A program made the position numbers and the translations under genes. DNA of 64,000 nt from Thiomicrorhabdus sp. GTDB lineage: Bacteria > Pseudomonadota > Gammaproteobacteria > Thiomicrospirales > Thiomicrospiraceae. Below the pieces are notes generated by a model, which worked only from the letters and a program-made list of their open reading frames with translations, did not search any database and had not been told where the DNA came from. Location: positions 62,001 through 126,000 of the forward strand of contig NZ_OY782570.1 of the NCBI RefSeq assembly GCF_963677875.1, written 5' to 3'. Positions 1 to 64,000 of the stretch are shown here, one piece after another. How positions within the stretch are numbered: position 1 is the stretch's first letter; the number at the start of each line of letters is the position of its first letter.

Positions 1-1
1 A

Positions 2-1051
2 AATGTCATTACGCCGATCTCAATGGATTTGAACGGGAATGCGATTACGGTTTCCAATAAAACCTGGGAGGCGATGAAGTCCAGCGTTGAAATGAAAGAC
101 GGTAAACCGGTTCATCCGATTTCAGCATCGGCACTTAAGCCTGTAGTGAAATCTTATAAGGATGCCGGTAAGCCATTCAAAATGGGCATGGTGTTCCCGG
201 TTTCAACACATAACTACGAACTGCGTTACTGGCTGGCAGCCGGTGGTTTGAATCCGGGTTATTATGCACCGGATAAAGGCGATACCTCCGGAACCTTGAA
301 AGCCGATGTCCTGTTATCCGTTACACCGCCGCCGCAAATGCCGGCAACCATGGAAGCGGGTACCATCGAAGGTTACTGTGTAGGCGAACCCTGGAATCAG
401 CAAGCGGTATTTAAAGGCATCGGTGTGCCGGTCATTTCCGATAATTCCATTCAGAAAAACAATCCTGAAAAAGTCTTCGGTCTGCGTGAAGACTTCTACG
501 AAAAATACCCAAATACCACTATCCGCATCGTCAAAGCGATGATCCGTGCCGCTTATTGGCTTGACGAGCAGAACAACAAAAACCGTCCTGCGGCGGTAAA
601 AATTCTGTCGCAACCGAACTATGTCGGCGCCGATTATAAAGTGATTGCCAACTCCATGACCGGTACCTTTGAGTATGAAAAGGGCGATAAGCGTTCCGAG
701 CCGGATTTCAATGTTTTCTTCCGTTACAACGCGACCTATCCGTACTACTCGGATGCCATCTGGTATCTGACGCAGATGCGCCGCTGGGGGCAGATCTCCG
801 AACAGAAATCCGATGACTGGTACAAAGAGATGGCCAAAAAAGTCTACCGTCCGGACATCTATAAAAAAGCAGTGGAAGAGTTGATTGCCGATGGGAAGTT
901 CAAGAAATCCGACTTTGCCGAAGTGTATGAAACAGATGGTTTCCGTGGCGTGCAGGACGACTTTATGGATGGTATTCCATACGACGGTTCAAAACCAAAT
1001 GCCTATATCGAAAGCATGAAGGTCGGTTTGAAAGGCAATGAAAAGCCGTAA
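2..1051 (+). CDS. nrtA: Nitrate ABC transporter substrate-binding protein, 5' end outside window
   Basis: This is the periplasmic nitrate-binding component of an NrtABC/NasFED importer. The reading frame is open from base 2 and the first ATG at 23 lies inside the domain, so the true start and the signal peptide are upstream of the window; about 350 residues remain of a family usually near 450. The sequence has the NrtA-type PBP fold features (a stretch around VFPVSTHNYELRYWL and GYCVGEPWNQQAV, then a Trp/Tyr-rich C-terminal half with WYLTQMRRWGQI). The permease and ATPase genes follow within 70 bp on the same strand, which fixes the assignment. CmpA (bicarbonate) belongs to the same family and cannot be wholly excluded from sequence alone, but the downstream NirB makes nitrate or nitrite much more likely. 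Confidence 0.9.
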   Translation, partial: NVITPISMDLNGNAITVSNKTWEAMKSSVEMKDGKPVHPISASALKPVVKSYKDAGKPFKMGMVFPVSTHNYELRYWLAAGGLNPGYYAPDKGDTSGTLKADVLLSVTPPPQMPATMEAGTIEGYCVGEPWNQQAVFKGIGVPVISDNSIQKNNPEKVFGLREDFYEKYPNTTIRIVKAMIRAAYWLDEQNNKNRPAAVKILSQPNYVGADYKVIANSMTGTFEYEKGDKRSEPDFNVFFRYNATYPYYSDAIWYLTQMRRWGQISEQKSDDWYKEMAKKVYRPDIYKKAVEELIADGKFKKSDFAEVYETDGFRGVQDDFMDGIPYDGSKPNAYIESMKVGLKGNEKP

Positions 1052-1118
1052 TTCCACTCAATTTTCGGGCTCCTGAAGTATTTGGAGCCGAACGAAAACA
1101 ACAACCAGGGACAGATAA

Positions 1119-2117
1119 ATGAATCCGTTAAAGTGGGCTTTTGTCGAGCCATTCTACAAATTGATTATCGGCGAGGATCGTAAAGGGCAGATCAATCTGC
1201 TCGTAAAAAGTATCGGTCTTCCGATTGCCGGATTACTTGCCTTTTTAGTTATCTGGCAGGGCGTATCCAGTCATATTCATACCTCTCTTGGCCAGTTTCC
1301 GGGGCCGATGCAGACGTACCAGCAGTTTGTTGCTTTAAGTGATGAAGCCGATGCTGCGGCAGAAAAAGAGGCGGCTTTCTATCAGCGACAGGAAGAGCGT
1401 AATGCGGCACGCATGGCGAAAGACCCGAATTATGAGCCGCGCATCCGTGATTATGTCGGACCGCCGACTTTCTTCGACCAAATCTGGCGCAGTCTGGTGA
1501 CCGTAATGAGCGGTTTCGTTCTGGCATCAATTATCGCGATTCCGATCGGCATTGTAATCGGCCTGAGCAGTAACGCCTACGCCGCTTTCAACCCGCTGAT
1601 TCAAATTTTTAAACCGGTTTCGCCTCTGGCCTGGCTGCCGCTGGTGACTATGGTGGTGTCCGCGGTGTATGTCAGCGACGATCCGATGTTTGATAAGGCG
1701 TTCTTGAACTCGATGTTTACTGTGTTGCTGTGCTGTCTGTGGCCGACGATTATCAATACCGCGGCGGGTGTGGCGACGGTCACGCAAGACCTGAAAAACG
1801 TCAGCCAAGTATTGAATCTAAGCTGGTGGACACATGTGCGCAAAATCGTACTGCCTTGCTCAATTCCAATGATGTTTACCGGTCTGCGTATCTCTCTTGG
1901 TATCGCTTGGATGGTGTTGATTGCCGCGGAAATGCTGGCGCAGAACCCGGGCCTGGGCAAATTCGTGTGGGACGAATTCCAGAACGGCAGTTCGGATTCG
2001 TTAGGGCGCATTATGGTGGCGGTATTGGTGATCGGTGTGGTCGGTTTTGTTCTAGATCGCGGTATGTTGACCATTCAACGCCTGGTCTCATGGGATAAGT
2101 CAGTTGCGCTTCGCTAA
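1119..2117 (+). CDS. nrtB: Nitrate ABC transporter permease
   Basis: Inner-membrane permease of the nitrate importer, 332 residues. An N-terminal transmembrane segment (about residues 32-50) is followed by a charged, Ala/Glu-rich periplasmic stretch (about 75-110) and then the BPD_transp_1 core with five or more hydrophobic segments. The EAA-type loop that contacts the ATPase appears near residues 228-247 (LNLSWWTHVRKIVLPCSIP). It starts 68 bp after the binding protein, preceded by a purine-rich GGGACAG site, and the ATPase gene follows after 18 bp, so the three are one transcription unit. Family membership is clear; the substrate is inferred from the operon. Confidence 0.92.
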   Translation: MNPLKWAFVEPFYKLIIGEDRKGQINLLVKSIGLPIAGLLAFLVIWQGVSSHIHTSLGQFPGPMQTYQQFVALSDEADAAAEKEAAFYQRQEERNAARMAKDPNYEPRIRDYVGPPTFFDQIWRSLVTVMSGFVLASIIAIPIGIVIGLSSNAYAAFNPLIQIFKPVSPLAWLPLVTMVVSAVYVSDDPMFDKAFLNSMFTVLLCCLWPTIINTAAGVATVTQDLKNVSQVLNLSWWTHVRKIVLPCSIPMMFTGLRISLGIAWMVLIAAEMLAQNPGLGKFVWDEFQNGSSDSLGRIMVAVLVIGVVGFVLDRGMLTIQRLVSWDKSVALR

Positions 2118-2135
2118 TCGAAAAGGAAATTAAAC

Positions 2136-2930
2136 ATGTCTGAATCACATTTGGAACTTACCCGCGTCGGCATCGAATTTCCTACTCCGAAAGGACCGTT
2201 TCGTGCGCTGACCGACGTCAATCTTAAAATCGAACAGGGCGAATTTATCTCATTGATCGGTCACTCCGGCTGCGGTAAATCGACGGTGTTGAATATTGTC
2301 GCCGGGCTTTATGGTGCCACTGAAGGTGGCGTTTTACTGGATGGCCGTGAAGTGAATTCACCGGGCCCGGAAAGAGCGGTGGTGTTTCAGAACCACTCGC
2401 TATTGCCTTGGCTGACCGCTTACGAAAATGTTGAACTGGCGGTGGATCAGGTCTTTAAAAAGACCAAGTCACCTGCCGAGAAAAAAGAGTGGATCGAGCA
2501 TAATTTGAAACTGGTGCATATGGACCACGCCATGCATAAGCGTCCGGATGAAATTTCCGGCGGGATGAAACAGCGTGTCGGTATTGCTCGCGCTCTGGCG
2601 ATGCAGCCGAAAATCATGCTGATGGACGAACCTTTTGGCGCTTTGGATGCTTTGACCCGGGCGCATTTACAGGACTCGCTAATGGAAATCCAGAAAGATC
2701 TCAACAACACCGTGATTATGATTACGCACGATGTTGACGAAGCGGTTCTGCTGTCGGATCGGATTGTGATGATGACGAATGGCCCGGCAGCGACAATCGG
2801 CGAAATTCTTAAGGTCGATCTGCCGCATCCGCGTGATCGTCTGGCGTTGGCGGACGACCCGACTTACAACCACTACCGTTCCGAAGTCTTGCGTTTCTTA
2901 TATGAGAAACAGCGCAAAGTTGAGCATTAA
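2136..2930 (+). CDS. Nitrate ABC transporter ATP-binding protein (NrtD/NasD type)
   Basis: Cytoplasmic ATPase of the nitrate importer, 264 residues. Walker A is GHSGCGKS, the ABC signature is SGGMKQR, Walker B is IMLMDEP and the switch His follows in MITHDVDEAV. It is the short NrtD/SsuB-like form and lacks the C-terminal NrtA-like regulatory domain found in cyanobacterial NrtC, so the importer has one type of ATPase subunit here. An AAAGGAAATT ribosome site precedes the ATG. The next gene starts 16 bp after its stop. Confidence 0.93.
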   Translation: MSESHLELTRVGIEFPTPKGPFRALTDVNLKIEQGEFISLIGHSGCGKSTVLNIVAGLYGATEGGVLLDGREVNSPGPERAVVFQNHSLLPWLTAYENVELAVDQVFKKTKSPAEKKEWIEHNLKLVHMDHAMHKRPDEISGGMKQRVGIARALAMQPKIMLMDEPFGALDALTRAHLQDSLMEIQKDLNNTVIMITHDVDEAVLLSDRIVMMTNGPAATIGEILKVDLPHPRDRLALADDPTYNHYRSEVLRFLYEKQRKVEH

Positions 2931-2946
2931 TAACGGAGTAAATGGA

Positions 2947-4206
2947 ATGGAAGCAGGCGTCAATAAGCCCGAGCTGATTATGGTCGGTGCCGGTATGGCG
3001 GGCACACGCTTTCTGGATGAACTGCTTGCTTTGACGGATCACTATCGGATTCGGGTTTTTAACCGCGAACCGCATGGTGGCTATAACCGCATTATGCTAT
3101 CGCCGGTATTGGCGGGCGAGAAGTCGCTGGCTGAGATTATGACGCATGACGCGGCTTGGTTCGCCGCGCAGGGCATTGAATTGCACACCGACCGATCAAT
3201 TGTCGGCATCGACCGTCAATTACGTCAGGTGCGGGATTCATCAGGTAAGTCGTATCACTATGACAAGCTGATTATCGCCACCGGCTCGAAGCCGTTTATG
3301 TTGCCGATTGACAATACGCATTTGCAAGGCGTGGTCAGTTTTCGCGAAATTGGCGATGTGCATAAGATGCAACAAGCCGCCGATGGCGGCAAGCACGCGG
3401 TGATTATCGGCGGCGGCCTTTTGGGTTTGGAAGCGGCGTACGGTTTGCAGAAACAGGGGATGAGCGTTGCGGTGGTTCATCGCAGTGCGGTGCTGATGAA
3501 TGCTCAGATGGACGCGGAAGCCGGTGGCATGTTGCAAAGCGAGCTGGCGACCGACTCAGCCGAGCGACAGGGAATGCGGTTTTATATGCAGTCCGAAGTT
3601 GTCGAGATCATTTCCAATGAAAGCAATCGTCATGTTCAGAGTGTTCGCCTTAAGGACGGACGGGAATTGCCCTGTGATCTGTTGGTCATGGCCATCGGCA
3701 TTCGTCCGAATGTCGAACTGGGCATGCAAGCTGGGCTGAAGGTCAACCGCGGTATTGTGGTGAACGATCAGTTGCAAACCTCGGATGCCAATATCTACGC
3801 CTTGGGCGAATGTGTTGAGCATCGTGGACAAACATACGGGCTGGTCGCCCCGCTCTACGAGCAGGCCAAGGTTCTGGCCGATGTTTTGGCGGAGCAGGGG
3901 GCGGCAAAGGAGCCGGTTTACGAGGGAAGCTTGACCTCAACCAAGTTGAAAGTCACCGGCATTCACCTGTTTTCGGCAGGCGATTTTAATGGCGATGGCG
4001 AAAACAGTGAAACCTTAATTTTCAGAGACCCGCAAGCAGGTATCTACCGCAAGCTGGTTTTACAAAACAACCACATCGTCGGCGTACTGCTATACGGCGA
4101 TACCTACGAAGCCAACTGGCTATTTGAACTATTACAAAACCGAGCGGACGTGAGTACTTTTAGAGATACCGTTCTATTTGGTTCCGGGTTTACTAGCGCT
4201 GCCTAA
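2947..4206 (+). CDS. NasC-like FAD/NAD(P)H oxidoreductase of nitrate assimilation
   Basis: A 419-residue flavoprotein resembling the N-terminal half of NirB. A dinucleotide fold for FAD starts near residue 14 (GAGMAG) and a second for NAD(P)H near residue 155 (GGGLLGLEAA); the C-terminal FAD motif includes YALGECVEH. The ATG at 2947 is chosen because GGAG lies 8 bp upstream; the open frame extends 56 codons further, but only inside the ATPase gene. In Klebsiella the order is nasFEDCBA, where NasC passes electrons from NADH to the NasA nitrate reductase. This gene sits in the nasC position between the ATPase and NirB, so the same role is inferred. It lacks iron-sulfur and siroheme domains. Confidence 0.85.
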   Translation: MEAGVNKPELIMVGAGMAGTRFLDELLALTDHYRIRVFNREPHGGYNRIMLSPVLAGEKSLAEIMTHDAAWFAAQGIELHTDRSIVGIDRQLRQVRDSSGKSYHYDKLIIATGSKPFMLPIDNTHLQGVVSFREIGDVHKMQQAADGGKHAVIIGGGLLGLEAAYGLQKQGMSVAVVHRSAVLMNAQMDAEAGGMLQSELATDSAERQGMRFYMQSEVVEIISNESNRHVQSVRLKDGRELPCDLLVMAIGIRPNVELGMQAGLKVNRGIVVNDQLQTSDANIYALGECVEHRGQTYGLVAPLYEQAKVLADVLAEQGAAKEPVYEGSLTSTKLKVTGIHLFSAGDFNGDGENSETLIFRDPQAGIYRKLVLQNNHIVGVLLYGDTYEANWLFELLQNRADVSTFRDTVLFGSGFTSAA

Positions 4207-4228
4207 CCGCGGCGGATGGAGAAAAATT

Positions 4229-6790
4229 ATGCAACAGCAAAAAATCGTCGTCGTGGGTAACGGCATGGTCGGTCACAGCTTTATTGAGAAGCTGGTCAAA
4301 AGTGAAGCGCGTCAAAATTATGAAATTATCGTCTTTGGTGAAGAGCCGCGTAAGGCTTATGACCGCGTTTATCTGTCATCCTATTTCTCCGGCAAAACGG
4401 CCGATGACTTGAGTCTGGTCACGCCGGGCTTTTACGAAGAAAACGAGATTGATATTCGCCTGAATCAAAAGATTGTCTCAATTGACCGCGCAGCGAAAAC
4501 CGTGACTGCTGACGACGGTTCGGTACAGGCTTACGACCGTTTGGTACTGGCGACCGGTTCTTATCCGTTTGTGCCGCCAATTAATGGCAATGACCGTGAT
4601 GGCTGTTTGGTGTATCGCACGATCGAAGATTTGGATGCGATTCAAGCGGCGGCGGGCAAAGGCAAAATCGGTACCGTAGTCGGTGGCGGTCTATTGGGTC
4701 TGGAAGCGGCGAAAGCACTGAAAGATTTGGGTTTGGAAACTCACGTGGTTGAATTCGCACCGCGCCTAATGCCGGTGCAGTTGGACGAAGGCGGGGCAGC
4801 ATTGCTAAAGCGCAAAATCGAAAATCTCGGCGTAATGGTGCACACCAATAAGGCGACGCAAATCATTAGCGACGGCGAAACGTGCATTAATAAAATGGAG
4901 TTTGCCGACGGTCAAACGCTGGAAACCGATATTGTGCTCTTTTCGGCGGGGATTCGTCCACGTGACGAACTCGCTAAACAGGCCGAATTGGAAATTGGCG
5001 CGCGTGGCGGGATTGTTATCAATTCGCACTGCCTGACTTCTGACCCAAGCATCTACGCGATTGGTGAATGTGCCTTGTACGAAGGCATGATTTACGGGCT
5101 GGTTGCGCCGGGTTATGCGATGGCGCAGGTGGTGGTTGACCAACTGAATCTCGACGAAAACCGTTTTGAAGGTGCCGATATGAGCACCAAACTGAAGCTG
5201 ATGGGCGTGGATGTGGCGTCTATTGGTGACCCGCACGGCAATGACGAAGATGCACTGAGCTATGTTTACGAAAACGGGCCGGAAGAGATTTATAAAAAGA
5301 TTGTCGTCAGCAAAGACGGAAAAAAACTGCTTGGTGCGGTGCTGGTCGGCGAAACCGAAGACTACGGCAATCTATTGCAGTTAAAACTCAACGATATGGA
5401 GCTACCGGAACATCCGGATATGTTGATTCTGCCAAATCGCGACGGTTCTGCCGGTGCGCTGTTTGGTCCGGATGCTCTGCCGGATACCGCACAACTTTGT
5501 TCCTGCTATGACGTATCAAAAGGCGATGTCATTGCCGCAGTTGAAGGTGGTGCCATGTGCCTGTCGGATATTAAATCCTGCACCCAAGCCTGTACCGGTT
5601 GCGGCGGCTGTACTCAGCTGGTCACCAATGTATTGAATAACGAACTGGAAAAACGTGGTGTGGAAGTCAGCAAAGACATCTGCGAACACTTCCCTTATTC
5701 GCGTCAGGAGCTGTACCACCTGTGCCAAGTTGAAGGGATTAAAACCTTTGATGAGCTGTTGCACAAACACGGTAAAGGGTGCGGCTGTCCAGTTTGTAAA
5801 CAGGCGGCAGGGAGCATTTTCGGTTCGCTTTGGAACAGCTACGCGCTGGAAAAAGACAAGATTCCGCTGCAAGACACCAACGACAACTACCTTGGTAATA
5901 TGCAGAAAGACGGTACCTATTCGGTGATTCCGCGTGTGCCGGGCGGGGAAATTACACCGGATAAACTGATTACGCTCGGTGATGTGGCGAAGAAATTTAA
6001 CCTTTACACCAAAATCAACGGCGGGCAACGTATTGTGCTGTTTGGCGCGCAGATGAATGATTTACCGGCTATCTGGACTGAGCTACTCGCCGCCGGTTTC
6101 GAATCGGGTCAAGCCTATGCGAAAGCATTGCGTACCGTGAAATCCTGCGTCGGTTCAACCTGGTGTCGCTACGGTCTGGATGATTCCGTGACCATGGCAA
6201 TCGAGATGGAAAACCGCTACAAGGGTCTGCGCTCGCCGCACAAACTGAAAATGGGTGTCTCGGGCTGTACGCGTGAATGTGCCGAAGCGCAGGCGAAGGA
6301 TATCGGTCTGATTTCCACCGAAGAGGGTTGGAACCTGTTTGTGTGCGGTAACGGCGGAATGAAACCGCGTCACGCGGATTTGTTCGCCACCAAATTGAGC
6401 AAAGAAGAGGTCTTTAAATACGTTGACCGTCTGCTGATGTTCTATATCAAAACCGCTGACCGCCTGCAACGTACCGCAACGTGGATGGACAATCTGGAAG
6501 GTGGCTTGGAATACCTGCAAGACGTGGTGATTAACGACTCACTCGGCATTGGCGAACAACTCGAAACGCAAATGGCAGGGCTGATTGATACCTACGAATG
6601 CGACTGGAAACGTGCCATCGAAAATCCGGAATTCACCAAACGCTTTAAATCGTTTGTGAACACCGAACAACCGGCAAAACAAGTCTTCACCATCGAGCGT
6701 GGACAAGTCCGCCCATCCACCACCCAAGAAAAACTTGACGGTATTGCAGTAGAAATCAAAGCCAAAACGGATTATACAAATGTAGCCTGA
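4229..6790 (+). CDS. nirB: Assimilatory nitrite reductase [NAD(P)H], large subunit
   Basis: Reduces nitrite to ammonium with six electrons from NAD(P)H in the cytoplasm. The 853 residues match the usual NirB length of about 850. Order: FAD fold (VVVGNGMVG near residue 8), NAD fold (GGGLLGLEAA near 151), BFD-like [2Fe-2S] domain with Cys near 421-424 and 451-458, then the sulfite/nitrite reductase ferredoxin-like and 4Fe-4S/siroheme domains. The siroheme and cluster ligands are visible as Cys640, Cys646, Cys680 and Cys684. The ATG at 4229 is preceded by GGAGAAAAAT. No NirD-like Rieske domain is fused at the C-terminus and no nirD follows, so the small subunit, if used, is encoded elsewhere. 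Confidence 0.95.
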   Translation: MQQQKIVVVGNGMVGHSFIEKLVKSEARQNYEIIVFGEEPRKAYDRVYLSSYFSGKTADDLSLVTPGFYEENEIDIRLNQKIVSIDRAAKTVTADDGSVQAYDRLVLATGSYPFVPPINGNDRDGCLVYRTIEDLDAIQAAAGKGKIGTVVGGGLLGLEAAKALKDLGLETHVVEFAPRLMPVQLDEGGAALLKRKIENLGVMVHTNKATQIISDGETCINKMEFADGQTLETDIVLFSAGIRPRDELAKQAELEIGARGGIVINSHCLTSDPSIYAIGECALYEGMIYGLVAPGYAMAQVVVDQLNLDENRFEGADMSTKLKLMGVDVASIGDPHGNDEDALSYVYENGPEEIYKKIVVSKDGKKLLGAVLVGETEDYGNLLQLKLNDMELPEHPDMLILPNRDGSAGALFGPDALPDTAQLCSCYDVSKGDVIAAVEGGAMCLSDIKSCTQACTGCGGCTQLVTNVLNNELEKRGVEVSKDICEHFPYSRQELYHLCQVEGIKTFDELLHKHGKGCGCPVCKQAAGSIFGSLWNSYALEKDKIPLQDTNDNYLGNMQKDGTYSVIPRVPGGEITPDKLITLGDVAKKFNLYTKINGGQRIVLFGAQMNDLPAIWTELLAAGFESGQAYAKALRTVKSCVGSTWCRYGLDDSVTMAIEMENRYKGLRSPHKLKMGVSGCTRECAEAQAKDIGLISTEEGWNLFVCGNGGMKPRHADLFATKLSKEEVFKYVDRLLMFYIKTADRLQRTATWMDNLEGGLEYLQDVVINDSLGIGEQLETQMAGLIDTYECDWKRAIENPEFTKRFKSFVNTEQPAKQVFTIERGQVRPSTTQEKLDGIAVEIKAKTDYTNVA

Positions 6791-6822
6791 TTAATCGACT
6801 GTCAAAAAAACTTAATATAATC

Positions 6823-6856
6823 AGCCACTTATTCTTATCGATAAGTGGCTTTTTTG
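6823..6856 (+). terminator. Rho-independent terminator after nirB
   Basis: A perfect 10-bp stem (AGCCACTTAT / ATAAGTGGCT) with an 8-base loop is followed directly by TTTTTT. It closes the nitrate operon 32 bp after the nirB stop and shows that no nasA-type gene follows in the same transcript. Confidence 0.88.
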
Positions 6857-6979
6857 CTTTACATATGGGTAGTTTTTTGTATTAATTAAAGAAAGGCTTA
6901 CTAAAGGGTGAAGTGCTTATTACTGGCGTGGAATGCCATTAAGTGTGCCGTTTTTGCTTCTTGGCAATTGGGGGTAAGA

Positions 6980-7726
6980 ATGAAAGCAGGATTTTTAATT
7001 TTAATAATTTCGCTACTGTTATCCGGTTGTTCATATTTAGGAATAACTGAGCAAAAAAGTGTTCAAGTTAGATCTTTTAGCTTGCCTGATAATATTGATG
7101 TCATTACTTATCCAACGCAGTTAAGGGGAGCATATGTCTATACTGGCGGCAATGTCCTGAAAATTTGTGCAGAACCTTTTCCGGATGTTGCCGCGTCAAC
7201 CTCTTTTAAACTGACAGCTGAAGCAATCAATAAATTAGCTGAAAAAATATCAAATCAAACATCAGTTGATTCCCAGTTACCAAGTGTAGTTGGCGGCGGT
7301 GCAAATGTTCAAAATAATTTACAGCAAGGTATAGAGCTAAAGCAAGGCGTGAACCTTGGGTTAGGAGCTCTCAGTCAAATGGCCGAACTCAATGGCCGAA
7401 CCCAATTTGTTTTATTGGCAAGAACATTTATGTATAGAACCTGTGAGGCTGCAGCGAATGGATTTATTAAACCTGAAGATGTTCCTGAACAACATAAATT
7501 AATTATCGATGCTCTAACGGCTATGGTTGATAGAGAGATTCAAAAGGAAAAAACGAAGCAAAAAGAGTTAGATGCATTAATCCTAAAAATTGACCCTAAG
7601 GCGCCCATGAGAACATTTTATAAAAAGGAACTGGATTCATGTTTAGAGGGTCTTTCTAATAAAGCAGATAAGGATAAGTGTTGGGACAAATATAATAGAA
7701 AAATGAAAATTTTATTGAATAATTAA
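6980..7726 (+). CDS. Putative lipoprotein of unknown function
   Basis: A 248-residue secreted protein with a clear lipoprotein signal: Met-Lys, a hydrophobic stretch and the lipobox LLSGC, which puts the acylated Cys near residue 17. The rest is hydrophilic, with a Gly/Asn/Gln-rich middle (VVGGGANVQNNLQQG) and a Lys-rich C-terminal third. The start at 6980 is preferred because GGGGGTAAG lies just upstream; the frame continues upstream but without a signal peptide at the correct place. The base composition is visibly more AT-rich than the nirB region, as is that of its neighbours up to 9.1 kb, which hints at acquisition. I do not recognise the family. The following small gene starts 10 bp after the stop and is probably co-transcribed. 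Confidence 0.72.
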   Translation: MKAGFLILIISLLLSGCSYLGITEQKSVQVRSFSLPDNIDVITYPTQLRGAYVYTGGNVLKICAEPFPDVAASTSFKLTAEAINKLAEKISNQTSVDSQLPSVVGGGANVQNNLQQGIELKQGVNLGLGALSQMAELNGRTQFVLLARTFMYRTCEAAANGFIKPEDVPEQHKLIIDALTAMVDREIQKEKTKQKELDALILKIDPKAPMRTFYKKELDSCLEGLSNKADKDKCWDKYNRKMKILLNN

Positions 7727-7736
7727 GGGGGAAATC

Positions 7737-7943
7737 ATGGCCGATTCAAAGTATTCTCTTTTTTTGGAAGAGGAAATTCTCCTAAAAGAACAAGAATTTT
7801 ATACCCTTTTTAATGGTGATTTTGTTAATGCTAAGTTGATAGGGGTTTCAGGAGATTATGCAATTTTGAGCTTAACTTATAACGGAAAAGTTCTTAATAT
7901 TCATTGCCATGTGGCACAAGTTCAAGTGATATTTGAATCATAA
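7737..7943 (+). CDS. Small hypothetical protein (68 aa)
   Basis: A short acidic protein that probably folds as a small beta-rich domain (FNGDFVNAKLIGVSGDYAIL, then alternating hydrophobic strands). A strong AAGGGGGAAA ribosome site stands 5-7 bases before the ATG and the gene lies 10 bp after the lipoprotein gene, so it is likely a real, translationally linked gene. No signal peptide or motif was recognised and no function is proposed. Confidence 0.6.
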   Translation: MADSKYSLFLEEEILLKEQEFYTLFNGDFVNAKLIGVSGDYAILSLTYNGKVLNIHCHVAQVQVIFES

Positions 7944-7969
7944 AAGTTCTGAAATAACGCAACTTGGTT

Positions 7970-8011
7970 TTTAAGAACCGCTGATTTTCGGCTAAATGGG
8001 CGGTTCTTAAA
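7970..8011. terminator. Long hairpin between convergent genes
   Basis: A perfect 12-bp stem (TTTAAGAACCGC / GCGGTTCTTAAA) with an 18-base loop sits between the convergent small orphan and the HsdR-N-like gene. There is no long T-run after it on either strand, so it may be a weak or bidirectional terminator. Confidence 0.5.
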
Positions 8012-8047
8012 TGTCTTGCAGGCATTTTAATAGTTGCTAACTCGCCT

Positions 8048-9115
8048 TTAATCATACTCTTTTAGAGTTTCAATAAGTTTTTCCTGATAATCAAATATTT
8101 CGTCTAATGAGTCTATAGGAATCCGATTTTCAATTTTGTTAGTCATTAAACCAATGTACTTTTGTTTACTGTTGAAATGAAAACGGCATAAAGGTTTGCG
8201 GTTGTTATCATCAAGAAGAACTCCGCAATAAGATTTTGTATCACGCATGGCAATTCTTGAAGCATCGGTTGTGGTTCTTAAAATAGCTTTTACGATGTTA
8301 TACGCTTCAATTTCTGCTTCAGTAGTGACGATTCCATTATCAGATTCATTTAAAGCTTGTTGTTCTGCATTTTTTTCTTCTTCAGATTCCAGACTGTTCT
8401 CCGGGTGAGATAAGGCACTTTCTAGACGTTCATTGATCTTTTCATTAAGAAATTGTTTTCTTGCTTTTTTCACAATTTCCCTGAATTGTTCCATTGCTGA
8501 TTGTGTCAAACGGCCAGAATAGATTTTTGAAGCAAAGAAACGAACAAATTCATCGGAAGGGTTTTCTAATTCGTTATTCAAAACTTTCTTTACTTCCCCC
8601 GTGTATTTTAAATCGCTGGCTGTAGTCAAAATATTGTCTAGATTGAAAGCGCTTTTTGTGAATTTCTTCAGTTCTTCAACTTCGTGTTTTTCAAATTTCT
8701 CTATGTCTAAGATAAAGAAGGGTTTTGCATCCATTTGATTTGGTTTATCAAGGTCCGTAAAAAACATATAGACATGGCCATTGGTAAGAACACCAAAACG
8801 AGCATCGGAAACGGAAAAATATCGATATAACTGACTTGCATGATCCGGAGATAGCTCTGCTCCGAATTTTTTACACTCAAAAAGAAGAATGATTTCTTCA
8901 TCTTTTTTGACGGCATAGTCGACTTTTTCGCCTTTTTTCACTCCGTGGTCAGTTGTGAATTCAGGAACGACTTCTCGAGGATTAAAAACGTCATATCCTA
9001 AGGCTTGGATAAAAGGCATAATCAAGGCATTTTTAGTCGCTTCTTCCGTTTCTAGGGATGATCCCAAAGTTTTGATACGTTTAGATAGTTCAATGATTTT
9101 ATCTATTAAATCCAT
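8048..9115 (-). CDS. Lone type I restriction HsdR N-terminal-like nuclease protein
   Basis: A 355-residue protein whose first about 150 residues match the HsdR N-terminal nuclease domain. The PD-(D/E)XK core is visible as Asp66 (in KVDYAV) and Glu80-Cys-Lys82 (LLFECKK). The remainder is helical with a C-terminal part (CGVLLDDNNRKPLCRF) often seen in stand-alone members. Neither a helicase/translocase domain nor HsdM/HsdS genes are nearby, so it is not a complete restriction system. The start has a GGAGGAAG site upstream. The gene is AT-rich like its neighbours. A nuclease role is inferred from the motif; the target is unknown, and such solitary genes are common in mobile or defence-related patches. 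Confidence 0.75.
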   Translation of the reverse strand: MDLIDKIIELSKRIKTLGSSLETEEATKNALIMPFIQALGYDVFNPREVVPEFTTDHGVKKGEKVDYAVKKDEEIILLFECKKFGAELSPDHASQLYRYFSVSDARFGVLTNGHVYMFFTDLDKPNQMDAKPFFILDIEKFEKHEVEELKKFTKSAFNLDNILTTASDLKYTGEVKKVLNNELENPSDEFVRFFASKIYSGRLTQSAMEQFREIVKKARKQFLNEKINERLESALSHPENSLESEEEKNAEQQALNESDNGIVTTEAEIEAYNIVKAILRTTTDASRIAMRDTKSYCGVLLDDNNRKPLCRFHFNSKQKYIGLMTNKIENRIPIDSLDEIFDYQEKLIETLKEYD

Positions 9116-9549
9116 TCTTTCTTCCTCCGCATTGATGCCATTTAATAATAGTCCATGTTTAATATAAAATTCTATATATAAAGACGTGCTTAATAGGGGA
9201 GTTGTCGTATTTTTAAATATTTATTTAAGTAGTTTTTCTGCTGAAACTACATTTGCCCCGAGAGAAAGAGGCACTAACAACAATCTGTCTATTCTTAACT
9301 GCTAAAGAAAATCACATCGATTAGTGAATGGTGTACTTTTGTAAAGTTGAGCCTGTGGCGCTTAATATGATTCGCAATACAAGTTACGGGTAGAGGGGGA
9401 AGCTTAAGTCGGTATTTATTTTATTTGCATAATCAAGTTCGAAATTCGGCTTCATCTAGTTTCTTTTCAAAAGCAGCATCGATATTCTTCAATACGACTT
9501 AATTCCGACCTTGATTATGAATGTTGGTCAGTTTTTCATTTTTAGCGCC
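9116..9549. other. Non-coding stretch
   Basis: About 430 bases with no credible gene. It is AT-rich and contains the promoter region of the minus-strand HsdR-N-like gene. No repeat, tRNA or attachment site was seen. Confidence 0.5.
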
Positions 9550-10008
9550 CTACAGGGCGTTGATCGTTCGCTTATTCGTGGTGAATAGGTGGCGATTCAA
9601 AATAATGTCTATTACGACCGCGCTGGTGGCGTGAATTTTCTGTTGTGCTTTGTCGAGTACAAATTCAATCGTATTTACTGTTCTGTTTTGGTTCGCATGC
9701 ACTATTTTGAGAATCATGTTACGGATGCGTGCGGTTTTGTGCTTGATGTGCGAAAGGAGGCTGAGAGGCTGGTAGGCGTGGCGATGGCCCGGGCGAGAGA
9801 GGCTGTTTTTAGCGGAAGAGAAGACAGGTGAGTTGGCGTTGAGAGAAGAGAGATTTAGTTTTTGAGCAAGGTTGCTCAGCACTTTGGCTTGCAGGAGGCT
9901 TTTGTTGGCGAGTTGAGTGGAAAAATAACTAAGTGCGACAAGAAGGGATAAAAATCCCAGCAGGAATCCAACGAAGGGTTGGTATCCCATTTTTGTGGGG
10001 TGTGACAT
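9550..10008 (-). CDS. Doubtful ORF with one N-terminal membrane segment
   Basis: A 152-codon frame beginning with a short polar stretch and one strongly hydrophobic segment (VGFLLGFLSLLVALSYF, about residues 13-29). The rest is basic, low in acidic residues and resembles translated non-coding DNA, and the ribosome site is weak. Only the first about 60 codons look protein-like. It could be a small membrane protein with a frameshifted tail, or no gene at all. The stop falls in the GCGCCC/GGGCGT inverted repeat at 9546-9561. Confidence 0.25.
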   Translation of the reverse strand: MSHPTKMGYQPFVGFLLGFLSLLVALSYFSTQLANKSLLQAKVLSNLAQKLNLSSLNANSPVFSSAKNSLSRPGHRHAYQPLSLLSHIKHKTARIRNMILKIVHANQNRTVNTIEFVLDKAQQKIHATSAVVIDIILNRHLFTTNKRTINAL

Positions 10009-10397
10009 TGGATAAAAAGGTCCTTTGGGTCTAAGGTGATTAAAAAAATGGCGACATTGTGATCAATGTTGATCGCCGTCAGACGTTTTAAAGCATTATT
10101 GGTGCCTGTTTTTAACAGCGAAGATCGTTTTTTGAAGAAAGTTAAGAAAAGCTAAGAGATACGTTTCTGGCATGCGCAATATTTATTTGCAAATGTGTGA
10201 TTTATGCTTCGCTTGGCCCGTTGAAGGAAACAATGGCCGAAGAAAATAATATAGCCCTGATTTCGACCGTAAATTCTTCGGTTCATCAAGCACGTTAGTG
10301 TTAGAACCTTTTCAGGTATAATCGTGTTTTAATTTCAGACCTCAGTTTGTGTTGCCGGTTGACGGTGTTGCAAGCTGCCGTTAGCAGGCTTTCCTCA

Positions 10398-11798
10398 ATG
10401 ACTTCTCTTTCTTTTTCCGAACTGGGCTTACGCCCGGAATTGCTCGCCGCTCTTGAGAGCATTAATTATCAGCAGATGACGCCGATTCAAGCGGAAAGTC
10501 TACCGGGAATTCTGTCGGGTAAAGACCTGATTGCCCAAGGGAAAACCGGTTCGGGGAAGACGGCAGCATTTGCGCTGGGGATTTTGCAGAATATTCAGCC
10601 GAAAAATTTTCGTGTTCAGGCATTGGTTTTATGTCCTACCCGCGAGTTGGCCGAGCAGGTTGCCACTGAAATCCGTCGTCTTGCCAGCGCCATTGAAAAC
10701 ATTAAGGTGTTATTGCTCTGCGGCGGCGTGCCGTTTAAACCGCAGGCGGCATCGCTGGAATACGGTGCGCACATTGTGGTTGGTACGCCCGGGCGGATCG
10801 AGGATCATTTGCGCCGGGAAACGTTGCATCTGAAGCATGTGCAGATGTTGGTTCTGGACGAAGCCGACCGTATGTTGGAAATGGGATTTGAAGAATCTTT
10901 GAATGCCATTGTCGAGCAGACACCATCTAATCGGCAGACGTTGTTATTCAGTGCGACCTTTCCGGAAGCGATTCAGAGCATTTCCAGCCACATTTTGCAC
11001 AATCCGCAGCAGGTGAAAGTGGAGTCGGTGCATGATGAAGCGGTGATTCGCCAGCACTTTTATCAGGTTGCCGACGATATGGAACGTCAGCAAGCAGTGA
11101 AGTTGTTGCTGATGACGCATGAACCGACGTCGGCCGTCATCTTCTGCAATATGAAAAAAGAGGTTCAGAGCCTGGCAGAGAATCTGGCGGCGGACGGTTT
11201 TAGCGTGATTGCCTTACATGGCGATCTGGAGCAGCGAGAACGCGATCAGGCGTTGATTCAATTTGCCAATCAGAGTGCGACGGTGCTGGTGGCGACCGAT
11301 GTTGCGGCTCGCGGTTTGGATATCGACTCGGTGGAGATGGTCATTAATTACCATCTGGCGCACGATACCGAAGTGCATATTCACCGTATCGGGCGCACTG
11401 GGCGCGCGGGAAAACAGGGTTTTGCCTGCTCTCTGTTTACCGAAAAACAGAGTTTTAAAATCGCGCAATTGAGCGAAGTTCTGGGGCAGGGAATTGTCGC
11501 TGAAGAACTGCCGGGCAAGGAAGTATTAAATCAAGTTCCACGTCGCGCACCGATGGTAACTCTACTGATCGACGGCGGCAAAAAACAGAAAATCCGTCCG
11601 GGCGATATTCTCGGTGCCTTGACCGGCGAGGGCGGAATCAGCGGCGATGAAGTCGGTAAAATCAATGTTACCGCCATGCGTTCTTTTGTGGCGGTAAACA
11701 AAAAATCCAGCCAGAAAGCGCTGAATAAATTGAACCACGGTAAGCTGAAAGGCAAAAAAATCCGCGCACGTTTTGTACAGTTGGAAAACCGCTATTAA
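10398..11798 (+). CDS. dbpA: ATP-dependent RNA helicase DbpA
   Basis: A DEAD-box helicase of 466 residues that acts in 50S ribosome assembly, where DbpA is recruited to 23S rRNA hairpin 92. Visible motifs: Q-motif (YQQMTPIQ), Walker A AQGKTGSGKT (residues about 45-54), DEAD (154-157), SAT, and motif VI HRIGRTGRAG. The last about 75 residues form the DbpA-type RNA-binding domain (VTLLIDGGKKQKIRPGDI), which separates it from RhlE and SrmB. ATG 10398 gives the start expected for the family; 17 upstream codons in frame are not conserved-looking. It stands alone, with the next gene convergent. Confidence 0.92.
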   Translation: MTSLSFSELGLRPELLAALESINYQQMTPIQAESLPGILSGKDLIAQGKTGSGKTAAFALGILQNIQPKNFRVQALVLCPTRELAEQVATEIRRLASAIENIKVLLLCGGVPFKPQAASLEYGAHIVVGTPGRIEDHLRRETLHLKHVQMLVLDEADRMLEMGFEESLNAIVEQTPSNRQTLLFSATFPEAIQSISSHILHNPQQVKVESVHDEAVIRQHFYQVADDMERQQAVKLLLMTHEPTSAVIFCNMKKEVQSLAENLAADGFSVIALHGDLEQRERDQALIQFANQSATVLVATDVAARGLDIDSVEMVINYHLAHDTEVHIHRIGRTGRAGKQGFACSLFTEKQSFKIAQLSEVLGQGIVAEELPGKEVLNQVPRRAPMVTLLIDGGKKQKIRPGDILGALTGEGGISGDEVGKINVTAMRSFVAVNKKSSQKALNKLNHGKLKGKKIRARFVQLENRY

Positions 11799-11936
11799 GG
11801 CGGATTCTTAGAAATGAGTTGCTCTAAAGCGTTTGCAGAGCAATTCATTTGCATTGCTTTTTGTTTCGCGACGACATTGATTTAAATCGTCTCAAACCAT
11901 TCAAAGCCGATGGCGCTTTAGATCCCACGTTTAGGT

Positions 11937-12494
11937 TTAAAACGATTTCTCCGGCATCATCGATGAGTGATGGTGGCTGATTTTCCATTCGCCGTTGCGG
12001 AATTCGTACACAAAGGTATAGCGTGCCGGTACAACGACTTGCTCACCGTTTTTAACGACTTTAAATTCATACACGCCGGCATCGGTCAGTTTGTTGCAGC
12101 CTTGTTTCAGGTTGCGCGAAACAATCGTGCCGTAAGGTTTGGATTGCAGGAAGTGGTGGAAATAGTCTTCGATTTCCGCATGATTGACGCGAGGCACGTT
12201 AGAGACGGTCGGCAGCAGAATTGCATCGTCCCAGTAAAGGTGTGCAACCGCTTGCGGCTCGCCGGTTTGCAATGCCTGATTCCAGCGTTCGAACAGTTCT
12301 TTGGCGACCTGTTCGGTGGCCGGAGCGCAATAACAGCTTTCATTGGCGTTCGGAGTATCAATCGGCGCGCGCAAATCGCGTTGGGTCACTGGGCTGGTTG
12401 CCGATTGAGTCCGTTGGAAGCCGCTGACACTGACATTTTGATTGGTGTCCCATTCGATCCCAACGGTGCCGCTGATCGGGTAACGGTTGCTCAT
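11937..12494 (-). CDS. Putative iota-class carbonic anhydrase (CaMKII-AD / SgcJ-EcaC-like domain)
   Basis: A 185-residue protein with an NTF2-like CaMKII-association-type domain at about residues 62-182. Its end carries the sequence ISHHHSSMMPE (His174-175-176, Ser177-178), which matches the His-His-His-Ser-Ser-x-Met-Pro signature known from iota carbonic anhydrases of diatoms and bacteria. That class hydrates CO2 to bicarbonate. No signal peptide is present, so a cytoplasmic location is inferred, unlike many bacterial iota enzymes. The first about 60 residues are an extra, low-complexity extension (ISGTVGIEWDTNQNVSVSG, then SPVTQRDLRAP). The gene lies 41 bp behind a SulP-family transporter on the same strand, with an AGAGGACA ribosome site, so the pair forms an operon suited to inorganic carbon uptake. 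Alternative: another SnoaL/DUF4440-like protein. Confidence 0.75.
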   Translation of the reverse strand: MSNRYPISGTVGIEWDTNQNVSVSGFQRTQSATSPVTQRDLRAPIDTPNANESCYCAPATEQVAKELFERWNQALQTGEPQAVAHLYWDDAILLPTVSNVPRVNHAEIEDYFHHFLQSKPYGTIVSRNLKQGCNKLTDAGVYEFKVVKNGEQVVVPARYTFVYEFRNGEWKISHHHSSMMPEKSF

Positions 12495-12535
12495 AATTTT
12501 GTCCTCTTGATTCTTAAATTTTGTCGCCGGAATAA

Positions 12536-13852
12536 TTAGTTCAGTTCTTTGTCGTCTTCTTTAAATTTTTCGAAATATTTACGCACGATCGAACCGGTTG
12601 GCTGGCAGTTGATCTTTTTAAAGATGACGTAATAGATCAGCGCGTGAATCACCAGCGTGATAACCAGACCTTCGAAAATACCGACTTCGAAAACCAGCAC
12701 GCCGCACAGCGTAGCCAGCAGCATGGCATAAGGACCATGTTTGGCGATATGCAGCAGTCCGAGAACCATTTTGACGCCGACAAAGGTCATAATGATCGCC
12801 AGCGCAAAATAAGGCAGATGATCGAGGTGATGCACATTAAAGACGAAGAAGGTAATCAACAAGCCGATTACCAGCACCGAAAATTTGGTATAGGCGCCGG
12901 CCAGACGGTTAGTTGAGGATTTTGCCAGTCCGTCCAGATTGGTCATACCGCCGAAGAAAGACGAGCCCATATTCGATACCCAGATCGACAACAACGAGTT
13001 GTTCGAGTTGCAGGTACGTTTCAACGGATCGATTTTTTCGATGGCAGCGTTGCTCATAACCTGCTCGATGACATCGACCACTGCCAGCATCAGAGCAAAG
13101 AAGAACGCATACACCCACATCCAGGCGCTATCGAAGCTTGGAATCGGCAGGCCGATATTGAATTCGACATCTTCGACCTTAAGCATTTTCACTTCGACAA
13201 ACATCGCGGCGAGAATGCCGAAGACGATCAGCGCAAAGTAGGGCAGAGCCGGATTGGTGTCTTTAAACTGCTGGAACAGGCCAAAGAAAATCAGGGCGCC
13301 GAGAATCGAGAGAATCACAACATGCATTCTCGATTCGTTCCAGAACTCTTCGCCGCCAGTCATACCGACCGGCAGCATCCATAAGAACGGTAAAAATTTC
13401 ATGGCAATCTTCAGGCCGATTCCTGCGAGCAGGCCTTCGACCAGATAACCGGGCACGGCCATCAGCAGATAGCGCTGCCAGTTAAACTTCCAGATCAATG
13501 CCTGGAAGGTGGCGGTCAGGAAAATAATAAACGCCATGTTCTCGATGCCGAAGGTGGCGACACCCAGCGCCAGAATCGGCGCCAGGCCGGCGGCAATTCC
13601 CGGTGCGCCGATAAAATTGCCGGGACGGAACCAGGCAAACAGAAAGCCGATAAAAGACGCGAAGGCAACCGTCGCCAAACCGACTTGAATCGGATAGTCG
13701 GACATCAGTGCGATTCCGATCGACAGTGGAATCGCCATGGTGGCCGTGATCACACCTGCCTGAACGTCACGGATGGCATATTCTTTTCTGAATGCGGCCG
13801 AACCTGGATGAGCGATATGTGCTTGGTCGATTTGCCTGTTATCCTGTGCCAT
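12536..13852 (-). CDS. SulP-family anion transporter without STAS domain (candidate bicarbonate importer)
   Basis: An inner-membrane protein of 438 residues with about 10-12 hydrophobic segments. Family features include the early motif DVQAGVITATMAIPLSIGIA, which is the SulP first-helix region, GAPGIAAGLAPILALG, and a later conserved TNLDGLAKSSTNRLAGAY. The cytoplasmic STAS domain usual for SulP proteins is absent; the C-terminus ends in a short charged tail. Some STAS-less SulP proteins of Thiomicrospira-group autotrophs have been linked to dissolved inorganic carbon uptake. The neighbouring carbonic-anhydrase-like gene supports bicarbonate here; sulfate or another anion remains possible. 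It is first in the two-gene operon, with the promoter expected in 13853-14102. Confidence 0.85.
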   Translation of the reverse strand: MAQDNRQIDQAHIAHPGSAAFRKEYAIRDVQAGVITATMAIPLSIGIALMSDYPIQVGLATVAFASFIGFLFAWFRPGNFIGAPGIAAGLAPILALGVATFGIENMAFIIFLTATFQALIWKFNWQRYLLMAVPGYLVEGLLAGIGLKIAMKFLPFLWMLPVGMTGGEEFWNESRMHVVILSILGALIFFGLFQQFKDTNPALPYFALIVFGILAAMFVEVKMLKVEDVEFNIGLPIPSFDSAWMWVYAFFFALMLAVVDVIEQVMSNAAIEKIDPLKRTCNSNNSLLSIWVSNMGSSFFGGMTNLDGLAKSSTNRLAGAYTKFSVLVIGLLITFFVFNVHHLDHLPYFALAIIMTFVGVKMVLGLLHIAKHGPYAMLLATLCGVLVFEVGIFEGLVITLVIHALIYYVIFKKINCQPTGSIVRKYFEKFKEDDKELN

Positions 13853-14102
13853 CGTTTTGCTACACCTTCATAATGATCGCTGTGCCTGTTGAAGACAGTT
13901 TGTGCCCAGCTTAAAAATAAGTTGTCTTGCGAAACGTATCCTAGTGGCATGCAGCGTAAATGAAAAATTGATAATCCAACTCAAACCTATAGGGAACGAT
14001 CAATGGATTTGTTGATTGGGCCGGCATTCGGCGCGGAAATTATCCGCTTGCCGATTTAAATTTAACCGTTAAGGCGCTATCCTAATTCCCATCTGCAAGA
14101 CA

Positions 14103-15548
14103 ATGGAATTTCTGACGGTGGTTATGGAGATTGGATTAAATCAGCTTTTGGTCGTTTTCTATTTGCTGTATGTTTTTCTGGTGTTGTCGGCCGTGGTTCA
14201 CATGCTGTATCAGAGGCGGTCTCCGCAGAATTTGATGGCATGGCTTCTGACTTTGCTGCTGTTACCCTATCTTGGGGTCTTCCTGTATCTGATTTTCGGA
14301 TCGCGAAAATTTTTGTATAAACGCAATAAGCCGAAAATCACGCTTCCGACAAAAGAGGGCGGTGCTTCCAGTGCTTCTGCGGCTAACGGAAAAAACCGTC
14401 TGGCACAGCAGATTGACCGGTTGCTGGTGGCCGATCGGATTGCCAGTACCACGAATCATAATCGTATTGAGTTACTTGGCGACTCCTGTGCCGCGTTCGA
14501 TGCTTTTATGCAGGCTTTGCAGGAAGCTCGTGCCAGTATTCATATTGAAACCTATATTTTTGAATTGGATAAAACCGGTAAACGCATTTTGCAGGCGCTG
14601 GTTGCAAAGGCGCGTTCCGGAGTAACAGTTCGCCTGTTGCTGGATGCAGTCGGTTCCTTTGCTCTATATCGCCGTCCGAAAGCGCTGCGGGAACTGATCG
14701 AGGCAGGCGGGCAGGTTGAATTTTTTCAGCCGGTTTTCAAGAACTTCTTTAACAGTCAGGTCAATTTGCGCAATCACCGGAAAATCTATCTGTTTGATGA
14801 TGCGGTCGGTTTTACCGGAGGGATGAATCTGTCCGACGATTACCTTGGCAGCGAAGAAGATAAGCCGGTGAATGGCCGCTGGAAAGATTTGCTGTTCCGT
14901 ATGCAGGGGCCGGTTCTGCTGCATTATCACACCGTGTTCAATGAGGACTGGTTTTACACCACGCAAGAAAAATTGCCTTTGAATAACGAATGGCCTCCGG
15001 TCGAAGTGCCGGGAGAACTGGTGCAAACCATTCCGTCCGGGCCGGATATTCACAAGGATGCGCTGTTCGAGTCTCTGTTGCAGGGACTCTACTCGGCGCA
15101 GCAAGAGATTGTGATCGTTTCGCCGTATTTCATTCCCGATGGCTCCGTTATGACGGCGCTAATGGTGGCGATAAAGCGCGGAGTCAAAGTGGTGCTGGTT
15201 TCTCCGGATAAATCGGATCATCTGATTTTCGATCTGGGGCGCAGTTCCTATTTGCGGGAATTCTCCGAAGCCGGTGGTGACATTCATTTTTATGCGGGCA
15301 AAATGCTGCATGCTAAGCTGATGGTGATTGATCGTCAGGCAATGTTGTTCGGTACGGCCAATCTGGATTACCGTTCGCTGTTTATTAATCACGAACTGGC
15401 CAATTGGGTATACGATTCCCATCTGATTCAACAGGCAATTGATTGGGTGGAAGCGCTCATTATTAAAAGTCACCCATACCGGCCGTCTTCCAGTCGGGGG
15501 AGAAGACTCTTTGAAAACCTGACACGAATTTTTGCGCCTATTTTATAA
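14103..15548 (+). CDS. cls: Cardiolipin synthase
   Basis: Forms cardiolipin from two phosphatidylglycerol molecules at the inner membrane. The 481-residue protein has the family layout: two N-terminal membrane helices (about residues 12-32 and 44-62, with the PLDN motif ending in LYLIFGSRK) and two phospholipase-D HKD motifs. HKD1 has His225-x-Lys227 (NHRKIYLFD, then GFTGGMNLSDDYL) and HKD2 has His403-x-Lys405 (HAKLMVID, then GTANLDYRS). Length is normal. The next gene begins 9 bases after the stop, so the two may be co-transcribed. Confidence 0.93.
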   Translation: MEFLTVVMEIGLNQLLVVFYLLYVFLVLSAVVHMLYQRRSPQNLMAWLLTLLLLPYLGVFLYLIFGSRKFLYKRNKPKITLPTKEGGASSASAANGKNRLAQQIDRLLVADRIASTTNHNRIELLGDSCAAFDAFMQALQEARASIHIETYIFELDKTGKRILQALVAKARSGVTVRLLLDAVGSFALYRRPKALRELIEAGGQVEFFQPVFKNFFNSQVNLRNHRKIYLFDDAVGFTGGMNLSDDYLGSEEDKPVNGRWKDLLFRMQGPVLLHYHTVFNEDWFYTTQEKLPLNNEWPPVEVPGELVQTIPSGPDIHKDALFESLLQGLYSAQQEIVIVSPYFIPDGSVMTALMVAIKRGVKVVLVSPDKSDHLIFDLGRSSYLREFSEAGGDIHFYAGKMLHAKLMVIDRQAMLFGTANLDYRSLFINHELANWVYDSHLIQQAIDWVEALIIKSHPYRPSSSRGRRLFENLTRIFAPIL

Positions 15549-15556
15549 TCGATTGA

Positions 15557-16324
15557 TTGCTTTCTCTGGCTGGATGTTCCGCAATGTATAAACCGAAACT
15601 GACCCCGATTTCGCATGAACGCGCGATCATTCATGCTGATTCAGCGCTTCCCGACCCGTTTCGCCTGCTGACTTGGAATCTGCATAAAACTGATTTTTCA
15701 CATTATGTTCACCGGCCGATTGAACGCCTGTTGGAAATTGAGACACCGCATCTGCTTTCCTTTCAGGAGGCTGCGACCGTTCCGATGCAGAACCGCTTTT
15801 TTAATTTGCCTTTTGTGATGGCGCCGAATATTCAGACTCGGAGTCGGCACTTCGGAGTTTTGACGGCCAGTCAATATGGCATGCTCGCCCGTCATCAGTG
15901 TTTGACACGAAGTCGGGAACTGGGCTGGGCAACTCATAAGACGTCTTTGATTACCGAGCATCTGCTGGCAAACGGAGAACGGCTTACCCATATCAACATT
16001 CATGCAATTAATTTTGTGCCGAACCGACTGTTTAAACAGGAATTAAGCCATCTCTGGAATCTGGTATCCGAAAAGAAAGGACCGATGATTGTCAGCGGTG
16101 ATTTCAACACCTGGAACAAGGCACGCGTCAGTTTTCTGGAAAACACCGCCCGGCAACTGGGACTGGAGCAGGTCGTATATCCGGATGTCAGTCCGATCCG
16201 CACTCTGAATCGGCAAATTCTGGATTATGTGTTTTATCGCGGATTAAAGGTGCACTCGTCGCGTGCTTTTGATGTCAAACATATTTCCGATCACAATCCT
16301 TTGGAAGTGGTTTTCTCCGTTTGA
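15557..16324 (+). CDS. Endonuclease/exonuclease/phosphatase (EEP) family protein, start uncertain
   Basis: An EEP-fold hydrolase with its catalytic residues in order: Asn in LLTWNLHK, Glu in LSFQEA, His in NIHAIN, Asp-x-Asn in SGDFNTW, Asp in ILDYVFYRG, and the terminal SDHNP. Substrates of the family range from nucleic acids to phospholipids; none can be assigned here. The start is odd. An in-frame TGA at 15554 is followed by TTG and then LSLAGC, which looks like a lipobox without room for a signal peptide before it. Either translation begins at ATG 15584 (246 residues, cytoplasmic) or the signal sequence has been lost. It follows cls by 9 bases. Confidence 0.8.
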   Translation: MLSLAGCSAMYKPKLTPISHERAIIHADSALPDPFRLLTWNLHKTDFSHYVHRPIERLLEIETPHLLSFQEAATVPMQNRFFNLPFVMAPNIQTRSRHFGVLTASQYGMLARHQCLTRSRELGWATHKTSLITEHLLANGERLTHINIHAINFVPNRLFKQELSHLWNLVSEKKGPMIVSGDFNTWNKARVSFLENTARQLGLEQVVYPDVSPIRTLNRQILDYVFYRGLKVHSSRAFDVKHISDHNPLEVVFSV

Positions 16325-16439
16325 CGGAATGATCTTTTCAGTCTGAAATTCCATTTTCTAGGTGTAAAAATTCTGTATTATGGAATCTCGTTACGCTTCT
16401 GTAACCGATTCGTACTGATGTGTTTAAGGAATAAACGCA

Positions 16440-16943
16440 ATGGGAAGCGCACAAAAATCCCCATTTATCATTGATGTTGAAGCGTCCGGTTTCGGGCCGG
16501 AAAGTTATCCGATTGAAGTTGGGCTGGTGCTGGCGGACGGTTATCGCTTCTGTACTCTGATTCAGCCCTTGCCCGAATGGACTTACTGGGATGACAAAGC
16601 TGAAGACGTGCATGGTATTTCTCGCGAAATTCTGCATCAATACGGCAAGCCGGTTGCAGAAGTCGCAGATACGTTAAATGAACTTTTGCGCGGGATGACG
16701 CTGTTTTCCGATGGCTGGGTGGTCGATCAACCGTGGTTGAACAAATTGTTTTTTGCCGCTGGCAAGCGAATGGAATTTTCGATCAGTCCACTGGAAATGA
16801 TTCTTTCCGAACACCAGATGATGCTGTGGCACGACGTCAAGGATCAGCTACTCAGCGAAACGGATCTGAAGAGGCATCGAGCCAGTAATGATGCCTGGAT
16901 TATTCAGGAAACCTACAATAGAACACGGGTGGCGGCAACCTGA
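16440..16943 (+). CDS. DEDDh-type 3'-5' exonuclease domain protein
   Basis: A 167-residue single-domain protein resembling the DnaQ/RNase T exonuclease fold. Motif I is the Asp-x-Glu of IIDVEASGFG (near residues 11-13); the Asp of motif II is likely in FSDGWVVDQPW; motif III is the His-x5-Asp of RHRASNDA near residues 145-151. It should remove nucleotides from a 3' end of DNA or RNA using two metal ions, but the substrate is not known. It is preceded by AAGGAATAAACGC and is separated from neighbours by more than 60 bp on both sides, so it is probably monocistronic. Confidence 0.78.
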   Translation: MGSAQKSPFIIDVEASGFGPESYPIEVGLVLADGYRFCTLIQPLPEWTYWDDKAEDVHGISREILHQYGKPVAEVADTLNELLRGMTLFSDGWVVDQPWLNKLFFAAGKRMEFSISPLEMILSEHQMMLWHDVKDQLLSETDLKRHRASNDAWIIQETYNRTRVAAT

Positions 16944-17009
16944 CGGTTTTCCGTTCAAGCGGGTCGGCATCTGTTGGTTTTAAAGGCCGTCAATCTATTC
17001 AGAAAGGCA

Positions 17010-17640
17010 CTACTGTCCCTGGCGGGCAAGCTTCTCGGACCATGTCTGACAATCCTCTCTTAAAGCCCGAATATCAATGGCATTTTTTGCCAATTCGCAA
17101 GCGTGGCCGATGAGCCACGACTCCAAGGCGTTCGCTTTGAATTCCGGATGGCACTGAAAGGCCAGAGCATAATCCTGATCGGCAAAAAAATTGATGCACA
17201 CAATCCGGTGTTGAAGTCAGATTCGCTGCGCTGTCCGGCATCTCAAAAGTGTCTTGATGCCAATGAAACATCAAGGTGTGGCTGGTTTAACGATGCCCTA
17301 CAGGGGAGTGGCCCCGGAAGGTGTCAGCTGTAACGGAACCCAACCGATTTCTGCCGTTGTTTCTCTGTAGATGCAAGCGCTAAGTGCTTTGGCGATCAAT
17401 TGCACACCGGATCTGTCGAGCCGGAGATCGGATAGCCGCCGCTTTGATTGCGATTGCTGAGGCCGAGAGCGGGTAATTTTCCCTGACGGAATCGGTGAAG
17501 GCGCGCTTTACCGGCGAAAAGTGGTTTGCCATACCCGCCTATCTTTTTTCTCGGTGTCTTTTGGAGGGGCGTTTTTCTCGAGATTTTGTCTGTCAGTGTT
17601 TGTACGACTTTACGCAATCGGCACAAAACGATTGGCAAAT
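17010..17640 (-). pseudogene. Decayed class I glutamine amidotransferase (GMP synthase-like)
   Basis: Read on the minus strand in three frames, this stretch retains fragments of a class I glutamine amidotransferase. They are QLIAKALSACIYR followed by EIGWVPLQLTPSGA (about 17300-17405), FHWHQDTFEMPD with STPDC (about 17210-17275), and ALAFQCHPEFKANALESWL (about 17080-17170). The last holds the catalytic His-x-Glu. The nucleophile elbow (normally G-x-C-x-G) is not recognisable, a TAG falls after PSGATPL, and the frame shifts in a T-run near 17190. At least two lesions make a functional product unlikely. The downstream-facing end is intact up to a stop at 17010. Confidence 0.7.
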
Positions 17641-17670
17641 CGCTTGGGTTTTATAAGGTATGCGATCCTT

Positions 17671-17688
17671 GTAGACAAGTCTGTCTAC
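17671..17688. promoter_or_regulatory. Operator-like palindrome, site 1
   Basis: GTAGACAAGTCTGTCTAC has 7-bp arms (GTAGACA/TGTCTAC) around 4 bases. A second copy with the same arms lies 36 bp downstream. Both sit between the decayed amidotransferase and the flavin-type oxidase gene, as expected for a TetR-family repressor controlling one or both. Confidence 0.65.
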
Positions 17689-17706
17689 TTTTGTTAGGGT
17701 TTTTAT

Positions 17707-17724
17707 GTAGACAGAGTTGTCTAC
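17707..17724. promoter_or_regulatory. Operator-like palindrome, site 2
   Basis: GTAGACAGAGTTGTCTAC repeats the arms of site 1 around a different 4-base centre. Conserved arms with free centres argue for a protein-binding site rather than a terminator; no T-run follows. Confidence 0.65.
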
Positions 17725-17807
17725 TAAGTGTTGCCTCATTCGGAAAGGGATAACCGAGTGACGGTGTAAACCAGGAAAGTGTGGGAAAAATGTCTAAGAG
17801 GTGGAGA

Positions 17808-18368
17808 ATGTCGATCGTAAATCAGGAACCGTCAAAGCAAAGACTGCATGCAGGGGAGATCGAAGCGCAACGTCGTTTCGGCGCACAAGACGATTGGAAC
17901 GAATATAATCTGAGCATGATTCGATCAGATCTGCCAAAGCCTTGGCAGGCATTTATCGAGTCGCAGGCGTTTTTCTTTATTTCAACCGCCAACGATAAAG
18001 GGGAGTGTGATTGCAGCTTTCGGGGGCGAGAGATGAATGCTTCCGGCGAGGCGTATCCTTTACTTAAAGTCATCGATGCAGAAACGCTGGTTTTTCCCGA
18101 ATACCGTGGCAATATGCTGTTTAATTCTCTGGGAAATCTTCTGGTTAATCCGCACATCGGACTGTTATTTATCGATTTTGAAAATCGGTCACGGGCAAGA
18201 GTCAACGGTACGGCGAGGATAATCGATGATAAATTTGCCTATGAATCCATTTGGCCGCTGGCCTTGAGATATGTCGAGGTAAAAGTGTAGCAGGCGTATC
18301 CGAATTGTCGGGCGCGGATTCCTAAAATGTCATTCGAACCTTTGAGCGATGTCGTGTTTTACGAATGA
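17808..18368 (+). pseudogene. Pyridoxamine 5'-phosphate oxidase-like flavoprotein with in-frame amber codon
   Basis: A split-barrel FMN-binding family protein (FFISTANDKGECDCSFRG, LVFPEYRGNMLFNSLGNL and LLFIDFENRSRARVNG are typical). The frame is closed by TAG at 18288, but the same frame continues as QAYPNCRARIPKM for 25 more codons to TGA at 18366. This matches the usual Tyr-Pro-Asn-Cys-x-x-x-Ile-Pro C-terminus of the family, so the stop is a point nonsense mutation (or a read error) near residue 161 of 186. The truncated form may keep the fold but loses the conserved end. ATG 17808 is preferred (AGAGG 6 bases upstream); GTG 17781 and ATG 17790 are in frame. Two operator-like palindromes lie just upstream. 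Confidence 0.75.
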
Positions 18369-18421
18369 TGAAGACAAATAATTTTGAAGACGATGCAATG
18401 CAATAGTAACAGGGAGTTTCC

Positions 18422-18862
18422 GTGTTTGTGATAAAACCGATTGACGCTGCGCGAACCTATGCGTTCAGGCAAGCCATTTTGCGGCCGAATCAGCCCATTG
18501 AAGCTTGCTGCTATCCTGGCGATTTGGAGCCCGATACGGTACATCTCGGAGCGTTTTCCGGAACGGAGCTGGTTGGCATTCTTTCGGTTTATCGCGTTGG
18601 TCAGCCGGCTTTCGAGCTTTCCGAGTGCTGGCAATTCAGGGCGATGGCGACCGCAGAATCGGTAAGAGGACAGGGGTGCGGGCGCAAACTTCTGGAACAG
18701 GCGCAGATGCATGTACGCGGACAGGGTGGAGAATGCCTGTGGGCGAATGCGCGTTCGCATGCGATTGGGTTTTATGAAAAACTGGATTTTGCAGTCTATG
18801 GTGAAGAATTTGTCATCGAAGGCGTTGGGCCGCATTATGTGATTGGCAAACAGCTTGCGTAA
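18422..18862 (+). CDS. GNAT-family N-acetyltransferase
   Basis: A 146-residue single GNAT domain. The acetyl-CoA pyrophosphate loop is VRGQGCGRKLL (near residues 81-91) and the family C-terminal motif is AIGFYEKLDFAVYGEEF. It begins with GTG at 18422, supported by CAGGGAG 6 bases upstream. Acceptor is unknown. It lies 54 bp after the end of the interrupted oxidase gene on the same strand and could share its promoter. Confidence 0.85.
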   Translation: MFVIKPIDAARTYAFRQAILRPNQPIEACCYPGDLEPDTVHLGAFSGTELVGILSVYRVGQPAFELSECWQFRAMATAESVRGQGCGRKLLEQAQMHVRGQGGECLWANARSHAIGFYEKLDFAVYGEEFVIEGVGPHYVIGKQLA

Positions 18863-18953
18863 TGGACAGGAGCTGAAGTCATGGAGAAAAGTAATGAGTA
18901 AAGTAACACGCAGAGCAACGATCGTAAACCTTTTCGAAAGAGTGGCGGCTTAA

Positions 18954-19793
18954 ATGGCCTGTACATCTGCGATGCAGAGGTTGTTGCATTCGGCGAAAGA
19001 GGCCTCGGTCGGGCAAAGAGCTGTGCCGTTTTCGGTTTACGCTTCGCGCAAAGAGCAGAGAGTGGTGAATGTGCCGATTATCAAGCCGTTGCTGGTCTGC
19101 GTGCTGGAAGGCTGTAAAAAGCTTGGCGATGACATAGAGGTTTGCTGTGATACGGGGGAGTTCATTTTTTTATCCAACAGTCCGCAAGTGGCGATCCGAA
19201 ACATTCCTGCCGCCGCTTCTTACGGCGCCTTGGTTATTGAATTTGAATTCGACGATTTTGCCTGTTTTTCTGTCGCTTTGCCAAGTGAACGGAGCGCGCG
19301 CTTTTTGCAAGGAAATATCGATGCTGTTCTGCAACAGGCTTTACAGCAGTTTGTGGATTGGAGTGCGTTTGCACCGGTTGAATTATGGGCCAGCCGCCGT
19401 CGGGAAATTTTGCAGCTTCTGGCTTATCAGGGGTACACCGGGGTGTATTCGATAATGGAGTCTCCGAGCCTCAGCCATAAACTGCATCAGCTGATGAGTG
19501 CGGATGTCGCCGTTGAGATGAGCGCCGAGTCTGTCGCTTCGAATCTGGCGATGAGTGAATCGACCTTGAGAAGAAAATTGAAGTCGGAAGGTGTCAGCTT
19601 TCAAACAATTAAAGACCGGGCTCGGCTGGGGCAGGGATTACACTGGCTGCAGACCACTGACCAGCCCATCGGCCTGATTGCCGAAAAGTGCGGTTATCAG
19701 TCGCCATCACGTTTTACCGATAAATTCAAGCGGCTCTTCGGGATTACGCCGAGCGAATTGCGCAAAACGCAAATGCCCGAATTGGGCGAATAA
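18954..19793 (+). CDS. AraC-family transcriptional regulator
   Basis: A 279-residue regulator with an N-terminal ligand domain (about 1-170, cupin-like strands in VYASRKEQRVVNVPIIKP) and a C-terminal double helix-turn-helix (about 180-275: VASNLAMSESTLRRKLKSEG and IGLIAEKCGYQSPSRFTDKF, then FGITPSELRK). The gene immediately downstream on the same strand, 82 bp away, encodes a secreted PEBP-like protein and is a possible target. Ligand unknown. Confidence 0.85.
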   Translation: MACTSAMQRLLHSAKEASVGQRAVPFSVYASRKEQRVVNVPIIKPLLVCVLEGCKKLGDDIEVCCDTGEFIFLSNSPQVAIRNIPAAASYGALVIEFEFDDFACFSVALPSERSARFLQGNIDAVLQQALQQFVDWSAFAPVELWASRRREILQLLAYQGYTGVYSIMESPSLSHKLHQLMSADVAVEMSAESVASNLAMSESTLRRKLKSEGVSFQTIKDRARLGQGLHWLQTTDQPIGLIAEKCGYQSPSRFTDKFKRLFGITPSELRKTQMPELGE

Positions 19794-19875
19794 ATGCGCG
19801 TTTTGGCGCTAATGACTTCGGTCAATCCTGTTTATCATAAGCTTTCCTGTTAATCACCTTTACTTGGGAGTGCTT

Positions 19876-20433
19876 ATGAAACATCTTTATTCCAAATTTG
19901 CTCTGGCTTCGGTCGCATTGTTATTGTCGCAATCCGTCTGGGCCGATTCTTTGACCTTGTCGAGCAGTGATATTGCGCAGGGAAAATACATGAGCAAGGC
20001 TCAGGAGTTCAACGGTTTTGGCTGTCGCGGCGAGAATCTGTCTCCGCAACTTTCCTGGAGTGGTGCGCCGGAAGGAACCCAGGCGTTTGCGATTTTTGCC
20101 TATGATCCCGATGCGCCGACGGGCAGCGGCTGGTGGCATTGGCAAGTGGTCAATATTCCGAAAGAGGCGACCTCTTTGCCGGCCGGAGCGGGGGCGGCGG
20201 ATATCAGCGCTTTGCCGCAAGGCAGTGTGCAGATTGCTAATGATTACGGTGCCAAAGGGTTTGGCGGCGCTTGTCCGCCGGAAGGTCACGGTGATCATCG
20301 TTACCAGTTTACGATCTATGCGCTTTCGAAAAAACTTGAACTGCCGGAGAATGCTTCGGGTGCCTTAACCGGTTATATGGTCAAAGCGCATTCGCTGGGT
20401 TCCAGTACCATCGAGGCATTGTACAAGCGCTAG
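19876..20433 (+). CDS. Secreted YbhB/YbcL-type PEBP-family protein
   Basis: A 185-residue protein with a cleavable signal peptide (cut expected after SVWA near residue 23) and the phosphatidylethanolamine-binding fold. Family motifs: CRGENLSPQLSWSGAPEGT, AYDPDAPTGSGWWHW, YGGACPPEG-like GFGGACPPEGHGDHRY, and a C-terminal ALYKR. Bacterial members are called Raf kinase inhibitor-like by homology, but their function is not settled. ATG 19876 is chosen for the GGGAG site and signal peptide; a start 4 codons earlier is possible. Confidence 0.9.
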   Translation: MKHLYSKFALASVALLLSQSVWADSLTLSSSDIAQGKYMSKAQEFNGFGCRGENLSPQLSWSGAPEGTQAFAIFAYDPDAPTGSGWWHWQVVNIPKEATSLPAGAGAADISALPQGSVQIANDYGAKGFGGACPPEGHGDHRYQFTIYALSKKLELPENASGALTGYMVKAHSLGSSTIEALYKR

Positions 20434-20471
20434 CCGTCAGTCGGGTTTTATTCTCGGCGATTTTGAAAAAT

Positions 20472-20505
20472 AACGCCCGCCGTGGTCGGAACGGCAGGCG
20501 TTTTT
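20472..20505 (+). terminator. Rho-independent terminator after PEBP gene
   Basis: The stem CGCCCGCCGT / ACGGCAGGCG has one C-A mismatch and a 7-base loop, followed by TTTTT. It lies 38 bp after the stop. Confidence 0.8.
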
Positions 20506-20564
20506 CATGGGGAATCTCACAGATTTCTCAGGTTTTTTTGAGCAGGGCTTCCAATGCGATTTGT

Positions 20565-20996
20565 TTATCCGACTACCCCCATCAATAGTTTTCCAATCAA
20601 ATCCAGCCAGGCGATCAGCAAAACCGCAACACCGCATAAAAAAGCGTTTCGGCGCCACACCAGACGGTTTGTTCCAATATGAATGATTGCATGCAGGATT
20701 CGAATCACGACAAAACACCAGGCAAGGCAGAGCTGTAAAGCGTCAGCAGATCCGGTTACGACCAGCGTCAAGATCAGAAGATAAAACAACACCGGCAATT
20801 CGAATAAATTCTGATAATGCTGTTCGGTTTGAGTCAAATAAGATGGCGGCTTGCCGCCTCGGTTGAGCAGAAAATAATTCGGGTTCAGGCCATCCGTTTT
20901 GGTCGCTTTGATTCTTAGCAGTAATAGCCGGATGCCAATTGCAAAGCTGAGAATGACCATCGCACTCAAAGGGAAAAGAATCGGTTCGGTTTGCAT
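20565..20996 (-). CDS. MAPEG-family membrane protein
   Basis: A 143-residue protein with four hydrophobic segments typical of MAPEG proteins, which include glutathione transferase-like membrane enzymes. The conserved region NYFLLNRGGKPPSYL followed by NLFELPVLFYLL, and later RILHAIIHIGTNRLVWRRN, matches the family's Asn-x-x-Glu-x-Pro and Arg-x-x-His motifs. Start ATG at 20996 has GAGGTAA upstream; a start 8 codons earlier lacks support. It is divergent from a TetR gene, with a 26-bp palindrome between them. Confidence 0.88.
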   Translation of the reverse strand: MQTEPILFPLSAMVILSFAIGIRLLLLRIKATKTDGLNPNYFLLNRGGKPPSYLTQTEQHYQNLFELPVLFYLLILTLVVTGSADALQLCLAWCFVVIRILHAIIHIGTNRLVWRRNAFLCGVAVLLIAWLDLIGKLLMGVVG

Positions 20997-21054
20997 CGTC
21001 TTACCTCGTTGTCGGTACAATTTTGCGGGATTTGCTTTTCATGCTAGGGGAAAG

Positions 21055-21080
21055 CAAAATATGTTCAAGAACATATTTTG
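21055..21080. promoter_or_regulatory. 26-bp palindromic operator between MAPEG and TetR genes
   Basis: CAAAATATGTTC and its exact reverse complement flank two A bases. The 12-bp perfect arms lie in the divergent interval, 39 bp before the TetR start, the classic position for an autoregulatory TetR operator. No T-run marks it as a terminator. Confidence 0.72.
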
Positions 21081-21118
21081 TTCCGTTTCAGGGTGTATTT
21101 TTTAAGAAGGAATGGATG

Positions 21119-21703
21119 ATGGCTTGGTCTCCGGAAAAAAAGCAGCTCACGCGTCAGCGGATTGTACAAAGTGCGGCGCATCTGTTCACGGCTAAAGGTT
21201 TCGACGGTGTGTCGATTGACGATATCATGCGTCATGCCCAATTGACTCGGGGTGGTTTCTATGCGCATTTTCCATCCAAGGAGGCTTTGTATTCCGAAGC
21301 TATTACCTCAGCGGCCAGCTTAAGTGTCGCCTCGAAAATGCCGGATGCGGCACTGTCCGATTCGCAACGTTTGCAGCAGCTTTTGAAAGCTTATTTGAGC
21401 GAAGAGCATCTAAACGCAACCCGGCCTTATTGCCCTCTGGCATTTCTAGCAACCGATGTGGCTCATCAGAACGACGAGGTCCGCGGTGCCTATACCAAAG
21501 TGTATAAACGTCTGGCGATTTACATTGCGGATTTGGCGGAGTACTCTCCCAACAGTGAACGGGTGCTGGCATTGACGGCAATGATGATTGGTGGTGTTGC
21601 GCTTGCCAGATCTTTGAATGATGAGAGAACCCGCAGTAAATTATTGGCGGCCTGTGAAAAGGTCGGCATGCAGATGATTCATGCCGATGAGCCTTCCTTA
21701 TGA
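21119..21703 (+). CDS. TetR/AcrR-family transcriptional regulator
   Basis: A 194-residue repressor. The N-terminal HTH occupies about residues 8-55 (RIVQSAAHLFTAKGFDGVS and LTRGGFYAHFPSKEALYSEA); the rest is a helical ligand domain with NATRPYCPLAFLATDVAHQN, which resembles the C-terminal region of the AcrR/NemR-like subgroup. ATG 21119 lies 7 bases after AAGGA; ATG 21116 is equally in frame. The palindrome upstream suggests autoregulation and control of the divergent MAPEG gene. The ligand is unknown. Confidence 0.87.
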   Translation: MAWSPEKKQLTRQRIVQSAAHLFTAKGFDGVSIDDIMRHAQLTRGGFYAHFPSKEALYSEAITSAASLSVASKMPDAALSDSQRLQQLLKAYLSEEHLNATRPYCPLAFLATDVAHQNDEVRGAYTKVYKRLAIYIADLAEYSPNSERVLALTAMMIGGVALARSLNDERTRSKLLAACEKVGMQMIHADEPSL

Positions 21704-21771
21704 TTGGGGTGGAATGTGCAGCCGGCGCGGAAACCCGAGGCACGGGGTGAACTCCGCTGTCCGAAGGGTTT

Positions 21772-22191
21772 TTAATTTGCCTTGGCTGTACTTGCGGTAA
21801 TCATTTCACGGAGGACGTTATTGAGTTTTTCGACTTTGGCACATTCGGAGATGCCGTGTCTTTCGGCCAGATATGCCAGATCGTTGAAGCTCATCCAGAC
21901 GACACCGTTCCCATCTTCCCAGGCCAGCGCTTTTAAAGGCAGATCCAGCCCGATGCTCTGCGAGCATTCCATCAAGGGGGTACCGCCTTGCGGGCTGCCG
22001 AAAATCAGTAATTCGGTTGGGCGAAGCTCGGTGCCGATTTTTTGTGCGCCTGCGGCATGATTCACACGGGCAAAGACATTCATATTGCGCTTGTGGATTT
22101 CTCTTTCGAGTTGATCGATCGACTGGGTAACGCTGTTGGCGCTTTTGATGGTTGTGATACCATTGTTTCCGGCGGTTTTGGGATTCGTCAT
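21772..22191 (-). CDS. DUF302-domain protein
   Basis: A 139-residue soluble protein built of one DUF302 domain. Typical features are NVFARVNHAAGA near residues 38-49, PTELLIFGSPQGGTPLM near 58-74, and GLDLPLKALAWED near 80-92. The family is widespread and of unknown biochemical role, often near redox or metal-stress genes. No signal peptide. It is convergent with the TetR gene. Confidence 0.85.
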   Translation of the reverse strand: MTNPKTAGNNGITTIKSANSVTQSIDQLEREIHKRNMNVFARVNHAAGAQKIGTELRPTELLIFGSPQGGTPLMECSQSIGLDLPLKALAWEDGNGVVWMSFNDLAYLAERHGISECAKVEKLNNVLREMITASTAKAN

Positions 22192-22451
22192 TCAAGACTC
22201 CTAAAGTTCGTTCGAGGATAGGTTCCGCTGAATTTAGCACTTTTCGAGCCAGAGTTTGAATAACTTTCTGCATCAAAGTTTCGAGATCATCGCCGTTTAT
22301 CCGCTCGGTGGATCAGGGAGGCTTTTGCCGATTTTTGTTCGAAAGTGGCCGGGTTTGTCTGGTGCGGGCGACGGTAGAATAGCGGTGAATGATTGTCTGA
22401 CGGTCGTTTGCCTTTTAATGTTGCGTTTGCAGATAGGATGGGAAGAGAAGA

Positions 22452-22952
22452 ATGCTTCTTAAAATTATCAGCGGCGGTCAAACCGGTGCTGACAGAGCCG
22501 CTTTGGATGCGGCGCTGGCAAAGGATTTCCCGGTTGGCGGCAGCTGTCCCGTCGGTAGAATGGCCGAAGACGGTGTAATTGATCTGTGCTATTCCCTGGT
22601 GGAATTTGGCGAGGGATATCCGCCCAGAACCCGGAAGAATGTTCTGGATGCTGATGGAACCGTGATTTTCTATGAATCTGATTTGAATGGCGGTACCAAA
22701 GCTACGCTGGAGATTTGTATTGAGCGGGAAATTCCATATATTCTGATTGACCGCCGGGAGCTTACGGTGGCTCAAGCCGCCGGACTGCTAGAGCAATTTA
22801 TTTCAGAGGCTGGGATTGAGATTTTGAATGTTGCCGGGCCAAGAGCGAGTAAGTCTCCGCAAATTTATCCGTATGTAAAGCAAGTCCTTGAGCAGGTTAT
22901 TATGCAGTCTATCCAGACGGTCGAAACTCTCCGTGCCAAAGAGTGTGAGTGA
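22452..22952 (+). CDS. Putative molybdenum-carrier-like (SLOG fold) protein
   Basis: A 166-residue Rossmann-like protein starting with IISGGQTGADRAALDAAL, the nucleotide-binding P-loop-like motif shared by molybdenum cofactor carrier proteins and the wider SLOG superfamily. Later parts (FGEGYPPRTRKNV, GGTKATLE, LNVAGPRASKSP) match the same group. Whether it binds molybdenum cofactor or a nucleotide ligand cannot be told from sequence. The ATG has AGAGAAGA upstream. The next gene begins 47 bp later on the same strand. Confidence 0.8.
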   Translation: MLLKIISGGQTGADRAALDAALAKDFPVGGSCPVGRMAEDGVIDLCYSLVEFGEGYPPRTRKNVLDADGTVIFYESDLNGGTKATLEICIEREIPYILIDRRELTVAQAAGLLEQFISEAGIEILNVAGPRASKSPQIYPYVKQVLEQVIMQSIQTVETLRAKECE

Positions 22953-22999
22953 TCGCATAGAGCTGCGGATTACCGTTAGGTACCGAGGTTACATTTAGA

Positions 23000-23335
23000 A
23001 TGGAAAAGATAGAGCAGATGGAAAAGATGGTGATTCACCCAGATTCCCGCGCTAAAGCGCACCATATTTTGTTGAGCAGTGCCGAAGCTTGCCTGCAACT
23101 GATTCCGCAGATTCATTCTTTAGAGGATTTTGAACGCCTGGCTCGTGAACAATCGCAGTGCCCATCAGCCAAGATCGGCGGCGATATCGGTCTGGTCAAA
23201 CCGGAAGTCATTGTCAAAGAGCTGGGCGAGCAGATTTTCAGCGACTTGCCTTTGGATCAGGTTCACGGACCGTTTCAAACGGTACATGGTTTTCATTTGA
23301 TCTGGATAAAACGCCGACATCTGGCGGATGCCTGA
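23000..23335 (+). CDS. Parvulin-type peptidyl-prolyl isomerase (single domain)
   Basis: A 111-residue protein that is essentially one parvulin rotamase domain: KAHHILLSS near residues 19-27, FERLAREQSQCPSAKIGGDIG in the middle and GPFQTVHGFHLIWI at the end. No signal peptide, so it is cytoplasmic, like PpiC. ATG 23024 would give a shorter form closer to the PpiC length of about 93 residues. Confidence 0.85.
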   Translation: MEKIEQMEKMVIHPDSRAKAHHILLSSAEACLQLIPQIHSLEDFERLAREQSQCPSAKIGGDIGLVKPEVIVKELGEQIFSDLPLDQVHGPFQTVHGFHLIWIKRRHLADA

Positions 23336-23521
23336 TCAATTTTTTTTCCGGTAAGACTTTTATGTTTTTCGTCATCCGGGAGTGGCTGTGAGCGTTGTCT
23401 CAGCCAGAGGGTTTCCCTTAAAAGGAGATGTCCGGTCAGGTTCGCAATTTCGATCAGGTTTTGTTGGAACGGTCTGCGGATAATAGGGCTCGCCAATCAA
23501 CAAACCTATGCGGTTGCAGAA

Positions 23522-24391
23522 ATGAAGAACAGACGTTATCAACAGAGTATTGATGCTGTATGCGATTATATTTACCGGCATCTGGACGAGCCTTTGACGG
23601 TGGAGGAATTAAGCGGCATTGCGCATTTTTCCAAGTTTCATTTTCACCGTTTGTTTGCTGCGAGTGTCGGCGTGAATGTTTCGCGTTTTATTCAATTATT
23701 GCGCCTGAAAAGGGCGTCTTATCAATTGGTTTTTCAGCCTGAACAGAAAATTATAGACATCGCTTTCTCCGCGGGTTATGACAGCGCAGAAGCGTTTCAT
23801 AGAGCGTTCAAAAAAAGTTTCGGTGTGGCGCCCGGTGCATTTCGGCAAAATCCCGTCTGGTCTGATTGGCATGATCAATATCAATTTAAGATGTATGGGA
23901 GAGAAAGGATGATGCAACTTAACGATCAGGTGGAAGTAATCGATTTTCCGGAAATCAAAATTGCGGTTGTCGAACATAACGGCAGCCCGCAAACACTCAA
24001 TCATTCGATTGCCAGATTCATCGAATGGCGGAAAAGCAGTGGTCTGTCGCCAATTCAGTCCAGCCGAACTTTCGGAGTGCCTTTTAACGATCCGAATGTT
24101 GTCGAGCCGGACGCCTTCTGTTTTGATATCTGCGGGCAGGTACGTCAGTCGATTCCGCCAAATCCTCAGGGTGTGATAAACAAGGTGATTCCTGCAGGGC
24201 GCTGCGCCAGATTGCGTCACCTTGGCAGTCGGGATCATCTCGATGATAAAATTTACTATCTGTATCGTGAATGGCTGGGAGAACATCAAGAAAGCGCACG
24301 GGATTTTCCGGTGTTTTTTGAATATTTGAATTTCTTTCCGGAAGTGGCCGAACATGAACAGATTACCGATATTTTTCTTCCTCTGGAATAA
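23522..24391 (+). CDS. AraC-family regulator with GyrI-like effector domain
   Basis: A 289-residue regulator with the DNA-binding domain at the N-terminus (about 1-110: LTVEELSGIAHFSKFHFHRLF and IIDIAFSAGYDSAEAFHRAF, then FGVAPGAFRQ), followed by a GyrI-like ligand domain (about 130-288, ending in the DIFLPL motif). This Rob/SbmC-like arrangement is common in regulators of multidrug or small-molecule response. Ligand and targets are unknown; the gene stands alone before a terminator. Confidence 0.9.
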   Translation: MKNRRYQQSIDAVCDYIYRHLDEPLTVEELSGIAHFSKFHFHRLFAASVGVNVSRFIQLLRLKRASYQLVFQPEQKIIDIAFSAGYDSAEAFHRAFKKSFGVAPGAFRQNPVWSDWHDQYQFKMYGRERMMQLNDQVEVIDFPEIKIAVVEHNGSPQTLNHSIARFIEWRKSSGLSPIQSSRTFGVPFNDPNVVEPDAFCFDICGQVRQSIPPNPQGVINKVIPAGRCARLRHLGSRDHLDDKIYYLYREWLGEHQESARDFPVFFEYLNFFPEVAEHEQITDIFLPLE

Positions 24392-24435
24392 TCGATTGAC
24401 GACGTCTGTCGAGAAATCGTAAAAACGTGAATAAC

Positions 24436-24462
24436 AGCCGCTTTTCAGCGGCTTTGTTTCTT
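24436..24462 (+). terminator. Rho-independent terminator
   Basis: AGCCGCT and AGCGGCT flank TTTC and are followed by TTGTTTCTT. It ends the AraC-GyrI gene. Confidence 0.75.
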
Positions 24463-24675
24463 GAGAGGATTGGTTGGAAAATCGGGTGGTTGGACGCCTT
24501 TCCATCGTCGTTTTCCTGAGACATTGAGCGGGTGGATTTGAATCTTCTATAAGGATGCAGTAAATTTGACGACTCTGACTTTGTAGAATTTGTACGTCCG
24601 GCAAATTGGGGCGGTGTTGCCGTGTTATCGATCGGCACCGGTTGGCGGAACTCGACAGACATTTGGAAAAGGTAA

Positions 24676-25659
24676 ATGGATTTACTGGGTAAAACGAATC
24701 ATTTAGTCCGGCAGCTTTATCGAACTGCTTATTCGACGCCGGTCGAAGATTTCAAAGACGTCTGTTTCGATCTGGTCGCGGAGCTGTTTCAGATCGACAG
24801 TGGAACCTGGATTACCCGTTGTGAACGAGAGATTCCTTTTTATGAGCAGGACAGTTTCACCTATCGGTTACCTGCGGGTTTTATGGAGCATTATCACCAT
24901 TTGGCGACGGTTTCGACGCAGGTGCATCAGGTTTTTGGCGTCATGTTGGGAAATCTTGGCAAGACGCTGGATATCCTGGATGTGGTGCCGGAAGAAGAGT
25001 GGTTCGGGTCGGATATGTACAAGCTATATTGTGAGGCGTTCAATCTGCACCATTCACTGATGACCGTGACCGTTAATCCGCTTAATCAGGCGATGAATAT
25101 CGTGACCTTTGCACGGCATGATCCGCTTCGCCGTTTTACCGAAGAAGAGAAGCAGGCAAAGGAATTTCTGGTGCCGAACCTGATCGAGGCCATGCGGATC
25201 AATATACTGAACTCTTTTCGTCAGGGGAAAGGCGATAATACCGCCTATCGTGCTGTGCTGGACCGCTATGGTAACTTCATTGAAGCCGAGGAAGGGTTTA
25301 TGAATCTGCTTAACGAGTATCAGCTTATTCGGGAGCAGAAGCTACAGCTTGATCTGCAGGCGGATCAGCTGGACTACCGGATCGGGCCTTTGCGGCTGAG
25401 TTTTCAGAATTATAACGGTTTGCTTTATACCGAAGTGCATATGGCGCCGATTGAAGAACGTCTTGGAGAGCGAAAGTTAGCAATTTGTCGCTGTCTGCTG
25501 GAGGGCAAGAGTAATAAGGAAATCGCCCGAGAGTTGGAGATTGCTCCCAATACCGTTAATAATCATTTAAAAGAGATTTTTAAGGCATTGAATGTCAGCC
25601 GTCGTCATCAGGCGATCGCTTATCTGATGCGCCAGAACTCTCTTCTCAAAACCGTTTAA
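24676..25659 (+). CDS. LuxR-type HTH regulator, first of a tandem pair
   Basis: A 327-residue protein with a long N-terminal region of unknown type (about 1-255, possibly PAS/GAF-like) and a C-terminal LuxR HTH (about 262-320: RKLAICRCLLEGKSNKEIAR, NTVNNHLKEIFKALNVSRRHQ). No receiver domain and no acyl-homoserine-lactone domain was recognised. The next gene, 12 bp downstream, encodes a protein of the same plan, so the two are likely a duplicated pair in one operon. Confidence 0.82.
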   Translation: MDLLGKTNHLVRQLYRTAYSTPVEDFKDVCFDLVAELFQIDSGTWITRCEREIPFYEQDSFTYRLPAGFMEHYHHLATVSTQVHQVFGVMLGNLGKTLDILDVVPEEEWFGSDMYKLYCEAFNLHHSLMTVTVNPLNQAMNIVTFARHDPLRRFTEEEKQAKEFLVPNLIEAMRINILNSFRQGKGDNTAYRAVLDRYGNFIEAEEGFMNLLNEYQLIREQKLQLDLQADQLDYRIGPLRLSFQNYNGLLYTEVHMAPIEERLGERKLAICRCLLEGKSNKEIARELEIAPNTVNNHLKEIFKALNVSRRHQAIAYLMRQNSLLKTV

Positions 25660-25671
25660 AGCCTTAGTTAA

Positions 25672-26586
25672 ATGGGGTTTTTGCAACTGACACACAATTC
25701 CGCAAGCCTGCATTTTGGGCAGGTGGTCGCCGCCATTTATCATCATTCTCAAGGATCTACGCCGGATGACTTCCAACAGCACTGTTATCGGGAATTGAGC
25801 CGAATCGTTGCCTTAGGGGAGGGATATTGGCTGGTTCAAAGTCACGATGGTTCGCAGAATGGAAAGGCGCTGCAAACGGCGCTGAGGCATTTTTCTGCAC
25901 CGTTCGATCCCCGAGATGATTGCGGGCAGGATTTTGATGAGGCATGGCTCTTGTCTGAAACGTTGGAACCTTTATCCGAACAAGCTTGCGGTTTGCGGCA
26001 TGCTTACGGTTGTCGTTTAAGTCTGCCGCAATCCGGTGTCTCGCACAGTTTTATTCTCACTCCCGAAACGCTTGACCGGCCGTTCAGTGACAAGGATATT
26101 GAGCGGTTAACCCTGTTGTTGCCGCATGTGGTCGAGGCCTTCAGATTGAATGTTCTCTCCCGCTTCAAGCGGGGTTGGGAAAGTCGGCACGACAGTCGAG
26201 CAGTGTGTACTTCTGATGGGTTCGTTTTGGAAAGCGAAGGTGGTTTTTCAAGATTGCTCGAACGGGAATTCCCGGGGTGGGAAGGTAAGCGGTTGCCGTT
26301 TTCTCTTGCTGATGCAGCAGGCTTTTATCTGCTGGGCAGAGTGATGTTCAGGATTGATAAGACATTAGATATTTATCATCTGCAAGCTGTTTATCTGGCG
26401 CCCGGTTTTGATGGATTGACCTCCAAGGAAAAAGAGGTATGTTTTTATCTGCGTCAGGCTCTGGCAAACCAGGGAATTGCCGATGCAATGCAGATTTCCC
26501 GTAAAACCGTGGAAAATCATCTGGCCAATATTTACGACAAGTTGGGGCAAATTTCACGTGCCGATTTATTTCGTCTTTTACAGTAA
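25672..26586 (+). CDS. LuxR-type HTH regulator, second of a tandem pair
   Basis: A 304-residue protein with the same layout as its upstream neighbour: an N-terminal region of about 235 residues and a LuxR HTH (LTSKEKEVCFYLRQALANQG, then KTVENHLANIYDKLGQISR). Shared features include a segment reading LLPHVVEAFRLNVLSRFKRG, close to VPNLIEAMRINILNSFRQG of the first copy, which supports duplication. The two proteins are now far apart in sequence. The ribosome site is weak, so translation may depend on the upstream gene. Confidence 0.8.
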   Translation: MGFLQLTHNSASLHFGQVVAAIYHHSQGSTPDDFQQHCYRELSRIVALGEGYWLVQSHDGSQNGKALQTALRHFSAPFDPRDDCGQDFDEAWLLSETLEPLSEQACGLRHAYGCRLSLPQSGVSHSFILTPETLDRPFSDKDIERLTLLLPHVVEAFRLNVLSRFKRGWESRHDSRAVCTSDGFVLESEGGFSRLLEREFPGWEGKRLPFSLADAAGFYLLGRVMFRIDKTLDIYHLQAVYLAPGFDGLTSKEKEVCFYLRQALANQGIADAMQISRKTVENHLANIYDKLGQISRADLFRLLQ

Positions 26587-26623
26587 AGACTTTTGAATGA
26601 ATTTAGTGTGGTGCGAGACAACG

Positions 26624-26659
26624 AAAAAGAGCCGTAAGCAGAAGCGACCGGCTCTTTTT
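26624..26659. terminator. Bidirectional terminator
   Basis: AAAAGAGCCG and CGGCTCTTTT form a 10-bp stem with a 14-base loop and T-runs on both strands. It separates the LuxR pair from the convergent lipoprotein gene. Confidence 0.85.
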
Positions 26660-26681
26660 GTATTTTAAAATCCGAACCAAG

Positions 26682-26704
26682 CGACTCGAATCCCAATCGA
26701 GTCG
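26682..26704. other. Second hairpin in the convergent interval
   Basis: CGACTCGA and TCGAGTCG, 8-bp perfect arms around 7 bases, lie 21 bp beyond the lipoprotein stop. A weak T-run follows on the minus strand, so it may help to end that transcript. Confidence 0.45.
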
Positions 26705-26724
26705 GCCTGACTTCCGTTAACTTA

Positions 26725-28245
26725 TTATTTTGCGACTGCTATGGGTGTCGGAGCAGGCGTTGCATGCTCCAGCGGTGTGATTAAGCAACCTTCAGCCGGA
26801 GGCGTTGCGAGAACATCTTCGTAAATCACCTCACAGGTCGGTTTCGTATCGTAATATGAGTAATCATATGAAATGGAACGATATGCCGCCATTTGTGCGT
26901 CGCTTGAAGTCGCAGACAGATCGCCGGTATCGTCGCGATCGTAATAGGAATTTTGCGTCAGTAGTCGATTTTCCGAGTCATAAGTATAAACCGTAAAATC
27001 GGTGTAAGCACCATCGGCATCCGGGTCTCGTGCAAAAGACAGACGGTTGTTGTTTTCGTCATAGGTGTAGATTTGCACATAGTTCTCTACGGTAAAGTCG
27101 CTATCTAAGCTTTGCCCCATTGTCAATCGGTTGCCATTCTCGTCATAGGTGTAGATATACGTGCCTGGATTGATATTGCCGTCATTATCCGTACTCCATG
27201 TTCTGAGTATTTGTCCGGCTGAATTCAATTCAGTCCAATTTGTTGAGCGCGTGGTGTCAGGTATGTCTGGGTCTTGGCTACCGATAACATTCTCTTTTTT
27301 GATGGTCAGGTTGCCTGTCGCAGCATCGGTTGAGTATTGATAAAAGTCGGCCGTGTCATAAGCAGGGTCACCATTTTTATCCAGATCACCGTCATGGTTT
27401 TCCTGGCTTAAAATCCGTCCCTCCGAATCGTAGCTGTAAAGATAGGTAATCACGCGAATGCCATCGCCGTCCATATCATCTTCGAGTTTGATTTGCTTGC
27501 CATTGGTTTCGAATGTATGGGTCTTGATGCGAGTGGGTGAGGTTGACGTATCGCCGTCATAGTCGGTTACGGTGACCACATCCAGTCCATCACTATTTTT
27601 GGTGTATTCGTAAGTAGTGGTTTCTTGAACCACGTTGTTATTATCCAGATATTCGTATTTAGTCACTCGGCCTTGAGAGTCAAGCGTGTAATTTGTGGTT
27701 TCTTGAATTTTTCCCTCGTTATTGACGTCCTCTGATTGGATCAGGATGCCTTCGTCGTTATAAGTGTTGTCAGTGGCGGTATAGGTACCGTATAAACTGC
27801 TTTCGAATTTGGCGACTTTGGTTCGTGAATCATCCAGTGTCCGACTAAAAATTCGATCCCAGTTGCCGTCTGCGGGATCGAATTCGAACCAATGGCCGAG
27901 TTCTATGCTTCTTAAGGTTGCGCCTTCGCCTTCAGTCTCTTTTAAATTATCCAGCGCGCCATAGCTTCCCATGCCCTCGGTCAAAGGGACATTGTTGAGT
28001 GTATGTGAAACCCACACTGACATATACTTTTCTTCCCGGTCTGGGTAGCGGCCATCTTCGCCAATGAGTTTTGTAACCGCCCAAAGTTCGGAAGGTTCAA
28101 TTGTGGTGTCGGGATTAGTGCTGCTTGTGTTATCCGTATTGTCCGTTAGAGTTGCGTCGGCGCTGGAACCTCCTCCACATGCGCTTAGCCCGAGTGCTGC
28201 AATGATGGCTGCAGTCATGGTTTTTAATTGGATATTTGCTTTCAT
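26725..28245 (-). CDS. Lipoprotein with YD/RHS-like repeats
   Basis: A 506-residue secreted protein. The signal peptide ends in the lipobox GLSACGGG (Cys near residue 23), followed by a Ser/Asp/Thr-rich linker. From about residue 150 it is a series of repeats of the kind YTYDENGNRL, YEYTKNSDGL and YSYDSEGRIL, typical of YD/RHS repeats that form beta-strand coils in RHS and teneurin-like proteins. No toxin or RHS core domain follows; the C-terminus is short. Asp-x-Asp-x-Asp stretches suggest calcium binding. ATG 28245 has GGAGAGAAAG upstream; the frame extends 8 codons further without support. Location is probably the outer membrane or cell surface; function unknown. Confidence 0.8.
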   Translation of the reverse strand: MKANIQLKTMTAAIIAALGLSACGGGSSADATLTDNTDNTSSTNPDTTIEPSELWAVTKLIGEDGRYPDREEKYMSVWVSHTLNNVPLTEGMGSYGALDNLKETEGEGATLRSIELGHWFEFDPADGNWDRIFSRTLDDSRTKVAKFESSLYGTYTATDNTYNDEGILIQSEDVNNEGKIQETTNYTLDSQGRVTKYEYLDNNNVVQETTTYEYTKNSDGLDVVTVTDYDGDTSTSPTRIKTHTFETNGKQIKLEDDMDGDGIRVITYLYSYDSEGRILSQENHDGDLDKNGDPAYDTADFYQYSTDAATGNLTIKKENVIGSQDPDIPDTTRSTNWTELNSAGQILRTWSTDNDGNINPGTYIYTYDENGNRLTMGQSLDSDFTVENYVQIYTYDENNNRLSFARDPDADGAYTDFTVYTYDSENRLLTQNSYYDRDDTGDLSATSSDAQMAAYRSISYDYSYYDTKPTCEVIYEDVLATPPAEGCLITPLEHATPAPTPIAVAK

Positions 28246-29103
28246 GCTACTTTCTCTCCAGGTATCCATTGTATCCGTCGGTTTTTGTTAAACCGGGGAA
28301 TGCCCGGTTTTTTGTTCTATCAGTTATTCTAAATTGCTGTCGGATGGCGGCCTATAGGGGGCTTGAGCTATCGGCGTAAGGAGTGGAAAAAGGCTTTTTT
28401 AGAGCAGATGGAGGGGCGTTTTCTTAAACTAAAAGAGGTGGGATAAGTGTTTTTTCGGTTTTTTTTGAATTTTTTGTGCGTTCAATTTTAGAATTGAAGA
28501 AATTTCAATAGGTAGAATTGGCCTGCAAAGAGGGGGAGACGTTAACAAAGACGTTGGGGAAAAGTATAGGAAAGCATAGGAAAGAGTCGCAAAATGCCGT
28601 TGATAGCCTTGATTCACCGTTGTTAATCGCCTGCAGTGCCCCGAAATTGACGTGGAAGACCTCGCTTATAGGAGTGATCTTTCTGCGGGCAGCTTAAGTG
28701 TAGACTCAGAATGCATAGCAACGGAAATGATATGATCGGAAAAGGGATTTCGCTGTTAAAAGAAGAAAGCGGCGAGAAGCGATGAAATTGGTTTCTGTCT
28801 GATTACCGCCCGATTGGTGACGGCATGGCATTTTGCCCGCCGGCGGCATTGTGTTGGAAAACGAACTGTCAGGCGAAACCAGTTATGTTGATGCCATGTC
28901 GATGCTGGCGGTATGGCCGCTTATAGCGATGGCATTCACTTTGATAGTCAGCAGGTAGTATTTGAATGTTATCAGCAAAGGTTCGGGTGCTGTATTCTGT
29001 TGTTTCTTCAACTACTCGCCCAAATTGCTGGATGGCGTTCATCTTGATAGGCTTGTGATGCATATGCATTCAGTAGGAGTGCATTAAGTAGGAGGGTGAT
29101 TCG
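28246..29103. other. 858-bp non-coding interval
   Basis: No credible gene. The left part holds the lipoprotein promoter. In 28780-29090 short protein-like runs appear in changing frames (for example GGIVLENELSGETSYVDAM on the plus strand near 28846), which may be the remains of a decayed gene; I cannot name it. A strong GGAGG site near 29091 belongs to the Nudix gene. Confidence 0.45.
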
Positions 29104-29568
29104 GTGCAGACAATTCGAATGAAAAACACCGCTAAGGGGATTCTGTTGCAGAATGATCAGATTCTTCTGCTGCGTAAAGAGTATCCTGACGGTCGGGTTG
29201 TTTATACTTTACCGGGTGGAACCCAGGAAGCAGGCGAGCCATTGGAGGAGTCGGTTGTACGCGAAGTATGGGAAGAGGTCGGTGCCAAGGTGCGGGTTCG
29301 ATCTTTGCAAAAAGTTTACGAACATCAACGGCCGTCCAAATCTGACCCACATCTTGTCAAATACAAGGTTGAGTTTGCTTTTTTGTGTGAGCTGACAGAA
29401 CCTTATGTTCCGCATAACGGTTTGCATCCAGACCCCAGTCAGGCAGGCGTGGAATGGCTGACTCTGGAGGCGCTGAAGGGAAAACGGCTGGATCCGCAAC
29501 CGCTTGCGGAACTCCTGAATGAAGTGCTGCAGGGCAAGGGTGTCTGCTATCATAATTTAACCGACTGA
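29104..29568 (+). CDS. Nudix hydrolase
   Basis: A 154-residue protein carrying a full Nudix box, starting GGTQEAGEPLEES and ending REVWEEVG (the G-x5-E-x7-R-E-U-x-E-E-x-G-U pattern), at about residues 39-61. It cleaves a nucleoside diphosphate linked to another moiety; the substrate is unknown. It starts with GTG at 29104, with GGAGG 8 bases upstream. The class D enzyme gene follows 37 bp later on the same strand and may share the transcript. Confidence 0.87.
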   Translation: MQTIRMKNTAKGILLQNDQILLLRKEYPDGRVVYTLPGGTQEAGEPLEESVVREVWEEVGAKVRVRSLQKVYEHQRPSKSDPHLVKYKVEFAFLCELTEPYVPHNGLHPDPSQAGVEWLTLEALKGKRLDPQPLAELLNEVLQGKGVCYHNLTD

Positions 29569-29605
29569 TCCCTGCGCTTTCAAGACATAGTTCAAGGACG
29601 AAAAC

Positions 29606-30367
29606 ATGCAAAAATGGTTAGCGATTCTCTGTTGGTTGTCGGTGGTTTTTCCTGCCGCCGCGGATGAACGGGAACTCCGTGAACTGTTCTCGGAACGGCA
29701 AGTTCAGGGGACTTTGATGCTCTCTTCACTGAAGGGAGAACAGACATTTATACACAATGAACAACGCGCCGGCCAGCGTTTTACGCCAGCGTCGACTTTT
29801 AAGATTCTGAATACGTTGATTGCTGTGCAGCAAGGTGCGGTTTCGGGGCCGGATTTTCTGTTTAAGTGGAGCGGCGAGCATTACGATTTTTCTGCCTGGA
29901 ATCGGGATCTGACTTTGCGAGACGCTTTTCAGGTTTCCTGCGTATGGTGTTATCAGCGCTTGGCATCGAAAATTGGTAGCGAGGTGTATCGACAATCTCT
30001 TCGAAGTCTGCATTATGGGCGTTTGCAGGAACCGTTCAAAACAACGACCTTCTGGCTGGATGGGGCTTTGAAAGTCAGTGCCCGAGAACAGGTAGCGTTT
30101 TTGAAAGCGGTTTTCCGGCAGGATCTGCCTTTTTCCCGTCAGGCTTATTCGACACTGAAAAGTGTGATGCTGGTGGAAAAAACGCCGGCTTACACCCTTG
30201 AAGCGAAGTCCGGGTGGTCGAATCACATCGGCTGGTATATCGGTTATGTCGAAACGCGGGACGATGTATGGTTTTTCGCTTTGAATATGGATGTGCGGGA
30301 CTCGAAACGACTGCCTTTGCGAAAGTCTCTGGTGCTGGAGGCGCTTAAGTTAAAAGAGATTCTCTAG
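29606..30367 (+). CDS. Class D (OXA-type) beta-lactamase family protein
   Basis: A 253-residue secreted serine hydrolase with a signal peptide (cut expected after FPAAA near residue 19). The class D motifs are Ser63-Thr-Phe-Lys66, Ser111-Cys-Val113 (usual S-x-V), Tyr-Gly-Arg in LHYGRLQ (the usual Y-G-N is changed), the Trp in FWLDGAL, and Lys201-Ser-Gly203. Lys66 would be the carboxylated base. Replacement of the Asn in Y-G-N is unusual, though position 3 varies among environmental members. Nothing nearby points to a mobile element, so it is an intrinsic gene. It hydrolyses beta-lactams by family; activity here is not established. Confidence 0.87.
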   Translation: MQKWLAILCWLSVVFPAAADERELRELFSERQVQGTLMLSSLKGEQTFIHNEQRAGQRFTPASTFKILNTLIAVQQGAVSGPDFLFKWSGEHYDFSAWNRDLTLRDAFQVSCVWCYQRLASKIGSEVYRQSLRSLHYGRLQEPFKTTTFWLDGALKVSAREQVAFLKAVFRQDLPFSRQAYSTLKSVMLVEKTPAYTLEAKSGWSNHIGWYIGYVETRDDVWFFALNMDVRDSKRLPLRKSLVLEALKLKEIL

Positions 30368-30461
30368 GTTCGCGCTAGTCTGTTCGGGACAAATGCGCTA
30401 TAGAGTCTCGAAAGATGCGAATGAAACACAGCAGGTTAATGAAAGACAGAAAGGACATTAA

Positions 30462-30863
30462 ATGATGACGCATAAAACGTCTTCTCACTGGTTGCAATGG
30501 GGTAGCGGGTTACTGTTTGTGGCTGTTGCGGCCGGGGCCTTCGGCGCACATGGTTTACAGGAAGTATTTTCCGAAAAACAGCTGAATGTCTGGCATAAAG
30601 CGGTGAATTATCAAATAATTCACGCTTTTGCTCTGATTGCGGTTGCGATATTCATCAAAGTATTTCCACAAAGGAAAAGCATATGGAATCAGGCCGGCTG
30701 GGGGTTCTGGAGCGGGATTTTGCTCTTTAGCGGCAGTTTGTATTTATGGGGTTTGACTGGAATGAAATTTCTGGTGTTCTTAACGCCGATAGGCGGGACA
30801 GCATTCTTAATCGGTTGGGGGTTAGTGTTTGTCGGCGCGCGAAGAATCGCGGTTTCCCGTTAG
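30462..30863 (+). CDS. DUF423-family small membrane protein
   Basis: A 133-residue protein with four hydrophobic segments. The family signature is GAFGAHGLQE near residues 25-34, followed by WHKAVNYQIIHAFALIAVA and a C-terminal LTPIGGTAFLIGW. Function unknown; members occur across Gammaproteobacteria and Bacilli. Confidence 0.88.
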   Translation: MMTHKTSSHWLQWGSGLLFVAVAAGAFGAHGLQEVFSEKQLNVWHKAVNYQIIHAFALIAVAIFIKVFPQRKSIWNQAGWGFWSGILLFSGSLYLWGLTGMKFLVFLTPIGGTAFLIGWGLVFVGARRIAVSR

Positions 30864-30926
30864 GCCTTACGGCGTCGAATCCGGTGGGGGCCTTTTCGTC
30901 ATTTCAGGTTTTGACAGGGTATCGGT

Positions 30927-31514
30927 ATGGACTTTGAAGGTCTGATCTCTGAGTACGGTTATTTGGCCGTTTTCATCGGTTCGTTTCTGGAAGGTGAGAC
31001 CGTTCTGATCATTGGCGGATTTCTCGCGCACAATGGCCACTTGGCTTTACAGTGGGTGATGCTGTCGGCGGCACTTGGTTCTTTTTTCGGCGATCAGCTT
31101 TACTATTATATCGGGCGCTACAAGGGCAAAAGCTATCTGGAATCCAAACCTTCGTGGAAGAGACGCAGTGATAAGGTTTTTGATTATCTGAATCGCCATC
31201 CTGTGTTGTTTATTCTCGGTTTCCGCTTTATGTACGGTTTGAGGACCGTCGCGCCGTTTGTTATCGGCGCCAGTGGTTTTCCACCGCTTCGCTACACGAT
31301 TCTGAATGTCGTGGGGGTGACTCTCTGGGCAATTGCGATCGGCAGTTTGGGTTATTATCTGGGGCGTTTTGCAGAACAAATCCTTAATGATGTGCAGAAG
31401 TATGAACTGTGGATTCTTGGATTTATTGCCCTGACGGCTTTTAGTTATTGGGTTTACCGCCTTCGAAAAACCCGCCGCGAAGCTTGTATTCGGAGTGATC
31501 AAGCGGGCGATTGA
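30927..31514 (+). CDS. DedA-family membrane protein
   Basis: A 195-residue inner-membrane protein of the DedA/Tvp38 (SNARE-associated) family, which is linked to undecaprenyl-phosphate or lipid recycling and to membrane homeostasis. Motifs: FLEGETVLIIGGFLA (Glu near residue 25), GSFFGDQLYYYIGRYKG, and FRFMYGLRTVAPFVIG (Arg-x3-Gly-x-Arg). Lys/Arg-rich C-terminus. Confidence 0.9.
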   Translation: MDFEGLISEYGYLAVFIGSFLEGETVLIIGGFLAHNGHLALQWVMLSAALGSFFGDQLYYYIGRYKGKSYLESKPSWKRRSDKVFDYLNRHPVLFILGFRFMYGLRTVAPFVIGASGFPPLRYTILNVVGVTLWAIAIGSLGYYLGRFAEQILNDVQKYELWILGFIALTAFSYWVYRLRKTRREACIRSDQAGD

Positions 31515-31723
31515 ATTCTAGTCGTCTGTTTTGCATGTCAATTTTATTATAATTCAATAGTTCTTTTATTTATCTGTTAAGTCTTTTTACTTGCTCTGTG
31601 CGCTTGGTGTAATGTAGCCCGAAAGAAACCATCGGCCGGGAGTGGCCCGTTATTGAATCTTTAGCGAATGTTCAAGATCTGCATGGTTTCTTTTATAGAA
31701 AAATCAGAGAAAGGAAAAATAGA

Positions 31724-32785
31724 ATGAAAAAGAGTGCCAGCGTGTTATTGCTTTCAACGCTTTCAGGGGGGCTAACTGCCTGTGGTGGCGGAGATTCTGG
31801 ATCCGGCGGCAGCAATGTAAGCCTTTTCACTCCTTCGGATACAGTTCCCAAAGTCGCAGAAATCGTCATTACCGATGAAAATGCTTTGGCGGTAGCCAAA
31901 TCGGCAGCGAAAATGCTGAATGACAGTCTGACGACCGCGTCTTTGAATGAATTTATGGATGCCTTTGCAGCGGCCTCGAACCCGGTTGCGGGTTCTGAAC
32001 AGAGTTTTCTCAAACGGATTGCTGATCTGAATCGGGAGCGGTTTTCTGGCCTGAATGAAAATTCAGCAACCTATCCTGTCGGTGTGGAAGTAAATAAGCA
32101 ACAAAATTGTCCCATTTCGGGATCGGTTCAGGTCTACTTTGTCGGTGAGGATTCTCAAGATCCGTTTCACTACATCGGGGATTATGGAAAACTCATTTAT
32201 GACCATTGCGTGGAGTCGCGCGACGGCACCCTGTATGAACAGGATGGAACCACGGAATTCAAAGTTAACGACGGCTCCGAATCTTACAGTAACACCGAGA
32301 TGGCCTTCGACAATTATAGAATGACTTATGAAGAGGTTTCGCTCTACAGTGACGCCAGCCGCATCAATATTCAGGAATGGGGAGAAACCTCAGCGTTTGA
32401 CTATAAATACGTTTTGGTAACGAATGGAGACCTGAATTTTTCGTTTCAGGGACAAGAATCCAATTTGAAATACAATCAATTTACCGATCAGGTTGTGGAA
32501 GGTGAAGAGGGGGCCGGTGCAATGTCTTATCGGTATGACGGCCTGTACGATTACGGAATTAACGGGGATTTTCAGGGAGCGCTTGAAATTCGGACCGGTG
32601 AGCCGTTTATCGTTTACTACGGCGAAGACTTTCCAAGGTCCGGCCAGGCAGTCTGGCAGGGGGTCAGCGGTTCGATACGGATGACGATCTTTTCACAGGA
32701 AGAAGTGCAGATTGAATTGGACGGGGATGATGACGGCGACTATGAATCTTCCGAGGTGTTTACCTGGGCAGAATTGATCGCTTAA
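31724..32785 (+). CDS. Lipoprotein of unknown function
   Basis: A 353-residue protein with a signal peptide ending in the lipobox LTACGGG (Cys near residue 20) and a Gly/Ser linker. The rest is mostly beta-rich and acidic, with no recognised domain. The next gene starts at GTG one base after its stop and encodes a beta-barrel-like protein, so the two are translationally linked and may act together at the outer membrane. Confidence 0.78.
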   Translation: MKKSASVLLLSTLSGGLTACGGGDSGSGGSNVSLFTPSDTVPKVAEIVITDENALAVAKSAAKMLNDSLTTASLNEFMDAFAAASNPVAGSEQSFLKRIADLNRERFSGLNENSATYPVGVEVNKQQNCPISGSVQVYFVGEDSQDPFHYIGDYGKLIYDHCVESRDGTLYEQDGTTEFKVNDGSESYSNTEMAFDNYRMTYEEVSLYSDASRINIQEWGETSAFDYKYVLVTNGDLNFSFQGQESNLKYNQFTDQVVEGEEGAGAMSYRYDGLYDYGINGDFQGALEIRTGEPFIVYYGEDFPRSGQAVWQGVSGSIRMTIFSQEEVQIELDGDDDGDYESSEVFTWAELIA

Positions 32786-32786
32786 G

Positions 32787-33569
32787 GTGTGGCGCCAATT
32801 TATCATTCCGGCTTTTTGTTGCCTGATCGCTCCCGCCAACGTTTTTGGGAGCGATTTTTCATTTGCTGTCGGCGCACGTGCGATTGCCTGGGAGGAGGTT
32901 TCTCTGGACGGCCAACGTCTGGTCAGCGAAACAGGCGTACTTCCTCTGCTGGCTTTGGCAGCCGATATTCCTTTTTCTTCCGACTGGATGCTCTCGGCCT
33001 TTGCCAATCATAGTCGCGGCGAATTGGAATACGACGGCCGTTTGCAAAGTGGTAACAGCTTTCGCTCCAGCACACGGGCGGAAACGCTTTCTTTTGGAGT
33101 GTCTCTGATTTCTCCGACGATCAAACAGGCCTTCGGTGCCGCACACTCCTTGCAGTTTGGCATCGGTTTTACCAACCGGAGTCGACGGATTTCCGGCAGC
33201 GCCGGAGTTTCGGAATTGCGGGAAGAATATCATCTTCCGGCTATTCGCTTGGGTTGGCATGCCCAATGGCCTTTTCTGCATACGGCGTTCATTACCGAAT
33301 ATCATTACGATTCGTCTGTGAAAGTGACGGTGCCTGATCAGGCATACGGCTCTATCAGATTGCCGGAATGCCTCTCGTTTCGCCTTGAGTTCTCAAAGCC
33401 TCTGTTAAAAAAGCTCTCGGCCAGGCTTGCATGGCAATACTCTCACATGCGGCGTTCCGCAGACTCTGGATTCTATGTTAAAGACGGGACGACACGGATC
33501 GGAAGGATTTCTCAGCCCGAAAATACCCTCGGCGAAGTGGCTTTTTCTTTGCAGTATGCCATCAATTAA
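32787..33569 (+). CDS. Predicted outer-membrane beta-barrel protein
   Basis: A 260-residue protein with a signal peptide (cut expected after ANVFG near residue 21). The sequence alternates short amphipathic strands with polar turns, and ends in a C-terminal strand with a bulky final region (EVAFSLQYAIN), as small 8-10-stranded barrels do. No family recognised. GTG 32787 overlaps the end of the preceding lipoprotein gene by spacing of one base, which supports coupled expression. Confidence 0.68.
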   Translation: MWRQFIIPAFCCLIAPANVFGSDFSFAVGARAIAWEEVSLDGQRLVSETGVLPLLALAADIPFSSDWMLSAFANHSRGELEYDGRLQSGNSFRSSTRAETLSFGVSLISPTIKQAFGAAHSLQFGIGFTNRSRRISGSAGVSELREEYHLPAIRLGWHAQWPFLHTAFITEYHYDSSVKVTVPDQAYGSIRLPECLSFRLEFSKPLLKKLSARLAWQYSHMRRSADSGFYVKDGTTRIGRISQPENTLGEVAFSLQYAIN

Positions 33570-33681
33570 GCCCGCGTCTTTAAGAGGATTTGGATAATCT
33601 TTACAAGATCGTGTTGAGGTATTCCGTTTTACGGTATTCTTGAAAGCGGTTTCTTTTTTTCACAGCCTTGTCGGTAGCGGG

Positions 33682-34269
33682 ATGTATTGCAAAGAGTTTT
33701 TCAGTTTTGCCGCGATTGTGATGACATTCATCGGTTTTTTCCCTTATATCCGCGATATTATTCAAGATCGGATCCGGCCGCATGTTTTTTCGTGGGTGAT
33801 CTGGGGAACGACAACGGCCGTTATTTTTCTGGCTCAGATGGAAGGTGGTGCGGGAAGTGGTGCTTGGCCGATTGGTGTTTCTGCCTTGATTACGTTTTAT
33901 GTGGTGGTTTTGGCGTACCGCAAACGCGGGGATTTGAGTATTACCCGGGTCGATTGGTGTTTCCTGATGGCCGCTTTTGCGTCTTTGCCGTTGTGGTTTC
34001 TGACCTCGGATCCGCTGTATGCCGTGCTTTTGCTGACTTTGATCGATCTGCTCGGCTTCGGGCCGACTTTCCGCAAGGCATATGATTTTCCGTATGAGGA
34101 GCAACCGTTGTTTTTTGCAATTTTCATGCTGCGCAATTTGCTGGTGATTGCCGCCCTGGAGCATTATTCGTGGACAACGGTGACATTTCCTGCCGCGGTC
34201 GCGTTTGTCTGTCTGCTATTGATTGCTACAATTCTATTGCGCCGGGCCAGCTTGGGAAAGGAACACTGA
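33682..34269 (+). CDS. Six-helix membrane protein, PQ-loop/SemiSWEET-like region
   Basis: A 195-residue hydrophobic protein with about six transmembrane segments. The first two resemble a PQ-loop pair (GFFPYIRDIIQDRIRPHVFSWVIW), and conserved Trp/Pro positions recur (GAWPIGVSALITFY). I do not recognise an exact family. ATG 33682 is preferred; an in-frame TTG lies 14 codons upstream. It is convergent with the DUF808 gene, with only one base between their ends. Confidence 0.7.
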   Translation: MYCKEFFSFAAIVMTFIGFFPYIRDIIQDRIRPHVFSWVIWGTTTAVIFLAQMEGGAGSGAWPIGVSALITFYVVVLAYRKRGDLSITRVDWCFLMAAFASLPLWFLTSDPLYAVLLLTLIDLLGFGPTFRKAYDFPYEEQPLFFAIFMLRNLLVIAALEHYSWTTVTFPAAVAFVCLLLIATILLRRASLGKEH

Positions 34270-34270
34270 A

Positions 34271-35173
34271 TCAAGCTTCCGGTGATTTAGGATGTGCAGA
34301 GGAAGGAAGCAGCTTTTTGATGATTGCAACGGCAAGTAAGACAGTTGCACCGATCAAGAGTCCAAGCAGAAGTTCTCCGAGCAAAATGGGCATCCACTGA
34401 ATGGCATGATGAACCGATTCGAGATTGTGAACGAAAATGCCGCCGCCGACTAATAGCATGGCCAGAGTACCGACCACGCCGAGTATGCGAATCAATTTGG
34501 GTAAGGCGGCGATGAGCATGCGCCCGACATTGCGGAACAAAGAGGCCTTAAGTCCGTTTTTTCCCTGCGCATTGTTCACCAGAGCGAAACCGGCATCGTC
34601 CATGCGAACCATGAGCGCCACCAGTCCGTAAACCCCGACGGTTGCCAGCAGGGCGACAAAAGTAACAGCGCCGATTTGAATCGGCAGGGATTGATCGGCA
34701 ACGGAACTGAGAGCGATAATAATGATTTCGATGGAGAGAATGAAATCTGTCAGTATGGCTGAACGGATTTTACGTTTTTCCAGAGTCAGGAGGGTGGTTT
34801 TATCCTCGATTTTCTGCGCTGCCGGAGCAGAGTGATGGCGATGAAACAGGGTTTCGTAAATTTTTTCCGCCCCTTCGTAGCTTAAGTAAATGCCGCCGAG
34901 CAATAGAATCGGTACAATCAGCTGAGGTAAAAAAGCGCTTAATAAAAAGGCGATCGGCAAAATAATCAACTTGTTGAGAAATGCCCCCTTGGTAATGGCC
35001 CATAGTACCGGCAGTTCGCGACTGGCGTGAAAGCCGGAAGCGCGTTGGGCGCCGACGGCAAGGTCGTCTCCGAGTACGCCGACCGTTTGTCGGGTTGCGA
35101 CTTTAGATTGAGTTGCCACGTCGTCGAAAAGGGTGGCGATGTCGTCCAGAATCACGAAAATGCCGCTGGCCAT
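34271..35173 (-). CDS. DUF808-family inner-membrane protein (YedI-like)
   Basis: A 300-residue membrane protein. The start MASGIFVILDDIATLFDDVA and the following TRQTVGVLGDDLAVGAQRAS are characteristic of the family to which E. coli YedI belongs. At least five hydrophobic segments follow, as does a conserved LTDFILSIEIIIIAL. Function unknown. Confidence 0.92.
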   Translation of the reverse strand: MASGIFVILDDIATLFDDVATQSKVATRQTVGVLGDDLAVGAQRASGFHASRELPVLWAITKGAFLNKLIILPIAFLLSAFLPQLIVPILLLGGIYLSYEGAEKIYETLFHRHHSAPAAQKIEDKTTLLTLEKRKIRSAILTDFILSIEIIIIALSSVADQSLPIQIGAVTFVALLATVGVYGLVALMVRMDDAGFALVNNAQGKNGLKASLFRNVGRMLIAALPKLIRILGVVGTLAMLLVGGGIFVHNLESVHHAIQWMPILLGELLLGLLIGATVLLAVAIIKKLLPSSAHPKSPEA

Positions 35174-35315
35174 GTGAAGATCTCCCGAATTGTTTCCTGC
35201 ATGACTGCATCATATCGTTTTTGTCGGAAAGTTACTAAGAAGTCGAAGTGAAATTTAATTGAGGGCCGTTACGGCGTTCATTCAAGATTAAACGCATTCA
35301 GCGGATAGGTGGACA

Positions 35316-35900
35316 ATGAAAGATATTCGAATCTGTTTTTTAGGTGACTCTTTCGTAAACGGCACGGGAGATGAAGAAGCATTGGGTTGGACCGGACGCT
35401 TATGTGCGGATGCTCGCAAAAAAGGTCACGAGGTAACCTGCTACAATCTTGGCGTGCGGCGTAATACCAGTCGCGACGTTTTGCTGAGATGGCAATCTGA
35501 AGTGGCGTTGCGTCTGCCCGGTGAGGTGGATGGTCGAATCGTTTTGTCCTGCGGTGTCAACGATACGGTGATTGAACGAGGCATTCCGCGGGTTCCGCTT
35601 ATGGAATCGATTGAAAATGTCCGTGAACTTTTACTGGGCGCCGAATCCTTTCCGCGGATTCTGATCGGGCCGCCCTGTGTCGGCGAAGACCGGCAGAATC
35701 GGCGTATTCAGGAATTGTCGTCGGCCTATGCGGCTCTGGCCGCAGATTTGCAGATTCCTTTTATCGATCTGTTTGCTGTTTTTCGAGACGATGAAGCATT
35801 TATTCAGGAAATCTCTGCAAATGATGGTTTTCATCCCGGCGCAGTCGGGTATTCGAAAATGGCGGATAGAATTCTGCAGTCGTCGCATTGGTGGTTTTAA
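35316..35900 (+). CDS. SGNH/GDSL-family hydrolase
   Basis: A 194-residue esterase-type protein without signal peptide. Block I holds the nucleophile in CFLGDSFVNGTG (Ser near residue 12), block III is SCGVNDT near residues 88-94, and block V is NDGFHPGAVGYSKMA (Asp and His near 170-173). Cytoplasmic; substrate unknown. It has AGCGGATAGG upstream. Confidence 0.9.
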   Translation: MKDIRICFLGDSFVNGTGDEEALGWTGRLCADARKKGHEVTCYNLGVRRNTSRDVLLRWQSEVALRLPGEVDGRIVLSCGVNDTVIERGIPRVPLMESIENVRELLLGAESFPRILIGPPCVGEDRQNRRIQELSSAYAALAADLQIPFIDLFAVFRDDEAFIQEISANDGFHPGAVGYSKMADRILQSSHWWF

Positions 35901-36401
35901 GGGTGGATTCAAGAACTTTGCCGGGCCATCGAAATTCCGCGTGAAACGGTGGGAAAAAGCGAGTTCGCTTCCGTGGTACGCTTTATCTGGCCGGTGAATC
36001 AGAAAGGGATGCAAACATTATCGAAGCAATCCGCGTAGAAAAGCGTGCGCATTATCCTGATCGTCATAAAATGTGTCGCCCTATTGGCGAAACTCTTCTT
36101 TCTTCTTCTAACTATGTGATAAGTGTTTCCGTAAATTGCTTTTTTGATCTTTTCTTCTTTCGCTTTTGGGGGGTTGATCGCGCCGTCGGCTGCGTGTCGT
36201 GTCTTTCCCGTTACTCCGGATAAGCGGCAAGAGCATTTTTGCCTCACGCTTTCCTTTTTTGTTCCCCTTTTTCGCTTTCGCTCGTCTATTACCATGAATG
36301 GGATACTTTTCAGGTATGTCTCTACAGATTTCAGCGGGCTGCATTTAAAACACAAAAACAGTATTTGAAATCTCTCTCATTGACGAAAGAGGAAAAACAA
36401 C
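35901..36401. other. 500-bp interval before the iron locus
   Basis: No credible gene in either strand. It should contain the promoter for the PepSY-reductase gene. I looked for a Fur-box-like repeat and did not find one. AGAGGAAAAA at 36389 is the ribosome site of the next gene. Confidence 0.5.
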
Positions 36402-38869
36402 ATGAGCTTTAAAAAGGCTTGGTTCCAACTGCATTGGATTTTGGGAATCACAGCCGGCTTGATTCTGATGGTAGTCGGAGTCACCGGTGCGACCTTGTCG
36501 TTCGAAAAAGAAATTCTCAAGGTTTTAAACCCCGATCTGGTGAAGGTGACACCGGCAAAAGACGCTGTTGCCTTGACGCCGGAAGCGTTATTGCAGCGGA
36601 TTCAGCAGAACCATCCGGACAGAAAGATTAACGGATTAACCCTGTCGAAGGATCCGTATGAAGCCGCAAAAGTGAACTTTGCCGTAGAGGGAGAAGGCCG
36701 GAGGGCTCGAAAAGGCGAAACGCGATATGTCGATCCGTACAACGGTACCGTCCGTTGGGAAGAGGAATTCGGGCATGAATTCATGCATACGGTCGAGAGC
36801 CTGCACCGCCGTTTATTGAGCGGCGAAGTCGGAAAACAGATTGTCGGCGCTTCTACCATCGCTTTGATCATTTTGATTTTAAGTGGGCTATACCTGCGTT
36901 GGCCGAAGACCTGGACCAGTTTGAAGACCTGGCTGACCTTCAATCCCCGTAAAACCGGACGCAGCTTTCTTTCCAGCCTGCATGCCGTGGCGGGCACCTG
37001 GGCATTGATCTTTCTTCTGTTGGCATCCTTGACAGGGCTTTATTGGTCTTACGACTGGTATCGGGCCGGACTGTATCAAATCAGTGGTGTTCCTCAACCG
37101 GTTCGAGGAGGGCCGCCGAAAGGGGCTAAAAATACCGAAATGGCGCAGGGAGAGCGAAAGCGTCCCCGGCGAGGAGCGCGTTTCCGGCAAACGCGAGAGA
37201 GCAGACGTTTCACCGAAACAGAATTTTGCCGAAGTCGCTCAGGTCTGGCAGGTATTTGAACGGCAAATGGGCGAGCATGGTTATTCGACAGCGACCTTGC
37301 GTTTGCAGAAACGTCAGGGAAACTATGAATTTTTCTATTTGGATGCGGCACCTCAGCACTCGCGGGCGCGTAATAAACTGGTTTTAAATGCCGATCAAAT
37401 GCAGGTTGTCAGCCATGAGCGTTATGCCGACAAGCCGCTGAACGAGCAGCTGATGTCGAGTATTTTGCCGTTGCATACCGGTGAATATTTCGGGATGATC
37501 GGGCGGATTCTGATGTTTGTGAATGCTTTGGCTCTGCCGCTGTTCGGAATCACCGGCATTCTGCTTTACCTGGATCGCCGCCGCAGTAAAAAGCAACGGC
37601 GTGATGCCCGCAAGCAGGCTGGCTTGCCTGCAATATCCGTAGAGCAGGCGGATACGTTGATTGTGTATGCGACTCAAAACGGCCATGCGGAACGCTTGGC
37701 GTGGTTGAGCGCTCAAATGCTGCATTCCTCCGGCAGGACGATCAGTGTATGCAATCTTCAGGATTTACGGGGTATGCAGTTGAACGGAAAATCGCTGGTT
37801 CTGCTGATCGCTTCAACGTTTGGCGAAGGCGAAGCGCCGGATAGCACCCGTCGGTTTGCCAAAGCAATGAAGCAGACTGCAGAGTTTGATTGCGCACCGG
37901 ATTATGCTGTTTTGGCACTTGGCGACCGCCATTATGAGTCATTTTGCGCTTTTGGTCTGCAGTTGGATGAATGGATGCGGCAAAGCGGCGCGCAAGCCCT
38001 CCGCCCATGCATTACAGTCGATAAACTTGATCCGCAAGCCCCCCCCCCCCCCCCCCCCCCCCCTGCAGGTTTGGCATGACTTCCTGGTTGGGCTTGGTGG
38101 CGATCGTCAGGTCTCTCTGCAAACGCAATCGGATCAATGGCGACTGCTGGAGCGAACTCTGTTAAATCCGGGCAGTCAGGGGATGCCGACTTATCATCTG
38201 AGCTTCGAGCCTGATCAGGCACAAGAGACCGATTGGCAGGCGGCCGACGATCTGGTCGAATTGGCTTATGACGGGATCACCCGTCAATATTCGATTGCCT
38301 CGATTCCCGACAGCGGCTCCCTGCAATTACTGGTTCGCCAGGTACAGCTGGAAAACGGAAAGCTTGGTTGCGGATCGGGCTTCTTGACCGATGGCCTGAA
38401 ACCTGGCGACTCCGTAAACCTTACGGTACAGGCGAATCGCAGTTTCCACCTGGATAAGGAATCTGACGCGCCTCTGATTCTGATCGGGAACGGCACCGGT
38501 CTGGCCGGGTTAAGAGCGCATTTGTTACAGCGTATTATCCACGGTCATTTCCGCAACTGGCTGTTTTTCGGCGAGCGCAGCCGTGCGCAAGATCTCTATT
38601 TCGGGGAAGAATTGCATGCGATGTTATCAAACGGGCATTTAGCGAAGATGAGTCTGGCTTTCTCCCGTGATGACGGCGGTTATGTTCAGGACCAACTGGC
38701 GGCTTTGTCTGAAGAAATCCGCTCCTGGGTGCAGGAAGGGGCTTTCATTATGGTCTGTGGCAGTGCGGATACGATGGCCAAAGCGGTTGATGAAGCCTTG
38801 CAGACGATTCTGGAGAGTGATTACCGGCAACTGGTCGAGTCCGGCCGATATTTGCGCGATATCTACTAA
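36402..38869 (+). pseudogene. PepSY-membrane / flavodoxin / FAD-NAD reductase fusion, two net +1 shifts
   Basis: When its shifts are repaired this encodes about 814 residues: a PepSY_TM part (early GITAGLILMVVGVTGATLSF; periplasmic PepSY region; later SGLYLRWPKTW and FLLLASLTGLYWSYDWYRAG), a flavodoxin-like domain (LIVYATQNGHAERLAWLS), and a ferredoxin-reductase-type FAD/NAD(P) domain (RQYSIAS, GSGFLTDGLKPGD, LIGNGTGLAGLR, FFGERSRAQDLYF). Such fusions pass electrons from NAD(P)H across the inner membrane and are linked to ferri-siderophore reduction. The frame changes between about 37140 and 37200 in a Glu/Arg-rich linker, and again at a 25-C tract (38039-38063). The reading ALQVWHDF after the tract shows the ancestral site was GCC CTG. 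It leads an operon with an exporter and is followed by FecI-FecR-receptor genes. Confidence 0.8.
38039..38063 (+). repeat. Homopolymeric tract of 25 C inside a coding region
   Basis: Twenty-five consecutive C follow GCAAG and precede TGCAGG. With 24 C (or 3) the flanking frames join; with 25 they do not. The tract would encode a run of prolines in an otherwise conserved segment. It is either a slippage-prone contingency site or an assembly artefact. Confidence 0.9.
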
Positions 38870-38893
38870 TTTTGAGCTAATTTTGAGGCAAGT

Positions 38894-40096
38894 ATGACGA
38901 AACGTTCCGCGAAAACGGGCAAGCTGGCTGTGTTGCTTGTGGTGATTCTCCTTGTGGCCGCCGCTTGGTCACTGTATTGGTTTGTCTGGAAAACCGAGTC
39001 CGGCCCGGCCACGACATTTTCCACTGCCGAGGTAGTCAGAGGTGATATTGATCATCTTGTGACGGCAACCGGCAGTTTGCAGCCGCGGGACTATGTCGAT
39101 GTCGGCGCACAGGTTTCCGGCCAGTTAAAAATTTTGCATGTTGAAGTCGGTTCACAGGTAAAAGCGGGCGACCTTCTGGCGGAAATCGATCCGACTGTAT
39201 TTCTGGCCAAAGTGGATGAGAGTCGCGCACAGTTGCGCTATCAGAAGGCGCAGCTGAAAGAAAAACAAGCCAAACTGGAACTGGCAAGAATCAATGCCAA
39301 GCGTCAGCAAAGATTATTTAAAAAGCAGGCGACGACCGAAGAGGCGATGCTGACTGCCAAGGCCGAGCTGGTGGCCAATCAGGCGCAGATCGAAATGATT
39401 CAGGCGCAGATCGATCAGACCGAATCCGGTCTGCGTGCCGATGAAGCCAATCTCAAGTATGCGCAGATTTATGCGCCGATGGATGGAACCATCGTCAGTA
39501 TTTCCGCCAAGCAGGGTCAGACGTTGAACGCTAACCAACAAGCGCCGATTATCCTGCAGATTGCTGATTTGACGACCATGACGGTGCAGACTCAGGTTTC
39601 CGAAGCTGACGTTTCCAAGCTGCAGCCGGGAATGGAGGTTTATTTCACGACCCTGGGCAGCGGCCAGAGACGCTGGCAAGGCGTGCTTCAGAAAATCGAA
39701 CCGACTCCGGAGGTGGTGAATAATGTCGTACTGTATAACGCTTTGTTTGAGGTACCGAACCGTCGGTCGCGTTTGATGAGCCAAATGACGGCACAGGTCT
39801 TTTTTGTTGTGGATGCCGCCAGAGATGCTTTACTGGTTCCCGTATCGGCGTTGAAGTTCAAACGGCCCTCGAGAGGCGGGGTACGAAAAGCGGATGTCCA
39901 GCTTTTGAAAGTCGATGGCAGTAGAGAGACACGTGAGGTCGAAGTGGGGGTTTCCAACCGGGTTCAGGCCCAGATTCTTTCCGGCGTTGCCGAGGGAGAG
40001 GTGGTCATTACCAACAAAGCTGCCAAGCGTTCCGGGAATAAGACCTCGGAAAAGGGGAACCGTCGCATGGGACCGCCCGGTCCGAGATTGGGGTAG
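38894..40096 (+). CDS. MacA-type periplasmic adaptor (PvdR-like)
   Basis: A 400-residue membrane fusion protein. An N-terminal membrane anchor (about residues 11-31) is followed by the lipoyl/barrel halves (ATGSLQPRDYVDVGAQVSGQ and IYAPMDGTIVSISAKQGQTL) around a long coiled coil (about 105-185, rich in Lys, Glu, Gln and Ala). It bridges a MacB-type ABC transporter to an outer-membrane channel. Intact. It starts 24 bp after the PepSY gene and ends 3 bases before MacB. Relation to siderophore export is inferred from the FecI-FecR-receptor neighbours. Confidence 0.9.
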   Translation: MTKRSAKTGKLAVLLVVILLVAAAWSLYWFVWKTESGPATTFSTAEVVRGDIDHLVTATGSLQPRDYVDVGAQVSGQLKILHVEVGSQVKAGDLLAEIDPTVFLAKVDESRAQLRYQKAQLKEKQAKLELARINAKRQQRLFKKQATTEEAMLTAKAELVANQAQIEMIQAQIDQTESGLRADEANLKYAQIYAPMDGTIVSISAKQGQTLNANQQAPIILQIADLTTMTVQTQVSEADVSKLQPGMEVYFTTLGSGQRRWQGVLQKIEPTPEVVNNVVLYNALFEVPNRRSRLMSQMTAQVFFVVDAARDALLVPVSALKFKRPSRGGVRKADVQLLKVDGSRETREVEVGVSNRVQAQILSGVAEGEVVITNKAAKRSGNKTSEKGNRRMGPPGPRLG

Positions 40097-40099
40097 TGC

Positions 40100-42038
40100 A
40101 TGGAGAGCAGAAAGCCCTTAATCAAGCTGGAAAACATTACACGCACTTACCGAAACGGCGAATTGAGCGTACCGGTGTTGCACGGCATTGATCTGCAGAT
40201 TGAAGCAGGTGAGTTTGTGGCCATTGTCGGCGCCTCCGGTTCGGGAAAAACTACCCTGATGAACATACTTGGTTGTCTGGATCAAGCCTCCTCCGGTCGT
40301 TATGAATTCCGTGGTGAGGATGTTGCTCTGCTGGATCACGATGGTTTGGCGCAATTACGTCGTGAAGCGTTCGGTTTTATTTTTCAGAGTTACAATCTGA
40401 TTTCGACGGCAAGCGCCAGAGAAAATGTGGAAGTACCGGCCGTTTATGCAGGCTTCCCTGCCGAAGAGCGGCACGAACGTGCAAGCACGCTGCTTGGCGA
40501 TCTGGGGTTGGGTGACCGGGTTGATCATAAACCGAATCAGCTTTCGGGAGGGCAACAGCAACGGGTGTCGATTGCCAGAGCTTTAATGAATGGCGGTCAG
40601 GTGATTCTGGCTGATGAACCGACCGGCGCGCTGGACAGCAAAAGCGGACGGGACGTGATGACGCTACTTTCCGAGCTTTCTCAGCAGGGGCACACAATTA
40701 TTCTGATCACACACGATGCGGATGTCGCCGCGCATGCGGATAGAATGATTGAGATGCGCGATGGCAGAGTCCTTTCCGACCAATCCAAACGAGAGGCGAA
40801 GATCGCTGCCGTTTCCAATCCGCACCTGCATCCCGGCGCTTCGGCGCTATCGGATATCTTCGAAGCATCTCTGACGGCATTTCGTTCTTTGCGAGCCAAT
40901 ATTTTTCGATCGGTTCTTACGCTGCTTGGGGTAATGATCGGTGTGGCGTCGGTCATTGTTATGCTGGCGATTCGGTGATGGGGCGAAACAAGCGGTGGTT
41001 GATCGAATCAGTTCGATGGGGACGAATCTGCTGATTGTCCGGCCCGGCGCACCGAATATGCGCGGCAGGAGTACGATTGCCACTCTGGTTCCAGAAGATC
41101 TTCGGGCAATCAAGGAGTTGGACAATATACTGGCGGCGGTTCCGGAAATTTCTTCGACCGTGACCATGCGTTTCGGTGATGCGGATCACCGAACAACGGT
41201 GAATGCTACTTCGGCCGACTTTACCAAAGTACGCCAATGGACGGTTGCCCAGGGAACTTTTTTAAGCCAAGAGGACGAGGAGACGTTTGCAACGGTGGCG
41301 GTGCTGGGTGAAACCGTTGCCAAAGCGCTGTTTCCCGGGCAGAACCCTCTGGGACAGTTTGTGATGGCAAACAACATTCTGTTTCAAGTTATCGGCGTGA
41401 TGTCGCCGAAAGGGGCTTCGGCGAGAGGAGACGATCAGGACGATGTGGTGTTTGTTCCTTTTTCAACCGGGAGTCTGCGGCTGTTCGGCCAGACGCATCT
41501 GCGCAATGCCACAGTGGCGGTTAAAGACGTCGATCGCATCGAAGCTTCCCAGCAGGCGATACATGATTTGCTGCTTCAGAGGCATGGCGGCATTGAGGAT
41601 TTTCAGATTCGCAATATGACGTCACTGCTGGAGAATGTTTCGGAAACGCAAAACACGCTGACGGTTCTGCTTGGGTCGATCGCAGCGATTTCACTGCTTG
41701 TCGGTGGCATCGGGGTGATGAATATCATGCTGGTCAGTGTAACGGAACGCACGCGCGAAATCGGTATTCGCATGGCCACGGGAGCCAGAATGCGGAATAT
41801 TCTGCAGCAATTTCTGATCGAGGCGGTTACGGTCTCTGCGCTGGGCGGTTTGATCGGCGTGGTAATCGGAATCGGGGTTTCACTGATTCTGCAGGCATTG
41901 GGAACGGCAATTCAGTTTTCCGTCATGCCGGTTCTGCTGGCGTTTACCTGTGCATTTCTGACCGGTCTTGCCTTCGGGTATTTACCGGCTAAAAAAGCGG
42001 CAAGGCTTGATCCGGTTGCCGCCTTATCAACCGAGTAA
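40100..42038 (+). pseudogene. MacB-type ABC exporter (ATPase fused to permease), one +1 shift
   Basis: Repaired, it encodes about 645 residues: an ATPase (Walker A GASGSGKT, signature LSGGQQQR, Walker B VILADEP) followed by the MacB permease with its first helix ([20 protein letters not shown]), periplasmic domain and three C-terminal helices ([23 protein letters not shown]). An extra C at 40973 breaks the frame: GCG ATT GGT GAT GGG is expected, GCGATTCGGTGATGG is present, and a TGA follows. MacA lies directly before it and the outer-membrane channel gene starts 4 bases after it. As read, no full transporter is made. Confidence 0.88.
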
Positions 42039-42042
42039 CTGT

Positions 42043-43426
42043 ATGCTGTCAAATTCTATGAAAACCTTCTTATTCCCCGTTGCTGTGCTGGTTTTGGGCG
42101 GCTGTTCCAATTTGCCTCAGCAAGCCGATGTGACGCCGCAAATGCCGGCAGCTTATCTCGGCACGCTGGTGGCTGACGGAGAACTCGATCGGATGTGGTG
42201 GCAAAGTTTTAATAGTCCGGATTTGGATCAATTGATCGACAAAGCATTGCAGGACAGCCCGGACATTAAAGTGGCAACCGAAAGAGTGCTGCAGGCCGAG
42301 TATGCATTGCGCAGTGCCGGCGCATCACGTTTCCCGACTCTCGATGTGTCGGGGCGCAGCGGCACCAACGGCCATTATCCGAATCGGGGCGCGTCCGAGT
42401 ATTCTGATTCGAGCAGTGTCACTCTTGGGGTCAGTTACGAGCTGGACTTCTGGCAGAAAAATGCCGCCGCAATTCGCGGCAGCGAGGCCGGATTGCAAGC
42501 GAGCCGGTTTGATTTGGCCGCCTCGCGTCTCAGCTTGGCGGCAACGGTTGCCCAGACTTATTTCGATATTCTTTCTTTGAACGAACGTCTCGAGCTGGCT
42601 CGACGCAATGTCCGTCTGGCAGAACGTTTGCTGGAAATTGTTCAAGCCCGACAGGAAAATGGAGTTGCGACTTCGCTGGATGTCAGTCGTCAGAAAACCG
42701 AGGTTTTGACCCGGAAAACGGAGATTGCCCCGCTGAAAAACCAGCTGGATCAGTCGCAGGCGGCTCTGGCTGTTTTGACCGGTAGCATCCCGCAAAATTT
42801 TCGTATGGAGATGCGGCCGATCGAGACGCTGACAATGGTTGAAGTCAATCCTGGGATTCCATCCGAGTTGCTAAAAAGACGTCCGGATATTGCCGCTGAA
42901 GAATTCCGTCTGCAAAGTGCGCAAGCTGATATTCAAGCTGCTTCGGCGGAGCGTTTTCCGCAGATTACTTTATCGGCCTCGGGAGGGCTTGCCAGCGATG
43001 TTCTGCTTTCATTGGTGAGTCCGGCCGGTTCGCTGGCTCTGGCGGCGGGGGATTTCCCAGACGTTGTTTGACGGTGGACGCAAAGAGAGTGCTGTGCAGA
43101 GTGCGGAGTCCAGATATCGGGAGAGCGTGCAGACCTATCATAAAAGCGTGTTGACCGCTTTGCTTGAAGTTGAACAGGCATTGGGCAATGTCCATGCGTA
43201 CAAATTGCAGGAACTCAGTCAGCAGGCGGCGTTGAAAGAAGCCGAGCGTTCTTTGCTATTGGCTGAATTGCGCTATACGGAAGGTGCCGATGAGCTGTCG
43301 ACCGTATTGGATGCGCAGCGCACCCTGTTTCAGGCCAAAGAGAGTGCCGTACAGATTCGTCAGTTGCGGTTGGATGCCATGGCGAGCCTGTATAAAGTGC
43401 TTGGCGGCGGCTGGAAACCTTCCTGA
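42043..43426 (+). pseudogene. OprM/TolC-type outer-membrane efflux lipoprotein, one +1 shift
   Basis: Repaired, it encodes about 460 residues of the NodT/OprM family: signal peptide with lipobox VLGGCSNL, then two OEP repeats with long helices (IDKALQDSPDIKVATERVLQ; SELLKRRPDIAAEEF). An extra G in the run 43047-43051 causes the break; with four G the frame reads GISQTLFDGGRKES, the conserved motif at the second repeat. ATG 42043 follows the MacB stop by 4 bases. It would complete the tripartite exporter. Confidence 0.88.
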
Positions 43427-43562
43427 AAAACCTGCTGGAGCGATGGTTTTGTGTTCGGTTTCGGGCGGGCGGAAATGTCACTTGAGATCGTCTTGCTCAA
43501 AGTCGCTTTGTCTTAACAAACTGTTTTGTCAATTCGGTATCGTGTACTTTGATAAATAGAAA

Positions 43563-43577
43563 TGAGATATGTTATCA
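43563..43577. promoter_or_regulatory. Fur-box-like site upstream of fecI
   Basis: TGAGATATGTTATCA matches 10 of 14 fixed positions of the Fur core TGATAATnATTATCA. It lies 32 bp before the preferred fecI start, where iron-dependent repression would act. Confidence 0.55.
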
Positions 43578-43609
43578 TTTTTATTTTTTATAAAATACGA
43601 TGTCCGTCT

Positions 43610-44134
43610 ATGTCCGAGCTTGAATCCATTTCTGTTGAAGTGCTGTATAAAGAGCATCAAAACTGGCTGCAATCATGGTTATGCCGACGTATGGGGTGCG
43701 CGTACGATGCGCAGGATCTTACCCAGGATACGTTTGTCCGGATTTTGAAAAATTCGGGAGCTTGTCTCTTATGCAAGACGCCGAGGGCTTATCTGCTCAC
43801 GGTAGCCAAAAGTCTGATGATTGATAAATGGCGGCGTGAAGAAATTGAAAAGGCCTACCTGGAAGCTCTGGCACAGCTTCCGGAAGCGACATCACCGTCT
43901 TCTGAAGCACTCAACGAAATCATCGAAACCCTGCAGACCATCGATAAAGCTCTGGCGAAACTTCCCGAAAAACCGCGTTCGGCTTTTATGATGGCGCAGT
44001 TCGAAGGTATGAAATACCGGGAAATTGCCGAAGTGTTGGAGGTCAGTGAACGGATGGTGAAGAAATATATGGCTCAAGCGATGATGGCTTGTATTCTGGC
44101 TTCGAACGAGGATGGAGCTTCTGATGGATTTTAG
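43610..44134 (+). CDS. FecI-type ECF sigma factor
   Basis: A 174-residue iron-starvation sigma factor. Region 2 (WLCRRMGCAYDAQDLTQDTF, near residues 21-40) and region 4 (MKYREIAEVLEVSERMVKKY, near residues 130-150) are clear. It directs transcription of the linked receptor gene when FecR relays receptor loading. ATG 43610 is preferred because upstream in-frame codons overlap the Fur-like site and are not conserved-looking. The stop overlaps fecR. Confidence 0.93.
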   Translation: MSELESISVEVLYKEHQNWLQSWLCRRMGCAYDAQDLTQDTFVRILKNSGACLLCKTPRAYLLTVAKSLMIDKWRREEIEKAYLEALAQLPEATSPSSEALNEIIETLQTIDKALAKLPEKPRSAFMMAQFEGMKYREIAEVLEVSERMVKKYMAQAMMACILASNEDGASDGF

Positions 44135-45080
44135 AATCGATCATCAGGTTCTGCAGGACGCTTGCGAATGGTTCATCCTCCTCAACAGCGAATCGGCCTC
44201 GGCAGAAGATTATGCTGACTGGCAGAAATGGCTGACCCGTTCGAGTCTTCACCATGAAGCCTGGAAACAAGTTGAGCAGTTCGGCTCAGGGCTTTCCGGA
44301 CTTGAAACCCTTCCGGCAAAGGCGGCGTTGTCCGCTCCCAGGGGTGTCGGGCGTCGAGCGGCATTGAAAAAATTGTCGGTTGCAGCATTGGGAATATTCG
44401 GAGCCGGCTATGCTGCACAGAGTCACTATAGCCATCAGCTGTATTTCCAGGTGCAGGGCTTTTCTGCGGAATATCGCACTCGAATCGGCGAATTGCGCGA
44501 AGTGGCGCTCTCCAAGTCGGCCCGGCTATGGGTCAATACGGCGTCATCGGTGGACGTGGAAAGTGGCATTTTTTTGAGAAATGGAGAGATTCTGCTTGAA
44601 GCCCCGGCTGATGCCCGGCAATTCCGCTCCCCGCTTTGGGTGGAGTCGGCCCATGGAACCATTCTGGCTAAAGGAAGCCGTTTTGCGGTTAGAAGCCGCT
44701 TTGAAGATACCTTGCTGACCGTGTTTGACGGTCTTGCTGAAATCCGGACACTCTCCGGGCTCACGAAACAGATTCGTTCTGGCGAACAGATCCGCTTTAA
44801 TGCGTCACAAGTGGCCGAAGTGGAAGAGGCCGAGGCATTTCGTTCTAGCTGGGTGGATGGAATACTGCTGGTCGATAACTGGTTGTTGGCGGATGTTGTG
44901 AAGGAGTTAAACCGTTACGTCGACGGTCGGATCGAGGTTGATCCCTCCGTTGCGGCTTATCGCCTGGCCGGTGTTTTTTCGGTGCGGAATATCCCTCAAA
45001 CGCTTCGCGCCATCGGGTTGACGCTGAATGTTCAAGTGGATCAGCCTGCAAAACGGAGCTGGTTGATTCACACTGCTTGA
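44124..45080 (+). CDS. FecR-type anti-sigma/regulator
   Basis: A 318-residue inner-membrane regulator paired with FecI. The N-terminal cytoplasmic DUF4880 region (ACEWFILLNSE; DYADWQKWLTRSSLHHEAW) binds the sigma factor, a membrane segment lies near residues 90-105, and the periplasmic FecR domain (SGIFLRNGEILLEA; ILAKGSRFAVRS) ends in a C-terminal STN-like stretch that contacts the receptor. ATG 44124 lies after GGAG and overlaps fecI by 11 bases. Intact. Confidence 0.92.
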   Translation: MDFRIDHQVLQDACEWFILLNSESASAEDYADWQKWLTRSSLHHEAWKQVEQFGSGLSGLETLPAKAALSAPRGVGRRAALKKLSVAALGIFGAGYAAQSHYSHQLYFQVQGFSAEYRTRIGELREVALSKSARLWVNTASSVDVESGIFLRNGEILLEAPADARQFRSPLWVESAHGTILAKGSRFAVRSRFEDTLLTVFDGLAEIRTLSGLTKQIRSGEQIRFNASQVAEVEEAEAFRSSWVDGILLVDNWLLADVVKELNRYVDGRIEVDPSVAAYRLAGVFSVRNIPQTLRAIGLTLNVQVDQPAKRSWLIHTA

Positions 45081-45189
45081 AAAATGCACATTTTTTGCAC
45101 TTTTTTGCATATTGTTTGAAAAATTTCATTTTTTCACTTCCCCTTTTCTTGTCTTCAATCGTCTTTATATTTGAGAATCTTATTAATTT

Positions 45190-45204
45190 TGATAATTATT
45201 ATTA
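45190..45204. promoter_or_regulatory. Fur-box-like site at the receptor gene
   Basis: TGATAATTATTATTA matches 13 of 14 fixed positions of the Fur core. It lies 20 bp before the receptor ATG, a strong candidate for iron-dependent repression. Confidence 0.7.
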
Positions 45205-45223
45205 AATAAAAGGGCTATTGAAA

Positions 45224-47821
45224 ATGTATCTATCAAACACACCTGCAGTGCCTTTGACACGAAAGCGCAAGCTGGCCAGAGCCATGATGTTGTCCGGGGC
45301 TTTGGCGACGAGCGTTCCTGTTCTTTGGGCTGTTCCCAGTGTTGCTTACGCTGAAAAGAATGAATCCCGGGAATTTGATATTGCCGCTGGGGAACTTTCT
45401 TCGGTATTGACGCGTTTTGCATCCGAAGCTGGTCTTCTGCTCAGTGTCGACGGCGCTTTGTTAAAAGGAAAAACGTCTTCCGGGCTGCACGGCAATTATA
45501 CGGTTGTCGAGGCTTTGGATAAGTTGTTGTCCGGTCAGGCTTTAAGTGCGCGTTTCGAGGGCGATAACCAGGTCTTCATTCAATCTTCAGCGCCGGTTTC
45601 TACCGCTACCCTCATACCCGGTTCGGTATTGCCGGCAGTTACGGTCAAATCAGCGGCTGGTGTCGAGCAGAAAATTACCGATGCTCCGGCGAGTATTTCA
45701 GTGATTACCAAAGCCGAGCTGGATAAAAAACCCTATATGACGCTTCTGGATGCGGTGCGTGAGATCGAAGGGGTCGATGTCGGTGAGACAACGGATAAAA
45801 CCGGTCAGGGGTCCATTAGTATTCGTGGTATGGGAGCGGATTACACACTGATTCTGATCGACGGCAAGCGTCAGAACAATATCGGTGATCTTTACCCGAA
45901 CAACTTTGGGGGAAATCAGTTCAACCACATTCCGCCGAAGGAGATGATCGAGCGCATTGAGATTATCCGCGGCCCGGCATCGACTCTGTACGGAGCCGAC
46001 GCTCTGGGTGGAGTAATCAATATTATCACCAAGAAAATCGGTGATCGATGGAGCGGGTCGATCACCCATAGTCAAACGTTTGAAACCGATTCCGATTTCG
46101 GAAACGACCGCACCACCGAAGTCTCTCTCAACGGCCCGCTGATTCCAGGCAAACTTGGCCTCGGTTTACGAGGCAGTTTGTACGATCGTGATGCGTCAAG
46201 TCCATCTTTTGACCCGACGACCGATCCGAACGGGGTGGTTCACGACAGAAGTCTTGGTTATGGCAGCGGCGGGCGAACCGTCGATAATGAAAACACCAAT
46301 TTGGGGTTACGCCTTGATTATAAAATCGATGACAAACAGGATTTGACGTTGGATTACGAAACGTCCAAACAAGTGTATGACAATAAGCCGGTAAGCGGTA
46401 GTAATCCGCTTGGAACGACTGACAGTGTCGGGCGTTTACCGCGTGCAGGTTATGCGCTGGATCAGGAATTTAACCGTGAGCAGTTTTCGATTCGCCATGA
46501 AGGGCGGTGGGATTTCGGTAATAGCGACATTACCTTGCACCATATCAATACCAGTAATGACGGGCGTACTTTGCCGTTGACGGCAACGGAGCGTCTGCAA
46601 TACGAGGATATGGTTGCAAACGGAGCCACGGATGCCGAAATCGAAGCGGCTTTCCTTCCGAGACCGAAACGTGTGCTGGAGACTCGGCAAACGACTTTGG
46701 ACGTGAAGTTCGACAGCTTGGTTGACAAGCATCTGCTCGTCTACGGCGGACAATACATCAATGCGGAAATGGAAGACGGCACTTTCGGTATGACCGGCAA
46801 CGGTTTCAGCAAGGGAGCCGTTCAGCCGCATAAGCAGTGGGCACTGTTCATTGAAGATAACTGGGAAATTTCCGACGACTTTACCTTGACCGGCGGTGTG
46901 CGTTATGACGATCACGAGATCTTCGGTGGTCATACCAGTCCGCGTCTGTACGCCAATTGGGAAATTGACCCTATGTGGACTTTAAAAGGTGGTGTGAGTA
47001 CCGGTTACAAAGCGCCGAAAGCAAGCGATCTATATGCTGGTATTACCGGTTTCGGCGGACAGGGAACCCGCCCTTTTATCGGAACGCCGGATCTTAAACC
47101 GGAAACCAGTATTAATAGTGAACTGGCCGTTTATTTCGAACATCCTCAGGGGCATAATTTCAACGTTACGGTTTTTTCGAATCTGTTTAACAACAAAATC
47201 GAAAGCGGTGACGGAATACTGCACTGTGATGATACGAATGCCGGAAGCAATTGCGCTGATCTTGCCTCCGAATGGCATCAGTTGTTAGGTGACGGTTATG
47301 AATTCTCGCAATTGTATAATGTCGATAAAGCCGAAATTAACGGTGTTGAGTTAGCCGGCCGTTATCAGCTTTCCAAGCCGTTATCGATCAGAGCCAACTA
47401 TACTTATACCGATGCCAAAATCACCAGTGGTGCCAATAAAGGCGATCCTCTGGCGGGGACAGCCAAGCACATGGCGAATGCCACTTTGGACTGGCAGGTG
47501 AATCCGAAGTTCAATACGTATCTGACTGCGGAAATGCGTTTGGAACGATATCGTTCTGCAGCGCGCGGATGGCCGTCCGGTCTGGAGTACCCGGAATATT
47601 ACGAGGATTACACCATTCTGCATCTTGGCGCCGGTTACAAGATCAACAAGACCTTTACCGTCAATGCGCGAATCAACAATCTGCTGGATGAAGATTTCAC
47701 GAGTTATAAAACCATCTTTACTGATGATGGTTCCGGCGGTTACACGCCGAATTATCTGGATGATTACAATGTAAAAGCCAAGGCTCGCAGCTTCTGGTTA
47801 AGCATTAACGCTCAATTCTAA
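45224..47821 (+). CDS. TonB-dependent receptor with N-terminal signalling domain (CirA-like)
   Basis: An 865-residue outer-membrane receptor for a ferric siderophore. After the signal peptide comes a secretin/TonB N-terminal (STN) signalling domain (about residues 48-115: FDIAAGELSSVLTRFASEAG), then the plug (about 140-290, with ISIRGMGADYTLILIDGKR and IIRGPASTLYGADALGGVIN) and a 22-strand barrel ending in SFWLSINAQF. The plug resembles catecholate receptors of the CirA/IrgA/BfeA type. The STN domain marks it as a transducer that signals to FecR. ATG 45224 lies 9 bases after AGGG; TTG 45218 is also in frame. No siderophore biosynthesis gene is in the window, so it may use a siderophore made elsewhere or by others. 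Confidence 0.93.
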   Translation: MYLSNTPAVPLTRKRKLARAMMLSGALATSVPVLWAVPSVAYAEKNESREFDIAAGELSSVLTRFASEAGLLLSVDGALLKGKTSSGLHGNYTVVEALDKLLSGQALSARFEGDNQVFIQSSAPVSTATLIPGSVLPAVTVKSAAGVEQKITDAPASISVITKAELDKKPYMTLLDAVREIEGVDVGETTDKTGQGSISIRGMGADYTLILIDGKRQNNIGDLYPNNFGGNQFNHIPPKEMIERIEIIRGPASTLYGADALGGVINIITKKIGDRWSGSITHSQTFETDSDFGNDRTTEVSLNGPLIPGKLGLGLRGSLYDRDASSPSFDPTTDPNGVVHDRSLGYGSGGRTVDNENTNLGLRLDYKIDDKQDLTLDYETSKQVYDNKPVSGSNPLGTTDSVGRLPRAGYALDQEFNREQFSIRHEGRWDFGNSDITLHHINTSNDGRTLPLTATERLQYEDMVANGATDAEIEAAFLPRPKRVLETRQTTLDVKFDSLVDKHLLVYGGQYINAEMEDGTFGMTGNGFSKGAVQPHKQWALFIEDNWEISDDFTLTGGVRYDDHEIFGGHTSPRLYANWEIDPMWTLKGGVSTGYKAPKASDLYAGITGFGGQGTRPFIGTPDLKPETSINSELAVYFEHPQGHNFNVTVFSNLFNNKIESGDGILHCDDTNAGSNCADLASEWHQLLGDGYEFSQLYNVDKAEINGVELAGRYQLSKPLSIRANYTYTDAKITSGANKGDPLAGTAKHMANATLDWQVNPKFNTYLTAEMRLERYRSAARGWPSGLEYPEYYEDYTILHLGAGYKINKTFTVNARINNLLDEDFTSYKTIFTDDGSGGYTPNYLDDYNVKAKARSFWLSINAQF

Positions 47822-47833
47822 AACCGCAAACCC

Positions 47834-47857
47834 GGCCTGCATAAATGCAGGCCTTTT
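47834..47857 (+). terminator. Rho-independent terminator after the receptor gene
   Basis: GGCCTGCAT and ATGCAGGCC flank AA and are followed by TTTT. It ends the iron block. Confidence 0.88.
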
Positions 47858-48082
47858 CATAAGTGCTTCCGCACACTTTCAAATCTTGTCTTCAATTGGC
47901 TTTCCTCATCGTTTTTGCCATCTTTTTTATCGCCTCCTTTTTCGATCCTATTTTTTCACTTTCTTTCTTAATTGTTCAACATTCTCAAGTCGTTTTGGCG
48001 CTTCAATAAAGATTGGCAGGTGCGCAACTTTTGGGATCGGTGCCCTAAAGAGAAAACAATCGAAAAAACACCGCAAAGTTCG

Positions 48083-48104
48083 TTTCAGTTAACTTCCCGT
48101 TAAC
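48083..48104 (+). promoter_or_regulatory. 11-bp direct repeat upstream of the response regulator
   Basis: TTTCAGTTAAC is followed directly by TTCCCGTTAAC, identical at 9 of 11 positions. A one-helical-turn direct repeat (GTTAA-N6-GTTAA) is the normal site for OmpR/PhoP-class regulators. TATAGTAT at 48116 could be the -10 element, so autoregulation of the operon is likely. Confidence 0.55.
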
Positions 48105-48129
48105 CGGCATTGTTTTATAGTATGGGGGA

Positions 48130-48850
48130 GTGAAATGTCAGGGGAAGAGGTTGAAAATTCTGTTAGTTGAAGATGATCTGGATCTGGCTCAGACGCTGGT
48201 GGAGTACCTGGCATTGGAAGATATTGTTTGTGACCACGTTTCCAATGGCATCGGTGGCGAAGAACTGGCCTGCCGGAATGATTACGATGTTTTGGTACTG
48301 GATGTCAATCTGCCGGGTCAGGACGGGTTTCGAAGTTGCCACAATCTACGTTTGTCGGGGGGTGGATACGCCGGTTCTCTTTTTGACGGCGAGAGATGCC
48401 TTGCAGGATAAACTGCAGGGATTTTCTGTTGGCAGTGACGATTATCTGGTTAAACCCTTCGAGATGGCCGAACTGGTGGCCCGGCTCGGAGCTTTGTCAT
48501 TGCGACGGAGCGGGCTTGCCAGACGTTTTCAGGTCGCAGATCTGGTATTGGATTTACAGCAGCAATCCGCCCGCAGGGGGAATCGAGAACTGCGTCTCTC
48601 ACCTACTTTATGGAAGCTGCTTGAAGTTTTGATGCGCGCCAGCCCGCAAATTGTGCGTAAAGCCGAATTGGAGCAGGCTCTGTGGGGTGATGATCTGCCG
48701 AACAGTGATCCTCTGAAAGTGCATCTATATAAATTGCGCAAATGGGTAGATGCTCCGGGTGAACCGCCTCTGCTGCATACCTTTACCAATCGCGGGGTGG
48801 CTTTGAAAAGCATGCCAACAGGAGAAGCGCCTGAATGCACTGGGGATTAA
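48130..48850 (+). pseudogene. OmpR/PhoP-class response regulator, net +1 shift
   Basis: Repaired, it encodes about 239 residues (232 if TTG 48151 is used): a receiver domain (ILLVEDD; phospho-acceptor Asp in VLVLDVNLPGQDGF) and a winged-helix DNA-binding domain (RELRLSPTLWKLLEVLMRA, then HLYKLRKWVDAPG). The frame changes near 48331, where an extra C follows GGGTTT; the next about 30 bases may hold a compensating pair of indels, because FEVATNLRLSGVDTPVLF fits the family if one A is added and one G is removed. The sensor kinase gene overlaps its end. The linked efflux genes are the expected targets. Confidence 0.85.
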
Positions 48851-50123
48851 AATCTTATCTGGCAGGAATTGTGCTGTTTATCGGGGTGGGTCTGGTTGTT
48901 GGATATACTTTTCTGGCGGGTTCTTTTTTTAAAGAGGGCATTGATACCTATACGGTGAGCCAGATGTACCGGATGGCCGAGAATTTCCGAAGCAGTGATG
49001 GCAGAGAAGGCGGTTTCAATCGACAGGAAGGGTTTGTGGTTTCTGGGAATTGGAGTGAATTTCCGCAGGATTTTCAACAGACTTTTCAACTCTCCGAGTT
49101 GAAAGACAATATTCTGCATAAACAAATGCTTCCGGAGAATCCTCCTTCAAAAGGGCATCTGTTGTTCGTATTGAAGGTTTCCGGAGAACACCAGTCGCCG
49201 GTTTTTGTCGGGAGAGAATTCAAACCGTCGGAAATACCGCAGATTGGTATAGAGAAAGCCGGGCGCTCTTTTATGTTTCTGCACCTTGTCGGCGGTGTGA
49301 TTCTGCTGGTTCTGATCGGCCGTGCTGTTTTGGCTTCTGAAGGCGGTCGGTAAGCCGATCGAGCGTCTTGGTGAGTGGTCAAAAAATCTATCCGTAGATA
49401 CGGTTGGTGAGCCAATTCCCGATTTCAGATATAAAGAGCTGAACGATCTGGCGGGGTTGATTCGGCATGGATTGGTTGCATCGCACCGTTCGTTGGAACG
49501 GGAACAGCGGTTTTTGCAATACGCCAGCCATGAATTAAGAACGCCGATTGCAGTGATCCGTTAATAACATTGAATTACTGGAACGGCTGAATAATGCCCG
49601 CTCCGACAAGGAGCAGGCGGTTTTGCAGCGATTGAGTCGAGCCGGTGTGACCATGACCGATCTGATTAATACTTTATTGTGGTTGAATCGCGAAGAGAGG
49701 ACGGCTCCGTTCGAGGAAGACGTGCGACTGGATGAAGAAGTGGAAGAGACGGTCAAATCACTGCGTTACCTGGTGGATAAGAAAAACATTCAGCTGGAGT
49801 GTCATACCGAGTTCTGCAAAGTACATTTGGCTAAGGTGGCATGTCAGATTGTGCTTAATAACCTGATTCGTAATGCTTTTCAGCATTGTTGGTCGGGACG
49901 GATTCGAATTTGCCAGCGTGCAGAAAAAATCGAAATCCGCAATCGTCTGCATGAAGACGGGGCATTCGATGCAGAGCAGGGATTTGGTTTGGGCATTTTG
50001 TTGATTGAAAAATTATGCCGCCAGTTCTCCTGGCACTATTCCAGCCATGCGATTGATGGAGAGCATGTCACCGTGATTGAATTCAAACCTTCTTTAAATA
50101 TGTCAACTGGAGAATCTGTATGA
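48835..50123 (+). pseudogene. Sensor histidine kinase, two +1 shifts
   Basis: Repaired, it encodes about 428 residues. A first membrane helix (about 7-28), a periplasmic sensor region, and a second membrane helix (about 145-167) precede a HAMP-like stretch, the H-box ASHELRTPIAVIR (phospho-acceptor His), and an HATPase domain with the N-box NNLIRNAFQHC and G-box GFGLGILLIEKL. Extra T residues in 49328-49331 and at 49561-49562 break the frame. The start overlaps the regulator's end and the stop overlaps the next ATG. Partner of the preceding regulator. Confidence 0.86.
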
Positions 50124-51546
50124 AACCTTCTCTGATATGGGGGGCTGGCAGCCGTCTGGCTGTTGACCGGCTGTTCGACGGTGCAGATGCGGGAGGTGCC
50201 GCAAGAATCGATGCCGACGCAATGGGTTGGTAAAAGCGCATCGGTGATGTCCGGGCAGGCAGCTGAAACTCCATGGTGGGTGGAGTTGAAAGACCCCGAA
50301 CTGGATCGTTTGATCAAGGAAGCGATCGAGGCCAATCCGGACGCTCTGAGTGCTTTGTCGGCAATTCGCGAAGCCAGAGCTTACCGGAAACAGGCTGATG
50401 CTGCACTTTTGCCAACCTTGAAAGCGAGTGGCGGGATCAGTTCCAGCTATAACCACGATACCGAAAAGACCACCGATTCTTATTCGGCAGTTTTGGACGC
50501 AGCTTGGGAACCGGATATTTTCGGAGCGAATCAGAGCGCGCTTTCGGCCGCTCAGGCACAGGAACTGGCCTCGCAAGCCGATTATGCCGACGTGCTGATC
50601 AGTCTGAGTGCGGAAGTCGCCACCAATTACATCGCTTTGCGCAACAGTCAGGCACAGTTACAGATCACCGAAGAATCTTTACGGAGCTGGGAAGAGAGTG
50701 TTCAGCTTACGGTCTGGCAGGAAAAAGCCGGGATTGTGACCCAGTTGGATGTGGAGCAGGCGAAACGCAGTTACGAGCAGACTCTGGCAACGATTCCGAG
50801 TTTGCGTCAGAGCATTGTCGAGGCGCAGTATCAACTTGCGGTTTTATTGGGGCAGCAGCCGGAGAATCTTCCACAGCATTTACGGAATCATTCCGCCTTG
50901 CCAGCCTCCCCGGAGTCGGTGTTTCTCCCTCTGCCCGCGAATGTTCTGCGCCAAAGACCGGATGTTCGTGCCGCCGAGCAACGGGTTGTGGCGGCAATGG
51001 CAAAAACCGATGCCGCAAGAGCAAATCAGTTGCCGGGGTTCTCGCTTGGCGGAAGCCTGGGCTTGGGAGCAAGCAATTTGAGCGATCTGTTCAGCGTGTC
51101 ATCGCTGGTTACCAGTCTGTCGGCTGGCGTGGTGCAGACCCCTGTTTGACGGCGGCCAGCTTGAAGCGCAGGTCGAGATCCAGCAGGAAGCTGAAGTTCA
51201 GGCCTTGCTCGCCTATCGCAAGACGGTCTTGCAGGCTTTGCAGGAGACCGAAAGCGCCCTTGCCAATTTGCAGCATAGCAGAGAAACGTTTCAAGCGTTG
51301 CAGAGGGCTTTGGAAACTTCTAAAGAGGAAGAGAAATTGGCCTTGATTCAATATCAGGCGGGTGAATTGAGTTTTTCCGAGGTGCTGAACGCTCAGAGAA
51401 CGCGTCTCTCGTTGCGTAAGCAGAGTGTGGAAGCTCAGGCAAGCGAACTTGGACAAATAGTTACCTTGTCAAAAGCGATTGCCGGAAATTGGGCGATGCA
51501 GAAAGCGAATCAAGATGCGATGAGTCATACGGAGAGAGGACAATAA
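50120..51546 (+). pseudogene. Second OprM/TolC-type outer-membrane efflux lipoprotein, two +1 shifts
   Basis: Repaired, it encodes about 474 residues. Removing one G from the run 50139-50144 restores a signal peptide with lipobox WLLTGCSTV. Removing one C from 51139-51142 restores the motif TLFDGGQLEAQVE of the second OEP repeat. The remaining sequence is typical (IKEAIEANPDALSALSAIRE; VLRQRPDVRAAEQRVV). It lies in the same transcription unit as the two-component genes and MacA, with ATG overlapping the kinase stop. Confidence 0.87.
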
Positions 51547-52834
51547 TGCAAACGAATAACGAGACGGATCGTCTGAAGCAAGAGTTGAAGCTGGATAAAA
51601 AACCGAAAGTAAGAATCTGGCGTTGGATCCTGTTGGCGCTGGTGCTGGCAATCGGCGGATATGTTGTGTGGCAATTCGCTTTATCGGCTCCGGCCGGCAA
51701 ACCGGTTTTTGATACCGGTAAAGCGGAAACCGGCGATATTCGGGTAACGGTTTCGGCGACGGGAACTTTGCAGCCGACCAATGAAGTGGAGGTCGGGAGT
51801 GAGCTTTCCGGAACCATTGATGAAGTGTTGGTCGATTACAACGACAAGGTTCAGGTCGGTCAGCTGCTGGCAAAATTGAATACTGACAAGTTGCAGGCGC
51901 AGGTGTTGCAGTCCAAGGCGGCACTACAGGTTGCAGAGGCGGGAGTTCTTGAAGCGGAAGCGACTCTGAAGGAAGCCGTTGCACAGTATGATCGGTTATT
52001 GGAAGTGCGGAAAATGAGCGGAGGCAAGTTGCCGTCCAAAGCGGATTTGATCGCCGCAGAAGCGACAATGAAGCGTGCGAAAGCGGCCGGTCAAACGGCG
52101 AAAGCGCAGGTGGAACAGGCCAAAGCCAGTCTGGAACAGAATCTGACCGATATCTCCAAAGCCAGAATCGTTTCGCCGATCGATGGCATTGGTGTTGATT
52201 CGTTCTATTGAAGTCGGGCAGACAGTTGCCGCTTCCATGACGGCTCCGGTTTTGTTTACGCTGGCTGAAGACTTGACCAAAATGGAGTTGCAGGTGGATG
52301 TGGACGAAGCCGATGTCGGTCTGGTCGAAGCCGGACAGAATGCCACCTTTACGGTGGATGCCTATCCGAACCGCAATTTCCCGGCCAAAATCAAACAGGT
52401 ACGTTATGGTGCGGAAAGTACGGATGGCGTTGTGACCTATACGACGCTGTTGGAAGTTTCCAATCCCGAAATGAAACTGCGTCCGGGGGATGACGGCAAC
52501 CGCAGATATCCTGGTCAAGGAAAAGAGCGGAATACTGATGATTCCGATTGCTGCTTTGCGTTTTACGCCCGATCTGTTGGGCAATGGCGAGCAGAAGAAT
52601 GAAAAAAGCGTGATCGAGTCTTTGATGCCGCGTCCATCGAGGCAGGGTAATATGACGATCAAAAAAGTGCAGACGACGAACGGAGAGCAGCAAGTTTGGC
52701 GTTTGATGAATGGTCAGCCGCAGGCGGTTTTGATCAAAACCGGTGAAAGTAGCGGTAGTCGGGTCGAAGTGTTGGAAGGTGATTTGAAGGCGGGGGACGA
52801 ACTGATCGTCGGGGTTGAGGTGCCGTTAAAATGA
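51546..52834 (+). pseudogene. Second MacA-type periplasmic adaptor, two +1 shifts
   Basis: Repaired, it encodes about 428 residues: membrane anchor (about 23-43, WRWILLALVLAIGGYVVWQF), lipoyl motif (ATGTLQPTNEVEVGSELSG), coiled coil, and the second barrel half (VSPIDGIVLIRSIEVGQTVA; MKLRPGMTATADILVKEK). Extra G residues in 52191-52192 and in the run 52485-52489 break the frame. The ATG overlaps the preceding stop and the final stop overlaps the MacB ATPase start. Confidence 0.87.
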
Positions 52835-53559
52835 ACTCGGATAACAGAGCTTCGTCTTCGGATGTTCCGCTGATTGAATTCAACGGGGTCGAAAAAGTTT
52901 ACGGCAAGGGCGCTTCGGAATTTAAGGCGCTTAAAGGAGTGGATTTTCAGATTCATCAGGGGGAGTTTGTTGCCATTATGGGGCCAAGTGGGTCCGGTAA
53001 GTCTACGGTTATGAATACTCTGGGCTGTTTGGATACCCCGACAGCCGGACACTATCTGTTTCAGGGGATTCATGTCGAAGCTCTTGACCGTGATCAGCGG
53101 GCGCTGTTGCGGCGAAATTATCTCGGCTTCGTCTTTCAGGGGTTTAACCTGCTGGCGAGAACTTCGGCGCTGGAAAATGTAGAACTTCCGCTGATTTATC
53201 GGGGGATGACGCGCCACGAACGCCATGCGGAAGCACGAAAGGCCCTCGCACTGGTCGGTCTGGACGGTTGGGAAGAGCATGCTCCGGGGGAATTGTCTGG
53301 CGGACAGCAGCAGCGGGTTGCCATCGCCCGGGCATTGGTAACCAGTCCGAAAGTGTTGCTGGCCGATGAACCGACCGGAAATCTGGATACTGCACGAAGT
53401 CAGGAAATTATGGAGTTGCTCAGTCAATTGAATTCCGAGTTGGGCATTACCGTTCTGATGGTAACGCACGAACCCGAGATGGCGGCCTATGCGAATCGGT
53501 TGATCCATTTTGTGGACGGGAAGGTTGAACAGGATGTTTATCAGGAGCCTAAAACATGA
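52831..53559 (+). CDS. MacB-type ATPase subunit (split form)
   Basis: A 242-residue ABC ATPase of the MacB/LolD class: Walker A GPSGSGKS, signature LSGGQQQR, Walker B VLLADEP, and the short [11 protein letters not shown] switch region. Unlike the fused MacB at 40.1 kb, the ATPase and permease are separate genes here. It overlaps the adaptor by 4 bases and the permease by 4 bases (ATGA). Intact. Confidence 0.93.
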
Positions 53560-54767
53560 TTCTGAATGCGTTTTTACTGGCGGTGCGCGAGATACGGCGA
53601 AACTTGATGCGCTCGATTCTGACCATGCTCGGTATCATTATCGGGGTTGCGGCGGTGATTACCATGGTCACTCTCGGCAACGGAGCCACCGCTCAGGTTA
53701 CAGCGGAAATTTCCAGTTTGGGCAGTAACCTGCTGATGGTGCGTCCCGGCCAGAGAATGGGGCCGGGGCGTGATTCCAGCGGCGCCAAGAGTTTTAAAAT
53801 TGAGGATGCGGATGCGATTCGTGAAGAAGTGGCTTCTATTGTCGCAGTTGCCCCGACGGCCAGTTCAAGCGTTACGGCGGTTTACAGCAATGAAAACTGG
53901 TCAACCAGTGTCGTTGGCAGCAACAATGATTATTTTATTACCGGAAACTGGGAGTTGGCCGAGGGTCGTAAATTTACCGACGCAGAACTGAAATCGGGCA
54001 AAACCAGCTGTGTGATCGGTAACACGGTTGCCAGAGAGCTGTTTGGCAGTACCGAAAACGTGTTGGGTCGGAAACTTCGTCTTGGTAGTTTTTCTTGTGA
54101 TGTGATCGGTCTGCTGGAGTCTAAAGGCCAGTCGATGATGGGCAATGACCAGGACGACACGATTATCATGCCGATTAAAACCGTGCAACGCCGTCTGACC
54201 GGAAATCAGGATATTCAGATGATTCGCATCTCGGTGAAACCGAATATCGATACCGATGTCGTGAACCGTGCGATTACCTTGCTTTTGCGCGACCGGCGTC
54301 ATTTGAGCGATAACGAAAAGAATGATTTTATGGTAATGGATACCCGTGAAATCACCAATACGCTAACCGGAACGACGCGGATAATGACCATGCTGCTGGG
54401 GGCGGTTGCCGCGGTCAGTCTGATTGTTGGTGGCATCGGTATTATGAATATTATGCTGGTTTCGGTGACGGAACGTACGCGGGAGATCGGTATCCGCATG
54501 GCGATCGGCGCCTTGGAGAAAGAGGTCTTGCTACAGTTTCTGGTTGAAGCGGTGGTATTGTCTTCTCTGGGCGGTTTGATCGGCATTGTTTTGGCGTTGA
54601 TCGCCTCTTCGATCGGCAGTATTCTGATGGGGGTTCCGTTTATGTTGAATTACGGGATCATCACGCTTTCGTTTGTGTTCTCGGCGGTTGTCGGGGTTGT
54701 TTTCGGTTATTTCCCGGCGCGCAATGCGGCGAGGTTGAATCCGATTGATGCCTTGAGGCACGAATAG
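53556..54767 (+). CDS. MacB-type permease subunit (split form)
   Basis: A 403-residue permease with the MacB periplasmic core domain and FtsX fold: first helix near residues 21-44 (SILTMLGIIIGVAAVITMV), a large periplasmic domain, and three C-terminal helices ([35 protein letters not shown]), ending in the family's PARNAARLNPIDALRHE. With the ATPase, adaptor and outer-membrane channel before it, it completes a MacAB-TolC-type exporter. Substrate unknown. Confidence 0.93.
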   Translation: MILNAFLLAVREIRRNLMRSILTMLGIIIGVAAVITMVTLGNGATAQVTAEISSLGSNLLMVRPGQRMGPGRDSSGAKSFKIEDADAIREEVASIVAVAPTASSSVTAVYSNENWSTSVVGSNNDYFITGNWELAEGRKFTDAELKSGKTSCVIGNTVARELFGSTENVLGRKLRLGSFSCDVIGLLESKGQSMMGNDQDDTIIMPIKTVQRRLTGNQDIQMIRISVKPNIDTDVVNRAITLLLRDRRHLSDNEKNDFMVMDTREITNTLTGTTRIMTMLLGAVAAVSLIVGGIGIMNIMLVSVTERTREIGIRMAIGALEKEVLLQFLVEAVVLSSLGGLIGIVLALIASSIGSILMGVPFMLNYGIITLSFVFSAVVGVVFGYFPARNAARLNPIDALRHE

Positions 54768-54792
54768 TCAAGGCTGAAAACTTTCCAGCATC

Positions 54793-54846
54793 AAAAAAAT
54801 CGAACGGGTCGCAGCGTTTGGCTGTGATCCGTTCGAATGAGTTGCC
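54793..54846 (-). terminator. Terminator for the azoreductase gene
   Basis: On the minus strand, TCGAACGG and CCGTTCGA (8-bp arms, extended by GA/TC past one mismatch) enclose about 31 bases and are followed by TTTTTTT. It also separates the convergent permease gene. Confidence 0.75.
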
Positions 54847-54858
54847 AGCTCTGTCTGA

Positions 54859-55467
54859 TCAGAGTGTCTGATCGATCTGTTGTTTGACGGCATTCATCGA
54901 TTCGGTAACCGCATCTTCTCCCATTCCCATGTTTGCCGCTTCAAAAACGGTGACATCCGTGATGCCCATAAAGGCCAGGGCCGTCTTCAGATAAGGGGTG
55001 ACAAAATTCATCTGATCCAGGGGCGGTTGGGTGTAGTTCCCGCCAGAGGCGATAAACAAATAGGCTTTTTTGCCCTTTAACAGGCCTTCCGGGCCGTTTT
55101 CGCCATATACGAAGGTTTCACCTACACGGATAACGTGATCCAGATAGGCTTTCAATACCGAAGGAATGCCGAAGTTATACATTGGACTGCTGATGACAAG
55201 GACATCGGCGTCTTTAAGTTGTTGTAGATACTCCTCGGATTGTGCCAGATGTTGTGTTTGCTGCTCGTTGCGATCCGCTGGCTTTGTATACATGGCACCG
55301 ATTATGTCACTGTTGATGTGCGGTGGCGGATTATCGGCAAGGTTGATTTCAATCGTTTCGGCTTCGGCGGTTTGGTTTTTCCATTTTTCGGAGAAATATT
55401 CCGCCAGTGCTTTGGAGTGTGAATGTACGCCGGAGGCGCTGGAATCGATCTGTAGCAAGGTTGCCAT
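54859..55467 (-). CDS. azoR: FMN-dependent NADH:quinone oxidoreductase / azoreductase
   Basis: A 202-residue flavodoxin-fold enzyme that reduces quinones and azo compounds by two electrons with NADH. Motifs: LLQIDSSASG with SKALAEYF at the N-terminus, ISSPMYNFGIPSVLKAYLD (FMN site), and FIASGGNYTQ. It is monocistronic between two terminators. Confidence 0.93.
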   Translation of the reverse strand: MATLLQIDSSASGVHSHSKALAEYFSEKWKNQTAEAETIEINLADNPPPHINSDIIGAMYTKPADRNEQQTQHLAQSEEYLQQLKDADVLVISSPMYNFGIPSVLKAYLDHVIRVGETFVYGENGPEGLLKGKKAYLFIASGGNYTQPPLDQMNFVTPYLKTALAFMGITDVTVFEAANMGMGEDAVTESMNAVKQQIDQTL

Positions 55468-55608
55468 AATGCAGTTTCCTTTACGGTTTCATATAAGTGG
55501 AATCCCATTTTATTCGTTCTTTAAAGGAGAATAAATCTGCAAATATGGAAAACACTGTTGCTGTAAAAGCAAAAATATACAGAAGATAAGCCGCAGGGAT
55601 CGAATGAA

Positions 55609-55636
55609 GAAAAAAGCCCCGTATGCTGAACGGGGC
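55609..55636 (-). terminator. Terminator for the porin operon
   Basis: GCCCCGT and ACGGGGC with a 7-base loop are flanked by an A-run at 55609-55615 and a second A-run on the other side, so on the minus strand a T-run follows the stem. A perfect CTCCCCGGGGAG lies 20 bp further toward the gene. Confidence 0.82.
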
Positions 55637-55702
55637 AAAAAAAGGGAGAGAGCCAATTCTCCCCGGGGAGCATAATCAAAAAAGAATCAATGAAAAGATC
55701 GT

Positions 55703-57022
55703 TTAGAACACCATGGTTACTTGCGCGGATACGCGGTTGTCGATGGTCTTCAGAATATCGTGAACCGGAGAGGAGCTTGGCAGCTTTGGTGCATCGATTG
55801 AACGGATTTCGTAGTTCAAGCGAGCTGAAGTTTTCTTATTGAAGAAGTACTGAGCCCCAAGGGTTGTGGTTCGGAATTCACGATAGTTGGCGTCGACCTC
55901 GGTGCCGCTGTCCAAAGCGTCATAGCGCAGGTTCAGCTCAATTTTCGGTTGAATGCGATAACCGAAATCCAGTTGATAAGCGTAGGCTTTTTCGTCGGTC
56001 TGAACACTGAACGAAGAAGTTTGGGTGCCGTTGTTGGAAAGCGCGCCCGGGACAGCTGCTCCGCTGGTTCCGCCATAAATCATACCGTCGGCAGTGATGT
56101 ATTCGGCCGCCATACGATATTTGCCGTCAAAGTAGGTCATCCCGAGACCGGCACGCTTGCGGTTTTTTTCGGTTGCGGCTCCGCTAATGTTAATGGTGCG
56201 TTTTCCGTCTTGCATCCAGGCATAGAGTTTTACGCCGTGGCGGCGGGGCCCGGAGGTGTTGTCGAAGACTTTTTCCGTAGAAAGATACAGGTAAAGATCT
56301 TTGTTTTCGTCATTGTCTGTCAGAGCCAGACCATTGCCGTTTCCGAGCATCAGCGCGTAACTGTGTTCCCAATCGCCCTGGCGGAAGGCGTCGAAGATTT
56401 GAAGCCCCGTGTCGCGACCGGCGCCAACGGAAGCGTTACGGCCCAAATCGCCGCTGCTGTTGTCGAAAAAGCGCTCCAGAAGCAAGCGATTGGTTCCGTT
56501 GGTAAAGTTGACATAGTTAAAGACCGGAATGGCTTTCAAAAGTTCTTCCGAACCCGGAGTTTTAAATAAACCGACACGTACCCGGGCGCCCGGCAGGTGA
56601 TTGAAGGTGACACTGGCATCGGTGAGTTGACCTTGTGACGCCTTGCCGCCGGTGGTAATTCCGTTATTGCCGAGTTCCGCCATCAGGAAATAATTGATAT
56701 TGCTGTCCAGCGGAAAATTTGCTCCACGGATGCTGACACGGGCTCGACGGATATTGAAACCGCTCGCGGAATCCAGTTGCGGAGCCATCTGGTTGAAAGC
56801 CGCTTTTTGCCCGGCCCATGGCCCGGCTTTGAGTTTTGTGTCGTCGGTTGACTGGTATTCCACCTGAGCAAATCCCCAGAGTTTTGCTGCCGGAGCCTGA
56901 TTGGGTTTTTCGGTTCCCTGCAACATCAGCCAGTTGGTGGCCTGAGCGCTGGGCGCCAGCAAGGCGCAACCAAGAGCAGTTGTCAAAGCGGTGCGTTTCA
57001 TGTTGTTTTTATACGTAAACAT
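55703..57022 (-). CDS. Outer-membrane porin (OprP/OprO-like)
   Basis: A 439-residue porin. The signal peptide is cut after SAQA near residue 29. The mature part has the phosphate-selective-porin look: FNIRRARVSIRGANFPLDSN, YFLMAELGNNG, ARVRVGLFKTPGSEE, and a C-terminal strand ending in Phe (VSAQVTMVF). Twelve to sixteen beta-strands are expected; the substrate is not known. It is last in the operon with two DsrE-like proteins (gaps of 63 and 54 bp), divergent from an ECF sigma gene. The start at 57022 has AGAGGA upstream; a later Met at 57001 does not. Confidence 0.88.
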   Translation of the reverse strand: MFTYKNNMKRTALTTALGCALLAPSAQATNWLMLQGTEKPNQAPAAKLWGFAQVEYQSTDDTKLKAGPWAGQKAAFNQMAPQLDSASGFNIRRARVSIRGANFPLDSNINYFLMAELGNNGITTGGKASQGQLTDASVTFNHLPGARVRVGLFKTPGSEELLKAIPVFNYVNFTNGTNRLLLERFFDNSSGDLGRNASVGAGRDTGLQIFDAFRQGDWEHSYALMLGNGNGLALTDNDENKDLYLYLSTEKVFDNTSGPRRHGVKLYAWMQDGKRTINISGAATEKNRKRAGLGMTYFDGKYRMAAEYITADGMIYGGTSGAAVPGALSNNGTQTSSFSVQTDEKAYAYQLDFGYRIQPKIELNLRYDALDSGTEVDANYREFRTTTLGAQYFFNKKTSARLNYEIRSIDAPKLPSSSPVHDILKTIDNRVSAQVTMVF

Positions 57023-57076
57023 TAAGAGTCCTCTACATCGTCATTTCAAGAGTGTATTTTCTGTATGGGGCGCCGG

Positions 57077-57565
57077 TTACGGACGCAGATACAGGTAACC
57101 TTTCGATTGCAGATAAGCCAGTTCGGCGACACCGCTCGGAACGACACTGGAAGGCTCAACATCGTAAAGATCGCGTTCGATGTTTACGTCACGACCTTTG
57201 ACGGTGTTGGCGCACACATTGAAATGGACTCCCTGCATTTTGAGCTGGTCGATTTTTTGCGTCATCTGGGTGTCGGCATTGGCGGCTTTGAACTTTGGCA
57301 CATTCTGCAAAGCGTCCGGCTTGAGCAGCAAGGACAGGCCGTTACCGTGCAGCACCACTTGAATGTCCAACTTGTCTTCGCCGACGGCGTTGATGTGGTT
57401 TTGAATGTTCCGCAGGGTTGAGGATTGCTTTTTGGCATCGTCGTAATTGATGTGGTAAACCACTTTCTGGAATCCGTATCGGTTTTGTTCGGCGGCCTGA
57501 CTTGCGAACGCGACCAGTGTCAACACAGATGCGATGAATAGTTTGCTCCAGCTAAAGTTTCTCAT
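57077..57565 (-). CDS. Secreted DsrE-like protein, copy 1
   Basis: A 162-residue protein with a cleavable signal peptide (cut expected after FASQA near residue 24) and a DsrE/F-like domain (about 33-162): VVYHINYDDAKK, then IQVVLHGNGLSLLL, then HFNVCANTVKG (Cys108) and a final SGVAELAYLQSKGYLYLRP. Cytoplasmic DsrE proteins handle sulfur as persulfide; the role of secreted members is not known. It sits between its paralogue and a porin in one operon. The single conserved Cys is the likely reactive residue. Confidence 0.82.
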   Translation of the reverse strand: MRNFSWSKLFIASVLTLVAFASQAAEQNRYGFQKVVYHINYDDAKKQSSTLRNIQNHINAVGEDKLDIQVVLHGNGLSLLLKPDALQNVPKFKAANADTQMTQKIDQLKMQGVHFNVCANTVKGRDVNIERDLYDVEPSSVVPSGVAELAYLQSKGYLYLRP

Positions 57566-57628
57566 AATGGTTTCTCCAAGATTGTTTTCTGATATTTTTG
57601 GTTAGGTGAATCCGCCGGATTCGGTTTT

Positions 57629-58084
57629 TTAAGGTTTCAGCAGCTGCCAGCCTGCGGCATTGAGTTGCAAAAGTCGTCCTGCGCCGGCAGGAACAACTTG
57701 AATGCCGTTGCCGGTTTCAAGTTCATGTCCCAATTTTCCGGCAAAGTTTTTCAGGGTATTGGCGCAGGCACTGAAGCGAATTCCCGCCGCCATCATTGAC
57801 TGCATCCGAACCTGATTCGGGTTTCCCTTCAGCATCAAGCGAACGCCGGGCCCGAAAGAGACGACTTCGATATCAACATTTTCTGCACCGTAGTAGCGTT
57901 GCAGGTTTCCGGCAACGTTCAGAACCAGCGTCTGTTTGAAGGGGTCACTGTCACTGATTTGCAGGACGACTTTGTGTTCTGCAAAGGTTTCCGGAAGCGG
58001 CGCTTCCTGCTGGGCGGCGAAGGCCTGGCAGGAGATAAACAGACCGATTAGCCAGAGGATCCGTTGCGTGGTGTTTTTTAACAT
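57629..58084 (-). CDS. Secreted DsrE-like protein, copy 2
   Basis: A 151-residue protein with a signal peptide (cut expected after AFA near residue 23) and a DsrE-like domain: VVLQISDSDPFKQTLVLNV, IEVVSFGPGVRLML, RFSACANTLKNF (Cys107), and a C-terminal GWQLLKP. Its plan matches copy 1, and its SDSDP stretch is close to the DSDDP stretch of the anti-sigma factor encoded on the opposite strand. It is first in the operon; the promoter lies in 58085-58324. Confidence 0.82.
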   Translation of the reverse strand: MLKNTTQRILWLIGLFISCQAFAAQQEAPLPETFAEHKVVLQISDSDPFKQTLVLNVAGNLQRYYGAENVDIEVVSFGPGVRLMLKGNPNQVRMQSMMAAGIRFSACANTLKNFAGKLGHELETGNGIQVVPAGAGRLLQLNAAGWQLLKP

Positions 58085-58155
58085 GGGTTAAATTCCTTCT
58101 GATTCTTCAAGAGGTGAAATTAAGCGCGCTTAGTGGGTAAACGCTTGGCGGGTGG

Positions 58156-58164
58156 TTTTTATTC
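58156..58164 (-). promoter_or_regulatory. Possible ECF -35-like element, DsrE side
   Basis: On the minus strand GAATAAAAA stands about 72 bp before the DsrE copy 2 start. The same nine bases occur at 58248-58256 on the plus strand, pointing the other way. CGTTTA lies 14 bases after GAATAAA on the minus strand. Confidence 0.4.
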
Positions 58165-58247
58165 CATATTTTTGAGACAAAGTTTTTTATTAGAGAGATA
58201 GTTATTTTTATTTCATAAGTTGTTAATATTTGAGTAAAAATAACCGT

Positions 58248-58256
58248 GAATAAAAA
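58248..58256 (+). promoter_or_regulatory. Possible ECF -35-like element, sigma side
   Basis: GAATAAAAA stands 68 bp before the sigma factor ATG, mirrored by a copy on the other strand. A pair like this would suit autoregulation plus control of the divergent operon, but the spacing to a -10-like element differs between the two. Confidence 0.4.
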
Positions 58257-58324
58257 TTTGCATTCGGCTTCGATCTTCATTTAGTATCGAAAAAAAGAGC
58301 CAATTTCGATAGTGAAGCCTCATT

Positions 58325-58900
58325 ATGAATTTTTCAAAAAAAGTAACCGGTTTTCTGTGTGATGCGCGGGAAAAACAGAGATTTAACAGCGCCATTGAGA
58401 AGCAGTATTCCGGGTTGTATCGTCTGGCATTTGCCTGGTGTCATCAGGCTGCAGTGGCGGAAGATCTGGTTCAGGAAACTCTGCTTAAAGCGATAGAAAG
58501 CCGCAAAGATCTTGAGTGTTTGGAGCATTTGAATGCATGGTTGTGCCGGATCATGCATAATCAGTTTTTGGATAATATCCGTTATAACCGTCGCTGGGAG
58601 TGGGTGGAGGAGTCGGAAATCGATCAGTATTTTTGTGCTGATTGCACCGAAACCCAGCTGATCAGACAGCAGACTGCCGAGCGTTTTTATCAGGCGTTAT
58701 CACGCCTTTCTTTCTCACAGAGAGAGGCGATTACGCTTGCTGATCTGCAAGGGTTCAGTTATCAGGAAATTGCTGAGATAACCGAAACGCCAATCGGTAC
58801 GGTTATGAGCCGGATTTCACGCGGACGCGAAAAATTAAAAGAATTACTGCAGCAGGCTGAGACCCAGCAGAACAGAGTGATCTCTCTTTGGAGAAGTTGA
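58325..58900 (+). CDS. ECF sigma-70 factor
   Basis: A 191-residue sigma factor. Region 2 is YRLAFAWCHQAAVAEDLVQE followed by TLLKAIES and a WLCRIMHNQFLDNIRY stretch (about 32-90), and region 4 is REAITLADLQGFSYQEIAE with GTVMSRISRGREKLK (about 130-180). The stop overlaps the ATG of the anti-sigma gene (TGATG), so they are translationally coupled. It faces the DsrE-porin operon across 240 bp of AT-rich DNA. Confidence 0.9.
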   Translation: MNFSKKVTGFLCDAREKQRFNSAIEKQYSGLYRLAFAWCHQAAVAEDLVQETLLKAIESRKDLECLEHLNAWLCRIMHNQFLDNIRYNRRWEWVEESEIDQYFCADCTETQLIRQQTAERFYQALSRLSFSQREAITLADLQGFSYQEIAEITETPIGTVMSRISRGREKLKELLQQAETQQNRVISLWRS

Positions 58901-59592
58901 TGTCAAGAAAAATAGAAAGTTATCAAATTCATGCCTATGTCGATGGTCAGTTAAGTCGTGAGGAGTGCCTGGAAATTGAAATGGCGATGCAGCATGAACC
59001 GGAGCTGGAACAGCGTATCTGTCAGTTACGCGGATTAAAGTCGAAGCTGAAAGAGGTTTATAACGATATTCCCGTTCCGAAAAAGCATTTGCATAAAGCG
59101 GATGTATCGCGGCTTTCCGGCTTTCCGAGAAGTATTGCGGCATCGGTGGTGCTGGGGATGTTTCTTGGCGCCGGGGCATTGAATCTGTATTTGAACGGCG
59201 GGCAGGCGACGGCTGTCGGAGCGGTTCAGCAGCAGATGTTGGCGTCGAAATATGTTATTCACCTGGATTCGGATGATCCACAAAAAGAGATACTGGCGCT
59301 TCAGGAAGCTCGCAAATTATTATCTGACGGAGGGCCGGAAGTTCAGGTGGACATGATTTCCAACTATCATGGAGTGAATCTGTTTGAAGTCGATAACCCT
59401 AATCGTTCGCAGTTGGAATCTCTTTTGGAGCAGTATCCGAATCTGACGCTGTATGCCTGTCATCGTGCCTTGCAAAGAGCAATTAATCGCGGGGAAGATA
59501 TCCAGATGCTTCCGCAGGTTGTTCAGGATCGGGCTGGAATCGATGCGCTGGCTGAGAGGCTGATTTCCGGTTGGCGTTACATCAAAATTTAA
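58900..59592 (+). CDS. Anti-sigma factor with periplasmic DsrE-like domain
   Basis: A 230-residue protein. Residues about 5-50 look like an anti-sigma N-terminal domain (ESYQIHAYVDGQLSREEC) although the usual His-x3-Cys-x2-Cys zinc motif is absent. A membrane helix follows near 78-98. Residues about 117-230 read like a DsrE-like domain: VIHLDSDDPQKE (compare SDSDPFKQ of the secreted copy), VQVDMISNYHGVNLF, TLYACHRALQ (Cys187 at the position of Cys107/108), and a final GWRYIKI. The C-terminal part should lie in the periplasm. ATG 58900 has GGAG 6 bases upstream; ATG 58888 is in frame but overlaps sigma further. The DsrE reading is my comparison with the neighbouring proteins, not a search result. 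Confidence 0.8.
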   Translation: MSRKIESYQIHAYVDGQLSREECLEIEMAMQHEPELEQRICQLRGLKSKLKEVYNDIPVPKKHLHKADVSRLSGFPRSIAASVVLGMFLGAGALNLYLNGGQATAVGAVQQQMLASKYVIHLDSDDPQKEILALQEARKLLSDGGPEVQVDMISNYHGVNLFEVDNPNRSQLESLLEQYPNLTLYACHRALQRAINRGEDIQMLPQVVQDRAGIDALAERLISGWRYIKI

Positions 59593-59671
59593 CCTGCCCG
59601 GAGCCTCCGTTACCCGAGCGTTATCTTGAGGTTCCAAGAATTCACGTCTTTGCCTTATCCTTGGGGGGAAT

Positions 59672-59734
59672 CGCCGGTTTGGATTTCTTAAGCCTTTGCT
59701 TGACAGCTTGGAGCTTAAGAAGATTGAACCGGCG
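59672..59734. repeat. 63-bp imperfect inverted repeat
   Basis: CGCCGGTT ... TTCTTAAGC on the left pairs with GCTTAAGAA ... AACCGGCG on the right, with 5-base unpaired parts between the two stem blocks and a 19-base loop. It lies in the convergent interval between the anti-sigma gene and the MBL gene and may act as a bidirectional terminator, although no T-run is present. Confidence 0.6.
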
Positions 59735-59741
59735 CCAGAGG

Positions 59742-60848
59742 TTATTCGTTGCTTTCGCCTAAATCACCGCCGGTAAATTCACGGTAAATATGCACGGCAT
59801 TATTGCGGTAGGTCTGCTCGAAAACCGGACGGTCGCTGTAAGCGGTTTGGTCGATCTGATCCAGATTCTGTTCGTTACCGCCGGCGGCAATCAGTTTTTC
59901 GATCTGTGTATGCATGTCTTTCAGATAGTCGTAAGTATCTTTTTTGACTTGTTGCAGACTGGTCGGGCTGCCATGGCCGGGTACGACCTTGACGTCTTTT
60001 GGCATGGCATCCATAAAGACTTCAAAGGTTTCAACCCATTTACGAGTGTCTGTATAGGAGAATAGTGCCAACATGCGTTTATTGTAGGCCAGGTCGCCAG
60101 GGAAGACGATATTGCGTTTTGGCAGGTAGACAATGGTGGAGCCGGGAGTATGGCCCGGGCCGAAATTCATAATCTGTACGCTTTCACCGCCGCCGACATC
60201 GACTGTGATGCGGTCGTCGAAGGTGGTGAAGAGATCAGACACGTCGCGGGCGTCTTCGGTCAGTTCATGGCCGACTCGAGTGCCCCAGCTGTTTTTGATT
60301 GCAGCAAAACCGTTATGGAAGTCGTCGTTTGCGACGGAATGAGAGTAAAGGTGTTTTACGCCTTGATCAACCCAGTAGCTCGCTCCCAGATAAGCGTGTC
60401 CCTGACTGTTTTCCACAGCGACCCATTTTACCGGTTTGTCGGTCACTTGTTTGATTTGCTGGTGAAGAGAATAGGCCAGGGCCGTATTGGCACCGGCATT
60501 GAATACAAAAACCCCGTCTTCGAATACCATGAAGCTTAGGTTGTTGTTCAGGCCGAAGTTGCTCGGGTTATGCCAGATCAGGCTGCCGACCACGGTGTAG
60601 ATGCCGTCGGCGACTTCTTCGGCTTGCGGAATCGGCAGTGTTCTGCCGATGTAACCTTCTTTTTTGATGGTTTTTTCCAGGTCGCGGGCGTATTCATCCA
60701 CTGACAGAGGAATGATGCCGCCATCGGCATAGCCTTTCATTTCCTGAGCGTAGTGCTGAAACCCCTCGGTGTAAGCGTCCGAGGCATTGGCTAAAGGCAG
60801 CACGCTGCCGAGTAAGCTGAATCCGAGCGCGAGTTTAAATGTTTGCAT
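59742..60848 (-). CDS. Secreted MBL-fold hydrolase with altered metal motif
   Basis: A 368-residue protein with a signal peptide (cut expected after ANA near residue 22) and a metallo-beta-lactamase fold. Later metal motifs are present: GHTPGSTIVYL, FPGDLAYN and VPGHGSP. The first motif, normally His-x-His-x-Asp-His, is replaced by ENSQGHAYLGASYW (Gln149, His151, Tyr153, Leu154), so only one of the four usual ligands of that block remains. It may bind one metal, use another chemistry, or be inactive. It follows a TetR gene by 39 bp and is probably its target. Confidence 0.82.
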   Translation of the reverse strand: MQTFKLALGFSLLGSVLPLANASDAYTEGFQHYAQEMKGYADGGIIPLSVDEYARDLEKTIKKEGYIGRTLPIPQAEEVADGIYTVVGSLIWHNPSNFGLNNNLSFMVFEDGVFVFNAGANTALAYSLHQQIKQVTDKPVKWVAVENSQGHAYLGASYWVDQGVKHLYSHSVANDDFHNGFAAIKNSWGTRVGHELTEDARDVSDLFTTFDDRITVDVGGGESVQIMNFGPGHTPGSTIVYLPKRNIVFPGDLAYNKRMLALFSYTDTRKWVETFEVFMDAMPKDVKVVPGHGSPTSLQQVKKDTYDYLKDMHTQIEKLIAAGGNEQNLDQIDQTAYSDRPVFEQTYRNNAVHIYREFTGGDLGESNE

Positions 60849-60887
60849 GTGAGGCTCCTATCGGTGTTGAGGTAGGTGGTGGCGTTG

Positions 60888-61490
60888 TTATTTTTGGATG
60901 TCGGCGGCCACGCTTCGCCAACAGGTTTCGCTGATCTCGTCCAGATATTCAAGCGCTGGCTTGGGAAGCATCTGGTCGAGCGAAAGTTGTATCAACCGCA
61001 GAACTCCACCGTAGGCTGAGGCAGCGGCAATCATCGGATCCATTTCTCTAACAAGCCCTTGCTGCATGCCGTTTTCCAATACTTCTCTTAATTTGATAAA
61101 CGGTTTTGAAGAGCAGATCGGGGCCAGATCCGGCATGAATTCTTTGTGCTGGGCTCTGAGGACGAACTGGCTGACATGTGGGTGATCCTGAGCGGTTTGA
61201 ATGAGCCAGCGGCATAGCGCCTGATACTGTTGCCAGGCGTTTTGGGTCGGGTCGAGGAGAAGGGCATTTTGCTCGCCTTCAATCTGCCATAACAGCTGCT
61301 GCATCAGCGCTTCGGCGATGTTTTGTTTGTCTTTGAATCCGTGGTAAATCGATCCGGTGCTGACGCCTGAGTGTTTGACCAGATCGGGAATTGAGGTGTT
61401 GAAATAGCCTTTTTCGACAAACAGGTGCAAAGCGCTGTTCAGCACTTTCAGTTTGACTTCGCTGAGTTCGGGATTGTTCAGGTAGGACAT
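60888..61490 (-). CDS. TetR-family transcriptional regulator
   Basis: A repressor of 200 residues (203 from TTG 61499). The HTH lies at about residues 14-55 (VLNSALHLFVEKGYFNTSI; SGVSTGSIYHGFKDKQNIAEA). The ligand domain is helical. Two overlapping palindromes lie just upstream, which suggests autoregulation, and the MBL gene is the next in the same direction, so it is the likely regulated partner. Confidence 0.87.
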   Translation of the reverse strand: MSYLNNPELSEVKLKVLNSALHLFVEKGYFNTSIPDLVKHSGVSTGSIYHGFKDKQNIAEALMQQLLWQIEGEQNALLLDPTQNAWQQYQALCRWLIQTAQDHPHVSQFVLRAQHKEFMPDLAPICSSKPFIKLREVLENGMQQGLVREMDPMIAAASAYGGVLRLIQLSLDQMLPKPALEYLDEISETCWRSVAADIQK

Positions 61491-61501
61491 AGATTTCAAC
61501 T

Positions 61502-61531
61502 TAGAATACTGATTCTAGAATTTTCATTCTA
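61502..61531. promoter_or_regulatory. Tandem operator of the TetR gene
   Basis: TAGAATACTGATTCTA (61502-61517) and TAGAATTTTCATTCTA (61516-61531) are two copies of TAGAAT-N4-ATTCTA that share two bases. A TAGAAT half-site recurs near 61577. This fits cooperative binding of the adjacent TetR protein. Confidence 0.7.
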
Positions 61532-61755
61532 GTCGAGTTCAATTGTGATAAACAATTGGTTTTACGATCAAATTTTAGAATACCTGTATAAGGAAAATAT
61601 TTTCCGGGATGATTTGAATAGCCTGCAAGGGCAATTGAGAGGATTTAGGAAGTAGAGGAAAGGCTGGAAAACCGCGCACCTGTTTTGTACGCGGTTTCCG
61701 GTTTCGCCAGATAAAGAGAAGTCCGGCATGAGACCGGCATTAGAAAAGTGAAGTT

Positions 61756-63198
61756 TTAATCGCGAGGAGACAGATCAAGGTCTTTGATGATGTAGAGACG
61801 GTTACCGTCAATATCGCTATCGTTCAACATTTTCTGCGTCAGTTCGCCGGAAGTTGACCAGGTTGCAAAGTCGTCATCATTCAAAACCCCAAGGTGTTGA
61901 TCGTCAATCAGCCATAGACCTTCCATCTTGTCGTGCGGGTATTCAACAGCAGAGACCATGTCGACTACAAGTTCTTTGGAAACCGGGTAGATCTGTGCAG
62001 TTGTCAGAGCATCCCATCCATTGTTCAGCACCACTTCTTCAAGTGTTGAGCCGTTCATCAATAGGCCTAGATCGGCATCTTGCACGAAGTCGCCCTGGGT
62101 GCCGACACTTTCAAGGTCGGTGGCATTGCGAAGGTCGATGCGATAGACGTGCTTCTGCGCATCCGGTGTGGCGGCGTCGGTACCGTCCGGGCCGCCGAAC
62201 AGGAAGCTTCCATCACGCTCGATGATCAGAAATTCATTGGCGCTGATTGCAACGATTTCTGAATTGGAGTTTTGCGGCTTTTCTTGTTTGTACAGGTATT
62301 GTCCGATCGTGCCGTCCTGAAGGTTAACCGTTACGATGCGGGTAATATCCAGGTCTTTTACGGAGCTGTTCGGGTTATACATGGTGGACTGCATGATGCC
62401 GACCAGCGTCGTTTGATCCGGCGTGATCGCCAAGCCTTCCATTCCACGGTTGGCCCGACGATTGGCAAACTCCGCCGGCAGGTGAATCGTTACCCGGGCG
62501 TCACCTGCGAAAGGATTAATGCGACCGATTTCTTTTCCTTCGGCATCAAAATGTACCATGTGCGGGCCGTATTCGTCGCTGACCCAGAAGGTGCCGTCGT
62601 CAAGTGCTGCAAGGCCTTCGCCATCCAGGCCGTAGTCGTCAAGTTTGAGTGGGTTGTAGTCGGGACTGGCGGAATTGTCGTTGTAAGCTTTGCTTGGATC
62701 GACCAATACCGGAGAACCGTCGGCATTGTAAGGCGTTTCGCCGGTTCCGCCCAGTGCGGAGGTGTTTGGCAGGCCGGAAATGTTTTTGCCATCGCGATCT
62801 TTAAGAAGAATTTCTTTAACCAGCTCGATTTCGCCTTTGTCGGTGATTTTGAATTGACCGATTCGAGGAGTATAGTCCGGTGTCGGGAATTTTTTGCCTT
62901 TACCGTAATTACCGGTGAAAGTGGCATTTGGGCCGCGGTCGGTCAAGGCGTAAAATTGATCAGTTTCGCCGGGAACCGCTGTCATGGCAGAGCCGAAACC
63001 ACCGTTGCGAACTTCAAACGGTTGCTGGGTATCGGCGTCGATTAGATCGCTGCGCAAAATGCTATACGGCAAAGAGGCACCCTCTGTTGAAAGGGTATCA
63101 ATTGCATTTTTCAGTGATTCGTCTGAATCGGAATCGTTACAGGCGGTCAATAGCAGGGTGCCGAGAACGGCGCTGGCTAATAGAGTTTTCTTCAACAT
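61756..63198 (-). CDS. Lipoprotein with phytase-like (esterase-like) beta-propeller domain
   Basis: A 480-residue lipoprotein: lipobox LLLTACND (Cys near residue 20), a short acidic linker, then the phytase-like domain seen in many secreted proteins. Features are FYALTDRGPNATF near the start, LDGEGLAALDDGTFWVSDEYGPHM in the middle (the Asp-Glu-Tyr-Gly-Pro motif), NRGMEGLAITPDQTTLVG and KMEGLWLIDDQHLGVLNDDDF near the end. Substrate is unknown; phosphorus scavenging is one possibility. No partner gene is adjacent in the same direction. Confidence 0.87.
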   Translation of the reverse strand: MLKKTLLASAVLGTLLLTACNDSDSDESLKNAIDTLSTEGASLPYSILRSDLIDADTQQPFEVRNGGFGSAMTAVPGETDQFYALTDRGPNATFTGNYGKGKKFPTPDYTPRIGQFKITDKGEIELVKEILLKDRDGKNISGLPNTSALGGTGETPYNADGSPVLVDPSKAYNDNSASPDYNPLKLDDYGLDGEGLAALDDGTFWVSDEYGPHMVHFDAEGKEIGRINPFAGDARVTIHLPAEFANRRANRGMEGLAITPDQTTLVGIMQSTMYNPNSSVKDLDITRIVTVNLQDGTIGQYLYKQEKPQNSNSEIVAISANEFLIIERDGSFLFGGPDGTDAATPDAQKHVYRIDLRNATDLESVGTQGDFVQDADLGLLMNGSTLEEVVLNNGWDALTTAQIYPVSKELVVDMVSAVEYPHDKMEGLWLIDDQHLGVLNDDDFATWSTSGELTQKMLNDSDIDGNRLYIIKDLDLSPRD

Positions 63199-63412
63199 AT
63201 CTCTTCCTTTGTCCTAATTGAATGTAAATATTGCCCGGCTGTTTGGCGCAAAAGGTTTGTGTCGATGCGGTTTGATATTGTTATAAGTGAGGCATCGTTT
63301 GCCAGCCGAAGCGGATTAATTTAGAGAAAATGCCGACGGCTTTTTTGAAGTTTTTCTGGTGTTTTCGTGTCAGAATTGTGAATGAGTGGCAATGGTTAGG
63401 GAGGATAAAAAG

Positions 63413-63664
63413 ATGGATTGGCAGACCCTGCAAACCCTGCTTATGTGGTGTACCTTGATTAATCTCGGTTTGTATTTGCTGACGCTGGTTGCGGTGATGT
63501 GGTTTAGAAAGCCGGTAGTTTTGATGCACCTCTATCTGTTTTCGATGAATGAAAAAGAGGTCATGTCTTCTATCCAAAGTTATCTTGGGCGTTACAAGCT
63601 TCTGATTACGGTGTTTAACTTTGTTCCCTGGCTGGCTTTGTGGTTAATGCAGAGCGGTTATTGA
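63413..63664 (+). CDS. Small membrane protein (DUF6868-like)
   Basis: An 83-residue protein with two hydrophobic segments (about 9-29 and 62-80) and a polar loop between them. It resembles the DUF6868 family of small Gammaproteobacterial proteins. ATG 63413 is chosen because GGGAGG lies about 8 bases upstream; 9 further in-frame codons precede it without support. Confidence 0.65.
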   Translation: MDWQTLQTLLMWCTLINLGLYLLTLVAVMWFRKPVVLMHLYLFSMNEKEVMSSIQSYLGRYKLLITVFNFVPWLALWLMQSGY

Positions 63665-64000
63665 TGTTGAAGAAGAGAGTGTGGGGTCACATTTAAATCG
63701 CTCTGTGGGTTATTCAGTGATTTCCGGTGCTTGAAGAGGGCTGTAAACAACGCTTCAGAGAACAAAAGCAGGCGGTTTTCGTAGAGGGTTATTTTCGAAT
63801 GACCCAGGTGTGGCCAATTCTGATAGATGTTGGGGCGCGAAAAAAACAAAGTTGGTGCAATTAAGGCGCGCCGGAAGGTGGATTTATCCGGTTCTTATAG
63901 TTTTTTTTGTTTATCGTATTGAAAATAAAGTAATTTTTAAAAGTTGGTTTGAAATCGGCTTTTAAGTAGAAGAGGTTAATCGAGTGTTGAGGCTCATCCG
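63665..64000. other. Non-coding end of the window
   Basis: No credible gene. A 63-codon minus-strand frame (63658-63849) lacks a ribosome site and any recognisable feature. The last 100 bases are AT-rich and may be the promoter of a gene beyond the window. Confidence 0.45.

Follow-up and report, generated by a model that had tools for sequence, protein, structure and literature searches.

In the DsrEFH and TusBCD systems, sulfur is carried on a conserved cysteine, and these proteins, like YchN, are soluble and cytoplasmic. Genes of sulfur oxidation (sox) are regulated by SoxR/SoxS, and the sox regulators known so far comprise repressors and two-component systems, besides a small number of ECF factors. 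To our knowledge, the way in which sulfur oxidisers sense thiosulfate, polysulfide or sulfur outside the inner membrane is largely open. Here, we describe a locus, found in a 64,000-nucleotide stretch of DNA from Thiomicrorhabdus sp. (hereafter the window), that encodes a DsrE-type domain predicted to be membrane-tethered and periplasmic and fused to an anti-sigma-like region, unlike DsrEFH, TusBCD and YchN. We lean towards the view that this locus specifies a transmembrane ECF sigma/anti-sigma pair, whose periplasmic sensor would be a captured DsrE-type sulfur-carrier domain that frees the sigma factor in response to sulfur species.

Class I membrane anti-sigma factors (RseA-like, zf-HC2/ZAS) resemble the window protein in having a small cytoplasmic N-terminus, one helix and an ECF-coupled gene; in the accessible part of their classification (PMC7406223), the words "sulfur" and "dsre" occur 0 times. 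ECF26 pairs (S. meliloti RpoE4, Starkeya novella SigE) are sulfite-responsive and lie beside sulfur-oxidation genes (PMC3511301, PMC6527743, as far as accessible). Like the window pair as we read it, they are ECF sigma and anti-sigma factors associated with sulfur oxidation. However, their targets are sulfite-oxidising enzymes and a DsrE domain is unmentioned in the accessible parts of these two papers. In Arcobacter butzleri, the ECF factors sigma-2 and sigma-7 affect sox expression in opposite directions (PMC3445524); no sensor domain is described for them in the accessible text, where "dsr" and "domain" occur 0 times. TspS/TspR also regulate sulfur oxidation genes, according to the accessible part of PMC12194929. 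Together with SoxR/SoxS, they are repressor or two-component systems, unlike a sigma/anti-sigma pair. The nearest functional precedents in the accessible literature are the sulfite-responsive ECF26 pairs and A. butzleri sigma-2/sigma-7.

Among the literature matches listed, and within their accessible text, no anti-sigma factor with a DsrE domain was found, a scope that has the 2021 ECF re-classification (NAR) and most subscription papers outside it. An apparent "DsrE" in PMC3511301 turned out to be the word DsRed, and PMC10512742 contains both DsrE and sigma terms, unrelated to each other. The accessible part of PMC7787665 holds nothing that links DsrE with sigma factors, the searched terms are absent from PMC8103513, and the accessible part of PMC2147049 presents no sensor domain. 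ECF anti-sigma factors themselves are known; the novelty here would lie in the periplasmic sensor domain, which is of a new type.

The features of the locus are given in Table 1. The sequence-only reading had described a 230-residue protein coupled to an ECF sigma factor, and the open reading frame agrees with this description, its ATG overlapping the stop codon of the sigma gene. Judged by position, this sigma factor would be the cognate partner of the fused anti-sigma factor. The protein is 76-77% identical to its counterpart in the gammaproteobacterium Thiomicrorhabdus heinhorstiae (locus L031), and this 77% identity, together with stop-free full-length matches in related genomes, rules out a frame artefact. 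The genes of two secreted DsrE-like proteins (DsrE_a and DsrE_b) and of a porin lie on the opposite strand and diverge from the sigma gene.

Table 1. Features of the locus, in window coordinates
Feature	Position	Strand	Basis
Gene of an ECF-type sigma factor (191 aa) with sigma regions 2 and 4	58325..58900	+	Pfam Sigma70_r4_2 2.4e-17, Sigma70_r2 7.6e-12
Anti-sigma factor fused to DsrE-fold domain, 230 aa	58900..59592	+	Open reading frame and relatives
Anti-sigma-like N-terminal region, roughly residues 1-60 (limits set by eye)	58900..59079	+	Weak zf-HC2; without HxxxCxxC
Single transmembrane helix (predicted), roughly residues 76-98 (limits set by eye)	59125..59193	+	Hydropathy; N-terminus inside by charge
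Predicted periplasmic DsrE-fold domain, residues 116-230	59245..59589	+	1l1s match, AF2 model, Foldseek
Cys187 codon, sole Cys of DsrE domain	59458..59460	+	Aligns with Cys of secreted paralogues and MTH1491
DsrE_b (P0003), secreted DsrE-like, 151 aa, apparent signal peptide, Cys107	57629..58084	-	Pfam DsrE 23.6 bits (cut-off 22.7)
DsrE_a (P0002), secreted DsrE-like, 162 aa, apparent signal peptide, Cys118	57077..57565	-	Pfam DsrE 44.2 bits
Porin_O_P-type outer-membrane porin, last gene of divergent cluster	55703..57022	-	Pfam Porin_O_P 29 bits (cut-off 20.9)
ECF-promoter-like motif GGAATA-N16-CGTT upstream of DsrE_b	58140..58165	-	55 bases before DsrE_b start

The N-terminus of the window protein scores 19.6 bits with the zf-HC2 model, under its cut-off of 22.2, and 25 of the 29 fused proteins scanned match this model at E<=1. 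The anti-sigmaE model PRK13920 gives 24.2 bits (cut-off 225), and the PDB matches of a full-length profile include no anti-sigma chain. Because the full-length AlphaFold model, built from a two-sequence alignment, is uninformative (pLDDT 36.6), the N-terminus is assigned solely from the weak zf-HC2 similarity and from gene position. The anti-sigma-like character proposed at the outset is backed by the sigma gene found directly upstream at all 71 loci compared, while the profile score stays below threshold. Overall, the N-terminal region is probably the holder of the sigma factor. The HxxxCxxC zinc motif, which belongs to the ZAS type (RsrA, ChrR), is present in 0/71 fused proteins; an N-terminal redox switch of this type was rejected for this reason, and neither Cys41 (just 36/71) nor Cys23 (10/71) is invariant. 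The single membrane helix holds up well: a 19-residue Kyte-Doolittle window reaches 1.6 or more in 64/71 fused proteins, and Lys and Arg are more numerous before the helix than after it in 68/71 (equal in 3/71), which places the N-terminus inside.

The C-terminal residues had been aligned by eye with the two secreted neighbours. For DsrE_b, this is clearly supported by the Smith-Waterman score of residues 113-230, which is 100 against 26.7 +/- 5.0 for shuffled sequences, with 0/500 shuffles reaching it. The pairwise signal with DsrE_a is weaker (45 against 28.3 +/- 5.0; 4/500 shuffles reach 45), and profile-profile comparison settled the matter. It gave E values of 1.2e-19 with the DsrE_b family (24 of 27 sequences used) and 4.6e-9 with the DsrE_a family (19 of 21 used), the cysteines being aligned in both cases. 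Two details had to be corrected. Of the neighbour cysteines placed at positions 107 and 108, Cys107 of DsrE_b is right but that of DsrE_a is residue 118, and the G-W ending claimed for both neighbours is missing from DsrE_a, which terminates in G-Y-L-Y-L-R. In PDB searches, the single sequence of the window protein matches MTH1491 (1l1s) over residues 117-229 at 2.5e-6. A profile built from 17 close relatives matches it at 2e-7, and a profile of 30 matches it at 8.6e-16 and ST0148 (2pd2) at 3.5e-10, with Cys on Cys in both structures. Likewise, the top PDB match of the DsrE_a family profile is 1l1s (2.1e-11). The C-terminal residues are therefore placed by profile search in the DsrE/YchN-like fold, not in an unrelated one.

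The Pfam DsrE model (PF02635) leaves the window protein unmatched even at E 10, and matches 8 of 30 fused domains at E<=10 (best 2.5e-7). Hence, a Pfam scan would overlook this domain, which may explain why it went unnoticed. By Pfam's own rule, the window protein is not a member of PF02635, and its homology rests on profile comparisons. These comparisons confirm, at the level of sequence, that the C-terminal domain is homologous to DsrE-type proteins.

Structure prediction supports a DsrE/YchN-like fold for residues 116-230. AlphaFold, run with four sequences, yielded five models with pLDDT values from 62.9 to 88.7, the best of which (pLDDT 88.7, pTM 0.82) was compared with known structures using Foldseek. 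It matches 1l1s (TMq 0.83), 1jx7_A (0.75) and 2hy5_A (0.73). Ranks 1-13 comprise 1l1s, ST0148, an engineered DsrE-like cage, DsrEFH chains, YchN, TusBCD (2d1p), 2fb6 (rank 8) and four further entries titled DsrE-type; unrelated folds begin at rank 14. Entries 1l1s, 2pd2 and 2fb6 are titled "unknown function"; we take the first two to be DsrE kin, and the matched 2hy5 chains to be DsrE and DsrF of DsrEFH. The modelled domain thus shares its fold with the DsrE/DsrF-like structures 1l1s, 2pd2, 2hy5, 1jx7 and 2d1p, its cysteine being aligned in 1l1s and 2pd2. The resemblance to DsrE expected from the sequence-only reading is therefore borne out by the model.

Cys187 is invariant in 71/71 aligned full-length proteins, which comprise the window protein, 29 from related genomes and 41 from loci of the class sample, 21 of the 71 rows belonging to the window's genus. 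The conservation of this cysteine among orthologues, a point on which the original proposal could have failed, is therefore complete in the alignment. The DsrE domain has exactly one Cys in 71/71 proteins, and the secreted families hold the same residue (DsrE_a 21/21, DsrE_b 27/27). Trp225 is found in 71/71, and His121 and Tyr227 are each found in 70/71. This Cys occupies the place at which DsrE proteins bear their sulfur. Since it is the only one, a disulfide switch within the domain is ruled out, and the chemistry to be expected is that of a mixed adduct or an intermolecular bond. One could also regard the DsrE domain as a relic with a purely structural role, kept for oligomerisation or stability, and suppose that envelope stress or sulfur-independent proteolysis regulates the pair. 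Ligand binding is something that we infer, and the sequences have diverged widely, with identities to the window protein falling to 18% in set A1 and to 20% in set A4 (29 of 30 rows used; anti-sigma ORFs of <=200 aa dropped, being two pieces in L051, with 30 of 32 kept). However, Cys187, Trp225 and His121 have persisted despite this divergence, and we regard a mere structural role as very improbable.

The same domain fused to an anti-sigma N-terminus, which the proposal had called for seeking in other genomes, occurs in at least 66 of 369 genomes of the class sample, representing 40 family codes (counted by hand). A fusion was defined as a match spanning query positions <=10 to >=226, with partial or split matches excluded (among them G293, G298 and G125); neighbourhoods were taken from 40 further genomes of these 66. 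Matches at 1e-6 are found in 113/369 class genomes, many only via secreted DsrE proteins, and 31/58 related genomes have matches. In a sample of the phylum, the full-length fusion was found in 3/299 genomes, all three of the same class. A tree built from 147 domains groups the fused ones on one side of a branch with support 99/99, suggesting a single fusion event; the tree is midpoint-rooted and has few columns and several long branches, and secreted proteins >215 aa were left out (76 of 78 kept).

At 71/71 loci, the fused anti-sigma gene directly follows a sigma gene. Secreted DsrE genes are nearby in 54/71: DsrE_b is divergent and within 2.5 kb in 44/71, and DsrE_a lies within 4 kb in 26/71, in 10/71 on the same strand and downstream of the fusion. 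A porin gene is found near the fusion at 49/71 loci. Clustering of the ORFs of the loci showed that only the DsrE domain (74 loci), the sigma factor (71) and the porin (47) recur widely; the next clusters, with 13-17 class-wide loci, resemble, by eye, shadow ORFs of DsrE, sigma or porin genes, and the remaining ones either occur at no more than 8 class-wide loci or are limited to the window's relatives. Such company would also fit another role for the fused domain, namely a docking site instead of a chemical sensor. Secreted DsrE proteins would bind it and either lock the anti-sigma factor or trigger release, in the way that CpxP or RseB act on partner proteins, and the free secreted proteins would do the sensing. 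DsrE-type proteins do build hetero-oligomers (DsrEFH 2hy5, TusBCD 2d1p). On the other hand, a pure docking domain would need no invariant sole Cys, and at 17/71 loci no secreted DsrE gene falls inside the distance limits (at 11 of these, more than 3 kb is available upstream), even if such genes may be encoded elsewhere. Docking alone therefore seems to us unlikely, though worth keeping in mind.

A promoter-like motif may connect the sigma genes with these neighbours. It was counted as GGAAT-N14-20-CGT[CT] on the same sequences in which it was discovered, expectations being derived from dinucleotide shuffles. Upstream of DsrE_b, it occurs in 31/50 sequences (0.7 expected; 9/50 on the opposite strand), and upstream of sigma genes in 28/72 (1.0 expected), one of 73 regions being too short and left out; there, the opposite strand has 40, where the divergent DsrE_b promoter would sit. 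Spacers are 16-17 in all but about three sites. The motif is rare before DsrE_a (3/28), porin (5/48) and anti-sigma (4/73) genes. We take GGAATA-N15/16-CGTY to have the form of ECF promoters. If the secreted DsrE genes are a target of the sigma factor, docking of their products would close a feedback loop, and the high count before DsrE_b also fits that idea. The distribution differs between lineages: before DsrE_b, the motif is found in 21/23 sequences of the window's family and 10/27 outside it, and before sigma genes in 2/27 within the family and 26/45 outside. The window sigma gene has no good copy upstream and, with the count of 2/27, autoregulation is not indicated there. A search of the whole genome of the window with GGAATAAN{15,16}CGTY returned 7 matches against 6 for the backward control, which is background level; none of the other 6 sites is convincing as a target, most being inside ORFs. 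The site in L136 overlaps the 3' end of one ORF and lies about 290 bases ahead of the next.

We then compared the distribution of the fusion with that of marker genes of sulfur oxidation, called with TIGR04486 at E<=1e-100 for soxB and TIGR02066 at E<=1e-50 for dsrB. In the class sample, soxB is present in 150/369 genomes. Among the matches listed, 65/66 genomes with the fusion have soxB (one of these matches, that of G134, is incomplete and falls short of the family cut-off), against 85/303 others (Fisher 5e-29, uncorrected for shared ancestry). Rows and genomes share ancestry, so these counts and Fisher p-values overstate independence. For dsrB, the numbers are 52/66 genomes with the fusion among the matches listed and 65/303 others. 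In genomes with soxB, the fusion is among the matches listed in 51/103 with dsrB and 14/47 without dsrB, the window's own genome being of the latter kind; in genomes with dsrB, it is among them in 51/103 with soxB and 1/14 without soxB. Hence, the fusion accompanies both genes, and almost never occurs without soxB. This companionship also speaks against a mere structural leftover.

In a few genomes, the link with sulfur oxidation is physical. L141 and L142, from one genus, carry on one strand the motif, the sigma and anti-sigma genes, soxX, a SoxY-like ORF, soxZ, soxA and soxB, with DsrE_b and the porin gene diverging from the sigma-to-soxB run. In L143, the motif (4438-4463) stands just before soxX (ORF from 4475), followed by the SoxY-like ORF, soxZ, soxA, soxB and a secreted DsrE gene. 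L064, a locus without the fusion, has soxX, soxZ and soxA and then a secreted DsrE gene, and in L146 aprBA is about 1.7 kb from the sigma/anti-sigma pair. NCBIfam cut-offs are exceeded by SoxX, SoxA and SoxB of L142, by SoxX, SoxZ, SoxA and SoxB of L143 and by AprB and AprA of L146; the remaining genes were named by tblastn to those, and SoxY only by its position and its GGCGG end, presumably the SoxY motif. The 18-kb soxB stretch of the window's genome (L144) contains no motif, and sox control in this genome is not indicated. The idea that the domain senses a sulfur or redox signal in the periplasm thus gains indirect support, from the tracking of soxB and from the location of the fusion within or next to the sox operons of three genomes; sensing as such is an inference.

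What the pair would sense can be approached from the known systems. It might respond to general envelope thiol-oxidative stress or to sulfite, the latter in the manner of the ECF26 pairs next to sulfite dehydrogenases, Cys187 reporting oxidation or sulfitolysis instead of sulfane sulfur. Sulfite can be produced by sulfur oxidisers, and sulfite-responsive ECF sigma/anti-sigma pairs are known (PMC3511301, PMC6527743, accessible parts). However, the genes that recur widely around the pair encode secreted DsrE proteins and a porin, with sox in few genomes, which argues weakly against it; we consider such a signal improbable.

In the reading that we favour, the cytoplasmic N-terminus would keep the sigma factor at the membrane. 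During oxidation of reduced sulfur, periplasmic tetrathionate, polysulfide, persulfide or thiosulfonate would load Cys187, either directly or by hand-over from a secreted DsrE paralogue. The loaded or partner-bound DsrE domain would adopt another conformation or oligomeric state; release of the sigma factor would then occur via intramembrane proteolysis or a conformational relay, the proteolytic route being assumed by analogy with other membrane anti-sigma factors. The freed sigma factor would transcribe the divergent secreted-DsrE and porin genes from GGAATA-N15/16-CGTY promoters and also, in many relatives outside the window's family, its own gene, and in a few soxXYZAB. The DsrE-type protein DsrE3A of the archaeon M. 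cuprina takes up thiosulfonate from tetrathionate and is unreactive with polysulfide, thiosulfate and sulfite (PMC4175335, accessible part). With such selectivity, the ligand of the fused domain cannot be assumed. More tentatively, and short of an even chance in our estimation, sulfur would pass from the porin through secreted DsrE_b and DsrE_a to the fused DsrE domain, where the sulfur load of Cys187 would switch the ECF sigma factor for sulfur uptake and oxidation.

If true, this relay would be a widespread, undescribed sulfane-sulfur/thiosulfonate sensing system of gammaproteobacterial sulfur oxidisers. More generally, a DsrE-domain anti-sigma factor would tie sulfur-carrier chemistry to transcription via one invariant Cys, and this reading makes predictions for a point mutant, a reporter promoter and partner proteins. 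Many bacteria that carry genes of sulfur oxidation share this architecture, and they may use it to detect sulfur compounds on the outer side of the inner membrane.

At a single locus from another genome, L116, the ECF sigma/DsrE-anti-sigma pair occurs twice in tandem, with a gene for the secreted DsrE_a type downstream and DsrE_b and porin genes divergent. This duplicated system may answer to two signals. At L051, the break in the anti-sigma gene is either an assembly error or genuine.

The secreted hydrolase encoded beside the anti-sigma gene in the window is closest, among NCBIfam families, to SoxH-related quinoprotein-relay hydrolases, at 90.8 bits, under the cut-off of 280. Apart from the window, its gene was found among L032-L065 in L032 only, and therefore lies outside the conserved cluster.

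Features and their coordinates
Feature	Location	Strand	Remark
Tandem sigma/DsrE-anti-sigma pairs (n=2)	L116:5081-11280		
Anti-sigma gene in two ORFs (124 + 91 aa)	L051:1863-2553		Fragmented assembly
Secreted metallo-beta-lactamase-fold hydrolase	59742-60848	-	Window
soxX, soxZ, soxA, then DsrE_b-type secreted protein	L064:5559-7904	All same strand	Genome G046

A secreted DsrE gene follows soxB in L143, and one follows soxA in L064. The genome of L064 lacks the anti-sigma fusion, and a soxB search at 1e-100 gave no match in it. Because of these positions behind soxB or soxA, Arcobacter butzleri AB0569 is of interest for comparison with DsrE profiles: this gene, which has no name and is flanked by soxA and soxB, is listed in PMC3445524 alongside the sox genes for the ECF factor sigma-2. 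The L064 layout points to secreted DsrE proteins as a possible unrecognised component of sox operons.
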